Both the position numbers and the translations under genes were made by a program. From Modicisalibacter luteus DSM 23508 (GTDB taxonomy: Bacteria > Pseudomonadota > Gammaproteobacteria > Pseudomonadales > Halomonadaceae): DNA of 64,000 nucleotides. The stretch's first letter is position 1. Each line of letters starts with the position of its first letter. The notes under the pieces are model-generated. The model was not told where the DNA came from and did not search any database. It was given only the letters and a program-made list of their open reading frames with translations. The DNA lies in NCBI RefSeq assembly GCF_000378505.1, contig NZ_KB899992.1, positions 1 through 64,000 of the forward strand, given 5' to 3'. Shown piece after piece: positions 1-64,000 of this stretch.

Positions 1-1
1 G

Positions 2-379
2 GTCATCGAGTGCAACGACACGGCCGAGGTGAAGCGGGTCGCCGAGCATCTGGAAGGCCAGCTCACCGTCACGTTGCAGATGGACGATGCCGACCTCGAC
101 GCGGCGCGTGCGCTGCTGCCGACGCTGGAGCGCAAGGCGGGCCGCGTGCTGGTCAACGGCTGGCCGACCGGGGTCGAGGTGTGCCATGCCATGGTTCACG
201 GCGGGCCGTACCCGGCGACCTCGGACAGCCGCACCACCTCGGTGGGTAGCGCGGCGATCTTCCGCTTCCTGCGCCCGGTGTGCTACCAGGCGCTGCCGGA
301 AGGGCTGCTGCCCGAGCCGCTCAAGGAGAGCAACCCGCTGGGGCTCAAGCGGCTCTATGACGGCAAGCGCGAAGGCTGA
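2..379 (+). CDS. 2,5-dioxovalerate (alpha-ketoglutarate semialdehyde) dehydrogenase, C-terminal part
   Basis: The reading frame is open from the window edge to a TGA at 377-379, so only about the last 125 residues are present. The tail has the run LVNGWPTGVEVCHAMVHGG, then SDSRTTSVGS and FLRPVCYQ, which resembles the end of NADP-type aldehyde dehydrogenases that oxidise 2,5-dioxopentanoate to 2-oxoglutarate. The catalytic Cys and Glu lie outside the window. The role fits the neighbours: the dehydratase gene downstream makes exactly this semialdehyde, so this enzyme would finish the oxidative uronate route. A terminator follows, so it is probably transcribed apart from the downstream operon. 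Family assignment is firm; exact substrate is inferred from context. Confidence 0.85.
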   Translation, partial: VIECNDTAEVKRVAEHLEGQLTVTLQMDDADLDAARALLPTLERKAGRVLVNGWPTGVEVCHAMVHGGPYPATSDSRTTSVGSAAIFRFLRPVCYQALPEGLLPEPLKESNPLGLKRLYDGKREG

Positions 380-408
380 TTATCGTAGCTGAACGATGAA
401 TGACCGAG

Positions 409-438
409 CCGGCATGGGGCGACCCATGCCGGTTTTTT
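409..438 (+). terminator. Rho-independent terminator after the aldehyde dehydrogenase
   Basis: A perfect 10-bp stem CCGGCATGGG / CCCATGCCGG with a GCGA loop is followed by six T. It closes the transcription unit that ends at 379. Confidence 0.92.
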
Positions 439-679
439 GTATTCACGATCAGTATCTAAGAACAAGAGTGTGGTTGTTCGCGGCAGTCCTTTTCACAGAT
501 ATATTTTTATTTTGTTTATAAAAACAATCTCTTGGTGAGGTTTTTCAGTGAGGTTCGCTGTATTCAGACAATATTTGCCTCATATATAAAACGTTATCTT
601 TCCTTGGCTAAAGCGTTATTGGGCTTTGGTGGTATCCACTAATGTCGATATTGCTGGTGGATAAAGAGAGGGCTAGGTT

Positions 680-704
680 TTATGACATATGATGTATGAC
701 ATAA
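680..704. promoter_or_regulatory. Imperfect palindrome upstream of kdgD, candidate operator
   Basis: The 398-bp gap 380-777 holds the terminator and then an AT-rich stretch without a credible gene. Within it the arms TTATGACATA and TATGACATAA form an inverted repeat matching at 9 of 10 positions around a 5-bp centre. It lies about 75 bp before the kdgD start. The GntR/FCD regulator encoded at 7620-8375 is the obvious candidate ligand; this link is inference. Confidence 0.45.
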
Positions 705-777
705 GGTTTGCGCTTCGGAGCATCTACGAAGTGTGACGTAAAACTTATCATCTTCGCCAAATAAATAAGGATAACCA

Positions 778-1695
778 GTGAATTTCACCAGAGAGGGTGT
801 CATCAGTGCCATCGGGGATGGCTTGTTGTCGTTTCCCATTACCGATTTTGATACCAGCGGCAACTTCGACGCCGAAAGCTACCGCAAGCGCCTGGAATGG
901 TTCGTCAGCCATGAGATTTCCGCCGTGTTCGTGGCTGGCGGCACCGGCGAGTTCTTCAATCTGAGCCTGGATGAATACCGCGAGATTGTCACTCTGGCCG
1001 TTGAGGCGGTGGGAGGTAAGGTGCCGGTCATTGCCAGCGCGGGGCTGAGCGTAGGTGGCGGCCAGGCCTTTGCCAAGGTCGCTGAAGATGCCGGCGCCAA
1101 CGGTATCCTGCTGATGCCGCCGTACCTGACCGAATGTCCGCAGGCGGGGCTCGTGGAGTACGCCCGCCAGATCTGCGACTCGACAACCATCAACGTCATT
1201 TACTACAACCGCGGCAATGGTGTACTCGACGCCGATGCGGTCCAGAAGCTTGCTGATGCCTGCCCTAATCTGATTGGCCTGAAGGACGGCAAAGGGGATA
1301 TCCAAGCGCTCAACAAGATCGTCAAGACCGTCGGGGATCGCCTGGTCTATGTGGGCGGCGTGCCAACGGCGGAAATCTTCGCCGAAGCGTATCTCGCCAT
1401 CGGAGTGAATACCTATTCCTCGGCGGTGTTCAATTTCGTGCCTGAGATGGCGCTCAAGTTTTATCGTGAACTTCGCAACGGCAATAAGGAGGTCGTCAAA
1501 CAAATTACGCAGGAGTTTTTCATTCCCTTCATCAATCTTCGCGATAACTGCAAAGGTTACGCCGTGAGCCTGATCAAGGAGGGCGCCGACATCATCGGTA
1601 AGCCTGCGGGAAGTGTACGCTCACCGTTGGTCATGCCGACCAGGGAAGAGCGTCAGGAACTCAAGCAACTCATCGATATCGCCAACCAACTATAA
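778..1695 (+). CDS. kdgD: 5-dehydro-4-deoxyglucarate dehydratase
   Basis: A 305-residue class I aldolase-fold protein (DHDPS/NAL superfamily). It dehydrates and decarboxylates 5-keto-4-deoxy-D-glucarate to 2,5-dioxopentanoate in the cytoplasm. Visible marks are the start GDGLLSFPITDFD, the substrate loop GGTGEF near residues 54-59, the catalytic Tyr in YYNR near 143, and the Schiff-base Lys in GLKDGKGD near 168. The start is GTG at 778. It opens an operon with the TRAP transporter and the lactone-processing enzymes, and feeds the aldehyde dehydrogenase encoded just upstream. A palindrome at 680-704 may be its operator. Confidence 0.93.
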   Translation: MNFTREGVISAIGDGLLSFPITDFDTSGNFDAESYRKRLEWFVSHEISAVFVAGGTGEFFNLSLDEYREIVTLAVEAVGGKVPVIASAGLSVGGGQAFAKVAEDAGANGILLMPPYLTECPQAGLVEYARQICDSTTINVIYYNRGNGVLDADAVQKLADACPNLIGLKDGKGDIQALNKIVKTVGDRLVYVGGVPTAEIFAEAYLAIGVNTYSSAVFNFVPEMALKFYRELRNGNKEVVKQITQEFFIPFINLRDNCKGYAVSLIKEGADIIGKPAGSVRSPLVMPTREERQELKQLIDIANQL

Positions 1696-1729
1696 ACAGA
1701 ACAACACTCTTCTTACTGGGAGACATGTC

Positions 1730-2731
1730 ATGAAAAAAACAATGCGCCAAAGCATTTCCAACGGTTTGAAGGTCACTGCGGCGGCCAGCGCACTGACAGT
1801 GCTATCGCTGCCTGCATACGCCGAGCAGTGGCGCGGCTGGAACATCCATCCGCCGGGTTACCCCAATTCCGTTGCCCTGGAGAGTTTCGCCAAGGAAGTA
1901 GCGGAAAAGACGGAAGGGCGTGTCGAGCCCAAGGTCTATCACAACGCCGTACTCGGCGATCAGCCTGATGCCATCCAGCAGACCCGCAACGGGGCGCTGG
2001 ACTTCGCCAACTTCAACATGGGCCCGATGGGACCCATCGTACCGGAAACCAACGTGTTGTCGTTGCCGTTCATCTTCAAGAGCGTCGATGACATGCACAA
2101 GGTCATGGACGGCGAGATCGGCCAGCGTTTCGCCGATGCACTGGCTGAGAAGGACCTGGTCGCGCTGTCCTGGTTCGATTCAGGCGCACGCAGCCTCTAC
2201 AACACGCAGCGCCCTGTAGAAACGCCGGCTGATGTCGAGGGGCTAAAAGTCCGTGTCATGAACAACGACCTCTACGTGGACATGATCGATGCGATGGGCG
2301 GCAATGCCACGCCGATGTCCTACGGAGAAGTCTATCAGTCACTCAAGACCGGCGTACTCGATGGGGCAGAGAACAATTACCCCTCCTATGAGTCAAGCAA
2401 CCACTTCGAAATTGCCCCGTATTACTCCCTGACCGAGCACTTGATCCTGCCGGAGTGCCTGTGTATCGCTAAATCCTCATGGGAATCACTCTCTGAGCAG
2501 GATCAGGAAATCGTCCGGCAAGCGGCTGTGGCAGCGGCCGAGGAGCAACGTCAATTGTGGGCTGAGCGCTCCAAGGCAAGCCGTGAAAAGGTGCTTTCCG
2601 AGGGCGTGAAGATCAATGAAGTTGCCGACAAGTCCGCCTTCCAGGAGAAGATGCAGCCTATCTACGCGGAGTTTGTTAAAGCACATCCGCAGCTCGAGAC
2701 GCTGGTGAATGATATCCAGGCAGCACAATAA
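1730..2731 (+). CDS. TRAP transporter substrate-binding protein (DctP family)
   Basis: A 333-residue periplasmic solute receptor. ATG 1730 was chosen because it gives a typical Sec signal peptide (MKKTMRQSIS, then a hydrophobic core ending PAYAEQ) and follows a GGGAG site; longer upstream readings overlap kdgD. The body shows the DctP pattern, with the conserved ARSLYN stretch and ESLKTGVLDGAENN-like region (here QSLKTGVLDGAENN) that binds the carboxylate of the ligand. Together with DctQ and DctM it would form a sodium-driven uptake system. Ligand inferred from context: D-glucuronate, D-galacturonate or an aldarate. A strong hairpin follows the gene before dctQ. Confidence 0.92.
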   Translation: MKKTMRQSISNGLKVTAAASALTVLSLPAYAEQWRGWNIHPPGYPNSVALESFAKEVAEKTEGRVEPKVYHNAVLGDQPDAIQQTRNGALDFANFNMGPMGPIVPETNVLSLPFIFKSVDDMHKVMDGEIGQRFADALAEKDLVALSWFDSGARSLYNTQRPVETPADVEGLKVRVMNNDLYVDMIDAMGGNATPMSYGEVYQSLKTGVLDGAENNYPSYESSNHFEIAPYYSLTEHLILPECLCIAKSSWESLSEQDQEIVRQAAVAAAEEQRQLWAERSKASREKVLSEGVKINEVADKSAFQEKMQPIYAEFVKAHPQLETLVNDIQAAQ

Positions 2732-2747
2732 CCCTTGAGCGAAATGA

Positions 2748-2782
2748 ACACCCTCATGCCGCTACCGGCATGAGGGTGTTTT
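2748..2782 (+). terminator. Hairpin between the TRAP receptor and dctQ (attenuator-like)
   Basis: A perfect 14-bp stem ACACCCTCATGCCG / CGGCATGAGGGTGT with a CTAC loop is followed by only three T, so it probably stops part of the transcripts or protects the 3' end of the receptor mRNA. That would make more receptor than membrane subunits. Confidence 0.7.
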
Positions 2783-2797
2783 GAAAAGGATTCCATC

Positions 2798-3340
2798 GTG
2801 AGTTCCTATTCCGACCAAATGAGTGACCAGAGCGAAGCACAGGCCCCGGCTCGGACAAGGCTGGATAGCGTGCTGGATGGGCTTGCTCAGCTTTGCATCA
2901 TCGTATCGGGAGTGCTGCTGGTTTTCCTGATCATTTCCTTCGGTTGGCTCGTCTTCGGGCGTTACGTGCTGAACGATACACCGACGTGGGTAGAGCAATC
3001 TTCGTTGGTCATCGTCGTATACATCACCTGTCTGGGGGCTGCCGCCGGTGTGCGCAATAACAGCCACCTCAGTATCGACTTCATTCGTGAGGGCCTGCCC
3101 AGGCTGCCTCGCGAAATCATGCGCTACATCGCAGATCTTTTCGTCATCGTCTTTGGTGGCTTCATGGCCTGGCAGGGCTGGATCATGGTGATGGACAACC
3201 TCACCCGGGCCATTCCCATGATCGGCATTTCCGAAAGTTGGCGAGCTGCACCGCTGGTGGTCTGCGGAGTCCTCATGATCCTGTTCTCCAGCGTCAATGT
3301 CATCGAACGCACCATTAGAACGACTCTAGGGAGGAAGTAA
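2798..3340 (+). CDS. TRAP transporter small permease (DctQ family)
   Basis: A 180-residue membrane protein with four predicted hydrophobic helices and the family stretch FGRYVLNDTPTWVEQSS followed by LGAAAGVRNNSHLSIDF, which is typical of DctQ subunits. It would pair with the large DctM subunit in the inner membrane. The start is GTG 2798, preceded by an AAAAGGA ribosome site. The gene ends 4 bp before dctM, so the two are translationally coupled. It is read from the same operon as the receptor, after the hairpin at 2748-2782. Confidence 0.9.
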   Translation: MSSYSDQMSDQSEAQAPARTRLDSVLDGLAQLCIIVSGVLLVFLIISFGWLVFGRYVLNDTPTWVEQSSLVIVVYITCLGAAAGVRNNSHLSIDFIREGLPRLPREIMRYIADLFVIVFGGFMAWQGWIMVMDNLTRAIPMIGISESWRAAPLVVCGVLMILFSSVNVIERTIRTTLGRK

Positions 3341-3344
3341 CGAC

Positions 3345-4625
3345 ATGGGGCTAACAATACTCTTTGGCCTGTTCTTCCTGGGGCTCATTGTAGGCGCGCC
3401 GGTCGCCTTCGCTGTCGGTCTGGCCGCCGTCGGGGCCTTTCTGTATGAAGGCTTGCCGCTCTTCGTAGCCTTCCAGCGTGTACTTTCGGGAATTTCGGTG
3501 TTTTCACTGCTGGCGATTCCCTTCTTTATCTTTGCCGGCGAATTGATGCTGCATGGCGGCATCTCGGATCGCCTGGTCAAGCTGGCTTCCGCTGCCGTTG
3601 GCCGCGTACGCGGTGGGCTGGGGATGGTCAACGTCAGCTCTTCCATGCTGTTTGGTGGTATCTCGGGATCCGCCGTGGCTGATGTGTCGGCGCTGGGCTC
3701 GATCCTCATTCCCGTAATGAAGGAAAAAGGCTATGACGCCGACTATGCAGTCAACGTCACTGTCACTTCCTCCATCGCGGGGGTAGTCATTCCACCGAGC
3801 CACAACATGATTCTCTATGCCGTGGCCGCCGGTGGCGGCATCTCGGTCACCAAGCTGTTCATGGCCGGGATCGTGCCAGGCGTGCTGATGTGCCTGACAT
3901 TAGCCATTGCGGCCTATCTGGTGGCGGTCAAGCGCGGCTATTCCGGCGAGGCGTTCCCGGGTTGGCATGCCTTGATCATCAGCTTTGCGGCGGCACTGCC
4001 TGGCCTGATGACGGCAGTGATCATTGTCGGTGGGGTGCTCTCGGGCATTTTGACGGTGACCGAATCGGGTGCCTTTGGTGCCATCTACGCTATCGTCGTG
4101 ACGGCGTTGGTTTATCGCCAACTGCGCTGGGAACCCTTCAAGAAGGCGGTTTATCAGTCTGTTAGAACCACGGCACTGGTCATGATTCTGGTGGGCTGCG
4201 CGTCGGCATTCTCCTATCTGCTTGCGCTATACAGCGTGCCGGAGCTATTGAGCGATGCGCTTCTTCAGATTTCGGACAATCCGCTCGTCATCCTGTTGTT
4301 ACTGAACCTGCTTCTGCTGGGGTTGGGCATGGTAATGGACATGGCGGCGCTGATCCTGATCTGTACGCCGATCTTCCTGCCGATTGCCATGCAGTTCGGG
4401 ATGGACCCGATCCAGTTCGGCATCATCATGATGATGAACCTGGGGCTGGGCCTGTGCACGCCGCCTGTCGGTGCCTGTCTGTTCGTCGGGAGCGTGATCG
4501 GCAAGATCAAGATCGAGCAAGCCGTCAAAACCATATGGCCGTTCTATCTGGCCCTGTTCATTGCGCTGATGCTGGTGACCTATGTGCCAGCCATCTCGAT
4601 GACGCTACCGAACATGATGGACTGA
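3345..4625 (+). CDS. TRAP transporter large permease (DctM family)
   Basis: A 426-residue polytopic protein of the ion transporter superfamily, the channel-forming part of the TRAP system. Typical elements are the N-terminal FLGLIVGAPVAFAVGL, the SSMLFGGISGSAVADVSALGSILIP segment, PPSHNMILYA in the middle and MNLGLGLCTPPVGACLF near the C terminus. The start ATG 3345 lies 4 bp after dctQ behind a GGAGG-like site. The substrate is not readable from the sequence; the surrounding catabolic genes point to hexuronates or aldarates. Confidence 0.94.
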   Translation: MGLTILFGLFFLGLIVGAPVAFAVGLAAVGAFLYEGLPLFVAFQRVLSGISVFSLLAIPFFIFAGELMLHGGISDRLVKLASAAVGRVRGGLGMVNVSSSMLFGGISGSAVADVSALGSILIPVMKEKGYDADYAVNVTVTSSIAGVVIPPSHNMILYAVAAGGGISVTKLFMAGIVPGVLMCLTLAIAAYLVAVKRGYSGEAFPGWHALIISFAAALPGLMTAVIIVGGVLSGILTVTESGAFGAIYAIVVTALVYRQLRWEPFKKAVYQSVRTTALVMILVGCASAFSYLLALYSVPELLSDALLQISDNPLVILLLLNLLLLGLGMVMDMAALILICTPIFLPIAMQFGMDPIQFGIIMMMNLGLGLCTPPVGACLFVGSVIGKIKIEQAVKTIWPFYLALFIALMLVTYVPAISMTLPNMMD

Positions 4626-4658
4626 TGCTTGAAACGAGCGGACTAAGGACATTCGTAG

Positions 4659-5795
4659 ATGAAGATCGACAAAGTACATACGCATATTCTTGATCATCCA
4701 CTGGAGACCGCCTTCGAAAGTGCATCGATGCGCTTCGAGCGGCGCCAGCACTGCCTGGTGGAGATCGTCTGCGACGATGGCACGGTAGGTTGGGGCGAGT
4801 GCCTGGGCCCGGCGAAGGCGAATGCCTCCGTCGTCGGGATCTATGCCGCCGGGCTGATCGGGCGCAACCCGCTGGAAACCGAGAAACTCTGGCTGGAACT
4901 TTACAACCGGCTTCGCGACCAGGGGCAGCGCGGCCTGACGGTCACGGCACTGAGTGGAATCGACATCGCGCTGTGGGACATCAAGGGGAAACATTACGGG
5001 GCTTCCATCTCTGAATTGTTAGGCGGACGCTTTCGCAACAGCGTGCGGGCCTATGCTACCGGCTCCTTCCGGCGTGAGGGCGTCGACCGCGTGCAGGACA
5101 TCGCCGCGGAGGTCAGCGGCTATGCCCGCGAGGGCTTCCATGGCGTCAAGATCAAGATTGGTTTCGATGTCGAGGAAGATCTGCGAGTGATCGCCGCCGT
5201 GCGCGAGGCGATCGGCCCCGGTCGGCGGCTTATGATCGATGCCAACCATGGTTATGACCTGCTCGAGGCGCTCGAAGTCGGCAAACGCGCCCAAGCCTAC
5301 GGGGTCGACTGGTTCGAGGAGCCGGTACTGCCTGAGCAGATCGGCACCTACCGCGCCGTGCGCGAGGGCCAGCCGTTACCCGTGGCTAGCGGTGAGAACT
5401 GGCATGGTCGCTACGCCATGCTCGAGCCGTTGTCGACGCGGGCGGTGGACATTGCCCAGCCCGATGTCTGCGGTGTCGGTGGGTTTACCGAGATGCGCCG
5501 CGTCGTCGACATGGCGGCGATGTTCGGTGTACGCCTGGTGCCCCATGTCTGGGGCACGGCGGTATGTATCGCAGCCAGCCTTCAGGTCATGGCCGCCTTG
5601 CCCCCGAACCCGCCGCGCCGTGAGCCCATAGAGCCGATCATGGAATTCGATCGTACCCATAATCCGTTTCGCCAGGCTGTGGTAAACACGCCGCTGGAGC
5701 ATGACGGTGGCGTTGTCGCCATTCCCGATGGTCCCGGCCTCGGTATAGAGATCAACCGCGATGCGTTACGGCAATACGCACTGAAGGAGGCATGA
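4659..5795 (+). CDS. gci: D-galactarolactone cycloisomerase (enolase superfamily)
   Basis: A 378-residue enolase-superfamily enzyme of the mandelate racemase subgroup. It opens galactaro-1,4-lactone by beta-elimination to 5-keto-4-deoxyglucarate. Visible residues: the K164-I-K166 base motif, metal ligands D194, E220 and E246, and H296 in PHVWG. The protein strongly resembles, from memory, the Agrobacterium Gci (for example RDQGQRGL, IDIALWDIKGKHYGASIS and PIEPIMEFDRTHNPFRQAV), which separates it from other racemase-subgroup enzymes. It sits between the transporter and the lactone isomerase genes; its stop overlaps the next start by 4 bp. Confidence 0.9.
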   Translation: MKIDKVHTHILDHPLETAFESASMRFERRQHCLVEIVCDDGTVGWGECLGPAKANASVVGIYAAGLIGRNPLETEKLWLELYNRLRDQGQRGLTVTALSGIDIALWDIKGKHYGASISELLGGRFRNSVRAYATGSFRREGVDRVQDIAAEVSGYAREGFHGVKIKIGFDVEEDLRVIAAVREAIGPGRRLMIDANHGYDLLEALEVGKRAQAYGVDWFEEPVLPEQIGTYRAVREGQPLPVASGENWHGRYAMLEPLSTRAVDIAQPDVCGVGGFTEMRRVVDMAAMFGVRLVPHVWGTAVCIAASLQVMAALPPNPPRREPIEPIMEFDRTHNPFRQAVVNTPLEHDGGVVAIPDGPGLGIEINRDALRQYALKEA

Positions 5796-6661
5796 GCGTG
5801 TCAGATATCCCCGCCAACACACGTCCCCTCGATGGGCCGGCCCCTGTGCTGAAGGCACCGCCGGGAGCAACCGACTGCCACATCCATATCTACTTGCCGG
5901 GCTTCGAAGCGCAGCCCGGCGGGCCAGCGATTCCCGAGCTTGCTACGGTGGAAGATTACCGCCAGGTACAGCGGCGCCTGTCGCTGGAGCGTGTCGTCGT
6001 CACCCAACCCAACGCCTACCAGCTCGATAACCGAGCGTTGTTGCAGGCGTTGGATATGTTCGGCACGCAAACGGCACGGGGTATTGCCGCCGTCACACCG
6101 GATACGCCACAGCATGAGCTCGAGGACTGGCATGCACGCGGCGTACGTGGGGCGCGCATCATGCAGTTGCCGGGTGGCGCCGTGAAGATCGACCGCATGC
6201 TGGATGTCGAGCGGGTCATCAAGCCGCTGGGCTGGCACTTGATGGTCCAGTTCAACGGTCGTCATCTCGACGATTACGTGGACGAGCTTCGCAAGATCGA
6301 AGGGGAGTACATCATCGATCACATCGGCAAGTTCATGGACCCGGTGCCAGCCGACGACGCGCGGGTCGACGAGATACTGCGCCTGCTCGACAAGGGCAAT
6401 GCCTGGTTCAAGGTCTGCGCAGGCTATGAGGCCAGCGTGACGGGCGGCCCGCGTTACGAGGACATCGGTGCCATCGCCCGGCGAGTCATTGCGCACGCGC
6501 CCGATCGCATCCTGTGGGGGAGCAATTGGCCACACGTGGGCGTGCCACGCTCGCAGTACCCCGACGATGCCGAACAGCTCGATGTGCTGCTGCACTGGGC
6601 TGAGCCCGACGTGCAAAAGAAGATTCTCGTCGATAACCCGGCGCGGCTTTACGGGTTCTGA
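5792..6661 (+). CDS. gli: D-galactarolactone isomerase (amidohydrolase superfamily)
   Basis: A 289-residue metal-dependent amidohydrolase-fold protein. The first strand motif is DCHIHIY near residue 29; later come QFNGRH, IIDHIGKF and the closing GSNWPHVG with the catalytic Asp region, as in the 2-pyrone-4,6-dicarboxylate lactonase and Gli group. In Agrobacterium the Gli enzyme interconverts 1,5- and 1,4-galactarolactone, supplying the substrate of Gci, and the genes are adjacent there as here. The 4-bp overlap with gci supports coupling. Hydrolysis of another aldarolactone cannot be excluded. Confidence 0.87.
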   Translation: MSVSDIPANTRPLDGPAPVLKAPPGATDCHIHIYLPGFEAQPGGPAIPELATVEDYRQVQRRLSLERVVVTQPNAYQLDNRALLQALDMFGTQTARGIAAVTPDTPQHELEDWHARGVRGARIMQLPGGAVKIDRMLDVERVIKPLGWHLMVQFNGRHLDDYVDELRKIEGEYIIDHIGKFMDPVPADDARVDEILRLLDKGNAWFKVCAGYEASVTGGPRYEDIGAIARRVIAHAPDRILWGSNWPHVGVPRSQYPDDAEQLDVLLHWAEPDVQKKILVDNPARLYGF

Positions 6662-6715
6662 GCCCAAGGTTATTGCCAGCTTCCGACAACAACCCAAAAC
6701 CACTAGGAGACAATC

Positions 6716-7519
6716 ATGTTGAACCGCTTACTGGTCACAGGCGCTGCTGGGGGTGTCGGCCAGGCTATTCGCCCCTATCTGTCACGCTTGGCCAAAACCG
6801 TGCGTCTATCGGATATCGCTGATCTGGGCGAGCCCGCTGCCCATGAAGAGCTGGTGACCTGCGACCTGGCCGATGCCAAGGCCGTTCATGATCTGGTGTC
6901 TGGCTGCGACGGGATCATTCACCTGGGGGGCGTCTCGGTCGAAAAACCTTGGAACAGCATCCTCCAGTCCAATATCGTCGGCACGTACAATATGTACGAG
7001 TCCGCTCGCCATCTCGGCAAGCCGCGCATTGTCTTCGCCAGTTCCAACCACACCATTGGGTTCTATGAGCGTACCCGCAAACTCGATACCCAAGTACCGC
7101 GCCGGCCCGATTCACTCTATGGTGTTTCCAAGTGTTTCGGTGAGGACCTGGCCAGTCTGTATCATGACAAGTTTGGCATCGAGACCCTGAATGTCAGGAT
7201 CGGGTCGTGCTTTCCCAAGCCCAAGGATCGGCGCATGATGGCGACATGGCTAAGTGTGGAAGACTTCATGCGTCTGATGCAGCGCGCATTTGCTGCGCCC
7301 AAACTGGGCTGTACCGTAGTTTATGGGGCGTCGGACAATACCGAAAAATGGTGGGACAATGGCGCTTCGGCGTTTCTGGGCTGGACACCCCAGGATAGCT
7401 CCGAGCCGTGGCGTGACGAGGTTGAAGCCGAGGACACGGGGCTGCGACCCGACGATCCGGCGGTCATCTATCAAGGCGGCAAGTTCGTCACCTTTGGCCA
7501 TCCGGACGATGAGGTATGA
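6716..7519 (+). CDS. udh: Uronate dehydrogenase
   Basis: A 267-residue short-chain-fold NAD-dependent dehydrogenase that oxidises the C1 hemiacetal of D-galacturonate or D-glucuronate to the aldarolactone, the first step of the pathway. The Rossmann glycines are G9-x-x-G12-x-x-G15 (TGAAGGVG), and the catalytic set is S110 with Y135-x3-K139 (YGVSK). The whole sequence matches the udh family pattern (SNHTIGFYER, VRIGSCFPKPKDRRM). It is the last gene of the operon and is followed by two back-to-back inverted repeats. Confidence 0.92.
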   Translation: MLNRLLVTGAAGGVGQAIRPYLSRLAKTVRLSDIADLGEPAAHEELVTCDLADAKAVHDLVSGCDGIIHLGGVSVEKPWNSILQSNIVGTYNMYESARHLGKPRIVFASSNHTIGFYERTRKLDTQVPRRPDSLYGVSKCFGEDLASLYHDKFGIETLNVRIGSCFPKPKDRRMMATWLSVEDFMRLMQRAFAAPKLGCTVVYGASDNTEKWWDNGASAFLGWTPQDSSEPWRDEVEAEDTGLRPDDPAVIYQGGKFVTFGHPDDEV

Positions 7520-7522
7520 GTT

Positions 7523-7549
7523 CGCAGGCTGCCTTCCAGGCAGCCTGCG
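7523..7549 (+). terminator. Hairpin after udh
   Basis: A perfect 11-bp stem CGCAGGCTGCC / GGCAGCCTGCG with a TTCCA loop starts four bases after the udh stop. The T-tract is weak (CTGATTTC), so termination may be incomplete. Confidence 0.7.
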
Positions 7550-7556
7550 CTGATTT

Positions 7557-7587
7557 CGGCACGTGGCGGCGACGCAGCCACGTGCCG
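7557..7587. promoter_or_regulatory. Second inverted repeat upstream of the GntR gene
   Basis: Arms CGGCACGTGGC and GCCACGTGCCG (11 bp, perfect) flank a 9-base centre. It lies 33 bp before the GntR start and could be an RNA hairpin or an autoregulatory site; the sequence alone does not decide. Confidence 0.45.
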
Positions 7588-7619
7588 GCCGATGAATGTT
7601 TTGGGTAGTGGAAACGGCT

Positions 7620-8375
7620 ATGACAGGTAAACCGGAAAATCTGGCAACAGTGGCACAGTTGAATGTACAGAAGCTCTCACGAGAGGGCAGCCTGTCAGTG
7701 CACGTGGCCGACCAATTGGAGACCCTGATCACCAGCGGTGGCATCACGGTCGGTCAGAAACTCCCCACTGAAAACGGGTTGTGCGAGTCATTCGGCGTCA
7801 GTCGAACGGTCATCCGCGAGGCCATCACGCACCTCAAGTCCTTGGGGCTGGTTGAAACCCGGCGCGGCGTGGGCACCACGGTGATTCGCACCTCGGCGGT
7901 CGAAGCCATGCCCGCTGAGCGGATCAGCCCCACCACGGTCGAGGACATACTGCATGTGCTCGAGCTACGTCTGAACCTCGAGCCGGCGGCGGCCGAACTG
8001 GCGGCGCAGCGTCATGACGACGATGATCGGCGCATTCTTCAGGAAAAGCATGACGCCTTCATCCGGGCGCGTGCCGAGAAGACTCAAGCACGCACCGAAG
8101 ATTACGAGTTTCATTATGCGATTGCGGAGGCGACCAAGAATCCCTTCTTCAAGGCGTTCTACGAGCAACTTAGCCAGAGCGTGATTCCGCGTGCCAAACT
8201 GATGAGCATCGAAATCAATACCTCCTCGACGGATAAGTATCTGGCCCGAGTCGAGGAGGAGCACACCTACATTCTCGAGGCGATTCTCGCCCGTGATCCA
8301 GCGACAGCCCGCGAGATGATGTATCAGCACCTCAATCGCGCCCGCAACATGTACGCCAAGTTTCAGGAAGCATGA
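7620..8375 (+). CDS. GntR-family regulator with FCD domain
   Basis: About 251 residues. An N-terminal winged helix (SVHVADQLETLITSGGITVGQKLPTENGLCESFGVSRTVIREAI is the recognition region, residues about 22-65) is followed by an all-helical FCD ligand domain (ELRLNLEPAAAELAA onward) containing the Asp/His metal-site pattern seen in GudR-, UxuR- and LldR-like proteins. ATG 7620 with GGA 7 bp before it is preferred; an in-frame ATG at 7596 has no ribosome site. The position next to the uronate genes makes it the likely local repressor, with a pathway acid as effector. This function is inference. Confidence 0.88.
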   Translation: MTGKPENLATVAQLNVQKLSREGSLSVHVADQLETLITSGGITVGQKLPTENGLCESFGVSRTVIREAITHLKSLGLVETRRGVGTTVIRTSAVEAMPAERISPTTVEDILHVLELRLNLEPAAAELAAQRHDDDDRRILQEKHDAFIRARAEKTQARTEDYEFHYAIAEATKNPFFKAFYEQLSQSVIPRAKLMSIEINTSSTDKYLARVEEEHTYILEAILARDPATAREMMYQHLNRARNMYAKFQEA

Positions 8376-8417
8376 CCGGGGGAGGGCGGCCCCATGATCG
8401 TCCTGCAAATGACCGGC

Positions 8418-9362
8418 TCAGATTAGTCCGCTCAGGGTGAGCAAGAATATGCCGAGGCTCACCGTGAGCATGCAGCTGAACGTGGATATTACAATGATGT
8501 TGGCGGCCAGCTTGGTGTCGGCATTGGCAGCCTTGGCCATGACGAAACTCACGGCGGCGGTTGGGCTGGCCAGAAAGAGAAACAATGTTCCCAGGGCGGC
8601 ATCGCGATAACCCAGCATCAATGCGCCCAACACGCCCAGCGCCGGTAGCCAGACAGTCTTCCACAGGCTGGCATCAAGCGCCAGGCGGCTTCCCGCCTTG
8701 ACCGACTTGACCGATAGCGTCCCACCGATACAGATCAGCGCCAGCGGCAGCGACATGGAGCCGAAATAGTCACCCGACGTCATCAGCCATGACGGTAGAG
8801 GAATCTGCCAATAGGCGACAGGAATGGCTATCAGGACGCTAAGTATCAGTGGGTTTTTGGCCAGGTTGCGAAGAATCGATCCGATATCCGACTGAATGCT
8901 GGGGCTATAAATGGCCAGCACGATGGCAGACAGGATGTTGTAGATCACGATGATTGCCCCGGCCATGATGCCACCCAGGGACAAGCCGAAATTGCCGTAC
9001 ATGCTGGCGGCCAGTGCCAGACCGACGATACCGCAGTTGCCACGAAAGGCCCCCTGGACAAAGACGCCACGTTCCTCGATGGGGCAACGCCAGATTGCCC
9101 AGCCCCAGGCGAGCAGGAAGCTCAGCGTCGAGTAGCCCAGAAAATAGCCGATCAGGCCCGGCTGAAGCATGTCCAGGTCAGCCTTGATGATGCTCAGGAA
9201 CAGCAGGGTCGGCATGGTTGCCTTGAACACCAGCATCGAGGCTGTAGAGATGAAATGCGCATCGATCCAGCCGATACGTTTCAGGACGATACCGAGAAAG
9301 ACCATGGCGAAGACCGGCAAGGTCACGTCCAGGGTATGGAGAAAGACGTCCAGCAATGCCAT
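8418..9362 (-). CDS. AEC-family transporter (auxin efflux carrier superfamily)
   Basis: A 314-residue inner-membrane protein with about ten hydrophobic helices in two repeats. Features of the AEC family are the N-terminal LPVFAMVFLGIVLKR, the GAFRGNCGIVGLALA segment with Asn and Gly residues in a broken helix, and GGTLSVK before the second half. Bacterial members move dicarboxylates or similar anions. It is convergent with the GntR gene and reads away from the pathway, so a role in uronate or aldarate export is possible but unproven. A 33-codon gene lies just before it on the same strand. Confidence 0.88.
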   Translation of the reverse strand: MALLDVFLHTLDVTLPVFAMVFLGIVLKRIGWIDAHFISTASMLVFKATMPTLLFLSIIKADLDMLQPGLIGYFLGYSTLSFLLAWGWAIWRCPIEERGVFVQGAFRGNCGIVGLALAASMYGNFGLSLGGIMAGAIIVIYNILSAIVLAIYSPSIQSDIGSILRNLAKNPLILSVLIAIPVAYWQIPLPSWLMTSGDYFGSMSLPLALICIGGTLSVKSVKAGSRLALDASLWKTVWLPALGVLGALMLGYRDAALGTLFLFLASPTAAVSFVMAKAANADTKLAANIIVISTFSCMLTVSLGIFLLTLSGLI

Positions 9363-9377
9363 GCGGGGGTGAGCCTC

Positions 9378-9479
9378 CTAGCGTACCAGCCAGAAGCCGA
9401 CGGCCAAGGCGGCGATCACCGTCAATAAGAACAGGCCATTGCGAAGGCGGGTATCACGGGGCGGGCGAGGCTTTGGCAC
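9378..9479 (-). CDS. Small single-span membrane protein, 33 residues
   Basis: A GTG at 9477-9479 (minus strand) is preceded by AAGGA seven bases away and opens a 33-codon frame. The N terminus is Pro/Arg-rich (VPKPRPPRDTRLRNG), and a hydrophobic stretch LFLLTVIAALAVGFWLV follows with one Arg at the end, the layout of a small inner-membrane peptide with its basic end in the cytoplasm. It stops 15 bp before the AEC transporter start, so the two are likely co-transcribed. No family is recognised; it is short and could be a chance frame, but the ribosome site and topology favour a gene. Confidence 0.55.
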   Translation of the reverse strand: MPKPRPPRDTRLRNGLFLLTVIAALAVGFWLVR

Positions 9480-9617
9480 GAAAGGATCCTTCTTGGTTAT
9501 GGCAAGAGAAATTCATACGAGCGTATGATTGGCGATAACGGCCATACATGGTAAACCCGTTAGCCTGCTAGGCCTAGCGTAACCGCCTTGACCACATCGC
9601 TGCCGAGGAATGCCGAC

Positions 9618-10505
9618 ATGATCACTGCCACTGAACTGACGCTGGCCGAAGGCCGGCTTGCCGCCTTGAGCTGGGGCCATGAAGAGGCCCCGACCTGGCT
9701 GGCGCTGCATGGTTGGCTGGACAATGCGGCCAGTTTCTCGCGATTGGCCCCACGATTGGCAGAGCGGTTGGGCATTCGCATCGTTGCGATCGACTTTGCC
9801 GGCCATGGCTTGTCTCGGCGCCACCCGGCCGGCGTCGATTATGCCATCTGGGACTATATCCACGACGTGCTCGATGCCTTGTCCTCCCTGGGGATGGAGC
9901 GTGCGACGCTGCTTGGACATTCAATGGGCGCAGGAGTGTCCTGCCTGGTCGCGGCCGCCTTGCCCGAGCGAGTCGAACGGTTGGTCCTGATCGACGGCAT
10001 CGGAACGCTGTACACGCCTGCTGAGGACACCGCCAATCAATTGCGCAAGGGTATTCTGGGACACCGTCGGCGCACCTCATCCGCCCCGCACTATCCGGAT
10101 GTCGAGACGGCCGTGGCGGTCCGGGTCAGTGGGGGGGTAACCCCCATCGATGCTGCCACGGCGGAGCCGTTGGTCCGGCGCAACCTGGATATCGAGCCAG
10201 ATGGTACATGCCGGCTGCGCACCGATGGGCGGCTGCTGCGTCCTTCATTGGTGCGTTTCTGTCCCGAGCAGGCGCTGGCTCTGCTGGGTTCCATCGATAG
10301 GCCGGTGCTACTGATCGAGGGCGAGCGGGGTATCCTGGCCGAGCGCGATTTCGCGCAGAACGCCCGGTCGGCGATTCGGCACCTGTCGCGACATATCCTG
10401 CCCGGCGGCCATCATTTGCATCTGGAGCCTTTAGCTGTTGCTGCGGTGGCCGATACTATTGCCGAGCATGTGGATGCGGGGTTGGTAGGGGAAGAGCATG
10501 GCTAA
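9618..10505 (+). CDS. Alpha/beta hydrolase (serine hydrolase-like)
   Basis: A 295-residue alpha/beta-hydrolase fold protein. The oxyanion region is LHGWLDNAASF, the nucleophile elbow GHSMGAG carries the Ser, a catalytic Asp/Glu probably lies in LLIEGERG, and the His is in GGHHLHLEP. ATG 9618 was chosen since GAGGA stands 8 bp upstream; a TTG at 9588 would add ten residues without support. The stop lies inside the first codons of the next gene (8-bp overlap), so it is coupled to the patatin-like protein. Substrate unknown; it resembles the SERHL/MhpC group. Confidence 0.85.
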   Translation: MITATELTLAEGRLAALSWGHEEAPTWLALHGWLDNAASFSRLAPRLAERLGIRIVAIDFAGHGLSRRHPAGVDYAIWDYIHDVLDALSSLGMERATLLGHSMGAGVSCLVAAALPERVERLVLIDGIGTLYTPAEDTANQLRKGILGHRRRTSSAPHYPDVETAVAVRVSGGVTPIDAATAEPLVRRNLDIEPDGTCRLRTDGRLLRPSLVRFCPEQALALLGSIDRPVLLIEGERGILAERDFAQNARSAIRHLSRHILPGGHHLHLEPLAVAAVADTIAEHVDAGLVGEEHG

Positions 10506-11523
10506 ACGCATCGCACTGGTGCTGGGTAGTGGCGGCGCCCGTGGCTACGCTCACATCGGTGTCATCGAAGAAGTCGAGGCGCGGGGGTACGAGGTTATTG
10601 CTATCTCCGGTTGCTCGATGGGGGCCGTCATCGGCGGTATTTATTCGGCCGGCCAGCTCGAGAGTTATCGCACCTGGGTCTGCCAGCTCGATTACTTCGA
10701 TGTACTCAGGTTGGTTGATATCACCTGGAATGCCATGGGGGCGATGCGGGCCGGCAAGGTCATGGGCAAGCTCAAGGAGCTGATCGGGGATATCTGCATC
10801 GAGGATCTGCCGATTCCATTGACCACGGTGGCCACCGATCTTACCCGACAGCGTGAGGTATGGTTTCAGAGCGGTTCGCTGCTTCAGGCCATCCGGGCTT
10901 CCATTGCCGTGCCCGGCCTCATTACCCCGCTCAGGATCGGCGACCAGATTCTGGTCGACGGTGGGTTGCTCAACCCGCTACCGATTATTCCCACTGTTTC
11001 CGCCCATGCCGACCTGATCCTGGCGGTGAACGCGACCGCCCAAACCCATCGGCCTGTCTCGCTCGAGGAGTTGCTTCCCCCCGACGAGGCCGCCGAAGAG
11101 CATGCGCGTGAAGCTGCGCTCGAGGCACAGGGCAAGGGAGTCTACGGATGGGTCGGGGGTATGCGCACCCGGGCCCAGCGTATGCTCAACGGAAGCGGGG
11201 CGCCTATTGTCCCCGAGGGGAGAGAAGGGGAGACGGAACGACAGCGGGCTACCGAGCGTGCATGGAGCAAACTCGACATCATGCTGGCCTCGTTCGAGAT
11301 CACCCAGGCGGCCCTGGCCAAGTACAAGATTGCCGGCTATCCGCCGGACGTACTCATCGACATTCCCAAGACGGTATGCGGCGCCTATGAATTTCACCGG
11401 GCCGAAGGGCTGATTCGTTTAGGAAGACACTTGGCTTCCCAGGCATTGGATCGTTACGAAGGCAAGGCCGACGGCGGTCAATCTGTCATCAGCGAGCCAC
11501 CGGTAGGTAAGCCGGCCAACTGA
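10498..11523 (+). CDS. Patatin-like phospholipase (RssA type)
   Basis: A 341-residue patatin-fold serine acyl hydrolase. The start LVLGSGGARGYAHIGVIEE contains the glycine-rich oxyanion loop, GCSMG holds the catalytic Ser (GxSxG), and DGG near residue 157 supplies the Asp of the Ser-Asp dyad. It resembles RssA/NTE-type cytoplasmic proteins of gammaproteobacteria, which act on phospholipids or lysophospholipids; the natural substrate is unknown. A variable insert (residues about 195-250) is rich in Glu, Arg and Gly. The gene overlaps the upstream hydrolase by 8 bp. Confidence 0.88.
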   Translation: MAKRIALVLGSGGARGYAHIGVIEEVEARGYEVIAISGCSMGAVIGGIYSAGQLESYRTWVCQLDYFDVLRLVDITWNAMGAMRAGKVMGKLKELIGDICIEDLPIPLTTVATDLTRQREVWFQSGSLLQAIRASIAVPGLITPLRIGDQILVDGGLLNPLPIIPTVSAHADLILAVNATAQTHRPVSLEELLPPDEAAEEHAREAALEAQGKGVYGWVGGMRTRAQRMLNGSGAPIVPEGREGETERQRATERAWSKLDIMLASFEITQAALAKYKIAGYPPDVLIDIPKTVCGAYEFHRAEGLIRLGRHLASQALDRYEGKADGGQSVISEPPVGKPAN

Positions 11524-11538
11524 TATGGGCTAGGGTGG

Positions 11539-12111
11539 CTACACCTCCCCCCGTCGACGCAGCAGGACATATATGGCACCAGTGCCGCCATCGATGTCGC
11601 GGGCCGAGCAGAAGGCCAGCACCGTCGGCCATTCACGCAGCCAGGCATTGACGTGGCTCTTGATCACCGGGTGGTCGGCCATGCCGGTCCATGCCTTGCC
11701 ATGCACGACCAGTACACAGCGCATTCGGTTGTCACGGGCTTCGCGCAAAAACTCTTCCAGTTCGTGGCGGGCCTCATCAAGCGTATAGCCATGCAGGTCA
11801 AGGCCGGCTTCCCAATCGATCTGGCCGCGCTTCAGGGAGCTGCGCGTGCGGTAGGGCAGATCGGGCACCGCAAAGTCCAATGCCTCGCTGGGCCGGACCG
11901 GCTCGACCCGGCCATCACTGGTGCGGCTGGACGGGGTGTCGGGGGAGGCGGCAGTGGCCGCGACGCGACGCTGGGCGAGTCGGCCATCGTCCCGGCGGGG
12001 CTTGCCGGGGTCGGCACGATCGCTGGTTAGTCGCCGTACGCCGGCCTCTTCGAGGGCCTGGCGAAACAGGGAGACTTCCTCCTCGTCAGGCGTACCGCGG
12101 CGTCGGCTCAT
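11539..12111 (-). CDS. Smr-domain protein (SmrA-like)
   Basis: 190 residues. The N-terminal third is polar and likely disordered; the C-terminal half is an Smr domain with the LDLHGYTLDEARHELEEF motif and VVHGKAW, the place where most members carry HGKG. Smr proteins nick or cleave nucleic acids, and some release stalled ribosomes. The HGKG loop is changed to HGKA here. It is convergent with the patatin gene and divergent from prmB. Family is certain, molecular function is not. Confidence 0.88.
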   Translation of the reverse strand: MSRRRGTPDEEEVSLFRQALEEAGVRRLTSDRADPGKPRRDDGRLAQRRVAATAASPDTPSSRTSDGRVEPVRPSEALDFAVPDLPYRTRSSLKRGQIDWEAGLDLHGYTLDEARHELEEFLREARDNRMRCVLVVHGKAWTGMADHPVIKSHVNAWLREWPTVLAFCSARDIDGGTGAIYVLLRRRGEV

Positions 12112-12243
12112 GTCGAATCTCTCGGTCGGTTGATGGGGCTCTGGCAGGGAGCGCCCAGTATAGCGACTTGGCAGTGACTGTGAACCGCCGCGCTCGGCGG
12201 GTACAATCAGCCCTCCATGTCATTGTCATCTACAGGACGTCGT

Positions 12244-13212
12244 GTGACCGCTTCCCGACTCGCCGCCGTATCCACGCTCAGTCTCGACGACACGCAGTTA
12301 GCTGACGAGCTACTGACCCTGCGAGATTGCCTGCGCTGGGCAACCAGCGAATTTCACACCCAACGCCTGCATTTCGGGCATGGCACGGCGAGCGCCTGGG
12401 ACGAAGCCGTGGCGCTGGTGCTCGGCGCGTTGCATCTGCCCTGGGATGTCGATCCTTCGGTGCTCGATGCGCGCCTGCTGAACATGGAACGGCAACGCAT
12501 TGTGGCCCTGGTACGTGAGCGCATCGAGACGCGCCGCCCGCTGCCTTATCTGCTCGGAGAGGCGTTCTTCGCCGGCTACCCCTTCGACGTGGATGAACGC
12601 GTACTGATTCCACGCTCGCCGATCTCCGAGTTGATCGAGCATGACTTTGCCGCCTGGTTTCCCGACTTTCCTCCAGCCCGTGTACTCGACATGTGCACCG
12701 GCTCGGGGTGCATCGGCATCGCCACGGCCTTGCACATGCCGACGACCGAAGTCGACCTGGTGGATGTCAGTGCCGAGGCCTTGGACGTCGCCAAGGCCAA
12801 TATCACCCGCCACGATGTCGGGGCGCGTGTACGTGCGGTGCTTTCGGACCTGTTCGACGGCGTGACGGGGCAACACTACGACCTGATCGTCGCCAATCCA
12901 CCCTACGTGGATGCCCGGGACCTGGCTACCATGCCGGCGGAATTCCAGCATGAACCTGCGCTGGCCCTGGGGGCCGGCAAGGATGGTCTGGACATCGTGC
13001 GCCGTCTCCTGCGCGAGGCACGGACCCACCTCAATGACGATGGGGTGCTGATCGTCGAGGTCGGCAATTCGGATCGTCACCTCGAGGCGGCCTTTCCCGA
13101 GGTACCGTTCCTGTGGCTGGAGTTCGAGCGTGGTGGACACGGCGTTTTCGCGCTGACCGCGCGGGAACTCGACGAGTACGCGTCTTACTTCACTTCGCCT
13201 GAGTCTCTTTGA
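12244..13212 (+). CDS. prmB: Ribosomal protein L3 glutamine methyltransferase
   Basis: About 322 residues. An N-terminal helical domain (LRWATSEF...[23 protein letters not shown]) precedes a SAM-binding methyltransferase fold with the sugar-binding motif [12 protein letters not shown] and the catalytic NPPY (VANPPYVDA) used to methylate a glutamine side chain. It closely resembles E. coli PrmB rather than PrmC (GHGT, PRSPI, DERVL). GTG 12244 with AGGA six bases before it is preferred to ATG 12217, which lies almost directly after a TACAAT -10 box at 12202-12207. aroC follows after 10 bp, the usual gammaproteobacterial pairing. Confidence 0.92.
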
Positions 13213-13222
13213 GGATCGCTGC

Positions 13223-14308
13223 ATGTCCGGCAATACCTTCGGTAAGCTGTTCACTGTAACCACCTTCGGCGAAAGCCATGGCCCGGCGTTGGGCGCCATT
13301 GTCGACGGTTGCCCTCCAGGGTTACCGCTGACCGAGGCTGACCTGCAGCACGATCTGGATCGGCGTCGGCCGGGGTCGTCACGTTACACCACGCAGCGTC
13401 GTGAGCCGGACGAGGTGCGTATCCTTTCGGGGGTCTTCGAGGGCGTGACTACCGGTACGCCGATCGGACTGTTGATCGAGAATACCGACCAGCGTTCCAA
13501 GGACTATTCCGACATCAAGGATCGCTTTCGTCCGGCGCACGCCGACTACACCTACCATCACAAGTACGGACTACGGGATTACCGGGGCGGAGGCCGCTCC
13601 AGTGCGCGCGAGACGGCGATGCGTGTCGCCGCCGGGGCGATCGCCAAGAAGTACCTGGCCATGCAGGGAATCCAGGTGCGTGGCTATATGAGCCAGCTCG
13701 GGCCCATTGCCATCGAGTTCAAATCCTGGGAGGGCGTCGATGACAATCCCTTCTTCTGTCCCGATCCTGACAGACTCCCCGAACTGGAAGCCTATATGGA
13801 TCAGCTGCGGCGCGATCAGGACTCGGTCGGAGCCAAGATCACCGTAGTGGCCGAAGGTGTGCCGGTGGGCTTGGGTGAGCCGGTCTTCGACCGGTTGGAT
13901 GCCGAGTTGGCCCACGGCCTGATGAGCATCAATGCGGTCAAGGGCGTAGAAATCGGTGACGGCTTCTCGAGTGTCGTCCAGCGTGGCAGCGAGCACCGCG
14001 ACGAGATGTTGCCGGAGGGCTTCCAGTCCAACCATGCCGGCGGTGTGCTTGGCGGTATCAGTTCCGGTCAGCCGATTATCGCGCACTTGGCGCTCAAGCC
14101 GACCTCGAGCATCACCCAGCCTGGGCGCTCCATCGACATCGACGGCAATCCGGTCGGGGTGATCACCAAGGGGCGTCATGATCCCTGCGTCGGCATTCGC
14201 GCCACACCCATCGCCGAGGCGATGATGGCACTGACCCTGATGGACCATCTTCTACGGCATCGCGCTCAAAACGCCGATGTCTCGGTATCGACGCCGCGCC
14301 TGCGTTAA
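13223..14308 (+). CDS. aroC: Chorismate synthase
   Basis: A 361-residue FMN-dependent lyase that turns EPSP into chorismate, the branch point to aromatic amino acids, folate and ubiquinone. Signature stretches are [18 protein letters not shown] near the start, [18 protein letters not shown], the central [24 protein letters not shown] and [19 protein letters not shown]. Length and motifs fit bifunctional-type gammaproteobacterial enzymes. It follows prmB by 10 bp and is very likely in the same operon. Confidence 0.97.
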
Positions 14309-14325
14309 CCTTCGAAGCCCTTGGG

Positions 14326-14859
14326 TCAGTGCCCCTGGCCCTCGGCATGTTGGCGTTCTTCGCGAGTGATTTTTTCGATGTCCACCTGTGGATGGTGGCG
14401 GTGGATGAGACTCACGATCTCGTCCTCCTGACTCTCGTGAACGTCGACCATCATGAGGATGGCGCCGCGGCGGATATCGCCGCGATACTTTTTTACCTTG
14501 GCATCGGGTACGGAGACGCCGATAAGCGTACTCGCCCACAGCCCGAAAAGCCCACCGAAGACGCCCAGCCCGACGATCATGGCAGTCATGCCCATTGGGC
14601 CAGGAATCGCCAGAACCAAGGCAGCGACCAAGCCAATGAACAGGCCTAGAGGCGCGCCGATCATCACACCGCGCTTGGCGGCATCGACAGTGTCGGTCGT
14701 CTGCACGAATGTGGCCTTTTTCACCCCGGTATCCTGCCAGGCCTGCGAGTTTCTGGAAGCCACATGGATGTGGCCTTGATCGAGTCCCAAGTCGCTCAAC
14801 TCCTCGGTAATGTTGGCGGCCGTCTGTGTGTCTGGTGTCAAAAAATAGAGCCGTTGCAT
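14326..14859 (-). CDS. Membrane protein with glycine-zipper-like segment, unknown function
   Basis: 177 residues from ATG 14859; AAGG precedes it. An N-terminal soluble part (MQRLYFLTPDTQTAANITEEL, ferredoxin-like in look) is followed by two closely spaced hydrophobic, Gly-rich segments (GVMIGAPLGLFIGLVAALVLAIPG and MIVGLGVFGGLFGLWASTLIG), then a soluble part with a His cluster (HRHHPQVDIEK). This layout is common in DUF1269-like or general-stress membrane proteins of Halomonas and Pseudomonas. Function not known. It is convergent with aroC. Confidence 0.75.
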   Translation of the reverse strand: MQRLYFLTPDTQTAANITEELSDLGLDQGHIHVASRNSQAWQDTGVKKATFVQTTDTVDAAKRGVMIGAPLGLFIGLVAALVLAIPGPMGMTAMIVGLGVFGGLFGLWASTLIGVSVPDAKVKKYRGDIRRGAILMMVDVHESQEDEIVSLIHRHHPQVDIEKITREERQHAEGQGH

Positions 14860-15033
14860 CGTGTTCTGCCTTGTAAGCTGTTGTCGGGAAGGGGCACGCT
14901 TGATCTGAATCCCAGTGTAGATCGGCATCCGTCAACGCTAAGGCTTGTGACGAAACATCGGCAGGCCTGGAGGGCACCGTGACGGTACCCATTACTGCTA
15001 CACTCAGGAGACGTTCACTGATCGAGCCCAGCC

Positions 15034-15381
15034 ATGAAAATCCACCTCGAGTTCGACCTGACTCCCGCCGAATTTCGCCAGGCCATGGGGCTGCCCGATG
15101 TCGAGTCTTTCCAGCGCGAGTTGATGTCCCGCATCCAGCAACAGATGGAAGCTGGCGTGGAAGGGTATGACCCGTGGAGCCTGATGCAGCCCTTCATGCA
15201 GCAGGGCTTGTCCCAGGGTATGACCAACTTTGGCAATTACCAGCAGATGATGCTGGACATGATGCGTCAGGCTGGCACTGGCCGGCGCGCGGAGTCGAGC
15301 GAGGAGAGCGATGCCGAGAAAGCGAGCGAAACGCGCCGCTCTAGCGCATCTGCAACATCGCGTCAGTCAAGAAAGAGCTGA
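15034..15381 (+). CDS. Small cytoplasmic protein of PHA loci (DUF6489-like)
   Basis: 115 residues. The start MKIHLEFDLTPAEFRQAMGLPDVESFQRELM and a Met/Gln-rich middle (WSLMQPFMQQGLSQGMTNFGNYQQMMLDMM) resemble, from memory, the DUF6489 family of small proteins often found near polyhydroxyalkanoate genes; the C-terminal 40 residues are Ser/Glu/Arg-rich and likely disordered. It precedes the phasin gene by 155 bp. A granule-surface or regulatory role is plausible from context only. Confidence 0.7.
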   Translation: MKIHLEFDLTPAEFRQAMGLPDVESFQRELMSRIQQQMEAGVEGYDPWSLMQPFMQQGLSQGMTNFGNYQQMMLDMMRQAGTGRRAESSEESDAEKASETRRSSASATSRQSRKS

Positions 15382-15474
15382 TAAAGGGCTGGGGCAAGAG
15401 TTGTCGAGCTGATTGGTGAATCTACCGGCCTCAGCCATCGTGCTATTGCAACCCTCAGCAAGTGGAAGTAGTCT

Positions 15475-15492
15475 TTTTGCAGTGCAGCAAAA
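15475..15492. promoter_or_regulatory. TGC-rich inverted motif upstream of the phasin gene, PhaR-like site
   Basis: TTTTGCAGTGCAGCAAAA lies 45 bp before the phasin start. Repressors of the PhaR family bind TGC/GCA-rich dyads upstream of phasin genes in other bacteria; the match here is by eye. No phaR gene is present in the window. Confidence 0.4.
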
Positions 15493-15536
15493 GCGTATTG
15501 CCAACTTCGTGCTTGATCCTCCGGGAGGGATTCGTC

Positions 15537-16001
15537 ATGCAACAGGATCAGTTTTTCAACGCCTTTACCGAGCAGACTCGCAACTTCTTCGAGCCCATGC
15601 GCAAGCTGAATGGCTTGATGCTGGACAACATGGAGAAGATGACCCAGTTCCAGCTGGAGTCGATGAAACGCTACAGCCAAATGGGAACCGAGCGCCTGCG
15701 TGCCGCGTCGGATATCAAGAATCCCGATGACATGCGCGACTTTGCTGCACGCCAGAGCGAGCTCATGAGCGAATTGTCCCAGCAGATGATGGAAGACGCT
15801 CGTGCCATGACCGAGTTGAGCCTTGCCTTCCGTGACGAATTGCAAAAGACCTTTTCCGATGTGAGTCAGCAAGCGATGGATCAGGCCAATTCGACCGCAC
15901 AGGAAGCCGAGAGCGCGACCAAGGCATCCACCAGTTCACCTTCTTCAAGCAAACCTTCCAGCTCGTCCAATAGCTCACGGGGCGGCAAGAACAATAGTTG
16001 A
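15537..16001 (+). CDS. phaP: Phasin (PHA granule-associated protein)
   Basis: 154 residues, mostly amphipathic helix. The start MQQDQFFNAFTEQTRNFFEPMRKLNGLMLDNMEKMTQFQLE matches the phasin domain, which coats polyhydroxyalkanoate granules and controls their size. The last 35 residues are almost all Ser, Lys, Thr and Asn, a flexible tail. ATG 15537 has a strong GGGAGGGA ribosome site seven bases before it. phaC follows, and a hairpin between them could set different expression levels for the abundant phasin and the scarce synthase. Confidence 0.92.
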   Translation: MQQDQFFNAFTEQTRNFFEPMRKLNGLMLDNMEKMTQFQLESMKRYSQMGTERLRAASDIKNPDDMRDFAARQSELMSELSQQMMEDARAMTELSLAFRDELQKTFSDVSQQAMDQANSTAQEAESATKASTSSPSSSKPSSSSNSSRGGKNNS

Positions 16002-16015
16002 TCAGCAAGACCAGC

Positions 16016-16036
16016 AAGGCCGGCTCTGCCGGTCTT
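16016..16036 (+). terminator. Hairpin between phaP and phaC
   Basis: A 9-bp stem AAGGCCGGC / GCCGGTCTT (one G-T pair) with a three-base loop is followed by GTCTTGTTT. It is a weak or partial terminator that lies 50 bp before phaC. Confidence 0.5.
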
Positions 16037-16085
16037 GTCTTGTTTCGTGGGTGCCCTGCAGTTGGGCAGGGCGTCAGGAGGGGAT

Positions 16086-18008
16086 ATGCAGTCAGGTTTG
16101 CAATTCGGCGTCGGGCCATGGGCCAATGAGGAGTGGGCTGCCAGGTTGGAAACGATCGGGCAGGAATACCAACTGTTAATGCAGGAATTTATTACCCGGG
16201 CGCTGCCCGGCGAAGCCGGATCGACTATCTATCAGGATATGCGCGATAACCTGCGTGCAGGCGCTCAAGCATTGGCATTCAAGCCTCAATCCATCTATGG
16301 GGCGCAAATGCGTCTCGCACAGGATCAGGCACGGCTCTGGCAGCAAACCCTGCGTGAGGTAGCCGGCGCCGGGGAGCCGGGCAGCCTCATTATCGAGCCG
16401 GAACCGACGGACCGGCGTTTCAAGGACGAGGCCTGGCACAATGATCCTTATTACCGCTATATCATGCAGCACTACCTGCTGCTGGTGCGGCTGGTCAATG
16501 AACTGATCGAAAGCATTGATAGTCTTCCGACGCAGCAACAGCGCAGCTTGGCGTTTTATGCCCGACAGTACGTCAATGCCATGGCGCCGACCAACTTCGT
16601 CACGACTAACCCTGAAGTCATGCGGCTTACCTTGGAAACCAACGGTCAGAACCTGGTCGATGGGTTGAAGCGACTGCGCGAGGATCTGGCCAACTCCGCT
16701 GAAGGCATCAATGTGGCCATGACGGACCGGCAGGCGTTCCGCATCGGCGAAAATATTGCCGTAACGCCGGGAGAGGTGGTCTACGAGAACGAATTGATGC
16801 AATTGATCCAGTATCGCCCAACTACCGAGCAGGTGTTCAAGACACCGCTATTGGTCGTGCCGCCCTGGATAAATAAGTACTACATTCTGGATCTGCGCCA
16901 GGACAATTCGATGATGAAGTGGCTGGTGGACCAGGGCCACACCGTCTTTTTGATCTCCTGGCGAAACCCGGGGGTCGAGCAGAGCGACATCACCTGGGCC
17001 GATTACATGCAGATGGGGCCGATCACCGCGATGGAGGCGATCGAACAAGCTTGCGGCGAGAAGTCAGTCAATCTGCTCAGTTATTGTGTGGGCGGCACGT
17101 TGACCGCTTCGACGGTGGCTTACCTGACTAGTACCCGGCGAGCACGCAAGGTGCGCTCGGTTACTTACATGGCCACATTGCTGGATTTTCGTGATCCCGG
17201 CGAGATCGGCGTGTTCCTCAACGAGACGGTGCTGCAGGGACTCGAACGCCAGATGGAAGCCGATGGCTACCTCGATGGTCGGGTAATGGCGTTCTCGTTC
17301 AACCTGCTACGTGAGAACGACCTGTTCTGGTCGTTCTACGTAAACAATTACCTCAAGGGGGAAACCCCGGCAGCTTTCGATCTGCTGTACTGGAATACCG
17401 ACGGCACCAACCTGCCTGCGGCGACGCACGGCTGGTATCTGCGTAACATGTATCTTGAGAATCGACTGGTCGAGCCTGGAGGTATCGAGCTCGATGGCGT
17501 CAAGATAGATTTGCGCAAGATCTCTACGCCCAGCTACTTCATTTCCACTCGCGAAGACCATATCGCCAAATGGCAGTCCACCTATTACGGTACCCAGTTG
17601 CCCAAGGGGCCTGTGACCTTCGTACTGGGTGGTTCCGGCCACATTGCCGGTATCGTCAATCCACCGTCGCGCACCAAGTACGGTTACTGGACCAATGACG
17701 AGCTGCCCGATACGCACGAAGCGTGGCTGGAAGGCGCGACGCAGAACGAAGGCTCCTGGTGGCCGCACTGGCAGGCCTGGATGACTGACAATGGCTATGT
17801 CGATGCCGATAAGCAGGTGCCGGCACGTCAGCCCGGCGAGGGCGAGCTGAAGATCCTTGAGCCGGCCCCCGGGCGCTATGTCAAACAGACCATTCCCGAA
17901 GTCCTGGGGCTACTTGAGCGCTCTGCAGATCATGCCGAAACTGCGGCGGGAAGCGAGGCCGAGGTGGCCGAATCCCCTGGGCAGGAGCTCAGCCAGGAAA
18001 AACACTAA
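16086..18008 (+). CDS. phaC: Class I poly(3-hydroxyalkanoate) synthase
   Basis: 640 residues from ATG 16086, which has AGGAGGGG just upstream. It polymerises 3-hydroxyacyl-CoA on the granule surface. The alpha/beta core starts after about residue 230 (LLVVPPWINKYYILDL). The catalytic triad is readable as C334 (SYCVGG), D491 (REDHIA) and H519 (SGHIAG). The residue before Tyr in the lipase-like box is Ser instead of the usual Gly, a variant I recall from Halomonas synthases. It is longer than the Cupriavidus enzyme because of a C-terminal acidic tail. It ends before a strong terminator. Confidence 0.97.
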   Translation: MQSGLQFGVGPWANEEWAARLETIGQEYQLLMQEFITRALPGEAGSTIYQDMRDNLRAGAQALAFKPQSIYGAQMRLAQDQARLWQQTLREVAGAGEPGSLIIEPEPTDRRFKDEAWHNDPYYRYIMQHYLLLVRLVNELIESIDSLPTQQQRSLAFYARQYVNAMAPTNFVTTNPEVMRLTLETNGQNLVDGLKRLREDLANSAEGINVAMTDRQAFRIGENIAVTPGEVVYENELMQLIQYRPTTEQVFKTPLLVVPPWINKYYILDLRQDNSMMKWLVDQGHTVFLISWRNPGVEQSDITWADYMQMGPITAMEAIEQACGEKSVNLLSYCVGGTLTASTVAYLTSTRRARKVRSVTYMATLLDFRDPGEIGVFLNETVLQGLERQMEADGYLDGRVMAFSFNLLRENDLFWSFYVNNYLKGETPAAFDLLYWNTDGTNLPAATHGWYLRNMYLENRLVEPGGIELDGVKIDLRKISTPSYFISTREDHIAKWQSTYYGTQLPKGPVTFVLGGSGHIAGIVNPPSRTKYGYWTNDELPDTHEAWLEGATQNEGSWWPHWQAWMTDNGYVDADKQVPARQPGEGELKILEPAPGRYVKQTIPEVLGLLERSADHAETAAGSEAEVAESPGQELSQEKH

Positions 18009-18024
18009 ATTTCCTATGCCAGCC

Positions 18025-18050
18025 ACCCGCACTTCGGTGCGGGTTTTTTT
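18025..18050 (+). terminator. Rho-independent terminator after phaC
   Basis: Stem ACCCGCAC / GTGCGGGT with a TTCG loop, followed by a run of T to 18050. The end of the convergent LysR gene reads into the T-run. Confidence 0.92.
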
Positions 18051-18927
18051 AGTTGCGTTCGATGGCTTGATCCAGCATTTCCATCATTGACCGCGCCGCA
18101 TTGGAGAGCGTACGGCTCTTGTGCACCAAATAACCCAGCGGGCGCTCAATGGGCCGATGGTCGATGGGCAGCACATGGACCTCGCCATCGATCAGCGATT
18201 CCGGCAGCACGCTCCAGCCGAGGCCGATAGCGACCATCATTTTTAGCGTCTCCAGATAGTTCGTCGAGAGAGCTACATTCACCTTCAGGCCGTCACGGGC
18301 GAAGGTATCGACGACAATACCACGCGTAAACGTCAGGTGACCGGGCAGCACGGCATCGTAGTCTGACAAGGCCGATAGGGGCAGCGTGCCGTGACCGGCC
18401 AATGGATGATCCTTGCCGCAAACGAAGCGCAGGCGGTCGGTCCAGACCGGAACCACCAGCAGTTGCGGGTCGGGCACCGGGGCCAGGGTTACCACAGCGA
18501 TTTCCAGCTCTCCATCCAGCACACCCTGGTACGCCTGCTCGGAATCCAGAAAGCGCATGTCCATACGCACCTCGGGGTGTGCCTGGGTATAGGCCTTGAG
18601 AATAGGCGGCAAGCGATGCAAGCCAATGTGATGGCTGGTTGCCATGGTCAGGCTGCCTCCGAAGCTTCCGGATAGGTTGGCCAGGGCGCGGCGGCTGTCG
18701 TCCACCATCACTAGGATCTCCCGGGCGCGCGGCAGCAGCACGCGGCCGGCTTCGGTCAGGCTGACCCGGCGACCGATGCGGTCGAACAGTCGAGCGCCGA
18801 TCTGGTCTTCCAGAGTGGCGATACGTTTGCTGACGGCGGGCTGAGTCAGATAGAGCTGTTCCGCGGCTAGCGAGAACGAGCCGTGATCGGCGACGGCCAG
18901 AAAGGCTTGAAGGCTTTGTGTATCCAT
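18049..18927 (-). CDS. LysR-family regulator divergent from leuC
   Basis: 292 residues. The N-terminal winged helix is clear (LQAFLAVADHGSFSLAAEQLYLTQPAVSKRIATLEDQIGARLFDR), followed by the two-lobed effector domain (ATSHHIGLHRLPPILKAYTQAHPEV onward). ATG 18927 is the start that keeps the usual length. It is transcribed away from leuC, the same arrangement as in Pseudomonas, and overlapping palindromes lie in the shared gap. It probably controls leuCDB or itself; the effector is unknown. Confidence 0.9.
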   Translation of the reverse strand: MDTQSLQAFLAVADHGSFSLAAEQLYLTQPAVSKRIATLEDQIGARLFDRIGRRVSLTEAGRVLLPRAREILVMVDDSRRALANLSGSFGGSLTMATSHHIGLHRLPPILKAYTQAHPEVRMDMRFLDSEQAYQGVLDGELEIAVVTLAPVPDPQLLVVPVWTDRLRFVCGKDHPLAGHGTLPLSALSDYDAVLPGHLTFTRGIVVDTFARDGLKVNVALSTNYLETLKMMVAIGLGWSVLPESLIDGEVHVLPIDHRPIERPLGYLVHKSRTLSNAARSMMEMLDQAIERN

Positions 18928-18957
18928 GTGGTTTTCCAAGATGTAGACAAAGTTATT

Positions 18958-18977
18958 ATTCCATTTTGGAATCCAAA
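18958..18977. promoter_or_regulatory. Overlapping palindromes in the LysR-leuC gap
   Basis: ATTCCATTTTGGAAT (5-bp arms) and TTTGGAATCCAAA (6-bp arms) overlap in 20 bp, 31 bp before the LysR start. The first has the T-N11-A form of LysR-type boxes. Candidate binding site of the divergent LysR protein. Confidence 0.5.
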
Positions 18978-19099
18978 GGATAAAGAACATGAATTGATTT
19001 TATGCGAGGTGGCCCGTAGTCTCCTTCAAGTGACGGCGACCGAGAGCGCCGCAAATACCGGACATGACCGAGCTCAGCCGAGCACGCTGGAGGAAACCC

Positions 19100-20539
19100 A
19101 TGGCAGGCCAGACGCTTTACGACAAGTTGTGGTCGCAACATTTGGTCAAGGAGCGCGACGACGGTAGCGCATTGATCTACATCGATCGGCAGCTGCTGCA
19201 CGAAGTGACGTCACCTCAGGCCTTCGAGGGCCTGCGTCTGGCCGGACGCAAGCCATGGCGGCTGGATGCCAACCTGGCCACGCCTGATCACAACGTACCA
19301 ACCACCGTGAAAGAACGGGCCGCCGGCAACGCCGGTATCATCGATCCGGTCTCGCTGATCCAGGTTCAGACCTTGGACGATAACTGCGAGTCCTTCGGCA
19401 TCGAGGAATTCCGCATCAACGACGCCCGTCAGGGTATTGTCCATGTCGTAGGCCCTGAGCAGGGTGCGACCTTGCCGGGCATGACCGTGGTCTGCGGCGA
19501 CTCGCACACCGCGACCCACGGTGCTTTTGCGGCACTGGCCCATGGCATCGGCACGTCCGAGGTCGAGCACGTGCTCGCCACTCAGTGTCTGATCGCCCAG
19601 AAGATGAAGAACATGCGCGTTCGCGTCGAGGGCAAGCTCGGCCTCGGCGTGACCGCCAAGGATATCGTCCTTGCCATCATCGGACGCATCGGCACTGCTG
19701 GCGGAACCGGCTATGCCATTGAGTTTGCAGGCAGTGCAATTCGCGACCTGTCGATGGAAGGGCGTATGACCATCTGCAACATGGCCATCGAGGCCGGGGC
19801 GCGGGTCGGTCTGGTGGGCGTCGATGACAATACCATTAATTACCTGCGCGAACGTCCGTATGCGCCGTCCGCAGATCATTGGGATGCGGCGGTCGATACG
19901 TGGCGCAGCCTGGTTTCCGACGACGATGCGGTGTTCGACAAGGAGGTGGTGCTCGACGCCGCCGAGATCGCACCGCAGGTCACCTGGGGCACCAGCCCCG
20001 AGATGGTCGCCTCGGTCGAGGATGTGGTGCCCGACCCGACCGTCATCGGCGACGACACTGTCAAGCGTGGGGTGACCCGGGCGCTGGAATACATGGGGCT
20101 GGCGCCCAACCAGAAGATCACTGACATACGGCTCGACAAGGTATTCATCGGCTCGTGCACTAACTCGCGCATCGAGGATCTGCGCGAGGCGGCCAAGGTG
20201 GCCAAGGGCAAGAAGGTGGCCGATTCTATCAAGTTGGCGATGGTGGTGCCGGGTTCTGGACTGGTCAAGCGTCAGGCCGAAGCCGAAGGGCTCGACAAGA
20301 TTTTCCTTGAGGCTGGCTTCGAATGGCGCGAGCCGGGCTGCTCCATGTGTCTGGCGATGAACGCCGACAAGCTTGGTGCCGGCGAGCATTGTGCCTCGAC
20401 TTCCAACCGCAACTTCGAAGGGCGACAGGGCTACGGTGGACGCACCCACCTGGTAAGCCCGGCCATGGCTGCTGCGGCGGCAATCGCCGGTCACTTCGTC
20501 GACGTGCGTCAGTTCGCCCAACAGCCCCAGGAGGCCTGA
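19100..20539 (+). CDS. leuC: 3-isopropylmalate dehydratase, large subunit
   Basis: 479 residues from ATG 19100, preceded by GGAGG. It is the [4Fe-4S] subunit of isopropylmalate isomerase in leucine synthesis. Visible are [33 protein letters not shown], and the cluster cysteines in [13 protein letters not shown] and GCSMC. The Fe-S ligand spacing matches aconitase-family enzymes. leuD follows after 3 bp. The start excludes an upstream frame that would run into the LysR operator region. Confidence 0.97.
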
Positions 20540-20542
20540 ACC

Positions 20543-21181
20543 ATGCAACAGTTTACCCAGCATCAGGGTCTGGTGGCGCCGCTTGATCGGGCTAACGTCG
20601 ACACCGACCTGATCATCCCCAAGCAGTTCCTCAAGTCGATCAAGCGCACCGGCTTCGGGCCCAACCTGTTCGATGAGTTGCGTTATCTCGACGAGGGCTA
20701 TCCGGGACAGGATGCCTCGAAGCGCCCTTTGAACCCCGATTTCGTACTCAATCAGCCTCGCTACCAAGGGGCCAGCGTGTTGCTGGCACGGCGCAATTTT
20801 GGCTGTGGCAGTTCGCGCGAGCATGCGCCTTGGGCGCTCGAGGATTTCGGTTTCCGAGTAGTCATCGCGCCCAGCTTTGCCGACATCTTCTACAACAATG
20901 CCTTCAAGAACGGCATTCTGCTGATTGCCTTGGACGAGGCGACGGTAGATCGCTTGTTCCAGGAGACCGAGGCCACCGAAGGCTATCGCCTGGAAGTCGA
21001 TCTTGAAGCGCAGACGGTGACCACGCCCTCAGGTGAGGTGATCCGTTTCGATATCGATGGCTTCCGTAAGCATTGCCTGCTCAACGGTCTCGACGACATC
21101 GGCCTGACGTTGCAGGAAGAAGGCGCCATCCGCGAGTTCGAACAACGCCACCGCCAAACTCAGCCGTGGCTATTCCGCTAA
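20543..21181 (+). CDS. leuD: 3-isopropylmalate dehydratase, small subunit
   Basis: 212 residues, the swivelling subunit that completes the leuC active site. Motifs: [17 protein letters not shown], then [15 protein letters not shown] that binds the substrate phosphate-like carboxylate, and [15 protein letters not shown]. The length agrees with E. coli LeuD (about 200). It begins 3 bp after leuC with AGGAGG before the start, so the subunits are co-translated. Confidence 0.97.
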
Positions 21182-21306
21182 CTTCATAACCACAACGCTG
21201 GACGCAAACCAGGGATGCTTCTTCGAAGCCCGCGCAAGGACAGCGCTTCATTCAAAACGACCGGGCAGACAGACGTGGCCTGCCGGGTCCTGGCCAGAGT
21301 AAGCAC

Positions 21307-22389
21307 ATGAGCCGCAAAATTCTCGTTCTGCCGGGTGACGGTATCGGCCCGGAAATCACCGCCGAAGCGGTCAAGATCCTTAACGCCTGCCGCGATACCG
21401 GCCTGGGCATTACCCTTGAGGACGGGCTCGTGGGTGGCGCCGGTTACGAGGCTTTCGGCGAGCCTCTGCCGGCCGAGACATTGGACAAGGCCAAGGCCGC
21501 CGATGCCATCCTGCTCGGTGCCGTCGGTGGCCCGCAGTGGGACAAGCTGGAAGACATCAGCAAACGCCCCGAGAAAGGCTTGCTGGGACTGCGCAAGAAT
21601 CTCAACCTCTTCGGCAATCTGCGCCCGGCACTGCTTTACCCGCAGCTGGCCGAGGCCTCCAGCCTCAAGCCGGACGTGGTATCGGGGCTCGATATCATGA
21701 TCGTGCGCGAGCTGACCGGTGGCATCTACTTCGGCCAGCCGCGCGGTATCGAAGAGCGCGATGGTCAGCGCGTTGGCTTCAACACTTATGTCTATTCGGA
21801 GTCGGAAATCGAGCGTATCGGTCGCGTCGCCTTCGAGATGGCTAAGAAACGCAGTGGTCGGCTGTGCTCGGTCGACAAGGCCAATGTGCTCGAAGTCACA
21901 ATGTTGTGGCGTGAGGTCATGGAGCGTCTGTCCGCCGACTATCCGGATGTCGAACTCTCGCACATGTACGTCGACAATGCTGCCATGCAACTGGTACGGG
22001 CTCCCAAGCAGTTCGACGTCATCGTCACCGGTAACATGTTCGGTGATATCCTGTCTGATGCTGCGGCCATGCTGACCGGATCGATCGGCATGCTGCCTTC
22101 GGCATCGCTTAATGAGAGTGGTCAGGGCATGTACGAGCCCTGCCATGGCAGTGCGCCGGATATTGCCGGAAAAGGGCTGGCGAATCCGCTGGCGACAATT
22201 CTTTCCGTGGCGATGATGCTGCGCTATACCCTCAACGAGAGCGCACTTGCCGAGCGCATCGAACGGGCAGTGGGTAGCGTGCTCGACGAGGGGCTGCGTA
22301 CGGCCGATATCGCCTACGAAGGAACGCGCAAAGTAACTACTACCGAGATGGGTGACGCCGTGCTCGAGGCCTTCCGGGCACAGCGCTGA
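21307..22389 (+). CDS. leuB: 3-isopropylmalate dehydrogenase
   Basis: 360 residues, the NAD-dependent oxidative decarboxylase of leucine synthesis. [15 protein letters not shown] opens the chain; [10 protein letters not shown] and the substrate-binding [14 protein letters not shown] are present, as are [26 protein letters not shown] and the NAD site [11 protein letters not shown]. It lies 125 bp after leuD; no terminator is seen there, so it is likely in the same unit. Confidence 0.97.
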
Positions 22390-22502
22390 GCGCCGCGCCG
22401 TTGGCCTGGCGTCCAGGCTCGGTCTGATCGCGCCCGTGGCACCCGCGGACGCACACCGGCAGCAAGGCTGTCGGTGACACTTGGAATTCAGGAGGACTTC
22501 AC

Positions 22503-23615
22503 ATGTTGAAAGTCGGTTTTGTCGGTTGGCGTGGCATGGTGGGCTCGGTGCTCATGCACCGTATGCGCTCGGAGAATGACTTCGCCGGCATCGAGCCGGT
22601 GTTCTTCACCACCTCGCAGGTCGGCCAGCCGGGGCCAGACATCGGTGTGGACGTGCCCCCGCTCAAGGATGCCTACGACCAGAACGAACTCAAGTCGCTG
22701 GACGTGATCGTGACCTGCCAGGGCGGCGGCTACACCGATGAAGTGTACAAACCGCTGCGCGAGTCTGGCTGGAAGGGATACTGGCTGGATGCAGCCAGCA
22801 CCTTGCGTATGGCCGACGAGGCGACCATTGTCCTCGATCCGGTCAACCGCCACGTGATCGATGCCCAACTGGCCAAGGGCGCCAGGACTTTCGTAGGCGG
22901 CAACTGTACGGTCAGCCTGATGCTGATGGGTCTGGGTGGGCTGTTCGAGGCCGACCTGGTGGAGTGGATGACGTCCATGACTTACCAGGCGGCTTCCGGC
23001 TCCGGCGCCAAGCACATGCGCGAACTGCTCACCCAGATGGGTACGCTACGCGACTCCGTTCAGCATGAACTGGACGATCCAGCCAGTGCCATTCTCGATA
23101 TTGACCGCAAGGTATCCGAGTCGATGCGCGGCGACCGTTTCCCCGTCGAGAACTTCGGTGCGCCGCTGGCTGGTGGCCTACTGCCGTGGATCGACAAGCC
23201 CATGGATAATGGCCAGACCCGTGAGGAGTGGAAGGGCAGCGTCGAGACCAACAAGATTCTCGGCCACGGTGCCAACCCGATCCCCATCGATGGGCTCTGC
23301 GTGCGTATCGGGGCGATGCGCTCTCACAGCCAGGCCTTTACCATCAAGCTCAAGAAGGACGTACCGCTCGACGAAATCGAGGATCGCCTGGCCAAGCACA
23401 ATGAGTGGGTCAAGGTGGTACCCAACGAGAAGGAGGCGACCCTGCGTGAGCTCACGCCAGCCGCCGTGTCAGGCACCATGAACGTGCCGGTGGGGCGCCT
23501 GCGCAAACTGGCCATGGGCGGCGAATATCTCACCGCCTTTACCGTTGGCGACCAGCTGTTGTGGGGCGCGGCCGAGCCGCTCAAGCGCATGCTGCAGATC
23601 CTGCGCGAAAAGTAA
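22503..23615 (+). CDS. asd: Aspartate-semialdehyde dehydrogenase
   Basis: 370 residues. NADPH-dependent reduction of aspartyl phosphate in the lysine, threonine and methionine pathway. The Rossmann motif is [14 protein letters not shown], the nucleophilic Cys sits in [11 protein letters not shown] near residue 136, and the substrate Arg/His region is [16 protein letters not shown]. It belongs to the Gram-negative type like E. coli Asd. The ribosome site is AGGAGG. A terminator follows, which ends the leu-asd unit. Confidence 0.97.
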
Positions 23616-23637
23616 TCGCTGCGCCGTTACCCATATC

Positions 23638-23665
23638 AAACGCCTCCCACTCGGGAGGCGTTTTT
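23638..23665 (+). terminator. Rho-independent terminator after asd
   Basis: Stem CGCCTCCC / GGGAGGCG, extended by A-T pairs, with an ACTC loop and five T. Confidence 0.93.
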
Positions 23666-23800
23666 GTGAGAGCAAATAACGGGTATTCACAGGGCTTTTC
23701 GTTTAATGCTTTGGTACGGTTTTATGGTACTTATGTCGGCAAAGTTAATACGAACGCCGCTACGTGGCTACTGATGGCGGCGGGCATGTCAGGGGATAAG

Positions 23801-25930
23801 ATGAGACGCACTGTATCGCTGGCCGTCCTGGCCACGTTGGCGACGGCGAGTCCTGGCTTGCATGCGCTGGGCCTGGCTGAACCCGAGGTAAGGTCCAGCT
23901 TGAGCGAGCCGCTGCAGGCTCGTATCGCGATATCCGATCTGGATGGCTTGGACCCCAGCCATCTTCGCGTACGGCTGGCTAATGCCGAGGCGTTCACTCA
24001 GGCTGGCTTGTCACGCAGTGCTCTGGCTGAAAGTGTGCAGATGTCTCTCTCTCGGCAAGAGGGGCAGCTGTCGGTCATGCTGAGTACCGACAAGCCGGTC
24101 CATGAACCCTATCTCGATCTGCTGCTGGCGCTGGAGTGGCCGAATGGCACGCATCGCCGTCAAGTTACGTTATTGCTCGATCCACCCGGCTATGCCACTA
24201 CGGCAGCACTCATCGGCAACGGAACAACATCCTCCGAGCAAGTGCCACATATAGCCCAGTCAACCCCGCTGCCATCGGCCTCGCCGATGAGAAGTACAGA
24301 GCGCTTGCCTGCCGTTCCAGTTGGACAGGCCCATCGTATCGAGGTCAAGCCCGGTGATACCTTGGGGCGCATTGCTGAACGTGTCTCCCGACCGGCCGGT
24401 GTCAGTGTCGAGCAGATGATGATGGCACTGTTCCGCACCAATCAGACGGCATTTCCCGGTGGCAACATCAATAGCCTGCGCGCGGGCGCCGTACTTGAGG
24501 TCCCTGCACAGGAGCAACTGCTGGCCGATTCTGCCAGCAACGCACGCCAGCAGGTCATCCAGCAGAATCAGGTCTGGCAATCGGCGGGGCGTGACGATAC
24601 GGCATCGACGGGGGCGGAGACGCCACGTCTTACGCTGCTTAGCGATGCCGAGTTGGCCGCTGAAGCTGTATCGGCCAGCAGCGAGGTTCGCGATTCAGGA
24701 CTTCATCAGCCCGATGCGGCTGAGAATGCACAGGCTGAAGCCAGCGCCCCATTGCGTGACGAGGCGGCCCGTCTGGCAGCGCTGGAAGCCAACTGGCAGG
24801 CCAGCCGAGCAGCATTGGCGGAGGTACGTGACGAGCGTGACCGCCTGCAGAACGAGATTGCCTCGCTGCGCGAAGATATGGATGCACTCCGTGAGCAGCT
24901 CAGCCAGTCGGTAGTTGCCCCTCCGGCGAGAGTGGCTGAGGAACCTGTACAGCCGTTAGCCATTACCTCGCCAACAGCGTCGACTTCCTCGTCGGCGGCC
25001 CAGGCAACTGTTACTACGGCATCGTCTGGCGCGCAGGCCAAGACCGGCCTTTGGCAGAGCATCGTCGATCAGGCAACCTTGATCGGTGGGGGCGCCATTG
25101 CCCTGTTGTTGATGGTCTGGGTCATCATACGCCGGCGAAGCCAGCGCGAGCCCGATGAGGGTGGAGATTACAGCTTTCAGCAGCCCATGGGCGATAGTGG
25201 CGTGCCTGACTTCGTCGAAAAGGTCCCCGCGACAGTCCCCTTGAGTGTCGCCTCGCCATCTGAAAGCGCACCACAGGCCGAGACTATCAACGAGGCCGAC
25301 ATCTTCATCGCCTATGGACGCTACGAGCAGGCGTGTGAGCTGCTGGAGAAAAGCCTGGAAGGTGAGCCTGAGCGACATGATCTCCGGCTCAAGCTCCTGA
25401 TCGCCTATACCGAGCTGGGCATGCGCGATGCCGCCAAGAAAGAGGCTGCGCATCTCATGGAGCATGCCGACAACGACTGCCGCTCGGAGGCTGTACAGCT
25501 CATGGCACGCTTTAAGGATAATGATGACCAGCTCACAGAGGAGAAGGGCACAACGACGTCATTTCTGGTCAGGGGGCGTCAGGGCGGTGGGAAAGATGGC
25601 GGTTCTGGAGGCTTCGGCGCGACAGCATCCGAAGACCTGTCGACACGGATTCTGGACGAAACGGTGCATATCGAGGACGCCGTGGACAATGTGTTCGCCG
25701 ATGTCGAGCGGATCATAGATTATGAGCCGCCCAGCCTCGAGCCGGAGTATGAGCCGCGTCGTGATGAGTTGCAGCAGCCCAGCGTCGATTTTCCCGAATT
25801 TACAGAGCGCTCGTCTCTAGGAGGGTTCGATGATGCTGGCTGGGACATCGAAGAAGTGGCATTCGAGCCTCTGAATCTGGATAATGACCAGCCCGCTACC
25901 GACACCACGAAGATCAAGCCGGAGCGCTGA
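23801..25930 (+). CDS. fimV: FimV-like polar hub / peptidoglycan-binding protein
   Basis: 709 residues from ATG 23801 (GGGGA before it). A signal peptide (MRRTVSLAVLATLATASPGLHALG) leads to a FimV N-terminal domain (LGLAEPEVRSSLSEPLQARI). A LysM-like domain follows at about 183-245 (HRIEVKPGDTLGRIAERV), then a coiled coil at about 340-370, a membrane helix (LIGGGAIALLLMVWVII), and a cytoplasmic TPR-like unit (INEADIFIAYGRYEQACELLEKSL). The closing FimV C-terminal repeat found in Pseudomonas is not visible; instead there is an acidic low-complexity tail. The place between asd and truA is the conserved Pseudomonas order. Confidence 0.88.
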   Translation: MRRTVSLAVLATLATASPGLHALGLAEPEVRSSLSEPLQARIAISDLDGLDPSHLRVRLANAEAFTQAGLSRSALAESVQMSLSRQEGQLSVMLSTDKPVHEPYLDLLLALEWPNGTHRRQVTLLLDPPGYATTAALIGNGTTSSEQVPHIAQSTPLPSASPMRSTERLPAVPVGQAHRIEVKPGDTLGRIAERVSRPAGVSVEQMMMALFRTNQTAFPGGNINSLRAGAVLEVPAQEQLLADSASNARQQVIQQNQVWQSAGRDDTASTGAETPRLTLLSDAELAAEAVSASSEVRDSGLHQPDAAENAQAEASAPLRDEAARLAALEANWQASRAALAEVRDERDRLQNEIASLREDMDALREQLSQSVVAPPARVAEEPVQPLAITSPTASTSSSAAQATVTTASSGAQAKTGLWQSIVDQATLIGGGAIALLLMVWVIIRRRSQREPDEGGDYSFQQPMGDSGVPDFVEKVPATVPLSVASPSESAPQAETINEADIFIAYGRYEQACELLEKSLEGEPERHDLRLKLLIAYTELGMRDAAKKEAAHLMEHADNDCRSEAVQLMARFKDNDDQLTEEKGTTTSFLVRGRQGGGKDGGSGGFGATASEDLSTRILDETVHIEDAVDNVFADVERIIDYEPPSLEPEYEPRRDELQQPSVDFPEFTERSSLGGFDDAGWDIEEVAFEPLNLDNDQPATDTTKIKPER

Positions 25931-26010
25931 ACGGGCAACGCCCCGTTAAGCCGCAGCCAAGCGCTGCAGCCAGTCAGCTTGGCGAAGGTGTCGGTCCATC
26001 GACTGCGACT

Positions 26011-27015
26011 GTGATTGAGCCGATGCCCCTGTTCGAGCACCTGGATGACACTTCCCGCCTTACCGGACGCCTGGCCATTGGCGTGGAATATGATGGCAGC
26101 GCCTACTGCGGGTGGCAGCGCCTCAAGCATGCCCCTTCAGTGCAGGCCTCGCTGGAAGCAGCGCTCGGTAAGGTGGCTGCTACCTCGGTGCGCGTCCTCT
26201 GCAGCGGCCGCACTGATACCGGTGTGCATGCTACGCGTCAGATCGCACATTTCGACGCGCCAGTTGCGCGTACCCAGAAAGCGTGGGTATTCGGTACCAA
26301 CGCCAACTTGCCTCGCGATATCGCCGTACATTGGTTGGTGCCCGTCGCTGATGATTTTCACGCCCGGTTCAAGGCGCTGGCTCGGCGTTATCGCTACGTC
26401 ATTCTCAATCAGCCCAGCCGCCCGGTACTGGAGCGCGCCAATGCTACCTGGTGCCGCGAGCCGCTCGATGCCGAGCGCATGCATATAGCGGCCCAGGCGC
26501 TGGTCGGCGAGCATGATTTCTCTAGCTTTCGTGCTGCCGGCTGCCAGTCCAGGACGCCGCGACGCCACCTGCACTTCATTACGGTCAACCGCTATGGCCC
26601 GCTAGTGGTCATCGACGTGCAGGCCAACGCTTTCCTGCATCACATGATTCGCAACATCGCCGGGGCCTTGGTCGCGGTGGGTAAGGGCGAGCAGGGCCCG
26701 GACTACATGGCACAGCTCCTCGCGCTGCGTGATCGCGCCCTGGCCAACGTCACCGCGCCGGGGTGTGGGTTGCATTTCGTCGACTCGCTCTATGATGAGC
26801 GATTTGGGTTGCCGCGTGAGCCGCTTGGCCCCAACCTGCTGGCCTTCCTGGGCGAATGGACGGGGGAGCGCCCCCTGCCCGATTGCCCCATGGTGCGCTA
26901 TCGCCGTGGTCAGCCTGTGGTCGAGCAAGAGCAAGAGCAGGACAGTGGCGAAGACATGAACCCATCCGCCGTACAGCATGAGTTGCCATCGCCGTGTCAG
27001 GAGGCCCGCGCATGA
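26011..27015 (+). CDS. truA: tRNA pseudouridine(38-40) synthase
   Basis: 334 residues from GTG 26011; ATG 26023 is an equally good start and neither has a clear ribosome site. The enzyme isomerises U38-40 in tRNA anticodon arms. The catalytic Asp is D69 in [26 protein letters not shown] and [21 protein letters not shown] are family marks. It exceeds the usual 270 residues because of a Glu/Gln-rich tail ([15 protein letters not shown]). The last codons carry the strong ribosome site of trpF, and the stop overlaps its start (ATGA). Confidence 0.95.
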
Positions 27016-27647
27016 CCCCAACTTCCTCCTTTCGTACCCGAGTCAAGATTTGTGGCCTGACCCGTGCCGAGGATATCGACGCTGCGGTATCTGCCGGAGC
27101 CGATGCCCTGGGGTTTGTGATGTGGCCAGGCAGCCCACGGGTGCTCGACCTGGAACGCTTGGCAGCGCTGTCCGCTCGTGTGCCGGCCTTCGTCACGCGT
27201 GTTGGCCTGTTCGTCGATCAGGATCCAGCCTTCGTGCGTGCCTGCGAGGCTCACCTCGATGTGGTGCAGTTCCATGGCGATGAGACGCCTGCCGAGTGTG
27301 GGCGGGCGACGCGCCCTTGGGTGAAGGCCCTGCGCATGCGCGGCGACATCGATCTCGAGGCGGCGGCGAGCGATTATGCCGGTGCGAAGGGACTCTTGCT
27401 TGACGCCTACAAGCCGGGGGTGCCGGGAGGCACCGGAGAGACTTTCGACTGGTCGCGAATCCCCGCAAGCCTGACAAAACCTGTTATCCTCGCGGGAGGT
27501 CTCGACGCATCCAACGTCGGCGAGGCCATCCGCACGGTTCGTCCCTTTGCCGTCGACGTCTCGGGGGGGATCGAGCAGGCCAAGGGGATCAAGGACCCCG
27601 ACAAGATTCATGCCTTCGTGCGCCAAGTATTCCTCGCTCAAGATTGA
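27012..27647 (+). CDS. trpF: Phosphoribosylanthranilate isomerase
   Basis: 211 residues, a single-domain TIM barrel for the third step from anthranilate to tryptophan. [26 protein letters not shown] carries the catalytic Cys, VVQFHGDE follows, the catalytic Asp is in [15 protein letters not shown], and VDVSGGIE binds the phosphate. ATG 27012 overlaps the truA stop as ATGA and has AGGAGG seven bases before it, so translation is coupled. Confidence 0.96.
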
Positions 27648-27675
27648 GCCCCAGTGACCCGATGAGGTGTCTTTC

Positions 27676-28890
<1,215 letters not shown>

Positions 28891-28900
28891 GGTGGCAAGA

Positions 28901-29704
28901 ATGAATCGCATTGACCAACGCTTCGCCGCCCTCAAGGAGCAGGGCCGTACCGCACTGATTCCCTACATCACGGCCGGCGACCCGTCTCCGGACTATACCG
29001 TGACTTACATGCATGCCCTGGTCGAAGCTGGCGCCGACATTATCGAGCTGGGCATTCCTTTTTCGGACCCCATGGCCGATGGGCCTGTGATCCAGAAGGC
29101 CTGTGAGCGAGCACTCAAGTACAACACCCGGCTGTCGCATATCTTTGGCATGGTGCGTGAGTTTCGTCGTCAGGATAGCGAGACCCCGGTGGTATTGATG
29201 GGGTATCTCAATCCCATCGAGCGCCTTGGCTACCAAGCCTTTGCCGAGCAGGCCGCGGAATCGGGCGTGGATGGCGTGCTCGTCGTCGACATGCCCCCAG
29301 AGGAGGCCGACGAAATCGCGCCGCTGTTCAAGGAGCATCGCCTGCAGTCGATCTTCCTTGTCGCCCCTACCACTTCCGAGGCGCGGGCCGCTACAATATG
29401 TGCCCATGGAGAAGGGTACCTGTACTACGTCTCGCTCAAGGGCGTGACTGGCGCGGCGACTCTGGACGTTGAAGCCGTCGATCGGCAGCTCGACGTGCTG
29501 CGCAAGCTGACCGGACTGCCGCTCTGTGTAGGCTTCGGTATTCGCGACGGCGCCTCGGCCGCTGCCGTCGGTAAGGTAGCCGATGGCGTTATCGTCGGCA
29601 GTGCGCTGGTATCGCGTATTGCGGAGGGTTGTGAACGGCCCGACAGTGTTGCCGAAGAACTCAAAGAGGTACTCGGCGAGATGCGTCAGGCGCTCGATGC
29701 CTGA
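28901..29704 (+). CDS. trpA: Tryptophan synthase alpha chain
   Basis: 267 residues from ATG 28901, with GAGGTGG before it; a GTG at 28892 is less likely. It cleaves indole-3-glycerol phosphate and passes indole to TrpB. The catalytic Glu and Asp are in [14 protein letters not shown] (about 50 and 61); [11 protein letters not shown] and [10 protein letters not shown] are the usual flanking strands. A GC-rich inverted repeat at 29731-29749 follows without a T-tract. Confidence 0.97.
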
Positions 29705-29785
29705 CGATGCTTGCCACCTAGAACATTCTCCCGAGGCGCGCCGCCTCGGAATTCCTGACAGCAGCAGAACGGAAATCCTCTGACC

Positions 29786-30739
29786 ATGAGCTGGCTAGAC
29801 AAGATCGTCCCGTCCATGGGCCGCACCCAGCGCCAGGATCGTCGTACCAGCATCCCCGACGGCCTGTGGCGCAAGTGTCCGAAATGCGACGCGGTGCTCT
29901 ATCTTCCCGAGCTGGAAAAGCACCACAACGTTTGTCCCAAGTGCGACCATCACCTGCGGCTGACAGCGCGTAAGCGTCTCGACTGGTTTCTTGACTCCGA
30001 AGGACGCGAAGAGATCGCTGCCGAGCTGCAACCGGTCGACCGGCTCAAGTTCCGCGATACGAAGAAGTACAAGGATCGTCTGACCTCGGCCCAGAAAGAA
30101 ACCGACGAGAATGATGCGTTGATCGCCATGCGCGGTACGCTAGATGGTATGCCCGTGGTGGCCGTGGCGTTCGAGTTCACGTTCATGGGCGGTTCCATGG
30201 GCGCCGTGGTTGGCGAGAAGTTCGTACGTGCTGCCAGTCTGGCCCTGGAGGAGGGCATTCCGCTGATCTGCTTCGCCGCCTCTGGAGGGGCGCGTATGCA
30301 GGAAGCGCTGTTCTCGCTGATGCAGATGGCCAAGACCTCGGCGGCACTAGAACGTTTGAAGCAGGCCGGCATCCCCTACATTTCGGTGCTTACCGATCCG
30401 GTTTTCGGCGGTGTCTCGGCATCGCTGGCGATGCTTGGGGATCTCAATGTCGCCGAGCCCAATGCGCTGATCGGTTTCGCGGGGCCGCGTGTCATCGAAC
30501 AGACCGTGCGCGAGAAATTGCCCGAAGGCTTCCAGCGTAGTGAGTTCCTGCTAGAGCACGGTACCGTGGACATGATCGTTCACCGCAGCGAGATGCGCGA
30601 ACGTGTGGGTGGCGTATTACGTAAGCTGACCCGCTGGGCACCGGAAGCCGCGCCGGATGCAAAGCCCGAGGCGTCGCCTGACGAAGTGACCGACGAGGTT
30701 GCTGTCGACGATGAGCTGCGCGATTACGAACAACGCTGA
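29786..30739 (+). CDS. accD: Acetyl-CoA carboxylase carboxyltransferase, beta subunit
   Basis: 317 residues. The carboxyltransferase subunit that makes malonyl-CoA together with AccA. An N-terminal zinc ribbon has C31, C34, C50 and C53 (CPKC...CPKC); the crotonase-fold core shows [24 protein letters not shown] and [19 protein letters not shown]. The C-terminal 35 residues are acidic. The stop is directly followed by the folC start with no gap, as in Pseudomonas and E. coli orders. Confidence 0.97.
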
Positions 30740-32065
30740 ATGAGCGATGCATCCCTCAAAGATTGGCTGACGCGGCTCGAGCGCCAGCACCCCGTAAGCA
30801 TCGACCTCGGTCTGGAGCGTGTGGCCGAGGTCGCGTGCCGTATGGGCCTGCTCGATTCGCCGATCGCCAAACGGATAATTACCGTGGCTGGCACCAATGG
30901 CAAGGGGTCGACGGTGGCCATGCTCGAGTCGCTGGGGCGTGCCCACGGGCTAAGCACGGCAACTTATACGTCCCCCCATCTACTGCGCTACAACGAGCGG
31001 CTGCGCCTTGATGGCGTCGAGGCCGAGGATCGTCTTCTAGTGGATGGGTTCGAGCGTGTCGAAGCGGCGCGCCTCGCCCCTGAGCCGGTCAGCCTGACTT
31101 ACTTTGAGGCCGGGACTTTGGCGGCTTTCTGGGCCATTGCCCAACGGCGTCCTGAACTGGCCATTCTCGAGGTGGGGCTCGGCGGACGGCTCGATGCTGT
31201 TAATGTCATCGATCCCGATGTGGCGGTGATTACCACCATTGCCCAGGATCATGCAGCGTTCCTTGGAACAGATCTCGAACAGATTGGTCGAGAGAAGGCC
31301 GGTATCATGCGCCGCATGCGCCCGGTGGTGCTGGGTAGTGAGCGGTTGCCGTCCAGCGTGCGGCAGGTGGCGCTGGCCGTGGGTGCCGGCATACACGGAC
31401 TGGGTGAGGATTTCCGTCACAGCGACGAAACGGGAGTGGAGGGCAGTTGGGCCTGGGAGGGTAGAGATGGGCATGGCAATCCTACGACCCTAATGCGACT
31501 GCCCGACCCGCAACTGCCACGCGACAATGCGGCCAGCGCCCTGCAGGCCCTTTACCTGGCTGATGTAACACTCGATAACGAGGCCTGTCGGCGAGGCTTC
31601 GCCGACGTGCAATTGCCTGGGCGAATGCAGTGGCTGGGGAAGTGGTGTCTGGATGTTGCGCATAATCCTCATGCCGCCCATTACCTGGCCTCGCGTCTCG
31701 CTCAGCGTGTACCCCCGGCACGCCGCATCGGCTTGCTTGGCATGTTGGGCGACAAGGACGCTACCGGTGTCGTGGCGGCACTGTCACCCCAGGTAGATGG
31801 CTGGGTCGCTGTCAGTCTCGAGGGCGAGAGGGCACGTAGCGCATCCGAGTTGGCCGTCTTGCTCGAAAGCCATGGCCAGGCGGTACTGCATCAGGCACCG
31901 TCTCCGGCGGCCGGCGCCGAGTGGCTGATGCAGGTGCTTGACGAAGAAGACGAAGCCTTGGTCTGTGGTTCCTTCTTTACGGTCGCCGGGGTTCTTGAGT
32001 GGTTCAGTATGCGTAGGGTGGATGCAGCGCACGAACCGGCATCCACCGCGAGGAGGAAGACATGA
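30740..32065 (+). CDS. folC: Dihydrofolate synthase / folylpolyglutamate synthase
   Basis: 441 residues of the Mur-ligase superfamily. The ATP loop is GTNGKGSTVAML, then YTSPHLLRYNERL, ILEVGLGGRLDAVN, the QDHAAFLG region and DVAHNPHAAH near the C-terminal domain. It adds glutamates to folates. It starts on the base after the accD stop and its own stop overlaps the next start (ATGA), so it is translated in series. Confidence 0.96.
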   Translation: MSDASLKDWLTRLERQHPVSIDLGLERVAEVACRMGLLDSPIAKRIITVAGTNGKGSTVAMLESLGRAHGLSTATYTSPHLLRYNERLRLDGVEAEDRLLVDGFERVEAARLAPEPVSLTYFEAGTLAAFWAIAQRRPELAILEVGLGGRLDAVNVIDPDVAVITTIAQDHAAFLGTDLEQIGREKAGIMRRMRPVVLGSERLPSSVRQVALAVGAGIHGLGEDFRHSDETGVEGSWAWEGRDGHGNPTTLMRLPDPQLPRDNAASALQALYLADVTLDNEACRRGFADVQLPGRMQWLGKWCLDVAHNPHAAHYLASRLAQRVPPARRIGLLGMLGDKDATGVVAALSPQVDGWVAVSLEGERARSASELAVLLESHGQAVLHQAPSPAAGAEWLMQVLDEEDEALVCGSFFTVAGVLEWFSMRRVDAAHEPASTARRKT

Positions 32066-32724
32066 AATACGGAATGCGCGAACGTATCAGTGGGGCGGTA
32101 ATCCTCGTCGCGTTGGGCGTCATCTTTATTCCCATGTTGTTTGACGAGCCGCCGTCGCGTGAGGAACAACCCGAGCCGGTGCTGACCATTCAACAGCCGA
32201 TCGAGGTCGAGCGTGTGCCTGTGGCCGAGCCGGAACGACCGTCGAGCCTGGGTCAGATACAGATGCCCAGCACCTCGAATAACGAGACACAGCAGGCGAA
32301 TACCCAACCCAAGCCGACCCCGCCTCCGCCAGCAGCGCCCGACGCCGAGCCTGCTGCACCGGCAAAGCCCACAGAGCAGCCAGTGGCCAATCCTTCCACG
32401 CGCTCCGATCCGATCGCCGACCTGGCGCGGCAGTCCGAGCAGCGCCAGGGTGAGTCAGAGACCCAAGCGTCGTCCGATACCGCCAGTAGCGGAGAATGGG
32501 CGGTTCAGGTCGGCAGTTTTGGGGAGCCCGATAACGCCCAGCGGCTGGAGTCCAAGCTCGATGAGCAGGGCTTCAATGCCTTCCGTCAGCCACGCAGCAA
32601 CAATCTGACCACTGTTTATGTCGGTCCGTTTGCCAGTTCGGAAGCCGGCGAACAGGCGCGTACGGAACTCAAGGAGAAGGCCAATATCCAAGGGTTGCTC
32701 GTGCGCATGAAGGAGGACGAATGA
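32062..32724 (+). CDS. dedD: SPOR-domain protein (DedD-like)
   Basis: 220 residues. A short cytoplasmic N terminus precedes one membrane helix (ISGAVILVALGVIFIPMLF), then a long Pro/Ala/Thr/Gln-rich periplasmic linker, and a C-terminal SPOR domain (WAVQVGSFGEPDNAQRLESKLDEQGF...VYVGPFASSEAGEQARTEL). SPOR domains bind denuded septal peptidoglycan, and DedD assists constriction in E. coli. The gene position between folC and cvpA is the same as in E. coli. Confidence 0.9.
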   Translation: MKYGMRERISGAVILVALGVIFIPMLFDEPPSREEQPEPVLTIQQPIEVERVPVAEPERPSSLGQIQMPSTSNNETQQANTQPKPTPPPPAAPDAEPAAPAKPTEQPVANPSTRSDPIADLARQSEQRQGESETQASSDTASSGEWAVQVGSFGEPDNAQRLESKLDEQGFNAFRQPRSNNLTTVYVGPFASSEAGEQARTELKEKANIQGLLVRMKEDE

Positions 32725-33284
32725 CGCTGACCTGGCTGGACTGGGCGTTTCTGGCAGTCCTGGCCATGTCGATGATGGCAGGCTTCATGCGGGGCTTGGT
32801 GCGCGAGGCGCTGGGCCTGGGCGCCTGGATCGTGGCGCTGCTGGCATCGCGGGTCTTCGCCCAGCCGATGGCGGACATGCTCGAGGGTTACATCGAGCAT
32901 CCTGATATCAGGCTGGTTCTGGCCTTTATCTTGGTGATCTTCGTTGTCGTCATGCTGTGCGGCATCGTGATTCGGATGATGCATGCCGCCATCGAGTGGG
33001 TGGGCATGGGCTTCTTCAACCGGCTCGCCGGGGCCGGTTTCGGCATACTCCGCGGTGGCGCCATTCTGGTTCTGGCTACGGTGATCATCACGTTAACCCC
33101 ACTCGTACACCTGCAAGCTTGGCAACAGGCGCAACTACGTCCGAGTTTTGAAGGCCTGCGCGAATGGACGCTCAGTCAAATTGCCGATTGGGAACAACGT
33201 GATCCCGAAACGGCAGAGAAGCTACGTTCACTCTCCCTGCCAGTCGAAATTCCCGTCGAAGGCGGGAAAAGCAGTACCCCCTGA
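32721..33284 (+). CDS. cvpA: CvpA family inner-membrane protein
   Basis: 187 residues with four hydrophobic helices (LDWAFLAVLAMSMMAGFMRGLVREALGLGAWI onward), the CvpA pattern. Needed for colicin V export in E. coli and linked to envelope stress tolerance; exact function is open. The start overlaps the dedD stop by 4 bp, behind GGAGGAC. purF follows after 60 bp, the conserved cvpA-purF pair. Confidence 0.94.
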   Translation: MTLTWLDWAFLAVLAMSMMAGFMRGLVREALGLGAWIVALLASRVFAQPMADMLEGYIEHPDIRLVLAFILVIFVVVMLCGIVIRMMHAAIEWVGMGFFNRLAGAGFGILRGGAILVLATVIITLTPLVHLQAWQQAQLRPSFEGLREWTLSQIADWEQRDPETAEKLRSLSLPVEIPVEGGKSSTP

Positions 33285-33344
33285 GTTATTCAATGCATCG
33301 AGCCAGTCTTGGTGCCAGTACCATCGCAAGCGAGGTAAGGCGTA

Positions 33345-34862
33345 ATGTGCGGTATCGTAGGTCTCATGGCCAATCAGCCGGTCAACCAGGCGCTCTATGA
33401 TGCGCTGACGGTGCTTCAGCATCGGGGGCAGGATGCCGCCGGTATGATGACCTGGCACGAGGGACGCTTCCTGCTGCGCAAGAGCAACGGACTGGTGCGC
33501 GATGTGTTCCATACGCGCCACATGACGCGCCTGAAGGGCAACCTGGGCATTGGACATGTGCGCTATCCCACGGCGGGTTCGTCCAGCGAGGCTGAATCGC
33601 AGCCGTTCTATGTCAATTCACCCTATGGGCTTGCCCTGGCCCATAACGGCAACCTGACGAACTCCGACCAGCTGAAGCAGGAGCTGTATTCCAGTGACCT
33701 GAGACACATCAATACGCGTTCGGATTCCGAGGTGCTGCTCAATGTCTTCGCCCACGAACTGGGTAAGCAGGGGCATCACCTGACCCCCGAGGACATTTTC
33801 GATGCCGTACGTCGCGTGCATCGACGCTGCCGGGGTGGTTATGCCGCCGTGGTCATGATCAATGGCTTCGGTATGGTCGCATTCCGCGATCCCCACGGTA
33901 TTCGTCCGGTGGTTTTCGGTACGCGCGATACCGAAGAAGGCCAGGATGTGATGATCGCCTCCGAGTCGGTCGCATTGGACGTCGGTGGCTTTGAACTGAC
34001 TCGAGATCTAGCGCCGGGCGAGGCGATCTTCGTCGACATGCGCGGCGAGATCCATACCCAGCAATGTGCCGATCGGCCGGTACTGGCGCCCTGCATCTTC
34101 GAGCATGTTTACCTGGCGCGCCCGGACTCCCTTCTGGATGGTGCTTATGTCTACGGCACCCGTATGCAGATGGGCCGCAAGCTTGGCGACCGTATACTGC
34201 GCGAATGGCCCGAACATGACATCGACGTGGTTATTCCCATCCCGGATACCTCGCGGACTTCGGCGCTGGAGCTGGCCCAGCATCTTGGCGTGACCTTCCG
34301 GGAAGGGTTCATGAAGAACCGCTATATCGGTCGCACGTTCATCATGCCCGGACAGACCCAGCGCAAGAAGTCGGTGCGCCAAAAGCTCAATGCCATCGAC
34401 ATCGAGTTTGCCGGCAAGAACGTGCTGCTGGTCGACGACTCCATCGTACGCGGTACCACCTGCAAGCAGATCATCCAGATGGCTCGCGAGGCCGGGGCCA
34501 ACAAGGTCTATTTTGCCTCCGCCGCGCCGCCAGTTCGTTACCCGAATGTCTATGGTATCGATATGCCGGTCGCCAAGGAGCTGATCGCGCACGGGCGCAG
34601 CGAAGCCGAAGTCGGCGAGTTGATCGGCGCTGATCGGATCTTTTATCAGGATCTGGAAGACCTCAAGGCCGCCTGCCGCGAAGTCAATCCGAAGCTCGAG
34701 CGCTTCGATTGCTCGGTATTCGATGGCGAGTACATTACCGGCGACATCGATGACAATTACCTCAACGCGCTCGAGGCAGCGCGCAGCGATGCGGTCAAGG
34801 ATACTGCCAACACGGCGCATTCCGTGGTCGACCTGCATAACGATGTCGAGGATTATGACTAG
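33345..34862 (+). CDS. purF: Amidophosphoribosyltransferase
   Basis: 505 residues. First committed enzyme of purine synthesis: glutamine-dependent transfer to PRPP. Cys2 (MCGIVGLM) becomes the N-terminal nucleophile; GHVRYPT and LAHNGNLTN build the glutaminase site, and [13 protein letters not shown] is the PRPP loop of the phosphoribosyltransferase domain. It matches the E. coli type without a propeptide. Confidence 0.97.
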
Positions 34863-34869
34863 GTAACAT

Positions 34870-34900
34870 CGGTGGTCCGTCATGACGGACCACCGTTCTG
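34870..34900 (+). terminator. Perfect palindrome after purF
   Basis: The two 13-base halves CGGTGGTCCGTCA and TGACGGACCACCG form a 26-bp perfect palindrome at 34870-34895, followed by TTCTG. It is a likely terminator of purF with a poor T-tract, lying 20 bp before metZ. Confidence 0.6.
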
Positions 34901-34914
34901 TTAGGGAGCGAGGC

Positions 34915-36117
34915 ATGCAGCACGACGACTTTTCCGCAGACCCGCTCGCCGGGCTGGCATTGGATACGCTGGCCGTCCGCGCCGGCCATGAGCGAACCGC
35001 CGAGCAGGAACACGGCGAACCCATCTTCACCACGTCAAGTTTCGTCTACGGCAGCGCCGCCGAGGCAGCACGCAAGTTCGGTGGCGAAGAACCGGGCAAT
35101 ATCTATTCCCGTTTCACTAACCCCACCGTGCGCATTTTCGAAAAGCGTCTGGCAGCGTTGGAAGGTGGTGAGCGCTGCGTGGCGACAAGCTCGGGCATGG
35201 CCGCCATTCTGTCCACGGCATTGGCCCTGTTGGAAGCCGGCGACGAGATCGTTGCTTCGCGCTCGTTGTTCGGCTCGACGGTCAGCCTGTTCAGCAAGTA
35301 TCTGGGCAAGTTCGGCATTACCACGCGCTATGTGGAGCTGGGTAACCTAGGTGCTTGGGAAGCGGCCATGACCCCGAAGACCAAGCTATTATTTGCCGAG
35401 ACGCCATCCAACCCGTTGTCCGAAGTGGTGGATATTGAGCAGTTAGCAGCCCTTGCCAAGCGCCACGGTGCTTGGCTGGCCATAGACAACTGCTTCTTGA
35501 CGCCGGCCTTGCAGCGTCCGCTGGATCTAGGCGCTGATCTGGTCATCCACTCGGCGACCAAATATCTCGATGGACAAGGTCGGGCCATCGGTGGTGCCGT
35601 GGTCGGGCGCGACAAGGAGCTTGAGGAGCTGTTCGGTGTGGTGCGCACCTGTGGCCCCTGCATGAGTCCGTTCAATGCCTGGGTATTCCTCAAGGGCCTT
35701 GAGACGTTGGGGATTCGCATGAAGGCGCACTGCGAAAACGCCCTTCAATTGGCGCAGTGGCTGGAGGCGCACCCGGCAGTGGAGCGCGTCCACTACAGTG
35801 GTCTCGAAAGCCATCCTCAGCATGCCTTGGCCAAGCGCCAGCAGCGGGGGTTCGGTGCGGTGCTGGGTATCGAGGTCAAAGGCGGTCGAGAAGGCGCCTG
35901 GTCGGTCATCGATGCCACTCGGCTGTTGTCCATCACCGGCAACCTGGGCGACGTCAAGACTACGATCACTCATCCAGGGACGACGACCCACGGGCGTCTC
36001 AACGACGAGCAGAAAGCCGCCGCCGGAATTCGCGAGGGACTGATACGCGTGGCGGTGGGCCTGGAGGATATTGACGATCTCAAGGCAGACTTGGCCCGCG
36101 GGCTCGACCGGCTTTGA
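34915..36117 (+). CDS. metZ: O-succinylhomoserine sulfhydrylase
   Basis: 400 residues, PLP-dependent Cys/Met metabolism family. It makes homocysteine directly from O-succinylhomoserine and sulfide. SSFVYGSAAEAARKF, NIYSRFTNPTVR and the PLP-lysine stretch SATKYLDGQGR are present. ATG 34915 behind GGGAGCGAGG gives the usual length; an ATG at 34882 lies inside the palindrome. The order purF-metZ is the same in Pseudomonas aeruginosa. Confidence 0.94.
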   Translation: MQHDDFSADPLAGLALDTLAVRAGHERTAEQEHGEPIFTTSSFVYGSAAEAARKFGGEEPGNIYSRFTNPTVRIFEKRLAALEGGERCVATSSGMAAILSTALALLEAGDEIVASRSLFGSTVSLFSKYLGKFGITTRYVELGNLGAWEAAMTPKTKLLFAETPSNPLSEVVDIEQLAALAKRHGAWLAIDNCFLTPALQRPLDLGADLVIHSATKYLDGQGRAIGGAVVGRDKELEELFGVVRTCGPCMSPFNAWVFLKGLETLGIRMKAHCENALQLAQWLEAHPAVERVHYSGLESHPQHALAKRQQRGFGAVLGIEVKGGREGAWSVIDATRLLSITGNLGDVKTTITHPGTTTHGRLNDEQKAAAGIREGLIRVAVGLEDIDDLKADLARGLDRL

Positions 36118-36323
36118 GCGCACCGGGACGACTGGAACGAGTCTTCTGTATCGAAAGGGCGTGAAGCATTGGGCAATCACTTTGCCTTCGATTGAATCAT
36201 TTCAGTAAAGAATGTATTTCTCGTTTGCAGGATGCGCTGCACCCGCTGTGTCTTTATGCTGGCGCCATTCCATCGTGGTGATTCGACAAGGCACCACGGT
36301 AATGTCGGACAAGGAGAGCGGAC

Positions 36324-36944
36324 ATGTGGCGCAACTCGACCCGTGGGTGGGGACTGACCAGCATCGCCATACACTGGTTGAGTGCTGGCACGGTCATCGG
36401 GTTGTTCGCGCTGGGCTGGTGGATGACCGGACTCGATTATTATGATGCCTGGTATCAGCGGGCCCCGTGGTGGCACAAGTCCGTGGGTATATTACTGCTG
36501 GGGCTGACCATTTTCAGAGTCGTGTGGCGTCTCGTTCAGCCCACGCCCGAATTGAACGGAACACGCATCGAACGCGTGGCCGCCTACCTGGGCCATATTC
36601 TTATCTACCTCGTGCTTTTCGTCGTTCTGATTAGTGGTTATATGATTTCCACGGCAGAAGGGCGGGGGGTCGAAGTTTTCGGCTGGTTCAGCGTTCCTGC
36701 GCTGGTTTCCGGCTTGCCCGATCAAGCAACGGTGGCTGGCGAGATTCACTGGTATGCCGCATGGGCCCTGATCATTTTGGCGGTCGGCCATGTGCTGGCC
36801 TCCTTCAAGCACATGCTGGTCGATCGAAACGACGTCATGCGCCGGATGGTCGATCCTCGTTTGTCCGACGATCGGTTCAAACAAGACAACACTCGGCGTC
36901 GCGACGCCGATGCCCGCTTTGCAACCCGAGAAAGGAGTCCATGA
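36324..36944 (+). CDS. Cytochrome b561
   Basis: 206 residues with four membrane helices. Heme-binding histidines are seen in SIAIHWLSAG, WWHKSVG, GEIHWYAAW and VGHVLASFKH, the pattern of prokaryotic cytochrome b561 that passes electrons from quinol. ATG 36324 follows AAGGAG. Its stop overlaps the start of the YceI gene, a frequent pairing in proteobacteria. Confidence 0.93.
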   Translation: MWRNSTRGWGLTSIAIHWLSAGTVIGLFALGWWMTGLDYYDAWYQRAPWWHKSVGILLLGLTIFRVVWRLVQPTPELNGTRIERVAAYLGHILIYLVLFVVLISGYMISTAEGRGVEVFGWFSVPALVSGLPDQATVAGEIHWYAAWALIILAVGHVLASFKHMLVDRNDVMRRMVDPRLSDDRFKQDNTRRRDADARFATRERSP

Positions 36945-37528
36945 TGTTCAAGAAGACCGCTATTGCTGCTGCCCTGAGCGCATCCGCCATGGTATCGCTG
37001 TCCCAGGCGCAGGCTGCCGAATATGTCATCGATACCGAGGGTCAGCACGCCTTCATCCAGTTCAAGATCAGCCATCTGGGCTATTCGTACATCCTGGGTG
37101 ACTTCGAGGAGTTCACGGGTAGCTTCAATTACGATCCCGAGAACGTAGCCGATTCCAGTGCCAACCTCACCGTCGACGTCTCCAGCCTGAACACCAACCA
37201 TGCCGAGCGTGACAAGCATATTCTCAGCGGCGATTTCCTCGATGCCTCCCAGTATCCCGAGGCGACCTTCGAGTCCACTGGCTTCGAATCTACCGGTGAC
37301 GGTCAAGGCAAACTGACCGGTGACCTCACCTTGCACGGTGTCACCAACGAGATCACCATGGATGTGACCCATATCGGCGGTGGTGAAGATCCCTGGGGTA
37401 ATTACCGCCAAGGCTTCGAGGGCTCCACCATGCTTGATCTGTCGAATTACGACATCGATATGAGCAAGTTCCCGCCGGTCATGCATGAGCTCGAACTGTA
37501 CGTAGTATTCGAAGGCATCCGTCAGTAA
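36944..37528 (+). CDS. yceI: YceI family periplasmic protein
   Basis: 194 residues. A signal peptide (MFKKTAIAAALSASAMVSLSQAQAAEY) is followed by a lipocalin-like beta barrel that binds isoprenoid or amide ligands in family members. EYVIDTEGQHAFIQFKISHLGYSYILGDFEEFTG and the DVSSLNTNHAERDKHIL stretch are typical. ATG 36944 has GGAG six bases before it; ATG 36941 is possible. Co-translated with cytochrome b561, suggesting a quinone-related role. Confidence 0.93.
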   Translation: MFKKTAIAAALSASAMVSLSQAQAAEYVIDTEGQHAFIQFKISHLGYSYILGDFEEFTGSFNYDPENVADSSANLTVDVSSLNTNHAERDKHILSGDFLDASQYPEATFESTGFESTGDGQGKLTGDLTLHGVTNEITMDVTHIGGGEDPWGNYRQGFEGSTMLDLSNYDIDMSKFPPVMHELELYVVFEGIRQ

Positions 37529-37547
37529 GCCTGCCGAGTACGTAACG

Positions 37548-37571
37548 AGGCGCCCTTCGGGGCGCCTTTTT
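37548..37571 (+). terminator. Rho-independent terminator after yceI
   Basis: Stem AGGCGCCC / GGGCGCCT with a TTCG loop and a T-run. Confidence 0.93.
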
Positions 37572-37592
37572 CGTTGAAGGCGGGGCTGGCCC

Positions 37593-38717
37593 TTATGCTG
37601 GGCGGTACTGCTTCATGAAACGGTGATCAAGGCGGCGCTTGGCGATCAGGGCCAGGCGGCCTGCCCACCAGAAGCGACCCCGCATGGCCAGACCGCGGCC
37701 GTCGCCCAAGTTGAGAATCGACAGTGCATGGTGCTGGGGCTGGAATGGCTCGAGCGGTGCATCCTGCAGGCGTGCCAACAAGTTATTGAGCAGCACCGGG
37801 GCTTGGCGTACACCAAAGACACCCAGTTTGGGATAGGGCGATTTCTTTAGCCAGGCACAATCGCCCACGGCAAAAACCCGGTCATCGTACGGAGTGTGCA
37901 GCTCAGGGGTAATTGCCAGACCATGGTGTGGGTGATGCTCGAGGCCCAACTCACCGATTAGTGTTGGCGCGGACAGGCCGGTAGCGACGATGACTTGGTC
38001 GACAGGCAAGTGCGTTCCGTCATCGAGCCGAAGCTTGCCTTGTCGGTAGGCCAGCGCGTTGACAGGAAGCTCCAGCTTTAGACCGCGACGTATCAAGCGC
38101 CTCGTTATCCAGCGACTGGCGCCCAGCGGTGCTTGGGGCAGTACTCGCCTGTCGGCGCTGACAAGGCTGATATCGAATGTCCGGCCGTAGCGTTCGCTGA
38201 GCCCGAGCAGGTTGCAGGCCAGTTCGACCCCAGTGGGGCCGCCGCCGAGTATGGCCAGTCGAGGTAAGGACGCAGAGTCGGCGAGGTAGGACTCCAGCCG
38301 CTGCCTCAGTTGCCACAGTGTCTCGATAGGCTTTGCCTGCCAGACGCCCGAGGCCTCTTCGAGCCCCGCAATCGGCGGCATGTCCACGCGGCTACCCAGG
38401 TTGAGCGATACCAGATCGTAGGGCAGCCGTTCGCCGCTAGCCAGTTGCAGGTATTGCTCGACACGGTCGATGGCAATGACTCGGTCCTTCACGAAGCGTC
38501 CACCTGCGCCTTCGATCAAAGGCTGGGGATCAAGGCGGTCTTCTCTGTCAGGATAATCCCCTCCCAGCATGCCGGTGGCCATGCCGGAGTACCAAAAGTC
38601 GCCTGGCGAGATTAGGGTGACATTGGCGCCTGCCTCTTTCAGAACGTCGGCATTGGCGGCGACATGCAGGTGACTATGGCCGGCGCCGACCAGTACGAGA
38701 TTGACGATATAGGCCAT
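37593..38717 (-). CDS. FAD-dependent pyridine nucleotide-disulfide oxidoreductase (NDH-2-like)
   Basis: 374 residues from ATG 38717. The FAD-binding start is NLVLVGAGHSHLHV, the NAD motif is LAILGGGPTGVELACNLLG near residue 152, and the FAD-ribityl Asp lies in DDRVFAVGDCAWL. This matches the group of NDH-2/sulfide-quinone-like flavoproteins that also occurs fused to SelD elsewhere (TIGR03169-like). No selD gene is nearby. The start lacks a good ribosome site, and an ATG at 38756 would add 13 residues. Confidence 0.82.
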   Translation of the reverse strand: MAYIVNLVLVGAGHSHLHVAANADVLKEAGANVTLISPGDFWYSGMATGMLGGDYPDREDRLDPQPLIEGAGGRFVKDRVIAIDRVEQYLQLASGERLPYDLVSLNLGSRVDMPPIAGLEEASGVWQAKPIETLWQLRQRLESYLADSASLPRLAILGGGPTGVELACNLLGLSERYGRTFDISLVSADRRVLPQAPLGASRWITRRLIRRGLKLELPVNALAYRQGKLRLDDGTHLPVDQVIVATGLSAPTLIGELGLEHHPHHGLAITPELHTPYDDRVFAVGDCAWLKKSPYPKLGVFGVRQAPVLLNNLLARLQDAPLEPFQPQHHALSILNLGDGRGLAMRGRFWWAGRLALIAKRRLDHRFMKQYRPA

Positions 38718-38901
38718 CCTTACGGTTACGTTGACAGCGGTTCGATAGTCTAGCATGGGGCTGACTTCTCGCGACCGACCTCTCGCGTCTGTCGCGACTA
38801 TGCTGAAACGATATGGGCCAAGGTGCTTGCCGACCCGAAGAGCGGAGACTCCGGCCGGAGGGGCGGCACGCCTACAGCAAGCAACTCAAGGAGCTTTGAA
38901 C

Positions 38902-39717
38902 ATGGCGCGTACCGATATTTTGCCGAGTTTGGGATTGGGAACCTTTCGCCTGAAGGGCCAGGAGGCGTTCGACTCGGTAACGTCGGCGCTGAAACTGGGC
39001 TATCGTCTCATCGATACTGCCCAGATGTATGGCAACGAAGAAGACGTAGGAAGAGCCATTCGCGAGAGCGGTATTCCGCGCGATGAAATATTCATCACTA
39101 CCAAGGTGTGGTGGGACCGCCTACGGCACGATGACCTGATTGCCTCGCTCGAGGAGAGCAATCGCAAGCTCGGCGTCGAGCAGGTCGATCTGGCCTTGAT
39201 TCATTGGCCTTCGCCTAATGACGAGGTACCCATTGCGGAGTATATCGGGGCCTTGAACGAGGCGAGGGGCAGGGGACTGGCCACGCGTATCGGGGTATCG
39301 AACTTCACTGTCGCACAGATCGATGAGGCGTTGGCAGCCCCTGGAGGCGACCAGATCGTGACCAATCAAGTCGAGGTGCACCCTTTTCTGGCCAATCGCC
39401 GTGTCGTGGATCACTGCCAGAGGCAAGGGATGGTAGTGACAGGCTACATGCCACTGGCCGTTGGGAAGGTCATGGACGAGCCCGTTCTCAAGGAGATCGC
39501 CGCCGATCATGATGCTACGCCGGCCCAGGTCGCGCTGGCCTGGGTGGCGTCGCGTGATATCGTGGTCATTCCCTCTTCCACCAAGCCGAGTCACCAGGAA
39601 GCCAACCTCAAGGCGCTAAACATCGAACTGAGTGCCGACGAGATCCAGCGTATTGACAAGCTCGACGCTGGCGAACGGATCGCCAACCCCGATTTTGCGC
39701 CGGAATGGGATGCCTAG
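38902..39717 (+). CDS. dkgB: Aldo/keto reductase (2,5-diketo-D-gluconate reductase B-like)
   Basis: 271 residues, TIM-barrel NADPH reductase. The catalytic tetrad is visible: Asp and Tyr in DTAQMYGNE, Lys in TTKVWWD and His in LIHWPSP. NADPH-binding marks are SSTKPSHQEANL near the C terminus. It resembles E. coli DkgB, which reduces 2,5-diketogluconate and methylglyoxal. ATG 38902 has AAGGAG eight bases upstream. Substrate range is inferred from family. Confidence 0.9.
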   Translation: MARTDILPSLGLGTFRLKGQEAFDSVTSALKLGYRLIDTAQMYGNEEDVGRAIRESGIPRDEIFITTKVWWDRLRHDDLIASLEESNRKLGVEQVDLALIHWPSPNDEVPIAEYIGALNEARGRGLATRIGVSNFTVAQIDEALAAPGGDQIVTNQVEVHPFLANRRVVDHCQRQGMVVTGYMPLAVGKVMDEPVLKEIAADHDATPAQVALAWVASRDIVVIPSSTKPSHQEANLKALNIELSADEIQRIDKLDAGERIANPDFAPEWDA

Positions 39718-39740
39718 ACGGCCAACCAGCATCAGAACTT

Positions 39741-39770
39741 GCGAGGCTGCTCGTTATTGGGCGGCCTCGC
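39741..39770. terminator. Hairpin between convergent genes
   Basis: A 10-bp stem GCGAGGCTGC / GCGGCCTCGC (one G-T pair) with a ten-base loop lies in the 61-bp gap between two convergent genes. No T-tract on either side, so bidirectional termination is only likely from position. Confidence 0.4.
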
Positions 39771-39778
39771 TGGGGCTA

Positions 39779-40567
39779 TCAGTCGAAGATGGGGTTGAGT
39801 ATCGCCTGTGGAAAATGGCGGCGCAGCATGCGGTTCTGAAAGCCATCGGTGAAGCAGCTGTTTATGATCACGATGAAACGTTCGAAGGGGACCCCGGGCG
39901 TAGCAGGGCTCAACGTATCGGCACCGTGGAATACCTTGTCGTCACGCAGATGCAGAATCTCGCCGGGTGACATCTCGCAAGCGGCGAGCGGCTGGGTGCC
40001 TTGCTTGTCTCGATAAACATGGTTCGTTCCGCCACTGATATTCTCGCGGTTCAGCACCAGGATGCTCAGATATTTGCAGCCATCGGCATGGATGCCCTGG
40101 CCCTGCAGCGGGTCCTGGGCGGCCCAGCCTCGGATGCCGCTGATCTGAACGAGAATCGGTTCCCGCGTGCCGATCCCCCACAGGTGTGCCCAGGCACGGA
40201 CGAAAGCCTTGAAATCGCTGCGTTCGACAAGGGTCGATTCCAGCGGTGAATACCAGCGTAGTTTGTCGGCCATGCTCTGCGCGTCGTTGAAGCGACCTCC
40301 CTGCGCCATGGGACACGTGCCGAGGGGTTCGACATGACCCGTGTCGTTAAGATGTAACCAGCTCATGCGCTTCCAGCGTGCATTGACATAGGGGTCGCGG
40401 GGAACCCGAGGAAGAAACGCTCTCCAGGCCGCAATATCGATGCGATCACCGATATGGGTCCGGCTCCAATGTTGTTGTTGGATATCGTCCCTGACACCGG
40501 AATTCCAATACCCCCGGTTAACGTCGAAGATAGGTTTTGCCGTTACTGCCAAGTTGTCGAGCGCCAT
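39779..40567 (-). CDS. 2-oxoglutarate/Fe(II) dioxygenase family protein
   Basis: 262 residues. It resembles the family of amino-acid hydroxylases represented by L-isoleucine dioxygenase and BsmA (PF10014-like). A double-stranded beta-helix core carries GIHADGCKYLSILVLNREN with the His-x-Asp metal ligands, and HGADTL with the second His. The family oxidises free amino acids or acts in stress or biofilm functions. ATG 40567 is the only good start. Upstream are two 12-bp direct repeats. Substrate not predictable. Confidence 0.8.
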   Translation of the reverse strand: MALDNLAVTAKPIFDVNRGYWNSGVRDDIQQQHWSRTHIGDRIDIAAWRAFLPRVPRDPYVNARWKRMSWLHLNDTGHVEPLGTCPMAQGGRFNDAQSMADKLRWYSPLESTLVERSDFKAFVRAWAHLWGIGTREPILVQISGIRGWAAQDPLQGQGIHADGCKYLSILVLNRENISGGTNHVYRDKQGTQPLAACEMSPGEILHLRDDKVFHGADTLSPATPGVPFERFIVIINSCFTDGFQNRMLRRHFPQAILNPIFD

Positions 40568-40669
40568 GTTGTGATCCTCGTCCTGCGGTATCTTTCCGGG
40601 TACCGCTTGGGTTTGCAGACGTGGTATAGATGAAGGTTTATTGATATATGAAACAATCAGGCGTCATGA

Positions 40670-40699
40670 TTATTCATGGCGTTATTTTTATTCATGGCG
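40670..40699. repeat. Tandem 12-bp direct repeats upstream of the dioxygenase
   Basis: TTATTCATGGCG occurs at 40670-40681 and 40688-40699, 18 bp apart, about 105 bp upstream of the minus-strand dioxygenase start. The 379-bp gap 40568-40946 has no credible gene otherwise. The repeats may be binding sites for a regulator. Confidence 0.5.
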
Positions 40700-40946
40700 A
40701 ATAAGGAAATCTTGCTCATTTGCCTAGCGCCTCGATCAAGGTCGTCTCTCGTGCTGTGAGTTGAAAGGCACAGGAAATGGGTAAGGCAACCTGGCGAGAA
40801 ACAATCAGGCGTTGGACTGACCAGGGGTGCAGCGTATGGATGACTCGGATGGTGCAGGCTTCAGGTATAGCATACGAAAAGCTGGCTGGCGCCATGCTCG
40901 ACGTGCTGAGGAGTCCTGTAACAAGACTGCCAGGCAGGGCCAGCGC

Positions 40947-42860
40947 ATGAGGAAAGGACGTCACTTCGGGCAGTCTCCGTGGTTGACGCTGGGTTTGCTT
41001 GGCGTGGCGCTGTTGTGCCTGGGCCTGTTGCTGTGGCCAGGTGTTGGTGTCGCCTGGGCGCGTGAACTGGCGCTCGTCGCTTCGCTGGCTATCCTGGCTG
41101 TCGCGTATCGACTGGCACGAAATACCGACTTGGCTGCAATTCAGGACCTCCGCCAAGCTCAGCAACGCTACAGCGAGAGCGAGCAGCGCTTTCGCTATCT
41201 TCTCGAGAGCCTGCCCAAGGTTGCCGTGCAGGGTTACGATAGCCAGCGTAAGGTCATCTATTGGAACGAGGCCAGTGCGCGCCTTTACGGTTACCGCAGC
41301 GATGAGGCGATCGGCCGGCATCTCGAAGATCTGCTCATCCCGGCAGCGATGCGTAATGAAATGATTGCCGCACATCTTGCCTGGGTAGAGCAGGGCCTGG
41401 AGATTGAGGCCGGCGAGCTTGAATTGCTCCACAAGTCAGGGGCGACGGTGAGCGTCTTCTCGCACCATGTCATGCTTGGCGAGCACACCGATAACCCGCT
41501 GATGTTCTGCGTCGATGTTGATCTGTCCGAGGAAAAGCAGGCACGACGCGACCTGGAGTTTCTGACGCGCTTCGATGCGCTGACCCATTTGCCAAACCGA
41601 CAGCATTTCGAAGCCGAACTGAGCGAGTGCCTGACCGCAAGCAGGTACCATGGTGAGCATGTGGCACTGGTGTTCATCGATATCGATCGTTTCGCTGAAA
41701 TCAACGATGCGCAAGGCTTCGACAAGGGGGATGCCCTACTGCGGATGATGGCACGTCGCCTCCAGCATCGTCAGCACAATGCCGCCTTGGTGTCCCGCTT
41801 TGGCAGCGACGAGTTTGTCATGGCCTTCCCTCGCCTGGGCCTGGACAGCGATGCCCTGGTACGGGTGGAACAGCTGTTAAAAGATGTGCAATACCCTTTT
41901 GTCCTCGAGGGGCAGGAAGTACATGTGACGGCCAGCGTTGGGGTGAGTCTGTTTCCAGGCAACGGGCGGACGGCGCACGAGTTGATCCGCAATGCGGAAG
42001 TGGCCAAGAACCGCGCCAAGCAGAACGGACGCAATGGCTATTGCTTCTTCAGTCAGCAGTTGCACGACGATCTGCTGCGGCGCCACCGGCTGGCCGAGCG
42101 TCTGCGCGGTGCGCTCCGCAATGATGAGTTTGTTCTGCATTATCAACCTCAGGTGGCGGCTCACAACGCTCGAATCGAGAGCTTCGAAGCCCTGCTGCGC
42201 TGGTATCCCAGTCAGGGAGACCCGATCTCACCGGCCGAATTCATTCCAGTCGCCGAGCAATCGAATCTTATCCATCGGCTGGGCGACTGGGTCATTCACG
42301 AAGTATGCCGGCAGCAGGCCGAATGGAGAGACCGCGGGTTGGGTGGGCGACGCATCGACATCAACCTGTCAGGTAAGCAGATCACCCAGCTGGGCGTCTT
42401 CAGGCACATTGAGGAGTGCATGATGGAGCATGACCTGACGACCCGGGACATTGGCATTGAACTTACCGAGAACGTCCTCATTCAGGCTGATTCCAAAGTG
42501 CTCGAGCACCTGCGCCGGCTGTACCATGAGGGAATGAAAATTGCTATCGACGACTTCGGTACCGGCTACTCCTCCTTGAGCTATCTGAAGACTTTTCCGA
42601 TCACGTCGATAAAAATCGATAGTACTTTCGTGCGCGATGCCCCCACGGATCCCAGTGACCGGGCGATCATGGAGGCCACCGTCTTCATTGGCCACCGATT
42701 GGGGCTGGAAGTCGTTGCCGAGGGCGTGGAGAACCGGGCGCAGCTCGAGCTGGTCAGGGAGATAGGCTGCGACCTGGTACAGGGCTACCATTTCTTCAAG
42801 CCTATGGCAGCAGACGAGGTTGCTGGCCTGCTCAGGAGCCATGTGGATGCCGGCAGGTAG
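40947..42860 (+). CDS. Membrane-bound PAS-GGDEF-EAL protein
   Basis: 637 residues from ATG 40947; in-frame starts back to 40827 would add up to 40 residues. Two membrane helices (WLTLGLLGVALLCLGLLLW, ELALVASLAILAVAYRLA) lead to a PAS domain (FRYLLESLPKVAVQGYD), a GGDEF domain whose signature reads RFGSDEF, and an EAL domain. The EAL domain keeps EALLRW, ELTEN, DDFGTGYSS and VAEGVE, so c-di-GMP hydrolysis is likely. The Gly to Ser change in the GGDEF motif may weaken cyclase activity or leave a GTP-sensing role. Confidence 0.9.
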   Translation: MRKGRHFGQSPWLTLGLLGVALLCLGLLLWPGVGVAWARELALVASLAILAVAYRLARNTDLAAIQDLRQAQQRYSESEQRFRYLLESLPKVAVQGYDSQRKVIYWNEASARLYGYRSDEAIGRHLEDLLIPAAMRNEMIAAHLAWVEQGLEIEAGELELLHKSGATVSVFSHHVMLGEHTDNPLMFCVDVDLSEEKQARRDLEFLTRFDALTHLPNRQHFEAELSECLTASRYHGEHVALVFIDIDRFAEINDAQGFDKGDALLRMMARRLQHRQHNAALVSRFGSDEFVMAFPRLGLDSDALVRVEQLLKDVQYPFVLEGQEVHVTASVGVSLFPGNGRTAHELIRNAEVAKNRAKQNGRNGYCFFSQQLHDDLLRRHRLAERLRGALRNDEFVLHYQPQVAAHNARIESFEALLRWYPSQGDPISPAEFIPVAEQSNLIHRLGDWVIHEVCRQQAEWRDRGLGGRRIDINLSGKQITQLGVFRHIEECMMEHDLTTRDIGIELTENVLIQADSKVLEHLRRLYHEGMKIAIDDFGTGYSSLSYLKTFPITSIKIDSTFVRDAPTDPSDRAIMEATVFIGHRLGLEVVAEGVENRAQLELVREIGCDLVQGYHFFKPMAADEVAGLLRSHVDAGR

Positions 42861-43108
42861 TCGGCGAGCTTACGGTACATCAGCGTAGCGTCTAACGGCA
42901 TGGCCCAGGCCCGACGCGCTGCAAAGCGACCTGTTCAGCCGTCAGGCGCGGCAGGGTGGTCACGATTCATCTCGAGCCTGACCAGGTAGGAAGCTATAGA
43001 GGGCCGGGCCCAACGTTCCTCCCACAACGCGTTAAGTATTCGGTATCCTTGCCGGTTTGATCCCCTATCCTGTGCCATGCAGTAAGACGAACCGGTCTTG
43101 GAGATAGC

Positions 43109-44467
43109 TTGAACGCATCCCGCTCATCCCTGAAGCGCCAGCTCTGGCAACAGACCTGGCCAATGGCGCTTGGCGTGCTTTCCCTACTGGGATTTCAGCT
43201 CGTCGATAGCGCCTTTATTGCCCGGCTGGGTACCGCCCCTCTGGCGGCTCAATCGTTTACCTTTCCAATGTCTTTTTTGATCATCGGCGTGCAGGTCGGC
43301 ATCGGTATTGCCATCGCTGCGCTGATCGCCCGCGCGTTGGGAGCGGGAGAGGAGGCAAGGGCGCGTCGCCTGGGCAGCCTGGTGATGATTGGTGGGAGCT
43401 TGCTGATTGCCGGGCTGTGTATCGCTCTATGGCTATGGCAAACGCCCATCTTTCGCCAATTGGGTGCGGACGATGCCATCCTGCCGCTGATTCGCCGCTA
43501 CTGGGGTCCCCAGTTGTTGGCCTCGTGGGTCGGGGCCGTACTCTATTTTGGCTACAGTCTGTTCAGGGCGCATGGCGATACCCGCCTACCGGGCAAGATG
43601 ATGGTACTGACCAGCTTGATCAACTTGGCGCTCGATCCGCTGTTGATCTTTGGCATCGGCGACTGGGCAGGGCTGGGCCTGCCCGGAGCTGCCTGGGCCA
43701 CTACGCTGGCGTTTGCGACAGGGTTGGGAGTCCTGGCCTGGCGCCTGCGGCAGACCGACTGGTTGTCGACGCAAGGCTTGATCGAAGAGGCTCGGACCTC
43801 GACCCGGCCCTTCATGGGCATTGCGGGGCCGGCCATGATCAGCCAATTGATGCCTCCGCTGGCCGCCATGCTGGCCACGGCTATTGTTGCCGACCTGGGA
43901 GAAACTGCCGTGGCCGCCTGGGGATTGGCCAGCAGGCTTGAGACTGTCTCTTTAATGGTGGTGCTGGCACTGACCATGTCGTTACCGCCGTGGCTGGCAC
44001 GTTGTTATGGCGGCGGCGACTGGAGACAAATTCGCCGTCTCATGACCTTGGCGATGAAGGTGGTGGTCGTTTGGCAGTTGGGGCTCGGCGTGGCGCTGGC
44101 ACTATTGGCGCCGTGGATTGCCAGCTTGCTGGCAGGCAATCCTGACGTACGCACCGAACTGGCAGTCCTGATTCGCGGATTACTGCCCAGCTATGCCCTG
44201 CTGGGCATTTGCATGCTCGTGGTTTCCGCCTCCAATGCCCTGGGATGGCCGTTGCGTGCCATGGTCATGTCCTGTGTGCGGCTGTTCGCTTGTTACCTCC
44301 CGTGTTTGTGGCTGGGAGCGCAATGGGGTGGTGTTCCCGGTATCGCCATCGGCGCGGCAATTGGTAATGCTCTGGCGGGCATCGTGGCTTGGGGGGGGTA
44401 TCGTCGCTCCATAGGGAATGCAGGAAGGGTAGAGAAATCCTCTGAAAAACCAATCATGCGTATATAA
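43109..44467 (+). CDS. MATE family efflux transporter
   Basis: 452 residues with twelve hydrophobic helices in two homologous halves. Each half begins with the MATE-type pattern (WPMALGVLSLLGFQLVDSAFIARLGTAPLAA and GIAGPAMISQLMPPLAAMLATAIVADLGETAVAAWG). Family members expel cationic drugs or metabolites in exchange for sodium or protons. The start is TTG 43109 with GGAG six bases before it; there is no in-frame ATG near. Substrate unknown. The 248-bp gap before it (42861-43108) shows nothing notable. Confidence 0.9.
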   Translation: MNASRSSLKRQLWQQTWPMALGVLSLLGFQLVDSAFIARLGTAPLAAQSFTFPMSFLIIGVQVGIGIAIAALIARALGAGEEARARRLGSLVMIGGSLLIAGLCIALWLWQTPIFRQLGADDAILPLIRRYWGPQLLASWVGAVLYFGYSLFRAHGDTRLPGKMMVLTSLINLALDPLLIFGIGDWAGLGLPGAAWATTLAFATGLGVLAWRLRQTDWLSTQGLIEEARTSTRPFMGIAGPAMISQLMPPLAAMLATAIVADLGETAVAAWGLASRLETVSLMVVLALTMSLPPWLARCYGGGDWRQIRRLMTLAMKVVVVWQLGLGVALALLAPWIASLLAGNPDVRTELAVLIRGLLPSYALLGICMLVVSASNALGWPLRAMVMSCVRLFACYLPCLWLGAQWGGVPGIAIGAAIGNALAGIVAWGGYRRSIGNAGRVEKSSEKPIMRI

Positions 44468-44623
44468 ATATTTTGATTATGGCATTAATTAAAGGTTATC
44501 TATTATATATATCGAATGATTTTAGAGTAATTATCTAGCAGGACGCGTTTAGACTCGTTTCCCATTGGTGACCAACACCAGACTCGAACGACCAACAGCA
44601 ATAAATCGCCGAGGGAGACGACA

Positions 44624-45883
44624 ATGAAAATTTTGGTATTGGGAAGTGGCGTTGTGGGCGTAGCCAGCGCCTACTATCTGGCCCGGCAGGGCCATGAGGT
44701 TACGGTAGTGGATCGCCAGCCATCGCCAGCGATGGAAACCAGCTACGGCAATGCTGGCCAAGTCTCCTTTGGCTTCTCGTCGCCTTGGGCAGCGCCAGGT
44801 ATCCCTCAGAAGGCGGTGAAATGGATGTTTCAGGAGCATGCGCCGCTCAAGATCCAACCGCGCCTGGATCCGACGATGGCGCGCTTCATGATGCAGATGT
44901 TCAACAATTGCACTGCCGAGCGTTACGCTATCAATAAAGAGCGCATGGTTCGGGTTGCCGAGTACAGCCGTGCCTGTATCAACGCTCTACGCGACGAGAC
45001 CGGTATCCGCTACGAGGATCGGCAGCGCGGCCTGCTACAGCTTTTCCGCTACGACAGCCAAGTCGAGGCTGTGGGAAAGGACATGAAGGTACTCGAACAG
45101 TGCGGCGTACGTCACCACCTGCTTAACACTGACGAGATCCAGCAGGTCGAGCCGGCGTTGGCGCGTGTGCCAGGCAAGTTTGTCGGCGGGCTGCATCTCC
45201 CCGATGACCAGACTGGCGACTGCCACCTATTCACCAATCGCCTGGCTGATTACTGTCGCGAGCAGTTGGGTGTCGAGTTCCGTTTCAATACCGCCATTCA
45301 GCGTATTCGTCGCCAGGGTGATCGCATCGAAGGGGTAATGACCTCGGCCGGAGAAATGACCGCCGACGCTTATGTGGTCTGTCTGGGCAGCTATTCACCT
45401 TCCCTGGTCAAGGATCTCGACCTGCATCTGCCGATCTACCCGGTTAAGGGCTACAGCTTGACGGTTCCAGTGATCGATGACGGTGGGGCGCCGCAGTCGA
45501 CGGTGATGGATGAGACCTTTAAGGTGGCCATCTCGCGCTTCGACAACCGCATCCGTGTGGGGGGTACCGCCGAATTGGCGTCCTACGATTTGAGTCTGCT
45601 CGAAAAACGTCGGGCTACCATCAGCATGGTAGTACGCGACGTGTTCCCCGAGGGAGGCGATGTAGCACAGGCTGAATTCTGGACCGGCCTGCGCCCGATG
45701 ACCCCTGACTCCACGCCAATTATCGGTGGGACCAAATATTCCAACCTATGGCTCAACACCGGTCACGGCACCTTGGGCTGGACGATGAGTTGCGGTAGCG
45801 GTCAACTACTTGCCGACCTGGTCGCCGGGCATCAGCCGGCTATCGATCCCGATGGCCTGGATATCCGCCGCTATGCTGCGTGA
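44624..45883 (+). CDS. dadA: D-amino acid dehydrogenase, small subunit
   Basis: 419 residues, FAD flavoprotein bound to the inner membrane that deaminates D-alanine and other D-amino acids to keto acids. [33 protein letters not shown] is the FAD motif; [27 protein letters not shown] and [16 protein letters not shown] are characteristic. ATG 44624 with GAGGGAG upstream. No alanine racemase gene follows. The AT-rich gap before it (44468-44623) probably holds its promoter. Confidence 0.95.
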
Positions 45884-45912
45884 TTGGTACCAGTGACGTA
45901 AGGTGGCTCGCC

Positions 45913-45948
45913 AGCACAGGCTGACAACAGCCTGTGCTGTATTGTTTG
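45913..45948 (+). terminator. Terminator after dadA
   Basis: Stem AGCACAGGCTG / CAGCCTGTGCT (11 bp, perfect) with an ACAA loop, then GTATTGTTTG. It lies between dadA and the convergent terC gene. Confidence 0.8.
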
Positions 45949-45960
45949 CGAGACGGTTTG

Positions 45961-46956
45961 TCAGTGCTCGCTGGGGCGGGCCATATGTGTCCTGAGCAGG
46001 CTGGCTACCGTGGTGACTACCAGCGTTCCGATTATGATCGTCATCGATAGCCAGATAGGAATCTCCGGCGTCCAGTGGATCGGTTCACCGCCATGGATAA
46101 AGGCAAGATTGTTGGTGTGCAACGCCTCTAGGATCAGCTTGACCCCGATGAACCCGAGGATGACCGAGAGCCCGAGCCCAAGGTAGACCAGCCTATCCAA
46201 CAACCCGCCTAACAGAAAATAGAGCTGTAACAGGCCGAGCAGTGCAAAGGCATTGGTCGTGAAGACGATATAGGGTTCCTTTGTCAGGCCGTAGATGGCA
46301 GGAATCGAGTCCAGTGCGAACAGCAGGTCAGTGAATCCCAAGGCAAGGATAACGAAGAATAGCGGTGTGGCCAGTCGCTTGGCGTCGATGCGAGCAAACA
46401 GCCGGTTGCCATGATAATCCGGGGTGGCCGGAAACCAGCGATGCGCCCAGCGCTCTATGCGTGTCGGCTGGTTGGGTTCGTCAGTATCATGCTTGCCGCG
46501 AAAGTGGTCTCTTGCCAAGTGAACGGCGGTATATATCAGAAAGGCGCCGAACACGTAGAAGACCCAACTGAACTGGGCGATAGCGGCAGCCCCCAAGGCG
46601 ATGAAGATACCACGCATGACCAGGGCAATAGCGATACCGATCAGCAGCACCTTTTGCTGGTAGATCCGCGGCACCGCGAAGCGGGCCATGATGATCACGA
46701 ACACGAATAGGTTGTCGACCGACAAACTCTTTTCGGTGATGAAGCCCGCGAAGTACTCAGAGCCGTACTGGGGCCCCCATACTAGCCACAGCCCCAGCCC
46801 GAATAACATGGCGAGCGTGATGAAGAACACGGACCAGCCGGCCGCTTCCTTCATTGTGGGCTCGTGAGGCTTGCGAGCGTGAAAGGCGAAATCAAACAGA
46901 AACAGGGCAACAATGGCGGCGATAGTCGCCAGCCACACCCAGGTAGGAACGCTCAT
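45961..46956 (-). CDS. TerC/Alx family membrane protein, probable manganese exporter
   Basis: 331 residues, eight or nine membrane helices. The TerC marks are EKSLSVDNLFVFVIIMARFAVP and the later LGFTDLLFALDSIPAIYGLT, with Asp residues inside membrane helices that build the metal site. Alx and related proteins export Mn2+. The leader RNA upstream contains a yybP-ykoY-type riboswitch at 46986-47105, which supports the manganese role. The ribosome site is CGGAGAG. The product is longer than plasmid TerC and matches the Alx subgroup. Confidence 0.93.
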   Translation of the reverse strand: MSVPTWVWLATIAAIVALFLFDFAFHARKPHEPTMKEAAGWSVFFITLAMLFGLGLWLVWGPQYGSEYFAGFITEKSLSVDNLFVFVIIMARFAVPRIYQQKVLLIGIAIALVMRGIFIALGAAAIAQFSWVFYVFGAFLIYTAVHLARDHFRGKHDTDEPNQPTRIERWAHRWFPATPDYHGNRLFARIDAKRLATPLFFVILALGFTDLLFALDSIPAIYGLTKEPYIVFTTNAFALLGLLQLYFLLGGLLDRLVYLGLGLSVILGFIGVKLILEALHTNNLAFIHGGEPIHWTPEIPIWLSMTIIIGTLVVTTVASLLRTHMARPSEH

Positions 46957-46985
46957 AGGGAGTCTCTCCGGTAGACAAGATGTTA

Positions 46986-47105
46986 CCGAAAGTCTCTTCC
47001 GTATCGGCGAACGATACTGCTACCCCCGGGACTTTTGTCCGTGCTGACGATGGTAGCGTTGGCTGGGCATGCGTGACGCTCCAACCAAGGAATACTCCCT
47101 TTCAA
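46986..47105 (-). promoter_or_regulatory. yybP-ykoY (manganese) riboswitch upstream of terC
   Basis: Read on the minus strand, the leader folds as this class does. P1 is GAAAG (5' end, running into GGGAGTA) with CTTTC (3' end). P2 is GTTGG / CCAAC. P3 has GCTAC / GTAGC, then the conserved ATCGTCAGCAC loop, an inner stem GGAC-AAAA-GTCC and the CGG that closes the metal site. P4 is GTATCG / CGATAC. The order and loops match the class I recall from the Lactococcus structure (GGGGAGUAG, GUCGUCA, ACCGG). It ends 29 bp before terC, whose families are classic targets. Confidence 0.85.
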
Positions 47106-47454
47106 GTCGCTGCATTGTGCATGGAGAAAGTCTGCTGCGCAATGAGGCCGCTCGCTTCATACATCTTCCCTGATGAACATGACGGTAATGTCTTACATCA
47201 ATAGTTAACCTAGGTGGGCTTACAAAACCGTAAGGTGTGCGATATTGGCTTCGTTGAGCCGGGATGGCTCACTAGGGATCACGAGTAGGGATGCTCGCCC
47301 AAGGATGGGATTTACGTTAGGTTCCGCTTTACCTTTCCTGCGTTGTATCCTTTCGCTGAGCGTGATGTCGTCTGGCCGCGTCTCAGTAGAAGTGGCATAT
47401 CCATTCAATGCGTGCCTATGCTGTGACTTCATGGCTCGTTCCGGGAGTGGCTGG

Positions 47455-48123
47455 ATGCGGGGAACACAACCGCACCGATGGGTTACGCACGCTTTGCAGC
47501 TATGCCTCGTCGCTGAGGCTTTATTTGCCCTGTTTCATCAACACTGGTATCTGGCTGTACTCAGCCTGTTGGTCGTGCTCATCACCTTCTTTCCCGTTCT
47601 GTTTGAGCGCCAGTTCCATATTCGTACACCTCCTCCGCTTCAACTTTTGATCTTGGGTTTCGTGATTGCATCGCTTTTCCTGGGTGAGGGGAGAGGGTTC
47701 TATTCGCGTTTCTGGTGGTGGGATATCGTCCTGCATACCATAGCCGGTGGCCTGTTCAGTGCAGTGGGTTTCCTGCTGGCCTATGGAACCAATGGGATAG
47801 TACGCATCAGGGAATCGACCATGGTGCCGGGCTTCGTCGCGTTGTTCGCAATAATGTTTTCGCTTGGCATGAGCGTTATCTGGGAAATCTTCGAATTCGG
47901 TATGGATAGGCTGTTCGATACAAATATGCAGCGTGCCATGTTGAACGATCCCTCCGGCCTGACAGACACCATGTGGGATTTAATCATGAATGCCCTCGGC
48001 GCCCTGATGGTCTCCGTCCTGGGTTGGCGCTGCGTGAAGTATGCCAAGCAAGGTGTTTTCCTAAAGGATTGGATCGATACCTTCATCGAGCGTAACCCCA
48101 GACTATTCAAGAAGTCGCGTTAA
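47455..48123 (+). CDS. Integral membrane protein, unknown function
   Basis: 222 residues from ATG 47455, with GGGAG seven bases upstream; earlier in-frame starts back to 47245 would run into a region without coding character. Five to six hydrophobic helices. The stretch FWWWDIVLHTIAGGLFSAVGFLL and the later VIWEIFEFGMDRLFDTNMQRAMLNDPSGLTDTMWDLIMNALGALM resemble DUF2238/YjdF-like proteins, with conserved Trp-Glu and Asp residues near the membrane. Function not known. It is followed by yqhA on the same strand. Confidence 0.75.
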   Translation: MRGTQPHRWVTHALQLCLVAEALFALFHQHWYLAVLSLLVVLITFFPVLFERQFHIRTPPPLQLLILGFVIASLFLGEGRGFYSRFWWWDIVLHTIAGGLFSAVGFLLAYGTNGIVRIRESTMVPGFVALFAIMFSLGMSVIWEIFEFGMDRLFDTNMQRAMLNDPSGLTDTMWDLIMNALGALMVSVLGWRCVKYAKQGVFLKDWIDTFIERNPRLFKKSR

Positions 48124-48218
48124 GCCTTAGGCACTGACGCAGTCATCGAGTGAGTAGGCACGATATGCCTCTTTATGCTGTAGTGATGCCAACTATTTCA
48201 CAACTGCAGCGAGTCATC

Positions 48219-48776
48219 ATGTCCGAACCGGCAAAGCATCCACCTTCCGAAAGACCGGCACAGAGCAGGCTGGAACGTAGTTGGGAGCGCTTCCTTTGGA
48301 GCTCCCGCTTTCTCGTCATGGCAGCGGTCGTCCCTAGCTTGATTGGCGCGGTGGTGCTGTTCATCATCGGTACGCTCGACATCTTGGGGATCGTGCGCGA
48401 TGCCGTAGCGTATTATCTGCTCGGGAGTGGACAGGACATTCACGAAACGGTGGTTCCCAGCATCGTCATGGCCGTAGATATCTATTTGATTGCCATCGTG
48501 CTGTTGATCTTCGGTCTGGGTGTCTATCGGCTTTTCGTATCGCCGATCGAACAGGCAGAAGATTACGCACCACGCCATCCCTTCAATGTCGACTCATTTG
48601 ATCAATTGAAAGACAAGATTGCCCGTGTGGTTATCTTGGCCGTCATCATCGAATTCTTCCGTGCAGTGGTTGATATTGGGTTTCAAACTCCTTTGGATGC
48701 GATCTATCTCGCTTTGTCGGTGTTGGCGCTGGCGATAGCTATTTACCTGATGAGCCTGACTCATAAGAGAGAGTGA
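48219..48776 (+). CDS. yqhA: YqhA family (UPF0114) inner-membrane protein
   Basis: 185 residues. The N terminus is polar, then RSWERFLWSSRFLVMAAVVPSLIGAVVLFIIG leads into three or four membrane helices with VDIYLIAIVLLIFGLGVYRLF and VDSFDQLKDKIARVVILAVIIEFF, which agree with UPF0114. No biochemical function is established. The stop is only 18 bp before the GacA-type box of the first small RNA gene, so the box lies in the intergenic gap. Confidence 0.88.
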   Translation: MSEPAKHPPSERPAQSRLERSWERFLWSSRFLVMAAVVPSLIGAVVLFIIGTLDILGIVRDAVAYYLLGSGQDIHETVVPSIVMAVDIYLIAIVLLIFGLGVYRLFVSPIEQAEDYAPRHPFNVDSFDQLKDKIARVVILAVIIEFFRAVVDIGFQTPLDAIYLALSVLALAIAIYLMSLTHKRE

Positions 48777-48793
48777 GTTCCTCAATGTGTGCA

Positions 48794-48811
48794 TGTAAGT
48801 ATTTCCTTACA
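48794..48811 (+). promoter_or_regulatory. GacA-type upstream activating sequence, RNA gene A
   Basis: TGTAAGTATTTCCTTACA fits the Pseudomonas GacA box TGTAAG-N6-CTTACA exactly, with perfect arms. Its centre lies about 64 bp before the predicted start of RNA A, the usual distance for rsmY/rsmZ. Confidence 0.88.
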
Positions 48812-48865
48812 AAACACCGGCTATGGCTAACGTAGAAATTAATGTAATGAATGGCGATAATGTCG

Positions 48866-49016
48866 TTATGGGACAGACTGCCAGTCGTGGACAAGGCAAT
48901 CCCATAAGGAAACCGGTGAAAGATTCGCTCAATGTACCAAGGACGTGTGAGCAGGAGGCTCGCGGATGAAGAGAAGAGAGCTTTGCCGCCCAGTCTTTTC
49001 AGGCCGGGCTTATTTT
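48866..49016 (+). ncRNA. CsrB/RsmZ-like regulatory RNA A
   Basis: A GATAAT -10 box at 48856-48861 puts the start near 48866-48868. The RNA contains six GGA motifs (48871, 48889, 48908, 48941, 48954, 48964). One lies in the loop of GTGAGC-AGGAG-GCTCGC, and TTATGGG at the 5' end pairs with CCCATAA at 48901-48907. A terminator with stem GCCC-A-GTCT / AGGC-C-GGGC ends in TTATTTTG (48988-49016). Such RNAs titrate the translational repressor CsrA/RsmA. No plausible protein is encoded. The RNA shares the stretches ACCAAGGA, GAGCAGGA and GGCCGGGCTT with RNA B. Confidence 0.82.
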
Positions 49017-49075
49017 GTTATTTGCTTGCTAAATCAGGCGTTAGCCTTGGTTTGCTCTGGTGGTTTTGTTTGCAT

Positions 49076-49099
49076 AAAAAAACCCGGCGTTAAGCCGGG
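49076..49099 (-). terminator. Orphan minus-strand terminator
   Basis: Read on the minus strand: CCCGGC-TTAAC-GCCGGG followed by seven T. No minus-strand protein gene ends here; the nearest is at 49827. It could end an unrecognised minus-strand RNA from 49100-49390, or read-through from the KGG gene. Confidence 0.75.
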
Positions 49100-49394
49100 A
49101 GAGGAACGAGAACGAAAATGCCTGAATACGTTGGCACCAGAAAATAGATAACTCATGCAACGCATAAACTTAATCTAGCGGAAGCTGCAAATTAGTTAGT
49201 TGTTTTTTGTTTATTTGCGTAATTTTTTTGATACCCTTATGTATGGACTGAAGTCGCCTAGGCAGCGTAACGATCAGCTGAGTGATTAACTTGGCGCATA
49301 AATTGGATGAGCTCCGGTTATGGTCAGTCTGCTATCTGCTGCGCAGCGCCTCGTCGGCAGGGCAGCGCATATGCTTGCCTTGGCCTACATGCCA

Positions 49395-49412
49395 TGTCAG
49401 CGATCTCTTACA
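49395..49412 (+). promoter_or_regulatory. GacA-type upstream activating sequence, RNA gene B
   Basis: TGTCAGCGATCTCTTACA differs from the GacA box TGTAAG-N6-CTTACA at one arm base. Its centre is about 56 bp before the predicted start of RNA B. Confidence 0.82.
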
Positions 49413-49458
49413 TGCGTTCCTAACGCAGGTTAGATAATCTTTCGCCTAAAATAGGCAC

Positions 49459-49607
49459 AGTGACTCACGTAGACATGGAAATGTCGCAATGGAACCCGGG
49501 CAAGGATGCCTGATGAACCAAGGATGCATGAGCAGGAAGGCTCATGAGTGGGCAGCAGGAAGCATCACGCCGCGCAAAGCCCGGCCTTCACAGGCCGGGC
49601 TTTATTA
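49459..49607 (+). ncRNA. CsrB/RsmZ-like regulatory RNA B
   Basis: A TAAAAT -10 box at 49447-49452 suggests a start near 49459. Six GGA motifs are present (49477, 49491, 49504, 49522, 49535, 49558). Three are in clear hairpin loops: ACAT-GGAA-ATGT, GGCA-AGGA-TGCC and CATGAGC-AGGAAG-GCTCATG. It ends in a strong terminator, stem AAAGCCCGGCC / GGCCGGGCTTT at 49576-49603 followed by TTATTA. Multiple looped GGA motifs, the GacA box and the terminator are the defining set of RsmX/Y/Z and CsrB RNAs. It probably sequesters CsrA/RsmA. The gap 49017-49394 before it shows only the minus-strand terminator. Confidence 0.88.
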
Positions 49608-49741
49608 CGCCTGCTGTCCTGAAATCGTCTACACCATGAGCCCCATGATTGCTGGCAGACTACGTAGCTTTCTGGTTTACCTTGGGTAGCTGCTAATGTG
49701 TGAGTCTCGCTGACGTAGAAGGGGAACTGCTAGAAACAACT

Positions 49742-49769
49742 ACTGCCAACGACCTTAGCCGTTGGCAGT
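49742..49769 (-). terminator. Hairpin after the KGG-repeat gene
   Basis: Arms ACTGCCAACG and CGTTGGCAGT (10 bp) with an eight-base loop. On the minus strand it is followed by AGTTGTTTCT, a weak T-rich tail. Confidence 0.6.
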
Positions 49770-49826
49770 GATGGGAATCCATTCCCCAGATATCGGTCTC
49801 TCCGAAGACCCTTCTCTCATGGAGGG

Positions 49827-50240
49827 TTAGGTATTGCGACCTCCGCCGTGACTGTGCTCACCGCCTTTCTTACCGGCTTCTGAAGCTTTCTCACGATCGT
49901 TTGCGAAGTTGCCGCCACTCTGCTGACCACCTTTCTGTCCAGCCTCAGAGGCTTTCTCGGGGTCATTGGCGAAGTTACCACCGCTATTTTGTCCGCCCTT
50001 TTGGCCAGCTTCAGAGGCCTTTTCAGGGTCATTCGCGAAGTTGCCACCACTATTCTGACCACCTTTATGGCCAATATCCTCGTAAAACTCCTTTCCATGA
50101 GTTTCCGAAGTGGCTTCACCACCTTTGTGGCCAATGTCTTCGTAAAATTCTTTGTCATGAGTGTTAGAAGTGGTCTCACCGCCTTTCTTGCCAGCTTCAT
50201 TTACGCTCATGTTGCTTTGGTTGCGTTTATCGTCTGCCAT
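49827..50240 (-). CDS. KGG-repeat stress protein (GsiB-like)
   Basis: 137 residues, fully hydrophilic, built of about seven repeats of 20 or so residues ending in KGG (EAGKKGG, DIGHKGG, EAGQKGG). The middle copies (NFANDPEKASEAGQ) are nearly identical. This is the pattern of GsiB and group 1 LEA-like proteins linked to desiccation, heat or osmotic stress; the protein is likely disordered in solution. ATG 50240 has AAGGAG eight bases before it. An alternative minus frame within the same DNA is an artefact of the repeats. A palindrome lies 31 bp upstream. A stress role fits a halophile. Confidence 0.9.
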   Translation of the reverse strand: MADDKRNQSNMSVNEAGKKGGETTSNTHDKEFYEDIGHKGGEATSETHGKEFYEDIGHKGGQNSGGNFANDPEKASEAGQKGGQNSGGNFANDPEKASEAGQKGGQQSGGNFANDREKASEAGKKGGEHSHGGGRNT

Positions 50241-50270
50241 TGGAAAACTCCTTCTTCCTTCGTGCTAAAT

Positions 50271-50300
50271 GCAATATAAGCAAACGTAAGCATATATTGC
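50271..50300. promoter_or_regulatory. Palindrome upstream of the KGG gene
   Basis: Arms GCAATATAAGC and GCATATATTGC match at 10 of 11 positions around eight bases, about 30 bp before the KGG start. It may be an operator or form a hairpin in the leader. Confidence 0.45.
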
Positions 50301-50904
50301 TTAACGCCATATACCAAAGACGTATTGATACTGTAGGAAGGGTGGAAATCCTTAGCAAGTTAAAAAAGGTTTGTGATTAGGTACTTTTGTATATATGCCT
50401 CAGCGGCCTGTCGACCAAGAAAGGTTATAATCGTAAGATACTGAAAATATAGTATAAAATAGTTTTTCAAAGCCGGTTCGCTAATTGGACATGAAACATG
50501 CCCTATCCATCCTGTTCCGGCGATGTTGAAATAATTTGTTATTTATTGATTAAGGTATTGGCATTCGTCATTGTTGCGTAGGCGTAATCGCAAAGTGAAA
50601 TAGCCACCTGTGTTGCCTACCAGAGCTCCGTTCTCCTGAAGTGGTGACTCAAGCATGGAGCTCCTACCATAGGCCTTGGTCGTCTCGCACTCAGACGAAC
50701 CTGCGAGTACTTTGCTCATCGGGTTTAGCGTCGGCCTTGGCTGGTGATGCTATCTGCGGTGCTGATCAACATCGCTGCGGGTGATATGGCCGGCATGGAC
50801 TGCGTACGCGGTCGTCACGCATATACGATGCTTCTTACTTTTTTGAGGCGGGCTGAGGGAGCCCAAGGATGCTTGGGTGAGGCTAAGACAGCGACAAACA
50901 AAAT
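50301..50904. other. AT-rich gap without recognisable gene
   Basis: Open frames in it are short and lack ribosome sites or family features. It separates the KGG gene from the left end of the island. Confidence 0.6.
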
Positions 50905-50929
50905 TTGGTGCGGATGGGGAGACGCGAAC
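50905..50929. repeat. Distal attachment-site copy (3' end of tRNA-Leu)
   Basis: TTGGTGCGGATGGGGAGAC at 50905-50923 is an exact copy of 56727-56745, the 3' end of the tRNA-Leu gene; with the next six bases 24 of 25 agree. The rest of the tRNA is absent. It marks the far end of the integrated element. Confidence 0.82.
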
Positions 50930-51018
50930 CATATAAACAAATCAATGTGTTATAAGATTTAATGGAGTTGGGCATACATATAGGCATACAAGCGGCTAGC
51001 CGCTGGGCCTCGAAAGCA

Positions 51019-51062
51019 GGGGGGCGACACTGTCGCCTTTGTAGGCGTTTTTGTCGCCCCCC
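51019..51062. repeat. Perfect inverted repeat near the island end
   Basis: GGGGGGCGACA and TGTCGCCCCCC (11 bp) enclose 22 bases that also contain GCC/GGC pairs. It lies 90 bp inside the distal attachment site; role unknown. Confidence 0.55.
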
Positions 51063-51169
51063 TTAGGCGTACCTGACGACCTTTCTGCGGCTGATGAGCA
51101 CAGCTGACCTTCCGCGAGAGCAGCCGGGTATTGAGATGAGGCCTTTAGTCAGCTTAACCCCGGGACCTG

Positions 51170-52090
51170 TTACTTCACGTTCTTGTCAAGGAACTGACGA
51201 ATAACAGGAACAATTTCATTGCTATGGGTCTCTAGCGCGAAATGGCCGGTGTCATAGAAACGGATATCAGCCTCTGGGATATCTCGTTTCCATGCTTGGG
51301 CTCCGGGTGGCACAAAGAAAGGATCATTCTTTCCCCAAACGGCCAACAGCGGCGGTTGATGGGCGCGGAAGTACTGTTGGAACTCCGGATACATCGCCAC
51401 GTTAGAGGCGTAGTCCAGAACCAGGTCGAGTTGAATGTCGGCATTTCCAGGCCTTGATATTTGAAGCCCCTCCAGAGTGTAGCCGTCTGGTGAGACGGAA
51501 CTTTTATCCGTTACACCTTCGAGGTACTGCCATTTGATAGATGCAGGCGTTGTGAAATCATGCAGCGCCTCGCGGTTCTCCTGCGTGGGTTCGCGCCAGT
51601 ACGCCTGGATGGGCGCCCAGTCTTCCCCCAACCCTTCTTCATAGGCGTTCCCGTTCTGAGAAATAATGGCGGTGACCCGGGTAGGGTGTGACACAGCTAG
51701 ACGCCATCCTACCGGCGCACCGTAATCGTGAACCACGAGGGCATAGGTATCGAGCCTGAGCTGCTCTGCGAACTGCCCGATGGTCATCGCTAGTTGGCTA
51801 AAGGTGTAAGCGTACTCATCACGTGCCGGCGCTTCTGTGAATCCAAAGGCAGGCAGGTCTGGCGCAATTACATGGTATCGGTCGGCAAGTTCTGGTATGA
51901 GATCGCGGAACATGAATGAGGACGCGGCAAACCCGTGTAGCAGCAGCACTGCCGGCGCGCTGGGGTTCCCAGCCTCACGATAGAAGATATTTACATCATC
52001 CACTTGTTCGTATCGGTAGTGAACCTGGTTGGCCGCAACTGCTGTGGTCGGCTCGGCTGCTGCGATTGATTTGGTTGAGGTCACGACCAT
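51170..52090 (-). CDS. Alpha/beta hydrolase (haloalkane dehalogenase/epoxide hydrolase-like)
   Basis: 306 residues from ATG 52090; a GTG at 52084 is better spaced to the AGGAG site. The core shows LLLHGFAASSFMFRDLIPEL, PDLPAFGFTEAP, the nucleophile elbow VVHDYGAPVGWRL with Asp in the D position (HDYGA), and a C-terminal GHFALETH with the His. An Asp nucleophile is typical of dehalogenases and epoxide hydrolases. A late Asp is in KNDPFF. It is divergent from the CGNR regulator and shares a gap with four GTAACC-type motifs. Substrate unknown. Confidence 0.85.
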   Translation of the reverse strand: MVVTSTKSIAAAEPTTAVAANQVHYRYEQVDDVNIFYREAGNPSAPAVLLLHGFAASSFMFRDLIPELADRYHVIAPDLPAFGFTEAPARDEYAYTFSQLAMTIGQFAEQLRLDTYALVVHDYGAPVGWRLAVSHPTRVTAIISQNGNAYEEGLGEDWAPIQAYWREPTQENREALHDFTTPASIKWQYLEGVTDKSSVSPDGYTLEGLQISRPGNADIQLDLVLDYASNVAMYPEFQQYFRAHQPPLLAVWGKNDPFFVPPGAQAWKRDIPEADIRFYDTGHFALETHSNEIVPVIRQFLDKNVK

Positions 52091-52098
52091 TCTCCTGT

Positions 52099-52170
52099 GT
52101 AACCTATGAAATGTGTTTTTGAAGGTTACGCAGTATTCCGGTAACCTGTCAAAAACAGTTTTGCGGTTAC
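52099..52170. promoter_or_regulatory. Four GTAACC/GGTTAC half-sites in the divergent promoter
   Basis: GTAACC at 52099 and 52141 and GGTTAC at 52124 and 52165 form two inverted pairs of nearly equal spacing (19 and 18 bases between arms). They fill the 90-bp gap between the hydrolase and the regulator gene, so they probably form its operator. Confidence 0.65.
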
Positions 52171-52180
52171 TGGTTCGCTC

Positions 52181-52768
52181 ATGACTTCGACAAGCCCCAT
52201 TCCATCGGACGTGCTCTTCCTCGGAGGCAACCTCGCCCTTGACTTCATCAACAGCGAGTACCGGGTCGGTGACAGGCATCACGACTGCTTTAACGACAAC
52301 GAAAGCGTGGTGACCTGGCTGAAGATGGCGGGGCAGTTACCCGAGGCGTCTGATGAAAAGGCGCCCGGGGGGCTGCTAACCCTTGCGCGTGAGCTGCGCG
52401 AGCATGCGAGGGCCGTAATCCATGCCGCAATGGCCGGGGTTCCGCCAGATCTTGCACTGGTCAATCACGTGCTGGAGGCGGGCCATCCCATACGGGAGAT
52501 AGAATGGGATGATGCAAGTCGCGCTTTCAGAATCGTCACCCGCCTGCGTTATCGCGATCCGGCAAGCTTGCTTGAGCCGGTGGCTGGATCGTTAGCAAGC
52601 TTGCTTACAAGCGGCAAGCTCGAATTCGTACGGCAATGCGAGGCCCATGACTGCGTCCTGCTCTTTCATGACCTGACCAAATCGCATCGCCGCCGCTGGT
52701 GTAGCATGGCAACGTGCGGCAATCGCATGAAGGTTGCCGCTTTTCGTTCCCGAAAGAATACGGAGTAG
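52181..52768 (+). CDS. CGNR zinc-finger transcriptional regulator (ABATE domain)
   Basis: 195 residues. The N-terminal stress-sensing ABATE-like domain (FLGGNLALDFINSEYRVGDRHHD) is followed by a C-terminal CGNR finger: CEAHDC supplies one Cys pair and CSMATCGNRMKVAAFRSR the second. Family members are widespread in actinobacteria and proteobacteria and usually regulate a neighbouring operon. Here the divergent hydrolase gene is the likely target via the GTAACC sites. ATG 52181. Confidence 0.88.
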   Translation: MTSTSPIPSDVLFLGGNLALDFINSEYRVGDRHHDCFNDNESVVTWLKMAGQLPEASDEKAPGGLLTLARELREHARAVIHAAMAGVPPDLALVNHVLEAGHPIREIEWDDASRAFRIVTRLRYRDPASLLEPVAGSLASLLTSGKLEFVRQCEAHDCVLLFHDLTKSHRRRWCSMATCGNRMKVAAFRSRKNTE

Positions 52769-52830
52769 CGCTCATTCTGCGCCACACCCTCTTACCACTG
52801 CGTTTCCCGTTGCGTCCGCATCCTAAGAGA

Positions 52831-52898
52831 CGCTTACCTGGACACCCATCTATTTCGTACACTGACTCCGGAGCCTTACTGAGCTGGGTGTCCAGTTA
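52831..52898. mobile_element. Mini-element with IS-type terminal repeats (copy 1 of 30-bp repeat)
   Basis: CTGGACACCCA at 52838-52848 and TGGGTGTCCAG at 52885-52895 are perfect 11-bp inverted ends only about 60 bp apart, like an IS that has lost its inside. The first 30 bases (52831-52860) recur at 54797-54826. The right end supplies the last codons of the LysR gene. Confidence 0.6.
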
Positions 52899-53793
52899 GT
52901 GTTATTTTCAACTCATCGATAAATGCTCTGAGCCCTGCCGGCACATGACGATGACCGGAATAATAGAGACAAAGGCCGGGAATCGGCGGACACCAATCGT
53001 CGAGCAAGGTGATCAATTCGCCGCGCTCGAGCCGGTCACGCACAACGTGTTCGGCGAGATAGGCAACCCCCAGACCGCGGGCAGCCGCATCCGCCATCAG
53101 GCCGGGATGATCGAGCGTCAGTACTCCCGGTACATCGATGACCTTTTCCTGCCCACGACGCTCGAACTCCCAGCGATAGCGCTTGCCGCTCGGCATTCGC
53201 TGTCGAATACAGGCGTGATTCTGAAGCTCTTCCGGTGTTTTCGGCGAGCCATGCTGTGCAACGTAGCCCGGTGAGGCGACGCTGATGAACCGGGTGTCTC
53301 CCCCGAAAGGGATCGCAATCATGTCCTGCGGAACGGATTCCGCCAGTCTAACCCCTGCATCGAAGCCCGCCTCGACGATATCTATCAACCGCCCCTCGGT
53401 GACCAGATCCAGGCTCACCTCCGGATAACGCGCGAGAAAACTCGGTACGATGCTTTCCAGCAATACGCGCGCCGCAATTTCGCTGGCATTGATACGCAGT
53501 TCACCACTGGGGCGACCGCGCTCGTCATCGATAGCTTCCAGCGCTGTGTTGAAGTCCTGCAGCACGGGCTGCATTCGTGCGATCAAGCGTTCCCCTGCCT
53601 GAGTCGGCGAGACACTGCGAGTCGTGCGGTGAAGCAAACGCACGCCCAGTTCCTGCTCCAGGGTTCGCATCTGATGACTCAGCGTCGAGGGCGACAAACC
53701 CAACTCATCGGCTGCACGCCGAAAGCTGCCATAACCGGCGATCAGGGTCAGCGCCTGGATATCATCCAGGCTTGGCTTTCTATTCATGGTCAT
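52876..53793 (-). CDS. LysR-family regulator
   Basis: 305 residues, with the winged helix at the N terminus (DIQALTLIAGYGSFRRAADELGLSPSTLSHQMRTLEQELGVRLLHRTTRSV) and a substrate domain (GELRINASEIAARVLLESIVPSFLARYPEV). It is divergent from the SDR gene and likely controls it, the common LysR arrangement. The last seven codons (LTGHPAQ) and the stop are encoded by the IS-like mini-element, so the original C terminus has probably been replaced. The start can be 53793 or 53787. Confidence 0.88.
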   Translation of the reverse strand: MTMNRKPSLDDIQALTLIAGYGSFRRAADELGLSPSTLSHQMRTLEQELGVRLLHRTTRSVSPTQAGERLIARMQPVLQDFNTALEAIDDERGRPSGELRINASEIAARVLLESIVPSFLARYPEVSLDLVTEGRLIDIVEAGFDAGVRLAESVPQDMIAIPFGGDTRFISVASPGYVAQHGSPKTPEELQNHACIRQRMPSGKRYRWEFERRGQEKVIDVPGVLTLDHPGLMADAAARGLGVAYLAEHVVRDRLERGELITLLDDWCPPIPGLCLYYSGHRHVPAGLRAFIDELKITLTGHPAQ

Positions 53794-53900
53794 ACTTCAC
53801 TAATTCATGCAACATTACCCCAATAGTAACAGCAATCTTAGCGCGTCAGGATAAGAGCCATCATCGCGATGGGGCGATGATCAACCACAGGAGGTTTGCC

Positions 53901-54743
53901 ATGACTCAGGCAACGCAAAAAACATGGTTCATCACTGGCGCATCCAGCGGGCTTGGTCGAGCAATGACCGAGCAACTGCTTGAACGTGGCGATTGCGTCG
54001 CTGCGACGCTGCGCAGACCCGAGCGTCTCGATGAATTGAAAACCCGCTATGGCGACAGGCTCTGGGTGGCGGCGATGGATGTCACCGATACGGCTGCGAT
54101 TCGAGCGACGGTTGGGGGGGCCTTCGCTGAGCTCGGCAGAATCGATGTGGTGGTTAGTAATGCTGGCTATGGCTTGTTCGGCGCAGGAGAGGAGCTGACC
54201 GATGAGCAGATTCACCACCAGCTCGAGACCAACCTGATCGGTTCGATCCAGCTCATCCGCGCGGTATTGCCTCATCTACGCGAGCAGGGCGGTGGTCGCA
54301 TCATTCAGGTGTCGTCGGAAGGCGGGCAGATTGCCTATCCCAATTTCAGTCTCTATCACGCCAGCAAATGGGGAATCGAAGGTTTCGTCGAGTCGGTCGC
54401 TCAGGAAGTGGCATCGTTTGGTATCGCCATCACACTCGCCGAGCCCGGACCCACCGCCACTAACTTCGCTGCCGGTCTGGTCAGCCCTGCGCCGATGGCC
54501 GTTTACGACAAGACTCCGGCAGGTGATGTACGTCGTGCCGTGGCCAATGGCACGTTCGGCGGGCTCAGCGATAGTGACAAGGTCGCTCGGGCAATGATCG
54601 ATAGCGTCGACTTTGTGCCAGCGCCGAAGCGTCAGGTCTATGGGAGCGAGGCTTGGCAGCGGATCGGCGACGCCTATCGTGAACGTCTGGCTGACCTAGT
54701 GTCGCAGCGCACCGTCGCAGCTTCCACCGATGCGGACGCTTGA
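53901..54743 (+). CDS. Short-chain dehydrogenase/reductase
   Basis: 280 residues from ATG 53901 behind AGGAGG. The cofactor motif is TGASSGLG, the structural NAG is in VVSNAGYGLFG, and the catalytic Ser and YxxxK are in QVSSEGGQ and YHASK. Arg residues after the second strand (LRRPERL) suggest NADP. Classical SDR of the YdfG-like oxidoreductase type; substrate unknown. It is divergent from the LysR gene. Confidence 0.9.
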   Translation: MTQATQKTWFITGASSGLGRAMTEQLLERGDCVAATLRRPERLDELKTRYGDRLWVAAMDVTDTAAIRATVGGAFAELGRIDVVVSNAGYGLFGAGEELTDEQIHHQLETNLIGSIQLIRAVLPHLREQGGGRIIQVSSEGGQIAYPNFSLYHASKWGIEGFVESVAQEVASFGIAITLAEPGPTATNFAAGLVSPAPMAVYDKTPAGDVRRAVANGTFGGLSDSDKVARAMIDSVDFVPAPKRQVYGSEAWQRIGDAYRERLADLVSQRTVAASTDADA

Positions 54744-54796
54744 TGAGTTCGCGGCTGTATTGACTCCCGCGCCTGTTCAGCAAGATGCCGGACAGG

Positions 54797-54826
54797 CGCT
54801 TACCTGGACACCCATCTATTTCGTAC
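54797..54826. repeat. Copy 2 of the 30-bp repeat
   Basis: Identical over 30 bases to 52831-52860 and in the same orientation, 1,966 bp away, so the LysR/SDR pair lies between two copies. The following bases (CACTGATTCTGG) also resemble those after copy 1. Confidence 0.8.
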
Positions 54827-54949
54827 TGTCAAGGCACTGATTCTGGCGTGTCTTCCTGAGATGGGTGATGAGATGGACGCCTCCCCTCCCGAATCGGCGC
54901 CAGTTGCGCCAAACTTGAAGGGTGTAGTTCAAGTCGAAGGAAACAGGAG

Positions 54950-55019
54950 ATGTCCACCATGGATATTAAGATTCTCGGCATTGACTTGGCAAAGAATGTC
55001 TTCCAGCTCTGCGCACTCA
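54950..55019 (+). pseudogene. IS110-family transposase, N-terminal fragment
   Basis: An ATG behind ACAGGAG opens MDIKILGIDLAKNVFQLCAL, the DEDD-type start of IS110 transposases with the first catalytic Asp. The similarity stops after about 23 codons, at a junction with an IS1380 fragment. The upstream 120 bp look like the IS110 left end. Confidence 0.8.
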
Positions 55020-55133
55020 GCTTACCCGGCTGGTCGCCATACACCGGGATATCGGTGCCATCGAAATCCAGCACGATCTTCTCTAGCGGCTCGTTGTGCT
55101 GCGTAATAAATGGTGCCAGAGCAGCTCATGAGC
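55019..55133 (-). pseudogene. IS1380-family transposase fragment
   Basis: Read on the minus strand it gives APFITQHNEPLEKIVLDFDG then TDIPVYGDQPGK, which corresponds to the LDFDATDDP...GDQEG catalytic stretch of IS1380 transposases. Both ends are missing and an in-frame TGA lies just upstream. The remaining 246 bp up to the bla start hold nothing I recognise. Confidence 0.72.
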
Positions 55134-55379
55134 CTTAACCATGACTTTCCGGTTATCAACAAACAAAAGGTTATATAGAGGGTATGCAGTGATACTGGTC
55201 GTGACGACCGTTTTGTCAGTTTGGACTTCACGCTCAACTCCTCGAAGCACGTTGACTTGGCGGGGGCTTGGGCTTAGGTTTGACGGGATTTAATGAAAAA
55301 TATTTGGTCGCCGACTTGATGGTCGTCGGGGCTCATATACAACTGTTATCCAGTTCCAGAGACAGGTCCTGAAAAATCC

Positions 55380-56259
55380 ATGAGAATACACTCAATCAAA
55401 GCGGTTTTAACTTTTTTCCTTGCGTTATTGCCATCAATCGCACCTGCTGACGTTAACAATTCTGTTGTTGCAGCTTTAGATCGAATCGGCAATGAACTTG
55501 ATGCTCGTGTGGGCTTTTCCGCTCAATGATCTGGAGACTGGGCAGCGCTGGGAGTATCAAGCCGACCAGAGATTTGCACTGTCTAGTACTTTTAAAACTC
55601 TCGCTTGTGCCGAATTACTGCACCGAGTTGATAAAGGGGAAGCGGAGTTAAACAGCGAAGTAAGCTTTTCGGAGTCAGATTTGGTGACCTATTCTCCGGT
55701 CACTGAAAAATTCGCTGGCCGTCAAGCAATGACCCTTTCTGAGTTGTGTGAGGCAGCCCTGACTATGAGCGATAACACAGCCGCGAATATGATTTTGCGA
55801 GCTCTGGGTGGGCCTGAGTCAATTACGAACTTCGCCAAGTTCCTAGGGGACGATTCAACCCGGCTTGATCGCTGGGAAACGGAACTTAATGAGGCGCAAC
55901 CAGGCGACCGCAAGGATACAACAACTCCAAACGCGATGGTGAGTAATATTCAGAGATTGCTGTTGGGCGACGTGTTGTCGGTAGAGTCCAGAGGCCAACT
56001 CCGCAACTGGCTTGAAAGAAATCAGGTAGCGGACGGACTTTTTCGGGCCGCTGTACCTGAAGACTGGGTTGTTGCAGATAGAACCGGGGCTGGTGGTTTC
56101 GGATCGCGGTCAATAACGGCCGTAATGTGGCCACCGGAGCGCCAGCCTATTGTTGTAGCTCTGTATATTACAGAAACTGAATCTTCCTTCTCAGAGCGAA
56201 ATGACGCGATCGCAGAAATAGGTGCAGCAATAGCGAAGGCGGTGGCTCTAGGAAATTGA
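55380..56259 (+). pseudogene. RTG-type class A carbenicillinase gene, frameshifted
   Basis: ATG 55380 opens a signal peptide and the first mature residues (MRIHSIKAVLTFFLALLPSI, to DARVGFSAQ) and stops at 55527-55529. The remainder continues in the +1 frame from about 55525 ([17 protein letters not shown]) to 56259. It keeps the class A marks: STFKT (S70, K73), SDN, the E166 loop ETELN, and RTGAGGFG, the Arg-Thr-Gly motif of the RTG/CARB penicillinases. Deleting one base near C55524 would restore a full 292-residue enzyme. It is more AT-rich than its neighbours, a sign of transfer. As read, no active secreted enzyme is made, unless this is a sequencing error. Confidence 0.85.
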
Positions 56260-56726
56260 AGCATAACCAGTGGTTGCTAGGGACTGCGTTGCGCTGCGTT
56301 CCATGCAGCCCTAGCCTGAACTTCTCATAGTCGGTCATGGACCTTCCGATTCTCTCTTTGACCCAAGTACTCAGGCCGGGGGGGCGCCGAACCCAAGTGG
56401 CTAAGCGGGCGCGACCATAGAAATCGGTATGGAGCTGATCTGGTTGGGCGACGCCTGCCAATGCTTCCCCTATGGCATTCCTGCGTCTTTGGAGCGCGCT
56501 GTCGGATGCTGAACCAGTAGAGCTGACAAGATGTATGCTCCGCCTTAAGTGCCAGGATAACTAATGAGCTGCTGGATCGCATAAAAGTGGGTAGGCATAC
56601 ATATCGGCAACGGGTATATGTGCCCGTATGAAGATATTCATCAGGGTAGAATCAACCTACAAAGCGCGCAGTTATGGGCTTTGCGGGGCATATGAGGGCA
56701 TACAGGAGGATATGAGAAAATACAAG
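56260..56726. other. Island end without a complete gene
   Basis: Minus-strand frames here (to about 56582) have some coding look (GVAQPDQLHTDFYGRARLATWV) but are broken and match nothing I know; they may be the remnant of an island gene. GGCATACATAT at 56593 and GGCATACAGG at 56699 resemble sites for an integrase near the attachment site. Confidence 0.45.
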
Positions 56727-56727
56727 T

Positions 56728-56812
56728 TGGTGCGGATGGGGAGACTCGAACTCCCACGCCTTGCGGCACTGGAACCTAAATCCAGCGTGTCTACCAATTC
56801 CACCACATCCGC
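56728..56812 (-). tRNA. tRNA-Leu (anticodon UAG)
   Basis: 85 bases with CCA encoded. Acceptor stem GCGGATG / CATCCGC, anticodon stem CTGGA / TCCAG with loop TTTAGGT (anticodon TAG), a long variable arm GCC-GCAA-GGC typical of leucine tRNAs, and T arm GGGAG-TTCGAGT-CTCCC. It follows bioD by 46 bp on the same strand. Its 3' end is the attachment site of the island. Confidence 0.96.
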
Positions 56813-56858
56813 ATCAGAGGGCAGGAATCGCCGTATTTTACGGACCGATTCGGCCAAG

Positions 56859-57578
56859 TCAATCGCTAACCTCAAGTTTATACAGATATTCGGCTGCCTT
56901 GTTGGCCTTGGCCTGTAGCGCAGCCAGGTCGCTCTCTTCCGCTGACGCTTCGCCTAGCCAAGGAATGACACCCAGGCAGGGAGCGTCCAGGCAGTGATGT
57001 AATGTTGCCAGATTAGCGTCGTAATCACGCATGCCAGGGTCGATTCGGGTTGCCACCCAGCCTGCCACGTGCAGGCCGTCGGCGCGGATGGCCTCCAGCG
57101 TGAGTCGAGCATGACTGATACAGCCCAGGCGCATGCCGACCACAAGGATGACCGGCCATCCAAGCCGAACCGCCAAGCCACTCAGGTCCTCCGATTCGTT
57201 AAGCGGGACGCGCCAGCCTCCCGCGCCTTCGATGAGTATGATATCCCGCGGTGATGCGTTCAGTGTTCCGCGTATCTTGGTCTCGATCTCATCGAGACGT
57301 AGCCGCAGGCCTGCGCGATGGGCAGCAAGATGAGGAGCGATGGGCGGTTCCAGAGCTACCGGATTCACGACCGAGTACTCGACCTGAGGAGAAGAGGCCG
57401 CCTGGAGCAGCAAGGCATCAATATTGCGCAGCGTATCGCCGTCACGCTCACAACCGGCCGCGACTGGCTTGAGGCCAAGCGTGGTATGTCCCAGGCGACG
57501 TGCTCTGGTGAGCAGCGCGGCACTGACAAGTGTCTTGCCGGCATCGGTATCGGTACCGGTCACGAAATAATGTTTCAT
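56859..57578 (-). CDS. bioD: Dethiobiotin synthetase
   Basis: 239 residues, ATP-dependent closure of the ureido ring in biotin synthesis. The P-loop is FVTGTDTDAGKTLVSAAL, the substrate and Mg sites are KPVAAGCE and IEGAGGWRVPL, and the later GWVATRIDP is typical. It is the last gene of the bio operon (order bioB, F, H, C, D), 3 bp after bioC. Confidence 0.95.
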   Translation of the reverse strand: MKHYFVTGTDTDAGKTLVSAALLTRARRLGHTTLGLKPVAAGCERDGDTLRNIDALLLQAASSPQVEYSVVNPVALEPPIAPHLAAHRAGLRLRLDEIETKIRGTLNASPRDIILIEGAGGWRVPLNESEDLSGLAVRLGWPVILVVGMRLGCISHARLTLEAIRADGLHVAGWVATRIDPGMRDYDANLATLHHCLDAPCLGVIPWLGEASAEESDLAALQAKANKAAEYLYKLEVSD

Positions 57579-57581
57579 GGA

Positions 57582-58382
57582 TTATCCGGGCTTGTGGAGT
57601 TCCAAGGTCAGGCGCTGATAGGTGACGGGCAGACCGGCCGGCTGGCGCAGCGTCTCATAGCGTCGCTTGGCGATAGCGATGTCGCGACGTGTCAACGCCG
57701 GGCCACCGTGGGCGACCTGGGCGCCGATCCCTTTGATCGAGGCCATGACGGCGGTGAGATCGGGGTAGTAAAAGCGTTCGGCAGCTTGCTCCAAATGAAT
57801 CTCGAAGCCGGCCTGACGCGCAGCAAAGCGCACATGGCGAGAGTTGGCGAAGCGCTCCACGGCGGCAGGCCGATCTGGGTGCGACCAGGCGTAGGCGATT
57901 TCGCCTAGAGTGCCCGGGGCCAAGGTGTTGATCAGGGCACAACCGCCTGGAGCAAGAATGCGATGAATTTCATCAAACACTCCCGGCAAGTCATGGCACC
58001 ACTGGAGAGCCAGGTTGGAAAACACTAACTCGATGCATTGACTAGCCAATGGCAAGGATAGGGCGTCGCCACATACCCATCGGCCCTGAATTCCGTATCG
58101 GCGGTGAGCTTCATCTAGCATACCGCGGGCTAGATCGACGCCGATGGCCTGCGCTCCATAGTGGTGGGACAGTTGTGCCGTCCAGTGGCCAGGACCGCAA
58201 CCCAGATCAAGCACCGTGGCGGCTCGCTCGGGTAAACGCTGCCAGAGTATGGTGCCCATGGCATGCTGGGCCTGGGCACGATCCTCGTAGGTCGTTGCCG
58301 CCCGACTGAAGGCGTGACCGACGCGCCGTCGCCATTCAAGGGTATCGCTGCCGGGTATCGCCCGGGCGTGTTCAGCCTGCAT
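57582..58382 (-). CDS. bioC: Malonyl-ACP O-methyltransferase
   Basis: 266 residues. It methylates malonyl-ACP so that fatty acid synthase can build the pimeloyl chain. The SAM motif is VLDLGCGPGHWTAQLS; VDLARGMLDEA and LALQWCHDLPGVFDEIHRILAPGG follow as in E. coli BioC. The start ATG 58382 overlaps bioH by 11 bp. Longer frames that run upstream through bioH are not real. Confidence 0.93.
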   Translation of the reverse strand: MQAEHARAIPGSDTLEWRRRVGHAFSRAATTYEDRAQAQHAMGTILWQRLPERAATVLDLGCGPGHWTAQLSHHYGAQAIGVDLARGMLDEAHRRYGIQGRWVCGDALSLPLASQCIELVFSNLALQWCHDLPGVFDEIHRILAPGGCALINTLAPGTLGEIAYAWSHPDRPAAVERFANSRHVRFAARQAGFEIHLEQAAERFYYPDLTAVMASIKGIGAQVAHGGPALTRRDIAIAKRRYETLRQPAGLPVTYQRLTLELHKPG

Positions 58383-59118
58383 GCAACACCTCTGACAAAG
58401 ATCGACCCGAGGTAGGCTCATTCGCAATTTGGGCCAGGATGCGGGCCAAGCGTGCCGGAGCGGAAAGATGTGGGCAGTGTCCGCAATCGGCCAGGCGGAT
58501 GATCGGCTGGCATCGATTCGTCGCTGGCAACAGCGGATCGTTGTCGCCATGTACGTAGATGACAGGGCAATCCGCTCGTTCCAGCACTGCATGCAGATCG
58601 AGACATGCAAGTTGCTCCAGGCCGCCTGCCAACGTGGCAGTATCTGCCGGCATCCGGTTGCCAAGCAGGGCATCAAGGCATTGACGGGCATGGCGTGGTG
58701 ACGGCTCGCCGCTGGCTTGCCAATGGAGAAAATGCTGCCAGGTACGCTGCGGATCGCGCGCAAAGGCACGACGAAACGTCTCGATTTCCTGTTGGCTGAT
58801 CCCGCCGTGGATGTGGTCCACGAAGCGAGGTATCGCGCCGAGCATGACCAGGGCTTGCGGTGCTGGCAGCCGAGTCTGCAGGGCGGCAGCAAGCATGCCC
58901 CCCAGAGACCAGCCGACCCAGATCGCGTCGGCAGGCAAGTTGTCACGCATGGCATGGGCCAGGGCATCGAGATCAGTCGGGTCTACCAGCGGTGAGCGCT
59001 GCCCATAGCCGGGCCAGTCCGGGCTGGAAATGCGCAGGTGTGATGGCCAATGAGGTGCCAGGCGTTGCCACAGGCGGGCATCTATGCCCCAACCCGAGAG
59101 CAGGACAATCTGTGTCAT
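58372..59118 (-). CDS. bioH: Pimeloyl-ACP methyl ester esterase
   Basis: 248 residues, alpha/beta hydrolase that removes the methyl group from pimeloyl-ACP methyl ester. LSGWGIDARLWQRLAPHW, the nucleophile GWSLGGMLA (Ser near residue 80), an Asp in YVHGDNDPLLP and a His in CGHCPHLSAP form the triad. The place between bioF and bioC supports BioH over other hydrolases. It overlaps bioF by 4 bp. Confidence 0.92.
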   Translation of the reverse strand: MTQIVLLSGWGIDARLWQRLAPHWPSHLRISSPDWPGYGQRSPLVDPTDLDALAHAMRDNLPADAIWVGWSLGGMLAAALQTRLPAPQALVMLGAIPRFVDHIHGGISQQEIETFRRAFARDPQRTWQHFLHWQASGEPSPRHARQCLDALLGNRMPADTATLAGGLEQLACLDLHAVLERADCPVIYVHGDNDPLLPATNRCQPIIRLADCGHCPHLSAPARLARILAQIANEPTSGRSLSEVLHAG

Positions 59119-60305
59119 GTTGCCGGCGCCTCTTCGAAGGGAGCAGTGACAGCCAGTCGTGCCAGGGCGTCGAGCAGGGCATCGATCTGTGCCTGGGTGT
59201 GTGCTGCCGAGAGAGTAACGCGTAGGCGTGCCTGTCCCTTGGGTACGGTAGGTTCGCGGATAGCGCCGACCAGAAAGCCGCTTTCACGTAGGGAACGCCC
59301 CCAGTGCATGACGCGCTGGCTATCGCGCAGCAGCACGGGCTGAATCGGGGACAGTGAGGAAATGAGCGGAAGTCCGAGCTGGTCGGCACCGCTACGCCAG
59401 TAGCGGATGTTCTCGTAAAGGCGGTGTCTGCGCTCGGGCTCCTGATCAAGGATGTCAAGCGCACGCAGGGTGGCGCAGGCAACGCCGGGAGGCTGGGCGG
59501 TGGTATAGATATAAGGGCGGGCGAATTGAATGAGGGCTTCTATCAGGTCACCTTCGCCAGCTACGAAGGCACCCGCGCTGCCTAGCGCCTTGCCCAGGGT
59601 GCCTACCAGCACGGGAACCTGGTCCGGTCCGAATCGAGGGCCGACGCAACCGCTGCCATTCTCGCCGATCACCCCGATGCCGTGGGCGTCGTCGATCATC
59701 AGACAGGCATCGAAGCGCGTGCAAGTCGTCGCCAGCGATGCGATATCTGCGATGTCGCCGTCCATGCTGAATACCCCATCACTGACGACCAGGCGCGGAA
59801 CGTCGCTGCGCGATCTCGCCAGGAGACGCTCCAGGTCGTCATAGTCCCGATGGTGAAAGCGCCGTGAACGGGCCTCGCCAACGTGGGTGCCATCGAGCAA
59901 GGAGGCGTGGTTGAGTCGGTCGTGATAGACCTGCATGCCGTCGGTACAAAGCATTTGCAGAGTACCGAGGTTGGCCATGTAACCGGTGGAGAACAGCAGT
60001 GCCCGTGGACGCCCGGTCAGCGCGGCCAGGCGCTCTTCAAGGATATGGTGGGCTTCCAGATGACCGCTGACCAAGTGAGAGGCACCGCTGCCGGCGCCAT
60101 AGCGCCGTGCGCCTTCCGCTTGAGCCTCGGCCAACCGCGGATCTCGGGCCAGGCCGAGGTAGTCGTTGCCGGCGAAGTCACACAACGTTTGTCGCCCGTC
60201 GCTGACCCGCTGGTCGGGCAGGAGGGAAAGGGGCAGACGTTGCCGCCATAGTCTTCGTTCACGCTGTTGGCGGAGTCGCCGCTCTATCTGCTGTCGCCAC
60301 ATCAT
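59115..60305 (-). CDS. bioF: 8-amino-7-oxononanoate synthase
   Basis: 396 residues, PLP-dependent condensation of pimeloyl-ACP and alanine. DFAGNDYLGLARDPRL, GYMANLGTLQ, IDDAHGIGVIGENG and the PLP-lysine stretch GTLGKALGSAGAFV are present. Overlaps bioB by one base and bioH by four, so the operon is tightly coupled. Confidence 0.95.
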   Translation of the reverse strand: MMWRQQIERRLRQQRERRLWRQRLPLSLLPDQRVSDGRQTLCDFAGNDYLGLARDPRLAEAQAEGARRYGAGSGASHLVSGHLEAHHILEERLAALTGRPRALLFSTGYMANLGTLQMLCTDGMQVYHDRLNHASLLDGTHVGEARSRRFHHRDYDDLERLLARSRSDVPRLVVSDGVFSMDGDIADIASLATTCTRFDACLMIDDAHGIGVIGENGSGCVGPRFGPDQVPVLVGTLGKALGSAGAFVAGEGDLIEALIQFARPYIYTTAQPPGVACATLRALDILDQEPERRHRLYENIRYWRSGADQLGLPLISSLSPIQPVLLRDSQRVMHWGRSLRESGFLVGAIREPTVPKGQARLRVTLSAAHTQAQIDALLDALARLAVTAPFEEAPAT

Positions 60306-61387
60306 CAGTTCACGCTGGCGGCATCGTAGAACAGGGCATCGTCCGTGTGGCGGCGGGCCATGGCATCATCCAGTAGCGCTTGCTGAGCGGCATCGTCACG
60401 GCATGTCTCGATGCGTTCGGGATGCAGGCCGAGCCGGGCGAACAGGGCGCGGTCGCGTTCCACCTGAGGATTCTCGGTGGTCAGTAGCTTGTCACCGTAG
60501 AAGATCGAGTTGGCGCCGGCCAGAAAGGCCAAGGCCTGGGTGGCATCGTCCATCTGTTCGCGGCCGGCGGACAACCGGACATGACTTCTCGGCATCAAAA
60601 TGCGTGCCACGGCGATGGCGCGGACGAAGTCGAGTGGGTCAAGATCCTCAACATTTTCCAACGGCGTGCCGGGCACCTTGACCAACATATTGATCGGGAC
60701 AGATTCAGGATGCGGGTCGAGGCGCGCCAGTTGCTGCAGCAGACCGGCACGATCACGCGGGGCCTCGCCCATGCCGAGGATACCACCGCTGCAAACCTTC
60801 ATACCCGCTTGACGCACATGGCCGAGTGTATCGAGGCGATCGGCATAGGTTCGGGTGGTAATGATGTCGCCATAGAATTCGGGCGAGGTGTCGAGGTTGT
60901 GGTTGTAATAATCGAGTCCCGCATCGGCCAAACGCTCGGCCTGGTTCCCATCGAGCATGCCTAGTGTCATGCAGGTCTCCAGCCCTAACGACTTGACCTG
61001 GCGCACCATTTCCAGCACCACGTCGAGATCGCGCTGTCGAGGGCTACGCCAGGCTGCGCCCATGCAGAATCGGCTGGCACCGGCCGCCTTGGCGGCACGC
61101 GCCTGTTCGACCACTTTCTCGATCTCGAGCAGCTTCTCCTTGTCCAGTCCGGTATTGTAGTGGCCCGACTGGGGACAATATTTACAGTCTTCTGGGCAGG
61201 CTCCGGTCTTGATCGATAGCAGGGTCGAGACCTGGACGGCGTTGGCATCAAAGTGCATGCGGTGTACCTGCTGGGCCTGGAAGAGCAGGTCATTGAAAGG
61301 CAGCTCGAATAACGCTTGGATCTCGTCGAGCGTCCAGTCGTGGCGAGGAGGCGAGGCGGCATTGAAAGACGGGCTGGCCTGAGGCAT
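60305..61387 (-). CDS. bioB: Biotin synthase
   Basis: 360 residues, radical SAM enzyme that inserts sulfur into dethiobiotin. C64, C68 and C71 (CPEDCKYC) hold the SAM cluster; [30 protein letters not shown] and the Arg in SAGR serve the auxiliary 2Fe-2S cluster region. First gene of the operon, behind a promoter with a BirA-like operator. The leader is about 45 bases. Confidence 0.96.
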
Positions 61388-61429
61388 GTCAGATCTCTTA
61401 GGCTAGTGAACCAAGGGGCGACTTAAAAG

Positions 61430-62176
61430 TTGACTTCGATCATAGAGGTAATCGGTGCTCTGTCAACCAAGGGTACAGCCAAAGTTGACAGATGGTTTCG
61501 CCGTTCGCTGCCTGGTCCTTGTGTCTTTTGCCTTGCAACAGCGTTGCCCGGGCGGGCGTGGTGCCGGTCATGCCTGGGCTCACTGCCCTGGAACATGCGG
61601 GCCTGTCGCCAGTGCGCCGAGCCTCTTCCAGCCGACGGTAATGCGCACTGCGGGCGCTGTCTCAGTCGGCCACCGGCCTTCGTGCAGACACACGCAGGAT
61701 TGCGCTACGAGGGCGAGATCGTTGCACTTATGCATCGCTTCAAATTTTCCGGAGAGCCCCGGGCCGGGGTGGTGTTGGCGTCGCTCATGCTTGAAACATT
61801 GAACGCTCTTCCAGCCAACGAGATGCCACAAACTCTGATAGGCCTGCCCCGTCATTCGTGGCGGGCGCGTGAGTTCGGCTTCGATCAGACCCTATGGTTA
61901 ACACGCTATCTCTCGCGCCATCTGGGTATCGCCGAAGTGAACGCGCATCGAGTACGACATACTCCCACCCAGCGGGGACTTGATCGCCAGGCTCGGCAGC
62001 GTAATTTGCGCAATGCATTTCGAATCGATTCGCCGCTGAGCGGACGGGTAGTCGTTGTAGATGACATCATGACAACCGGAGCCTCGCTGGACGCGCTGGC
62101 ACGCGCTTGCCTGGTGGCAGGCGCCGGCGAGGTGCAGGCATGGGCGATAGCTCGAACGCCGTCTTCATCCATCTGA
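61430..62176 (+). CDS. comF: ComF/GntX family phosphoribosyltransferase-like protein
   Basis: Up to 248 residues. Cysteine pairs form a zinc ribbon (CVFC, CRSC, CRQC, CGRC), followed by a phosphoribosyltransferase fold with the PRPP loop VVVVDDIMTTGASL. ComF takes part in DNA uptake; GntX in E. coli lies next to bioH. The start is unclear: TTG 61430 (AAGGGG upstream) would place the BirA-like operator inside the coding region, and no ATG or GTG occurs in frame before the first Cys pair. Family is secure. Confidence 0.88.
   Translation: MTSIIEVIGALSTKGTAKVDRWFRRSLPGPCVFCLATALPGRAWCRSCLGSLPWNMRACRQCAEPLPADGNAHCGRCLSRPPAFVQTHAGLRYEGEIVALMHRFKFSGEPRAGVVLASLMLETLNALPANEMPQTLIGLPRHSWRAREFGFDQTLWLTRYLSRHLGIAEVNAHRVRHTPTQRGLDRQARQRNLRNAFRIDSPLSGRVVVVDDIMTTGASLDALARACLVAGAGEVQAWAIARTPSSSI
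61439..61491 (-). promoter_or_regulatory. bioB promoter and BirA-like operator
   Basis: On the minus strand TTGACA (61461-61466) and TATGAT (61439-61444) are 16 bp apart, a near-consensus promoter with a start near 61432. The perfect arms CTGTCAAC (61460-61467) and GTTGACAG (61484-61491), 16 bases apart, match the geometry of BirA boxes (TTGTAAACC-N15-GGTTTACAA) and cover the -35 box. Confidence 0.7.
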
Positions 62177-62236
62177 GCTCTGCCGGTAACCGGTGAGTCT
62201 GCTAGCATGCAGCCACCGATGAACCAAGGAACCGCC

Positions 62237-63229
62237 ATGGCTGCCAACCATCACCCCTTCGAGAGCCTGACGCCGCAGCGAATCGTTGAAGCCGTCGAAG
62301 CGCTGGGCATGTGGTTGCCCGGTGAACCTTTTGCATTGAATAGCTATGAGAACCGGGTCTTTCTGATCAGCGATGATGAGCGGCGGCGTTGGGTCGTGAA
62401 GTTTTACCGTCCAGACCGGTGGAGCGAAGCGCAGATTCGTGAGGAGCATGCCTTCCTGACCGAGTTGACCGCAGCCGGGGTACCTGTGGCGGCCCCTTGG
62501 AAGGATGCTCAAGGCGAGACCCTGCATGAGGCGTACGGCTTTCGTTTTGCACTGTTCCCCCATGTACCAGGACAGGCGCCGGAGCTGGAAAACCCCGAGC
62601 ACCTCTATGCTCTGGGCGAATTGATCGGGCGCCTTCATGCAGTCTCGGTGTGTCACGATTTCTCGGCGCGTCCGCGCCTGGACCCTGAGGTCCTCGTTAC
62701 GCAAAGTCGAGAGCAGGTCATGGCGGGGGCGTGGCTCAACCGTCGGCAACGGCAGAGTTATGCGAAGATCAGCGAGGCCCTGCAGAAACTGCTAACCGAA
62801 CATGCCTGGCCAGTGAGTGCCGAGATCCGGGCCCATGGAGACTGCCATTTGGGCAATATTCTCGGTCGCGATCAGGATTTTACCTTGGTCGACTTCGACG
62901 ATTGCTGCATGGCGCCTGCCGTGCAGGACTTATGGATGATGTTAACAGCCCAGAACGATCAGGAATTGCAAATGCAGTTGAGCGAACTGATCGAGGGCTA
63001 TGAGCAGTATCGGGATTTCGATCGGCGACAGCTCGAGTGGATCGAACCGTTACGTGCGCTGCGGCTGATGCGTCACAGTGCCTGGCTGGTCGCTCGCTGG
63101 GAGGATCCCGCCTTTCCCCGCGCGTTTCCTTGGGTGGCTAGTGAGGATTACTGGGATCAGCATATTCGCACGCTGGAACAGCAGCGGGGGATTCTCGATG
63201 ACTCCCAGCGATGGCTGGCCAGCGATTGA
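62237..63229 (+). CDS. srkA: Stress response kinase A (YihE/SrkA)
   Basis: 330 residues, aminoglycoside-phosphotransferase-like Ser/Thr kinase. FALNSYENRVFLI is the nucleotide loop, WVVKFYRPDRW carries the ATP Lys, HGDCHLGNIL is the catalytic loop with Asp, and LVDFDDCCMAPAVQDLW binds Mg. In E. coli it protects against MazF-linked death under stress. ATG 62237 has AAGGAA seven bases upstream; ATG 62219 is possible. Confidence 0.93.
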   Translation: MAANHHPFESLTPQRIVEAVEALGMWLPGEPFALNSYENRVFLISDDERRRWVVKFYRPDRWSEAQIREEHAFLTELTAAGVPVAAPWKDAQGETLHEAYGFRFALFPHVPGQAPELENPEHLYALGELIGRLHAVSVCHDFSARPRLDPEVLVTQSREQVMAGAWLNRRQRQSYAKISEALQKLLTEHAWPVSAEIRAHGDCHLGNILGRDQDFTLVDFDDCCMAPAVQDLWMMLTAQNDQELQMQLSELIEGYEQYRDFDRRQLEWIEPLRALRLMRHSAWLVARWEDPAFPRAFPWVASEDYWDQHIRTLEQQRGILDDSQRWLASD

Positions 63230-63313
63230 GAGCGGATATCGGTTTTATAAGCAACAGGGCAGTCCCACACGCAGGGCGGCCCTGTTGACGACTTTCAAAA
63301 TGGCGATGTCGAA

Positions 63314-63886
63314 TTATTCACCGGCAGGTGCGGAACCGTTGGCCGGAAGGTTACTGGCTTCGCCTTGCTCATCGGCATGACGCCGTCGCTTGTTGATCTC
63401 CGCCGACGGGTTGCTCTGTGCATCGAGCTGCAGGGAGCGACCCAGGCTCAACTGGAAGGTATGGTCCGGGGCGATTACGGCCAATGAGCATTGACCGTCC
63501 TGGCTCTCGTGACAGACATCCAAGCCGAAACCGCCGTCGCGTTCATAGGCGGCAGCGGACAGCTCGCCGCTGAAGACGTCGGGCTGGCTATCTTCAGTCT
63601 CGACGCAGGTCACTGACTGCGTGGTCAGGCGAACCCGGTCGTCGGTAAGTTGGGCATTGGCGGTGATCAGGCAATGTTTCGGCAGTTGGTACGACACCGA
63701 AGACTGCACGTGCGACACCGGACGCAGCAAGATGTTGTTCTTCTCGGATGAGGTGCGGTCGAGGGTAACGCTATCAATCAACTGGACCTCGACACGGGCA
63801 TCGGCAGGTAGCCTGAGCGTGTCCTGCGCAGCCAGCACCGGCATGGTCATGACCGCCAACAGCAGATAGACGAAAGGTTTCAACAT
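63314..63886 (-). CDS. Secreted protein of unknown function
   Basis: 190 residues from ATG 63886. A signal peptide (MLKPFVYLLLAVMTMPVLAAQ) is followed by a chain with four Cys residues (HCLIT, VTCVET, DVCHESQDGQC) that could form disulfides in the periplasm, and a basic, polar tail (INKRRRHADEQGEA). No family is recognised. It is convergent with srkA. The last 114 bases of the window hold nothing I can call. Confidence 0.7.
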   Translation of the reverse strand: MLKPFVYLLLAVMTMPVLAAQDTLRLPADARVEVQLIDSVTLDRTSSEKNNILLRPVSHVQSSVSYQLPKHCLITANAQLTDDRVRLTTQSVTCVETEDSQPDVFSGELSAAAYERDGGFGLDVCHESQDGQCSLAVIAPDHTFQLSLGRSLQLDAQSNPSAEINKRRRHADEQGEASNLPANGSAPAGE

Positions 63887-64000
63887 GGCTTGGTCTCGGC
63901 AGGCATTGGCACCCGCCAGTGGCGGGAACATGACGTGTGCAAACTCTAGCACAGTGCAGGGCGTCTAGTAGCCGCGCCAGCGTGACGAGATGTCGCGAGG

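Follow-up and report, generated by a model that had tools for sequence, protein, structure and literature searches.

A probable CsrA-sequestering small RNA gene in Modicisalibacter luteus, apparently one of about seventeen sponge loci, with a GacA box and a second palindrome in its promoter

We examined a window of 64,000 nucleotides from Modicisalibacter luteus DSM 23508 (RefSeq assembly GCF_000378505.1, contig NZ_KB899992.1) and found that the region 49395-49607 very probably holds the gene of a non-coding, CsrA-sequestering RNA of about 140 nt, here called copy B (Table 1). The evidence supports a functional likeness of copy B to the CsrB/RsmXYZ class, yet outside the scored membership of the Rfam models of that class. 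In particular, the locus contains several A(N)GGA motifs, some of them in hairpin loops; it is intergenic, non-coding and closed by an intrinsic terminator; its promoter carries a GacA/UvrY box (1 mismatch); and the genome encodes both CsrA and GacA. The initial annotation had also read the region as a CsrA-sequestering RNA, and this interpretation is supported by homologues across the family, a covarying hairpin, a GacA-type regulator and three csrA genes. Judging from model matches, the genome appears to carry about seventeen such sponge genes, far above the two or three that are customary. What the sequence itself shows is the RNA family, a hairpin that covaries, the GacA box, the terminator, the model-based copy number, and a second palindrome with its position.

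Table 1. Positions of copy B, its promoter elements and neighbouring features in the window.
Feature	Position	Strand	Evidence
CsrA-sponge small RNA, copy B (probable)	49468..49607	+	models R1 and R2, six A(N)GGA, fold; start predicted
GacA box TGTCAGCGATCTCTTACA, centre about -64.5	49395..49412	+	1 mismatch to TGTAAGN6CTTACA
Second palindrome TAACGCAGGTTA, centre about -41.5	49421..49432	+	TAAC-N4-GTTA; combined module matched exactly (own genome)
Predicted -10, CACAGT	49456..49461	+	aligned position of extended -10 TGnCAnAnT
Conserved hairpin, AGGA in loop	49528..49545	+	covariation
Intrinsic terminator stem-loop	49576..49603	+	12-pair stem
Weaker copy A	48794..49016	+	box 48794-48811, core 48935-49016, R1 49.1 bits, R2 45.1 bits
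Possible third Gac-type array, terminator-less	47180..47320	+	module with 2 mismatches at 47191-47217
KGG stress-protein gene, convergent neighbour	49827..50240	-	Pfam PF10685, 140.8 bits

All six GGA triplets reported in the initial annotation were located between 49463 and 49607 (at 49477, 49491, 49504, 49522, 49535 and 49558), and the three clear hairpin loops were seen in the fold. Six triplets alone are unexceptional, being reached by 103 out of 1000 shuffles of 49463-49607; that all six stand in an A(N)GGA context was equalled by only 1 out of 1000 dinucleotide shuffles and by 1 of the 5480 fixed 145-nt windows of a 400 kb comparison sequence from the same genome. When a 150-nt window was slid along the DNA, the comparison sequence contained 5 arrays of at least six A(N)GGA (both strands) and the 64-kb window contained 1, so the array by itself is not unique. 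The strong terminator and the gap free of protein genes were also borne out: no ORF of at least 80 aa overlaps 49395-49607. A simple scanner run over the window missed this terminator and listed no sigma-70 promoter at copy B. The earlier reading of the promoter held in part: a -10 site is present, but the -10 conserved among the homologues lies at 49456-49461, which places the start at about 49468 rather than at 49459. The fold had a z of -2.6 from the earlier start (2 of 200 shuffles equally stable) and of -3.7 from the revised one (0 of 200).

The initial annotation had proposed a search of the Rfam models of the Csr/Rsm families, which returned none of them. At the gathering threshold, Rfam detected only a tRNA over the 64-kb window and no family in the 11 stretches that contain the remaining own loci, and copy B stayed below the score for CsrB (RF00018), RsmY (RF00195) and the other families. 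At a relaxed threshold the RsmY model scored 22 bits in copy B (cut-off 57), and the CsrB model RF00018 scored 33 bits in the paralogue C7a (cut-off 71). When 38 genomes were searched at the DNA level, relatives turned up in three genomes of the same genus besides the own one, the match in G008 covering the terminator only; the close relatives of copy B are in G001 and G009 (91 and 86 percent identity, respectively).

We describe the family by two models, whose E-values are approximate only. R1 was built from 18 aligned cores, partly from the own genome; because its training included own loci, R2 was trained on 35 sequences of other genera, and these were themselves R1 finds, so that the two models are not wholly independent. 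The core of copy B (49516-49607) scored 91.4 bits with R1 and 60.6 bits with R2, and the R2 maximum in the 400 kb comparison sequence was 21.2 bits. Homologues of the core occur also in other genera of Halomonadaceae: by a lenient count (R1, E of at most 0.05), 99 of 121 family genomes were represented among the matches listed.

The conserved hairpin carrying GGA showed 96.7 percent paired cells in the 35 sequences of other genera, and both sides had changed in 38 cells, where shuffles averaged 12.5 (0 of 500 reached the observed value). When the partner strand was slid out of register, the doubly changed cells fell to between 7 and 12. The first 18 cores gave 16 such cells against 4.7 in shuffles (0 of 500). 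Two other covariation measures were not above the shuffles of the 35 sequences, namely the doubly changed pairs (155 of 500) and the pair types (254 of 500).

With R1, 18 matches above 36 bits were detected in the own genome, corresponding to 17 loci once two adjacent matches on contig C32 were merged, and R2 recovered the identical 17 loci at an E of at most 1e-4 (19 rows). Copy numbers were taken after merging adjacent or overlapping rows and dropping an antisense row; raw R1 row counts were rejected as copy numbers, since they include terminator matches on the opposite strand. The R2 loci number 17 in M. luteus (G000), 14 in G001 and 13 in G009; three further genomes of the genus, G005, G010 and G013, gave none. 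For comparison, a set of two to three csrB/rsm genes is usual, according to excerpts of PMC6262261. The own loci show several A(N)GGA per copy and differ in quality: C17b and C24b have no recognisable box, and the terminator of C17b is poor by eye.

The GacA-like box of the initial annotation is present upstream of copy B. Boxes with at most 3 mismatches are no more than chance would give in the window (6, where 9.8 are expected), and we thus rejected the box alone as evidence; likewise, a related box pattern at 3 mismatches gave 43 matches in the whole genome against 53 for the reversed control. At most 1 mismatch was found in 2 boxes of the 64-kb window, compared with 1 box in the 400 kb of comparison sequence. 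For the homologues, we collected the 240 nt upstream of 62 cores (R1 above 36 bits) from the fetched loci of 12 genomes, leaving out two cores that were second matches within one RNA. Boxes with at most 2 mismatches were present in 28 of these 62 regions, against 0.4 in shuffles. Among the 17 own loci, 7 had a box at up to 2 mismatches and 12 at up to 3, and the best box of C24b, C11 and C17b had 4 or 5 mismatches. Neither the perfect box at C1:196348 nor the box with 1 mismatch at C2:387151 is accompanied by a GGA array.

These boxes also bear on whether copy B encodes a CsrA sponge at all. It could be a structured small RNA of another kind or a terminated leader (e.g. a base-pairing regulator) in which the GGA motifs are incidental, as might be suspected from the lack of any Csr/Rsm family at the Rfam threshold and from the 5 A(N)GGA arrays elsewhere in 400 kb. 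We consider this improbable: the AGGA loop stays constant and the stem varies in the 35 sequences of other genera, the own loci each carry several A(N)GGA, and GacA boxes stand upstream of the homologues. A CsrA sponge is the reading that we keep.

Between the box and the -10 we found a second palindrome, TAAC-N4-GTTA, which the initial annotation does not mention. Allowing 1 mismatch, 44 of the 62 upstream regions contain it, where shuffling would give 3.4, a count of 44 that is not independent because the palindrome was first spotted in the own promoters and the set holds these discovery promoters along with orthologous pairs. Combined with the end of the box as the module TCTTACA-N8-TAAC-N4-GTTA, it occurs at up to 2 mismatches in 16 places of the own genome: 12 at sponge genes, two at terminator-less arrays, and two elsewhere. 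Copy B matches the module with no mismatch, and the 400 kb comparison sequence contained no match at up to 2 mismatches. We discarded the module at 3 mismatches as a signal (37 matches, 34 in the reversed control); its value thus lies in the 16 matches at up to 2 mismatches. An extended -10, TGnCAnAnT, follows 20 nt 3' of the palindrome in 28 of the 44 promoters. With the +1 set seven nt after the -10, that is, with a start predicted from the alignment, the centre of the palindrome falls at -41.5 and that of the GacA box at -64.5. In class II promoters, Crp and Fnr occupy a site at -41.5, and the palindromic site found here would have that same centre if the predicted start is right.

We then considered the genes beside the sponges. 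A gene of the Crp/Fnr family is the nearest ORF on one side at 4 of the 17 own loci (C1b, C7b, C11 and C1c; L044, L050, L088 and L091), and another is situated some 2.8 kb away from C17a. One of these sponge-linked proteins matched FixK2 and FNR-type structures (E 6e-12 and 6e-11, respectively). A profile of the four genes found none in 464 kb (the 400 kb comparison sequence plus the window). Among the relatives, the loci fetched from G009, G008, G001 and G006 contained Crp/Fnr matches, as did 0 of the 10 fetched from G003, G011, G040, G048, G063, G085 and G127. The four Crp/Fnr-sponge pairs may descend from one duplicated unit. Elsewhere, at locus L094 (G009 C30:5297-8341), four sponge cores are packed into about 3 kb around an ORF of the Crp/Fnr family; an SRAP gene lies upstream of these cores, and the own C1a sponge likewise adjoins an SRAP gene.

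From the site, its position and the neighbouring genes we tentatively suggest that an activator of the Crp/Fnr family might use the palindrome at -41.5, so that the promoter would integrate the Gac signal with a second one; we regard this as possible and rather less than likely. The palindrome could also belong to the first input, as a second contact of GacA or a site for RNA polymerase, with no second regulator involved, an explanation that competes with the Crp/Fnr part only and that we hold to be quite plausible, if a little short of an even chance. UvrY crosslinks twice in E. coli csrB and csrC, once near the promoter (PMC4682653, in the excerpts available), and the palindrome also occurs in genera in which the loci fetched had no Crp/Fnr gene beside them. 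Both observations would fit a second GacA contact. The sequence of the palindrome and its 4-nt spacing are, however, unlike the GacA box, E. coli csrB and csrC lack such a palindrome at this position, and Crp/Fnr genes adjoin 4 of the 17 own loci and are absent from the 464 kb searched.

The regulators expected of a Csr/Rsm system were searched in the own genome. We found three csrA genes, of which C1 carries one and C12 a tandem pair, and a UvrY/GacA-type regulator at C4:338244-338873 that exceeded the NCBIfam cut-off; the best BarA/GacS match reached 630 bits (cut-off 890). The first csrA of the pair and a sponge gene point away from each other, and a perfect GacA box lies in the gap (L043, C12:21018-22068). 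Upstream of the second one (csrA3) there are a box with 1 mismatch and a site resembling the palindrome, together with a decayed-looking sponge promoter on the opposite strand. G001 has the same csrA/sponge gene order with a weak box (3 mismatches), and G009 has one csrA-sponge pair with a 2-mismatch box. Within the genus, an extra csrA was present only in the three most sponge-rich of 14 genomes, which may be one clade. Among 51 genomes, a full extra csrA was found in G000, G001, G009 and G048 (two full csrA in the latter), and weaker extra matches over the cut-off in G047 (47 bits) and G053 (36 bits, two pieces). A general co-expansion of csrA and sponges was rejected as a rule because G040, G063 and G085 have several sponge matches with R2 (9, 8 and 6, respectively) and one csrA each.

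Two further arrays lie in the window upstream of copy B. Copy A has a perfect GacA box, and the palindrome was looked for upstream of it and not found. It contains 3 A(N)GGA (reached by 409 of 1000 shuffles) and its fold has a z of 0.23, so that neither fold nor A(N)GGA count supports it as a gene equal to copy B. Between the two copies, on the minus strand at 49083-49099, there is a strong terminator-like hairpin followed by seven T. The array at 47180-47320 contains 5 GGA (84 of 1000 shuffles) and 3 A(N)GGA (76 of 1000), neither count being significant, has a fold with a z of -1.1, and gave no R1 match at an E of at most 1. It forms GGA hairpins, lacks a terminator and runs toward the ORF 47431-48123 (sub-threshold DUF2238 match); it is possibly a CsrA-binding leader or a truncated sponge. 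At L133 (C4:333834, minus strand) the module (1 mismatch) is likewise followed by a terminator-less A(N)GGA array, and CGCCCAAGGATGGGAT is common to this array and to that at 47180-47320. The initial annotation had mentioned stress genes nearby, and on the other side of copy B we identified a KGG stress-protein gene; such genes are convergent to both copy B and C1a. In both cases the sponge is separated from its KGG neighbour by near-identical 12-bp terminator-like inverted repeats (49742-49769 and L044/C1a).

The state of copy A raises the question of whether copy B could itself be a decaying duplicate, built as a sponge and no longer transcribed or needed among 17 copies. The poor fold and few A(N)GGA of the adjacent copy A, the decayed-looking sponge promoter beside csrA3, and the wide range of copy numbers within the genus (0 to 17) would all be in line with such decay. 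We judge it nevertheless to be a slim prospect for copy B, which retains its box, a palindrome within a mismatch-free module, its hairpins and its terminator, and which has close relatives in G001 and G009 at the identities given above.

A functional copy B would act as follows, and here transcription, CsrA binding and GacA dependence are extrapolated from established knowledge of Csr/Rsm systems. Phosphorylated GacA would bind the box at -64.5 and switch on transcription of the sponge RNA; the RNA would offer six A(N)GGA sites, three of them in hairpin loops, and would titrate CsrA dimers off mRNAs. Copy B would be one of 17 sponge loci that have the same three CsrA proteins as their target. 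More speculatively, and with more doubt than confidence, the sponges of Halomonadaceae could constitute a dispersed, hyper-expanded regulon, in which the promoters would be logic gates of GacA at -64.5 and Crp/Fnr at -41.5, with activator genes adjoining several sponges, csrA duplicated with a divergent sponge in one lineage, and terminator-less arrays heading possible mRNAs. If this were true, the same type of promoter region would face both the CsrA regulator and its sponge in one lineage.

In the open-access literature searched, as far as its accessible parts go, we found no description of sponge RNAs in Halomonas. Halomonas anticariensis has GacS-GacA, and its sRNAs are entered as unknown in the table of a 2020 review (PMC7366521, as excerpted); CsrA binding has been modelled in Halomonas hydrothermalis, with the sponge RNAs left for later work in the portion of PMC12889724 consulted. 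Our analysis supplies candidate sponge RNAs of the Halomonas Gac system and a family-wide model. The seventeen loci raise the question of why one cell needs so many CsrA sponges, and the palindrome at -41.5 offers a testable candidate for a second input to Csr control.

Compared with known systems, copy B resembles RsmX, RsmY and RsmZ of Pseudomonas and Azotobacter, which are short RNAs with A(N)GGA hairpins, a terminator and a GacA box. It differs from them in its low RsmY score (22 bits where 57 are needed) and in the 17 loci; the palindrome at -41.5 may be a further difference, the promoter comparison having covered E. coli csrB and csrC. The largest sponge set met in the literature consulted is that of A. 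vinelandii, with RsmZ1-7 and RsmY1-2 (PMC7366521, in part); the excerpt of PMC4824345 names RsmZ1-7 and RsmY. CsrB and CsrC of E. coli belong to the same CsrA-sequestering class, and the csrB box TGTGAGAGATCTCTTACA resembles the M. luteus boxes. That box is centred at -182.5 instead of -64.5, csrB scores 9.8 bits with R2, and both E. coli genes lack the palindrome at -41.5, csrB having a 1-mismatch one at -122.5. The sibling csrB genes of Vibrio are, like the M. luteus set, multicopy sponges that arose by duplication, with two to four copies against the 17 loci here (PMC6262261, from the sections available). Finally, promoters of the narG type offer a parallel to the proposed arrangement, with a regulator of the NarL/FixJ family upstream and Fnr at -41 (PMC4682653, again in part); in narG, NarL is at -190 with IHF in between, whereas here the box precedes the palindrome by 23 bp and the second regulator is putative.
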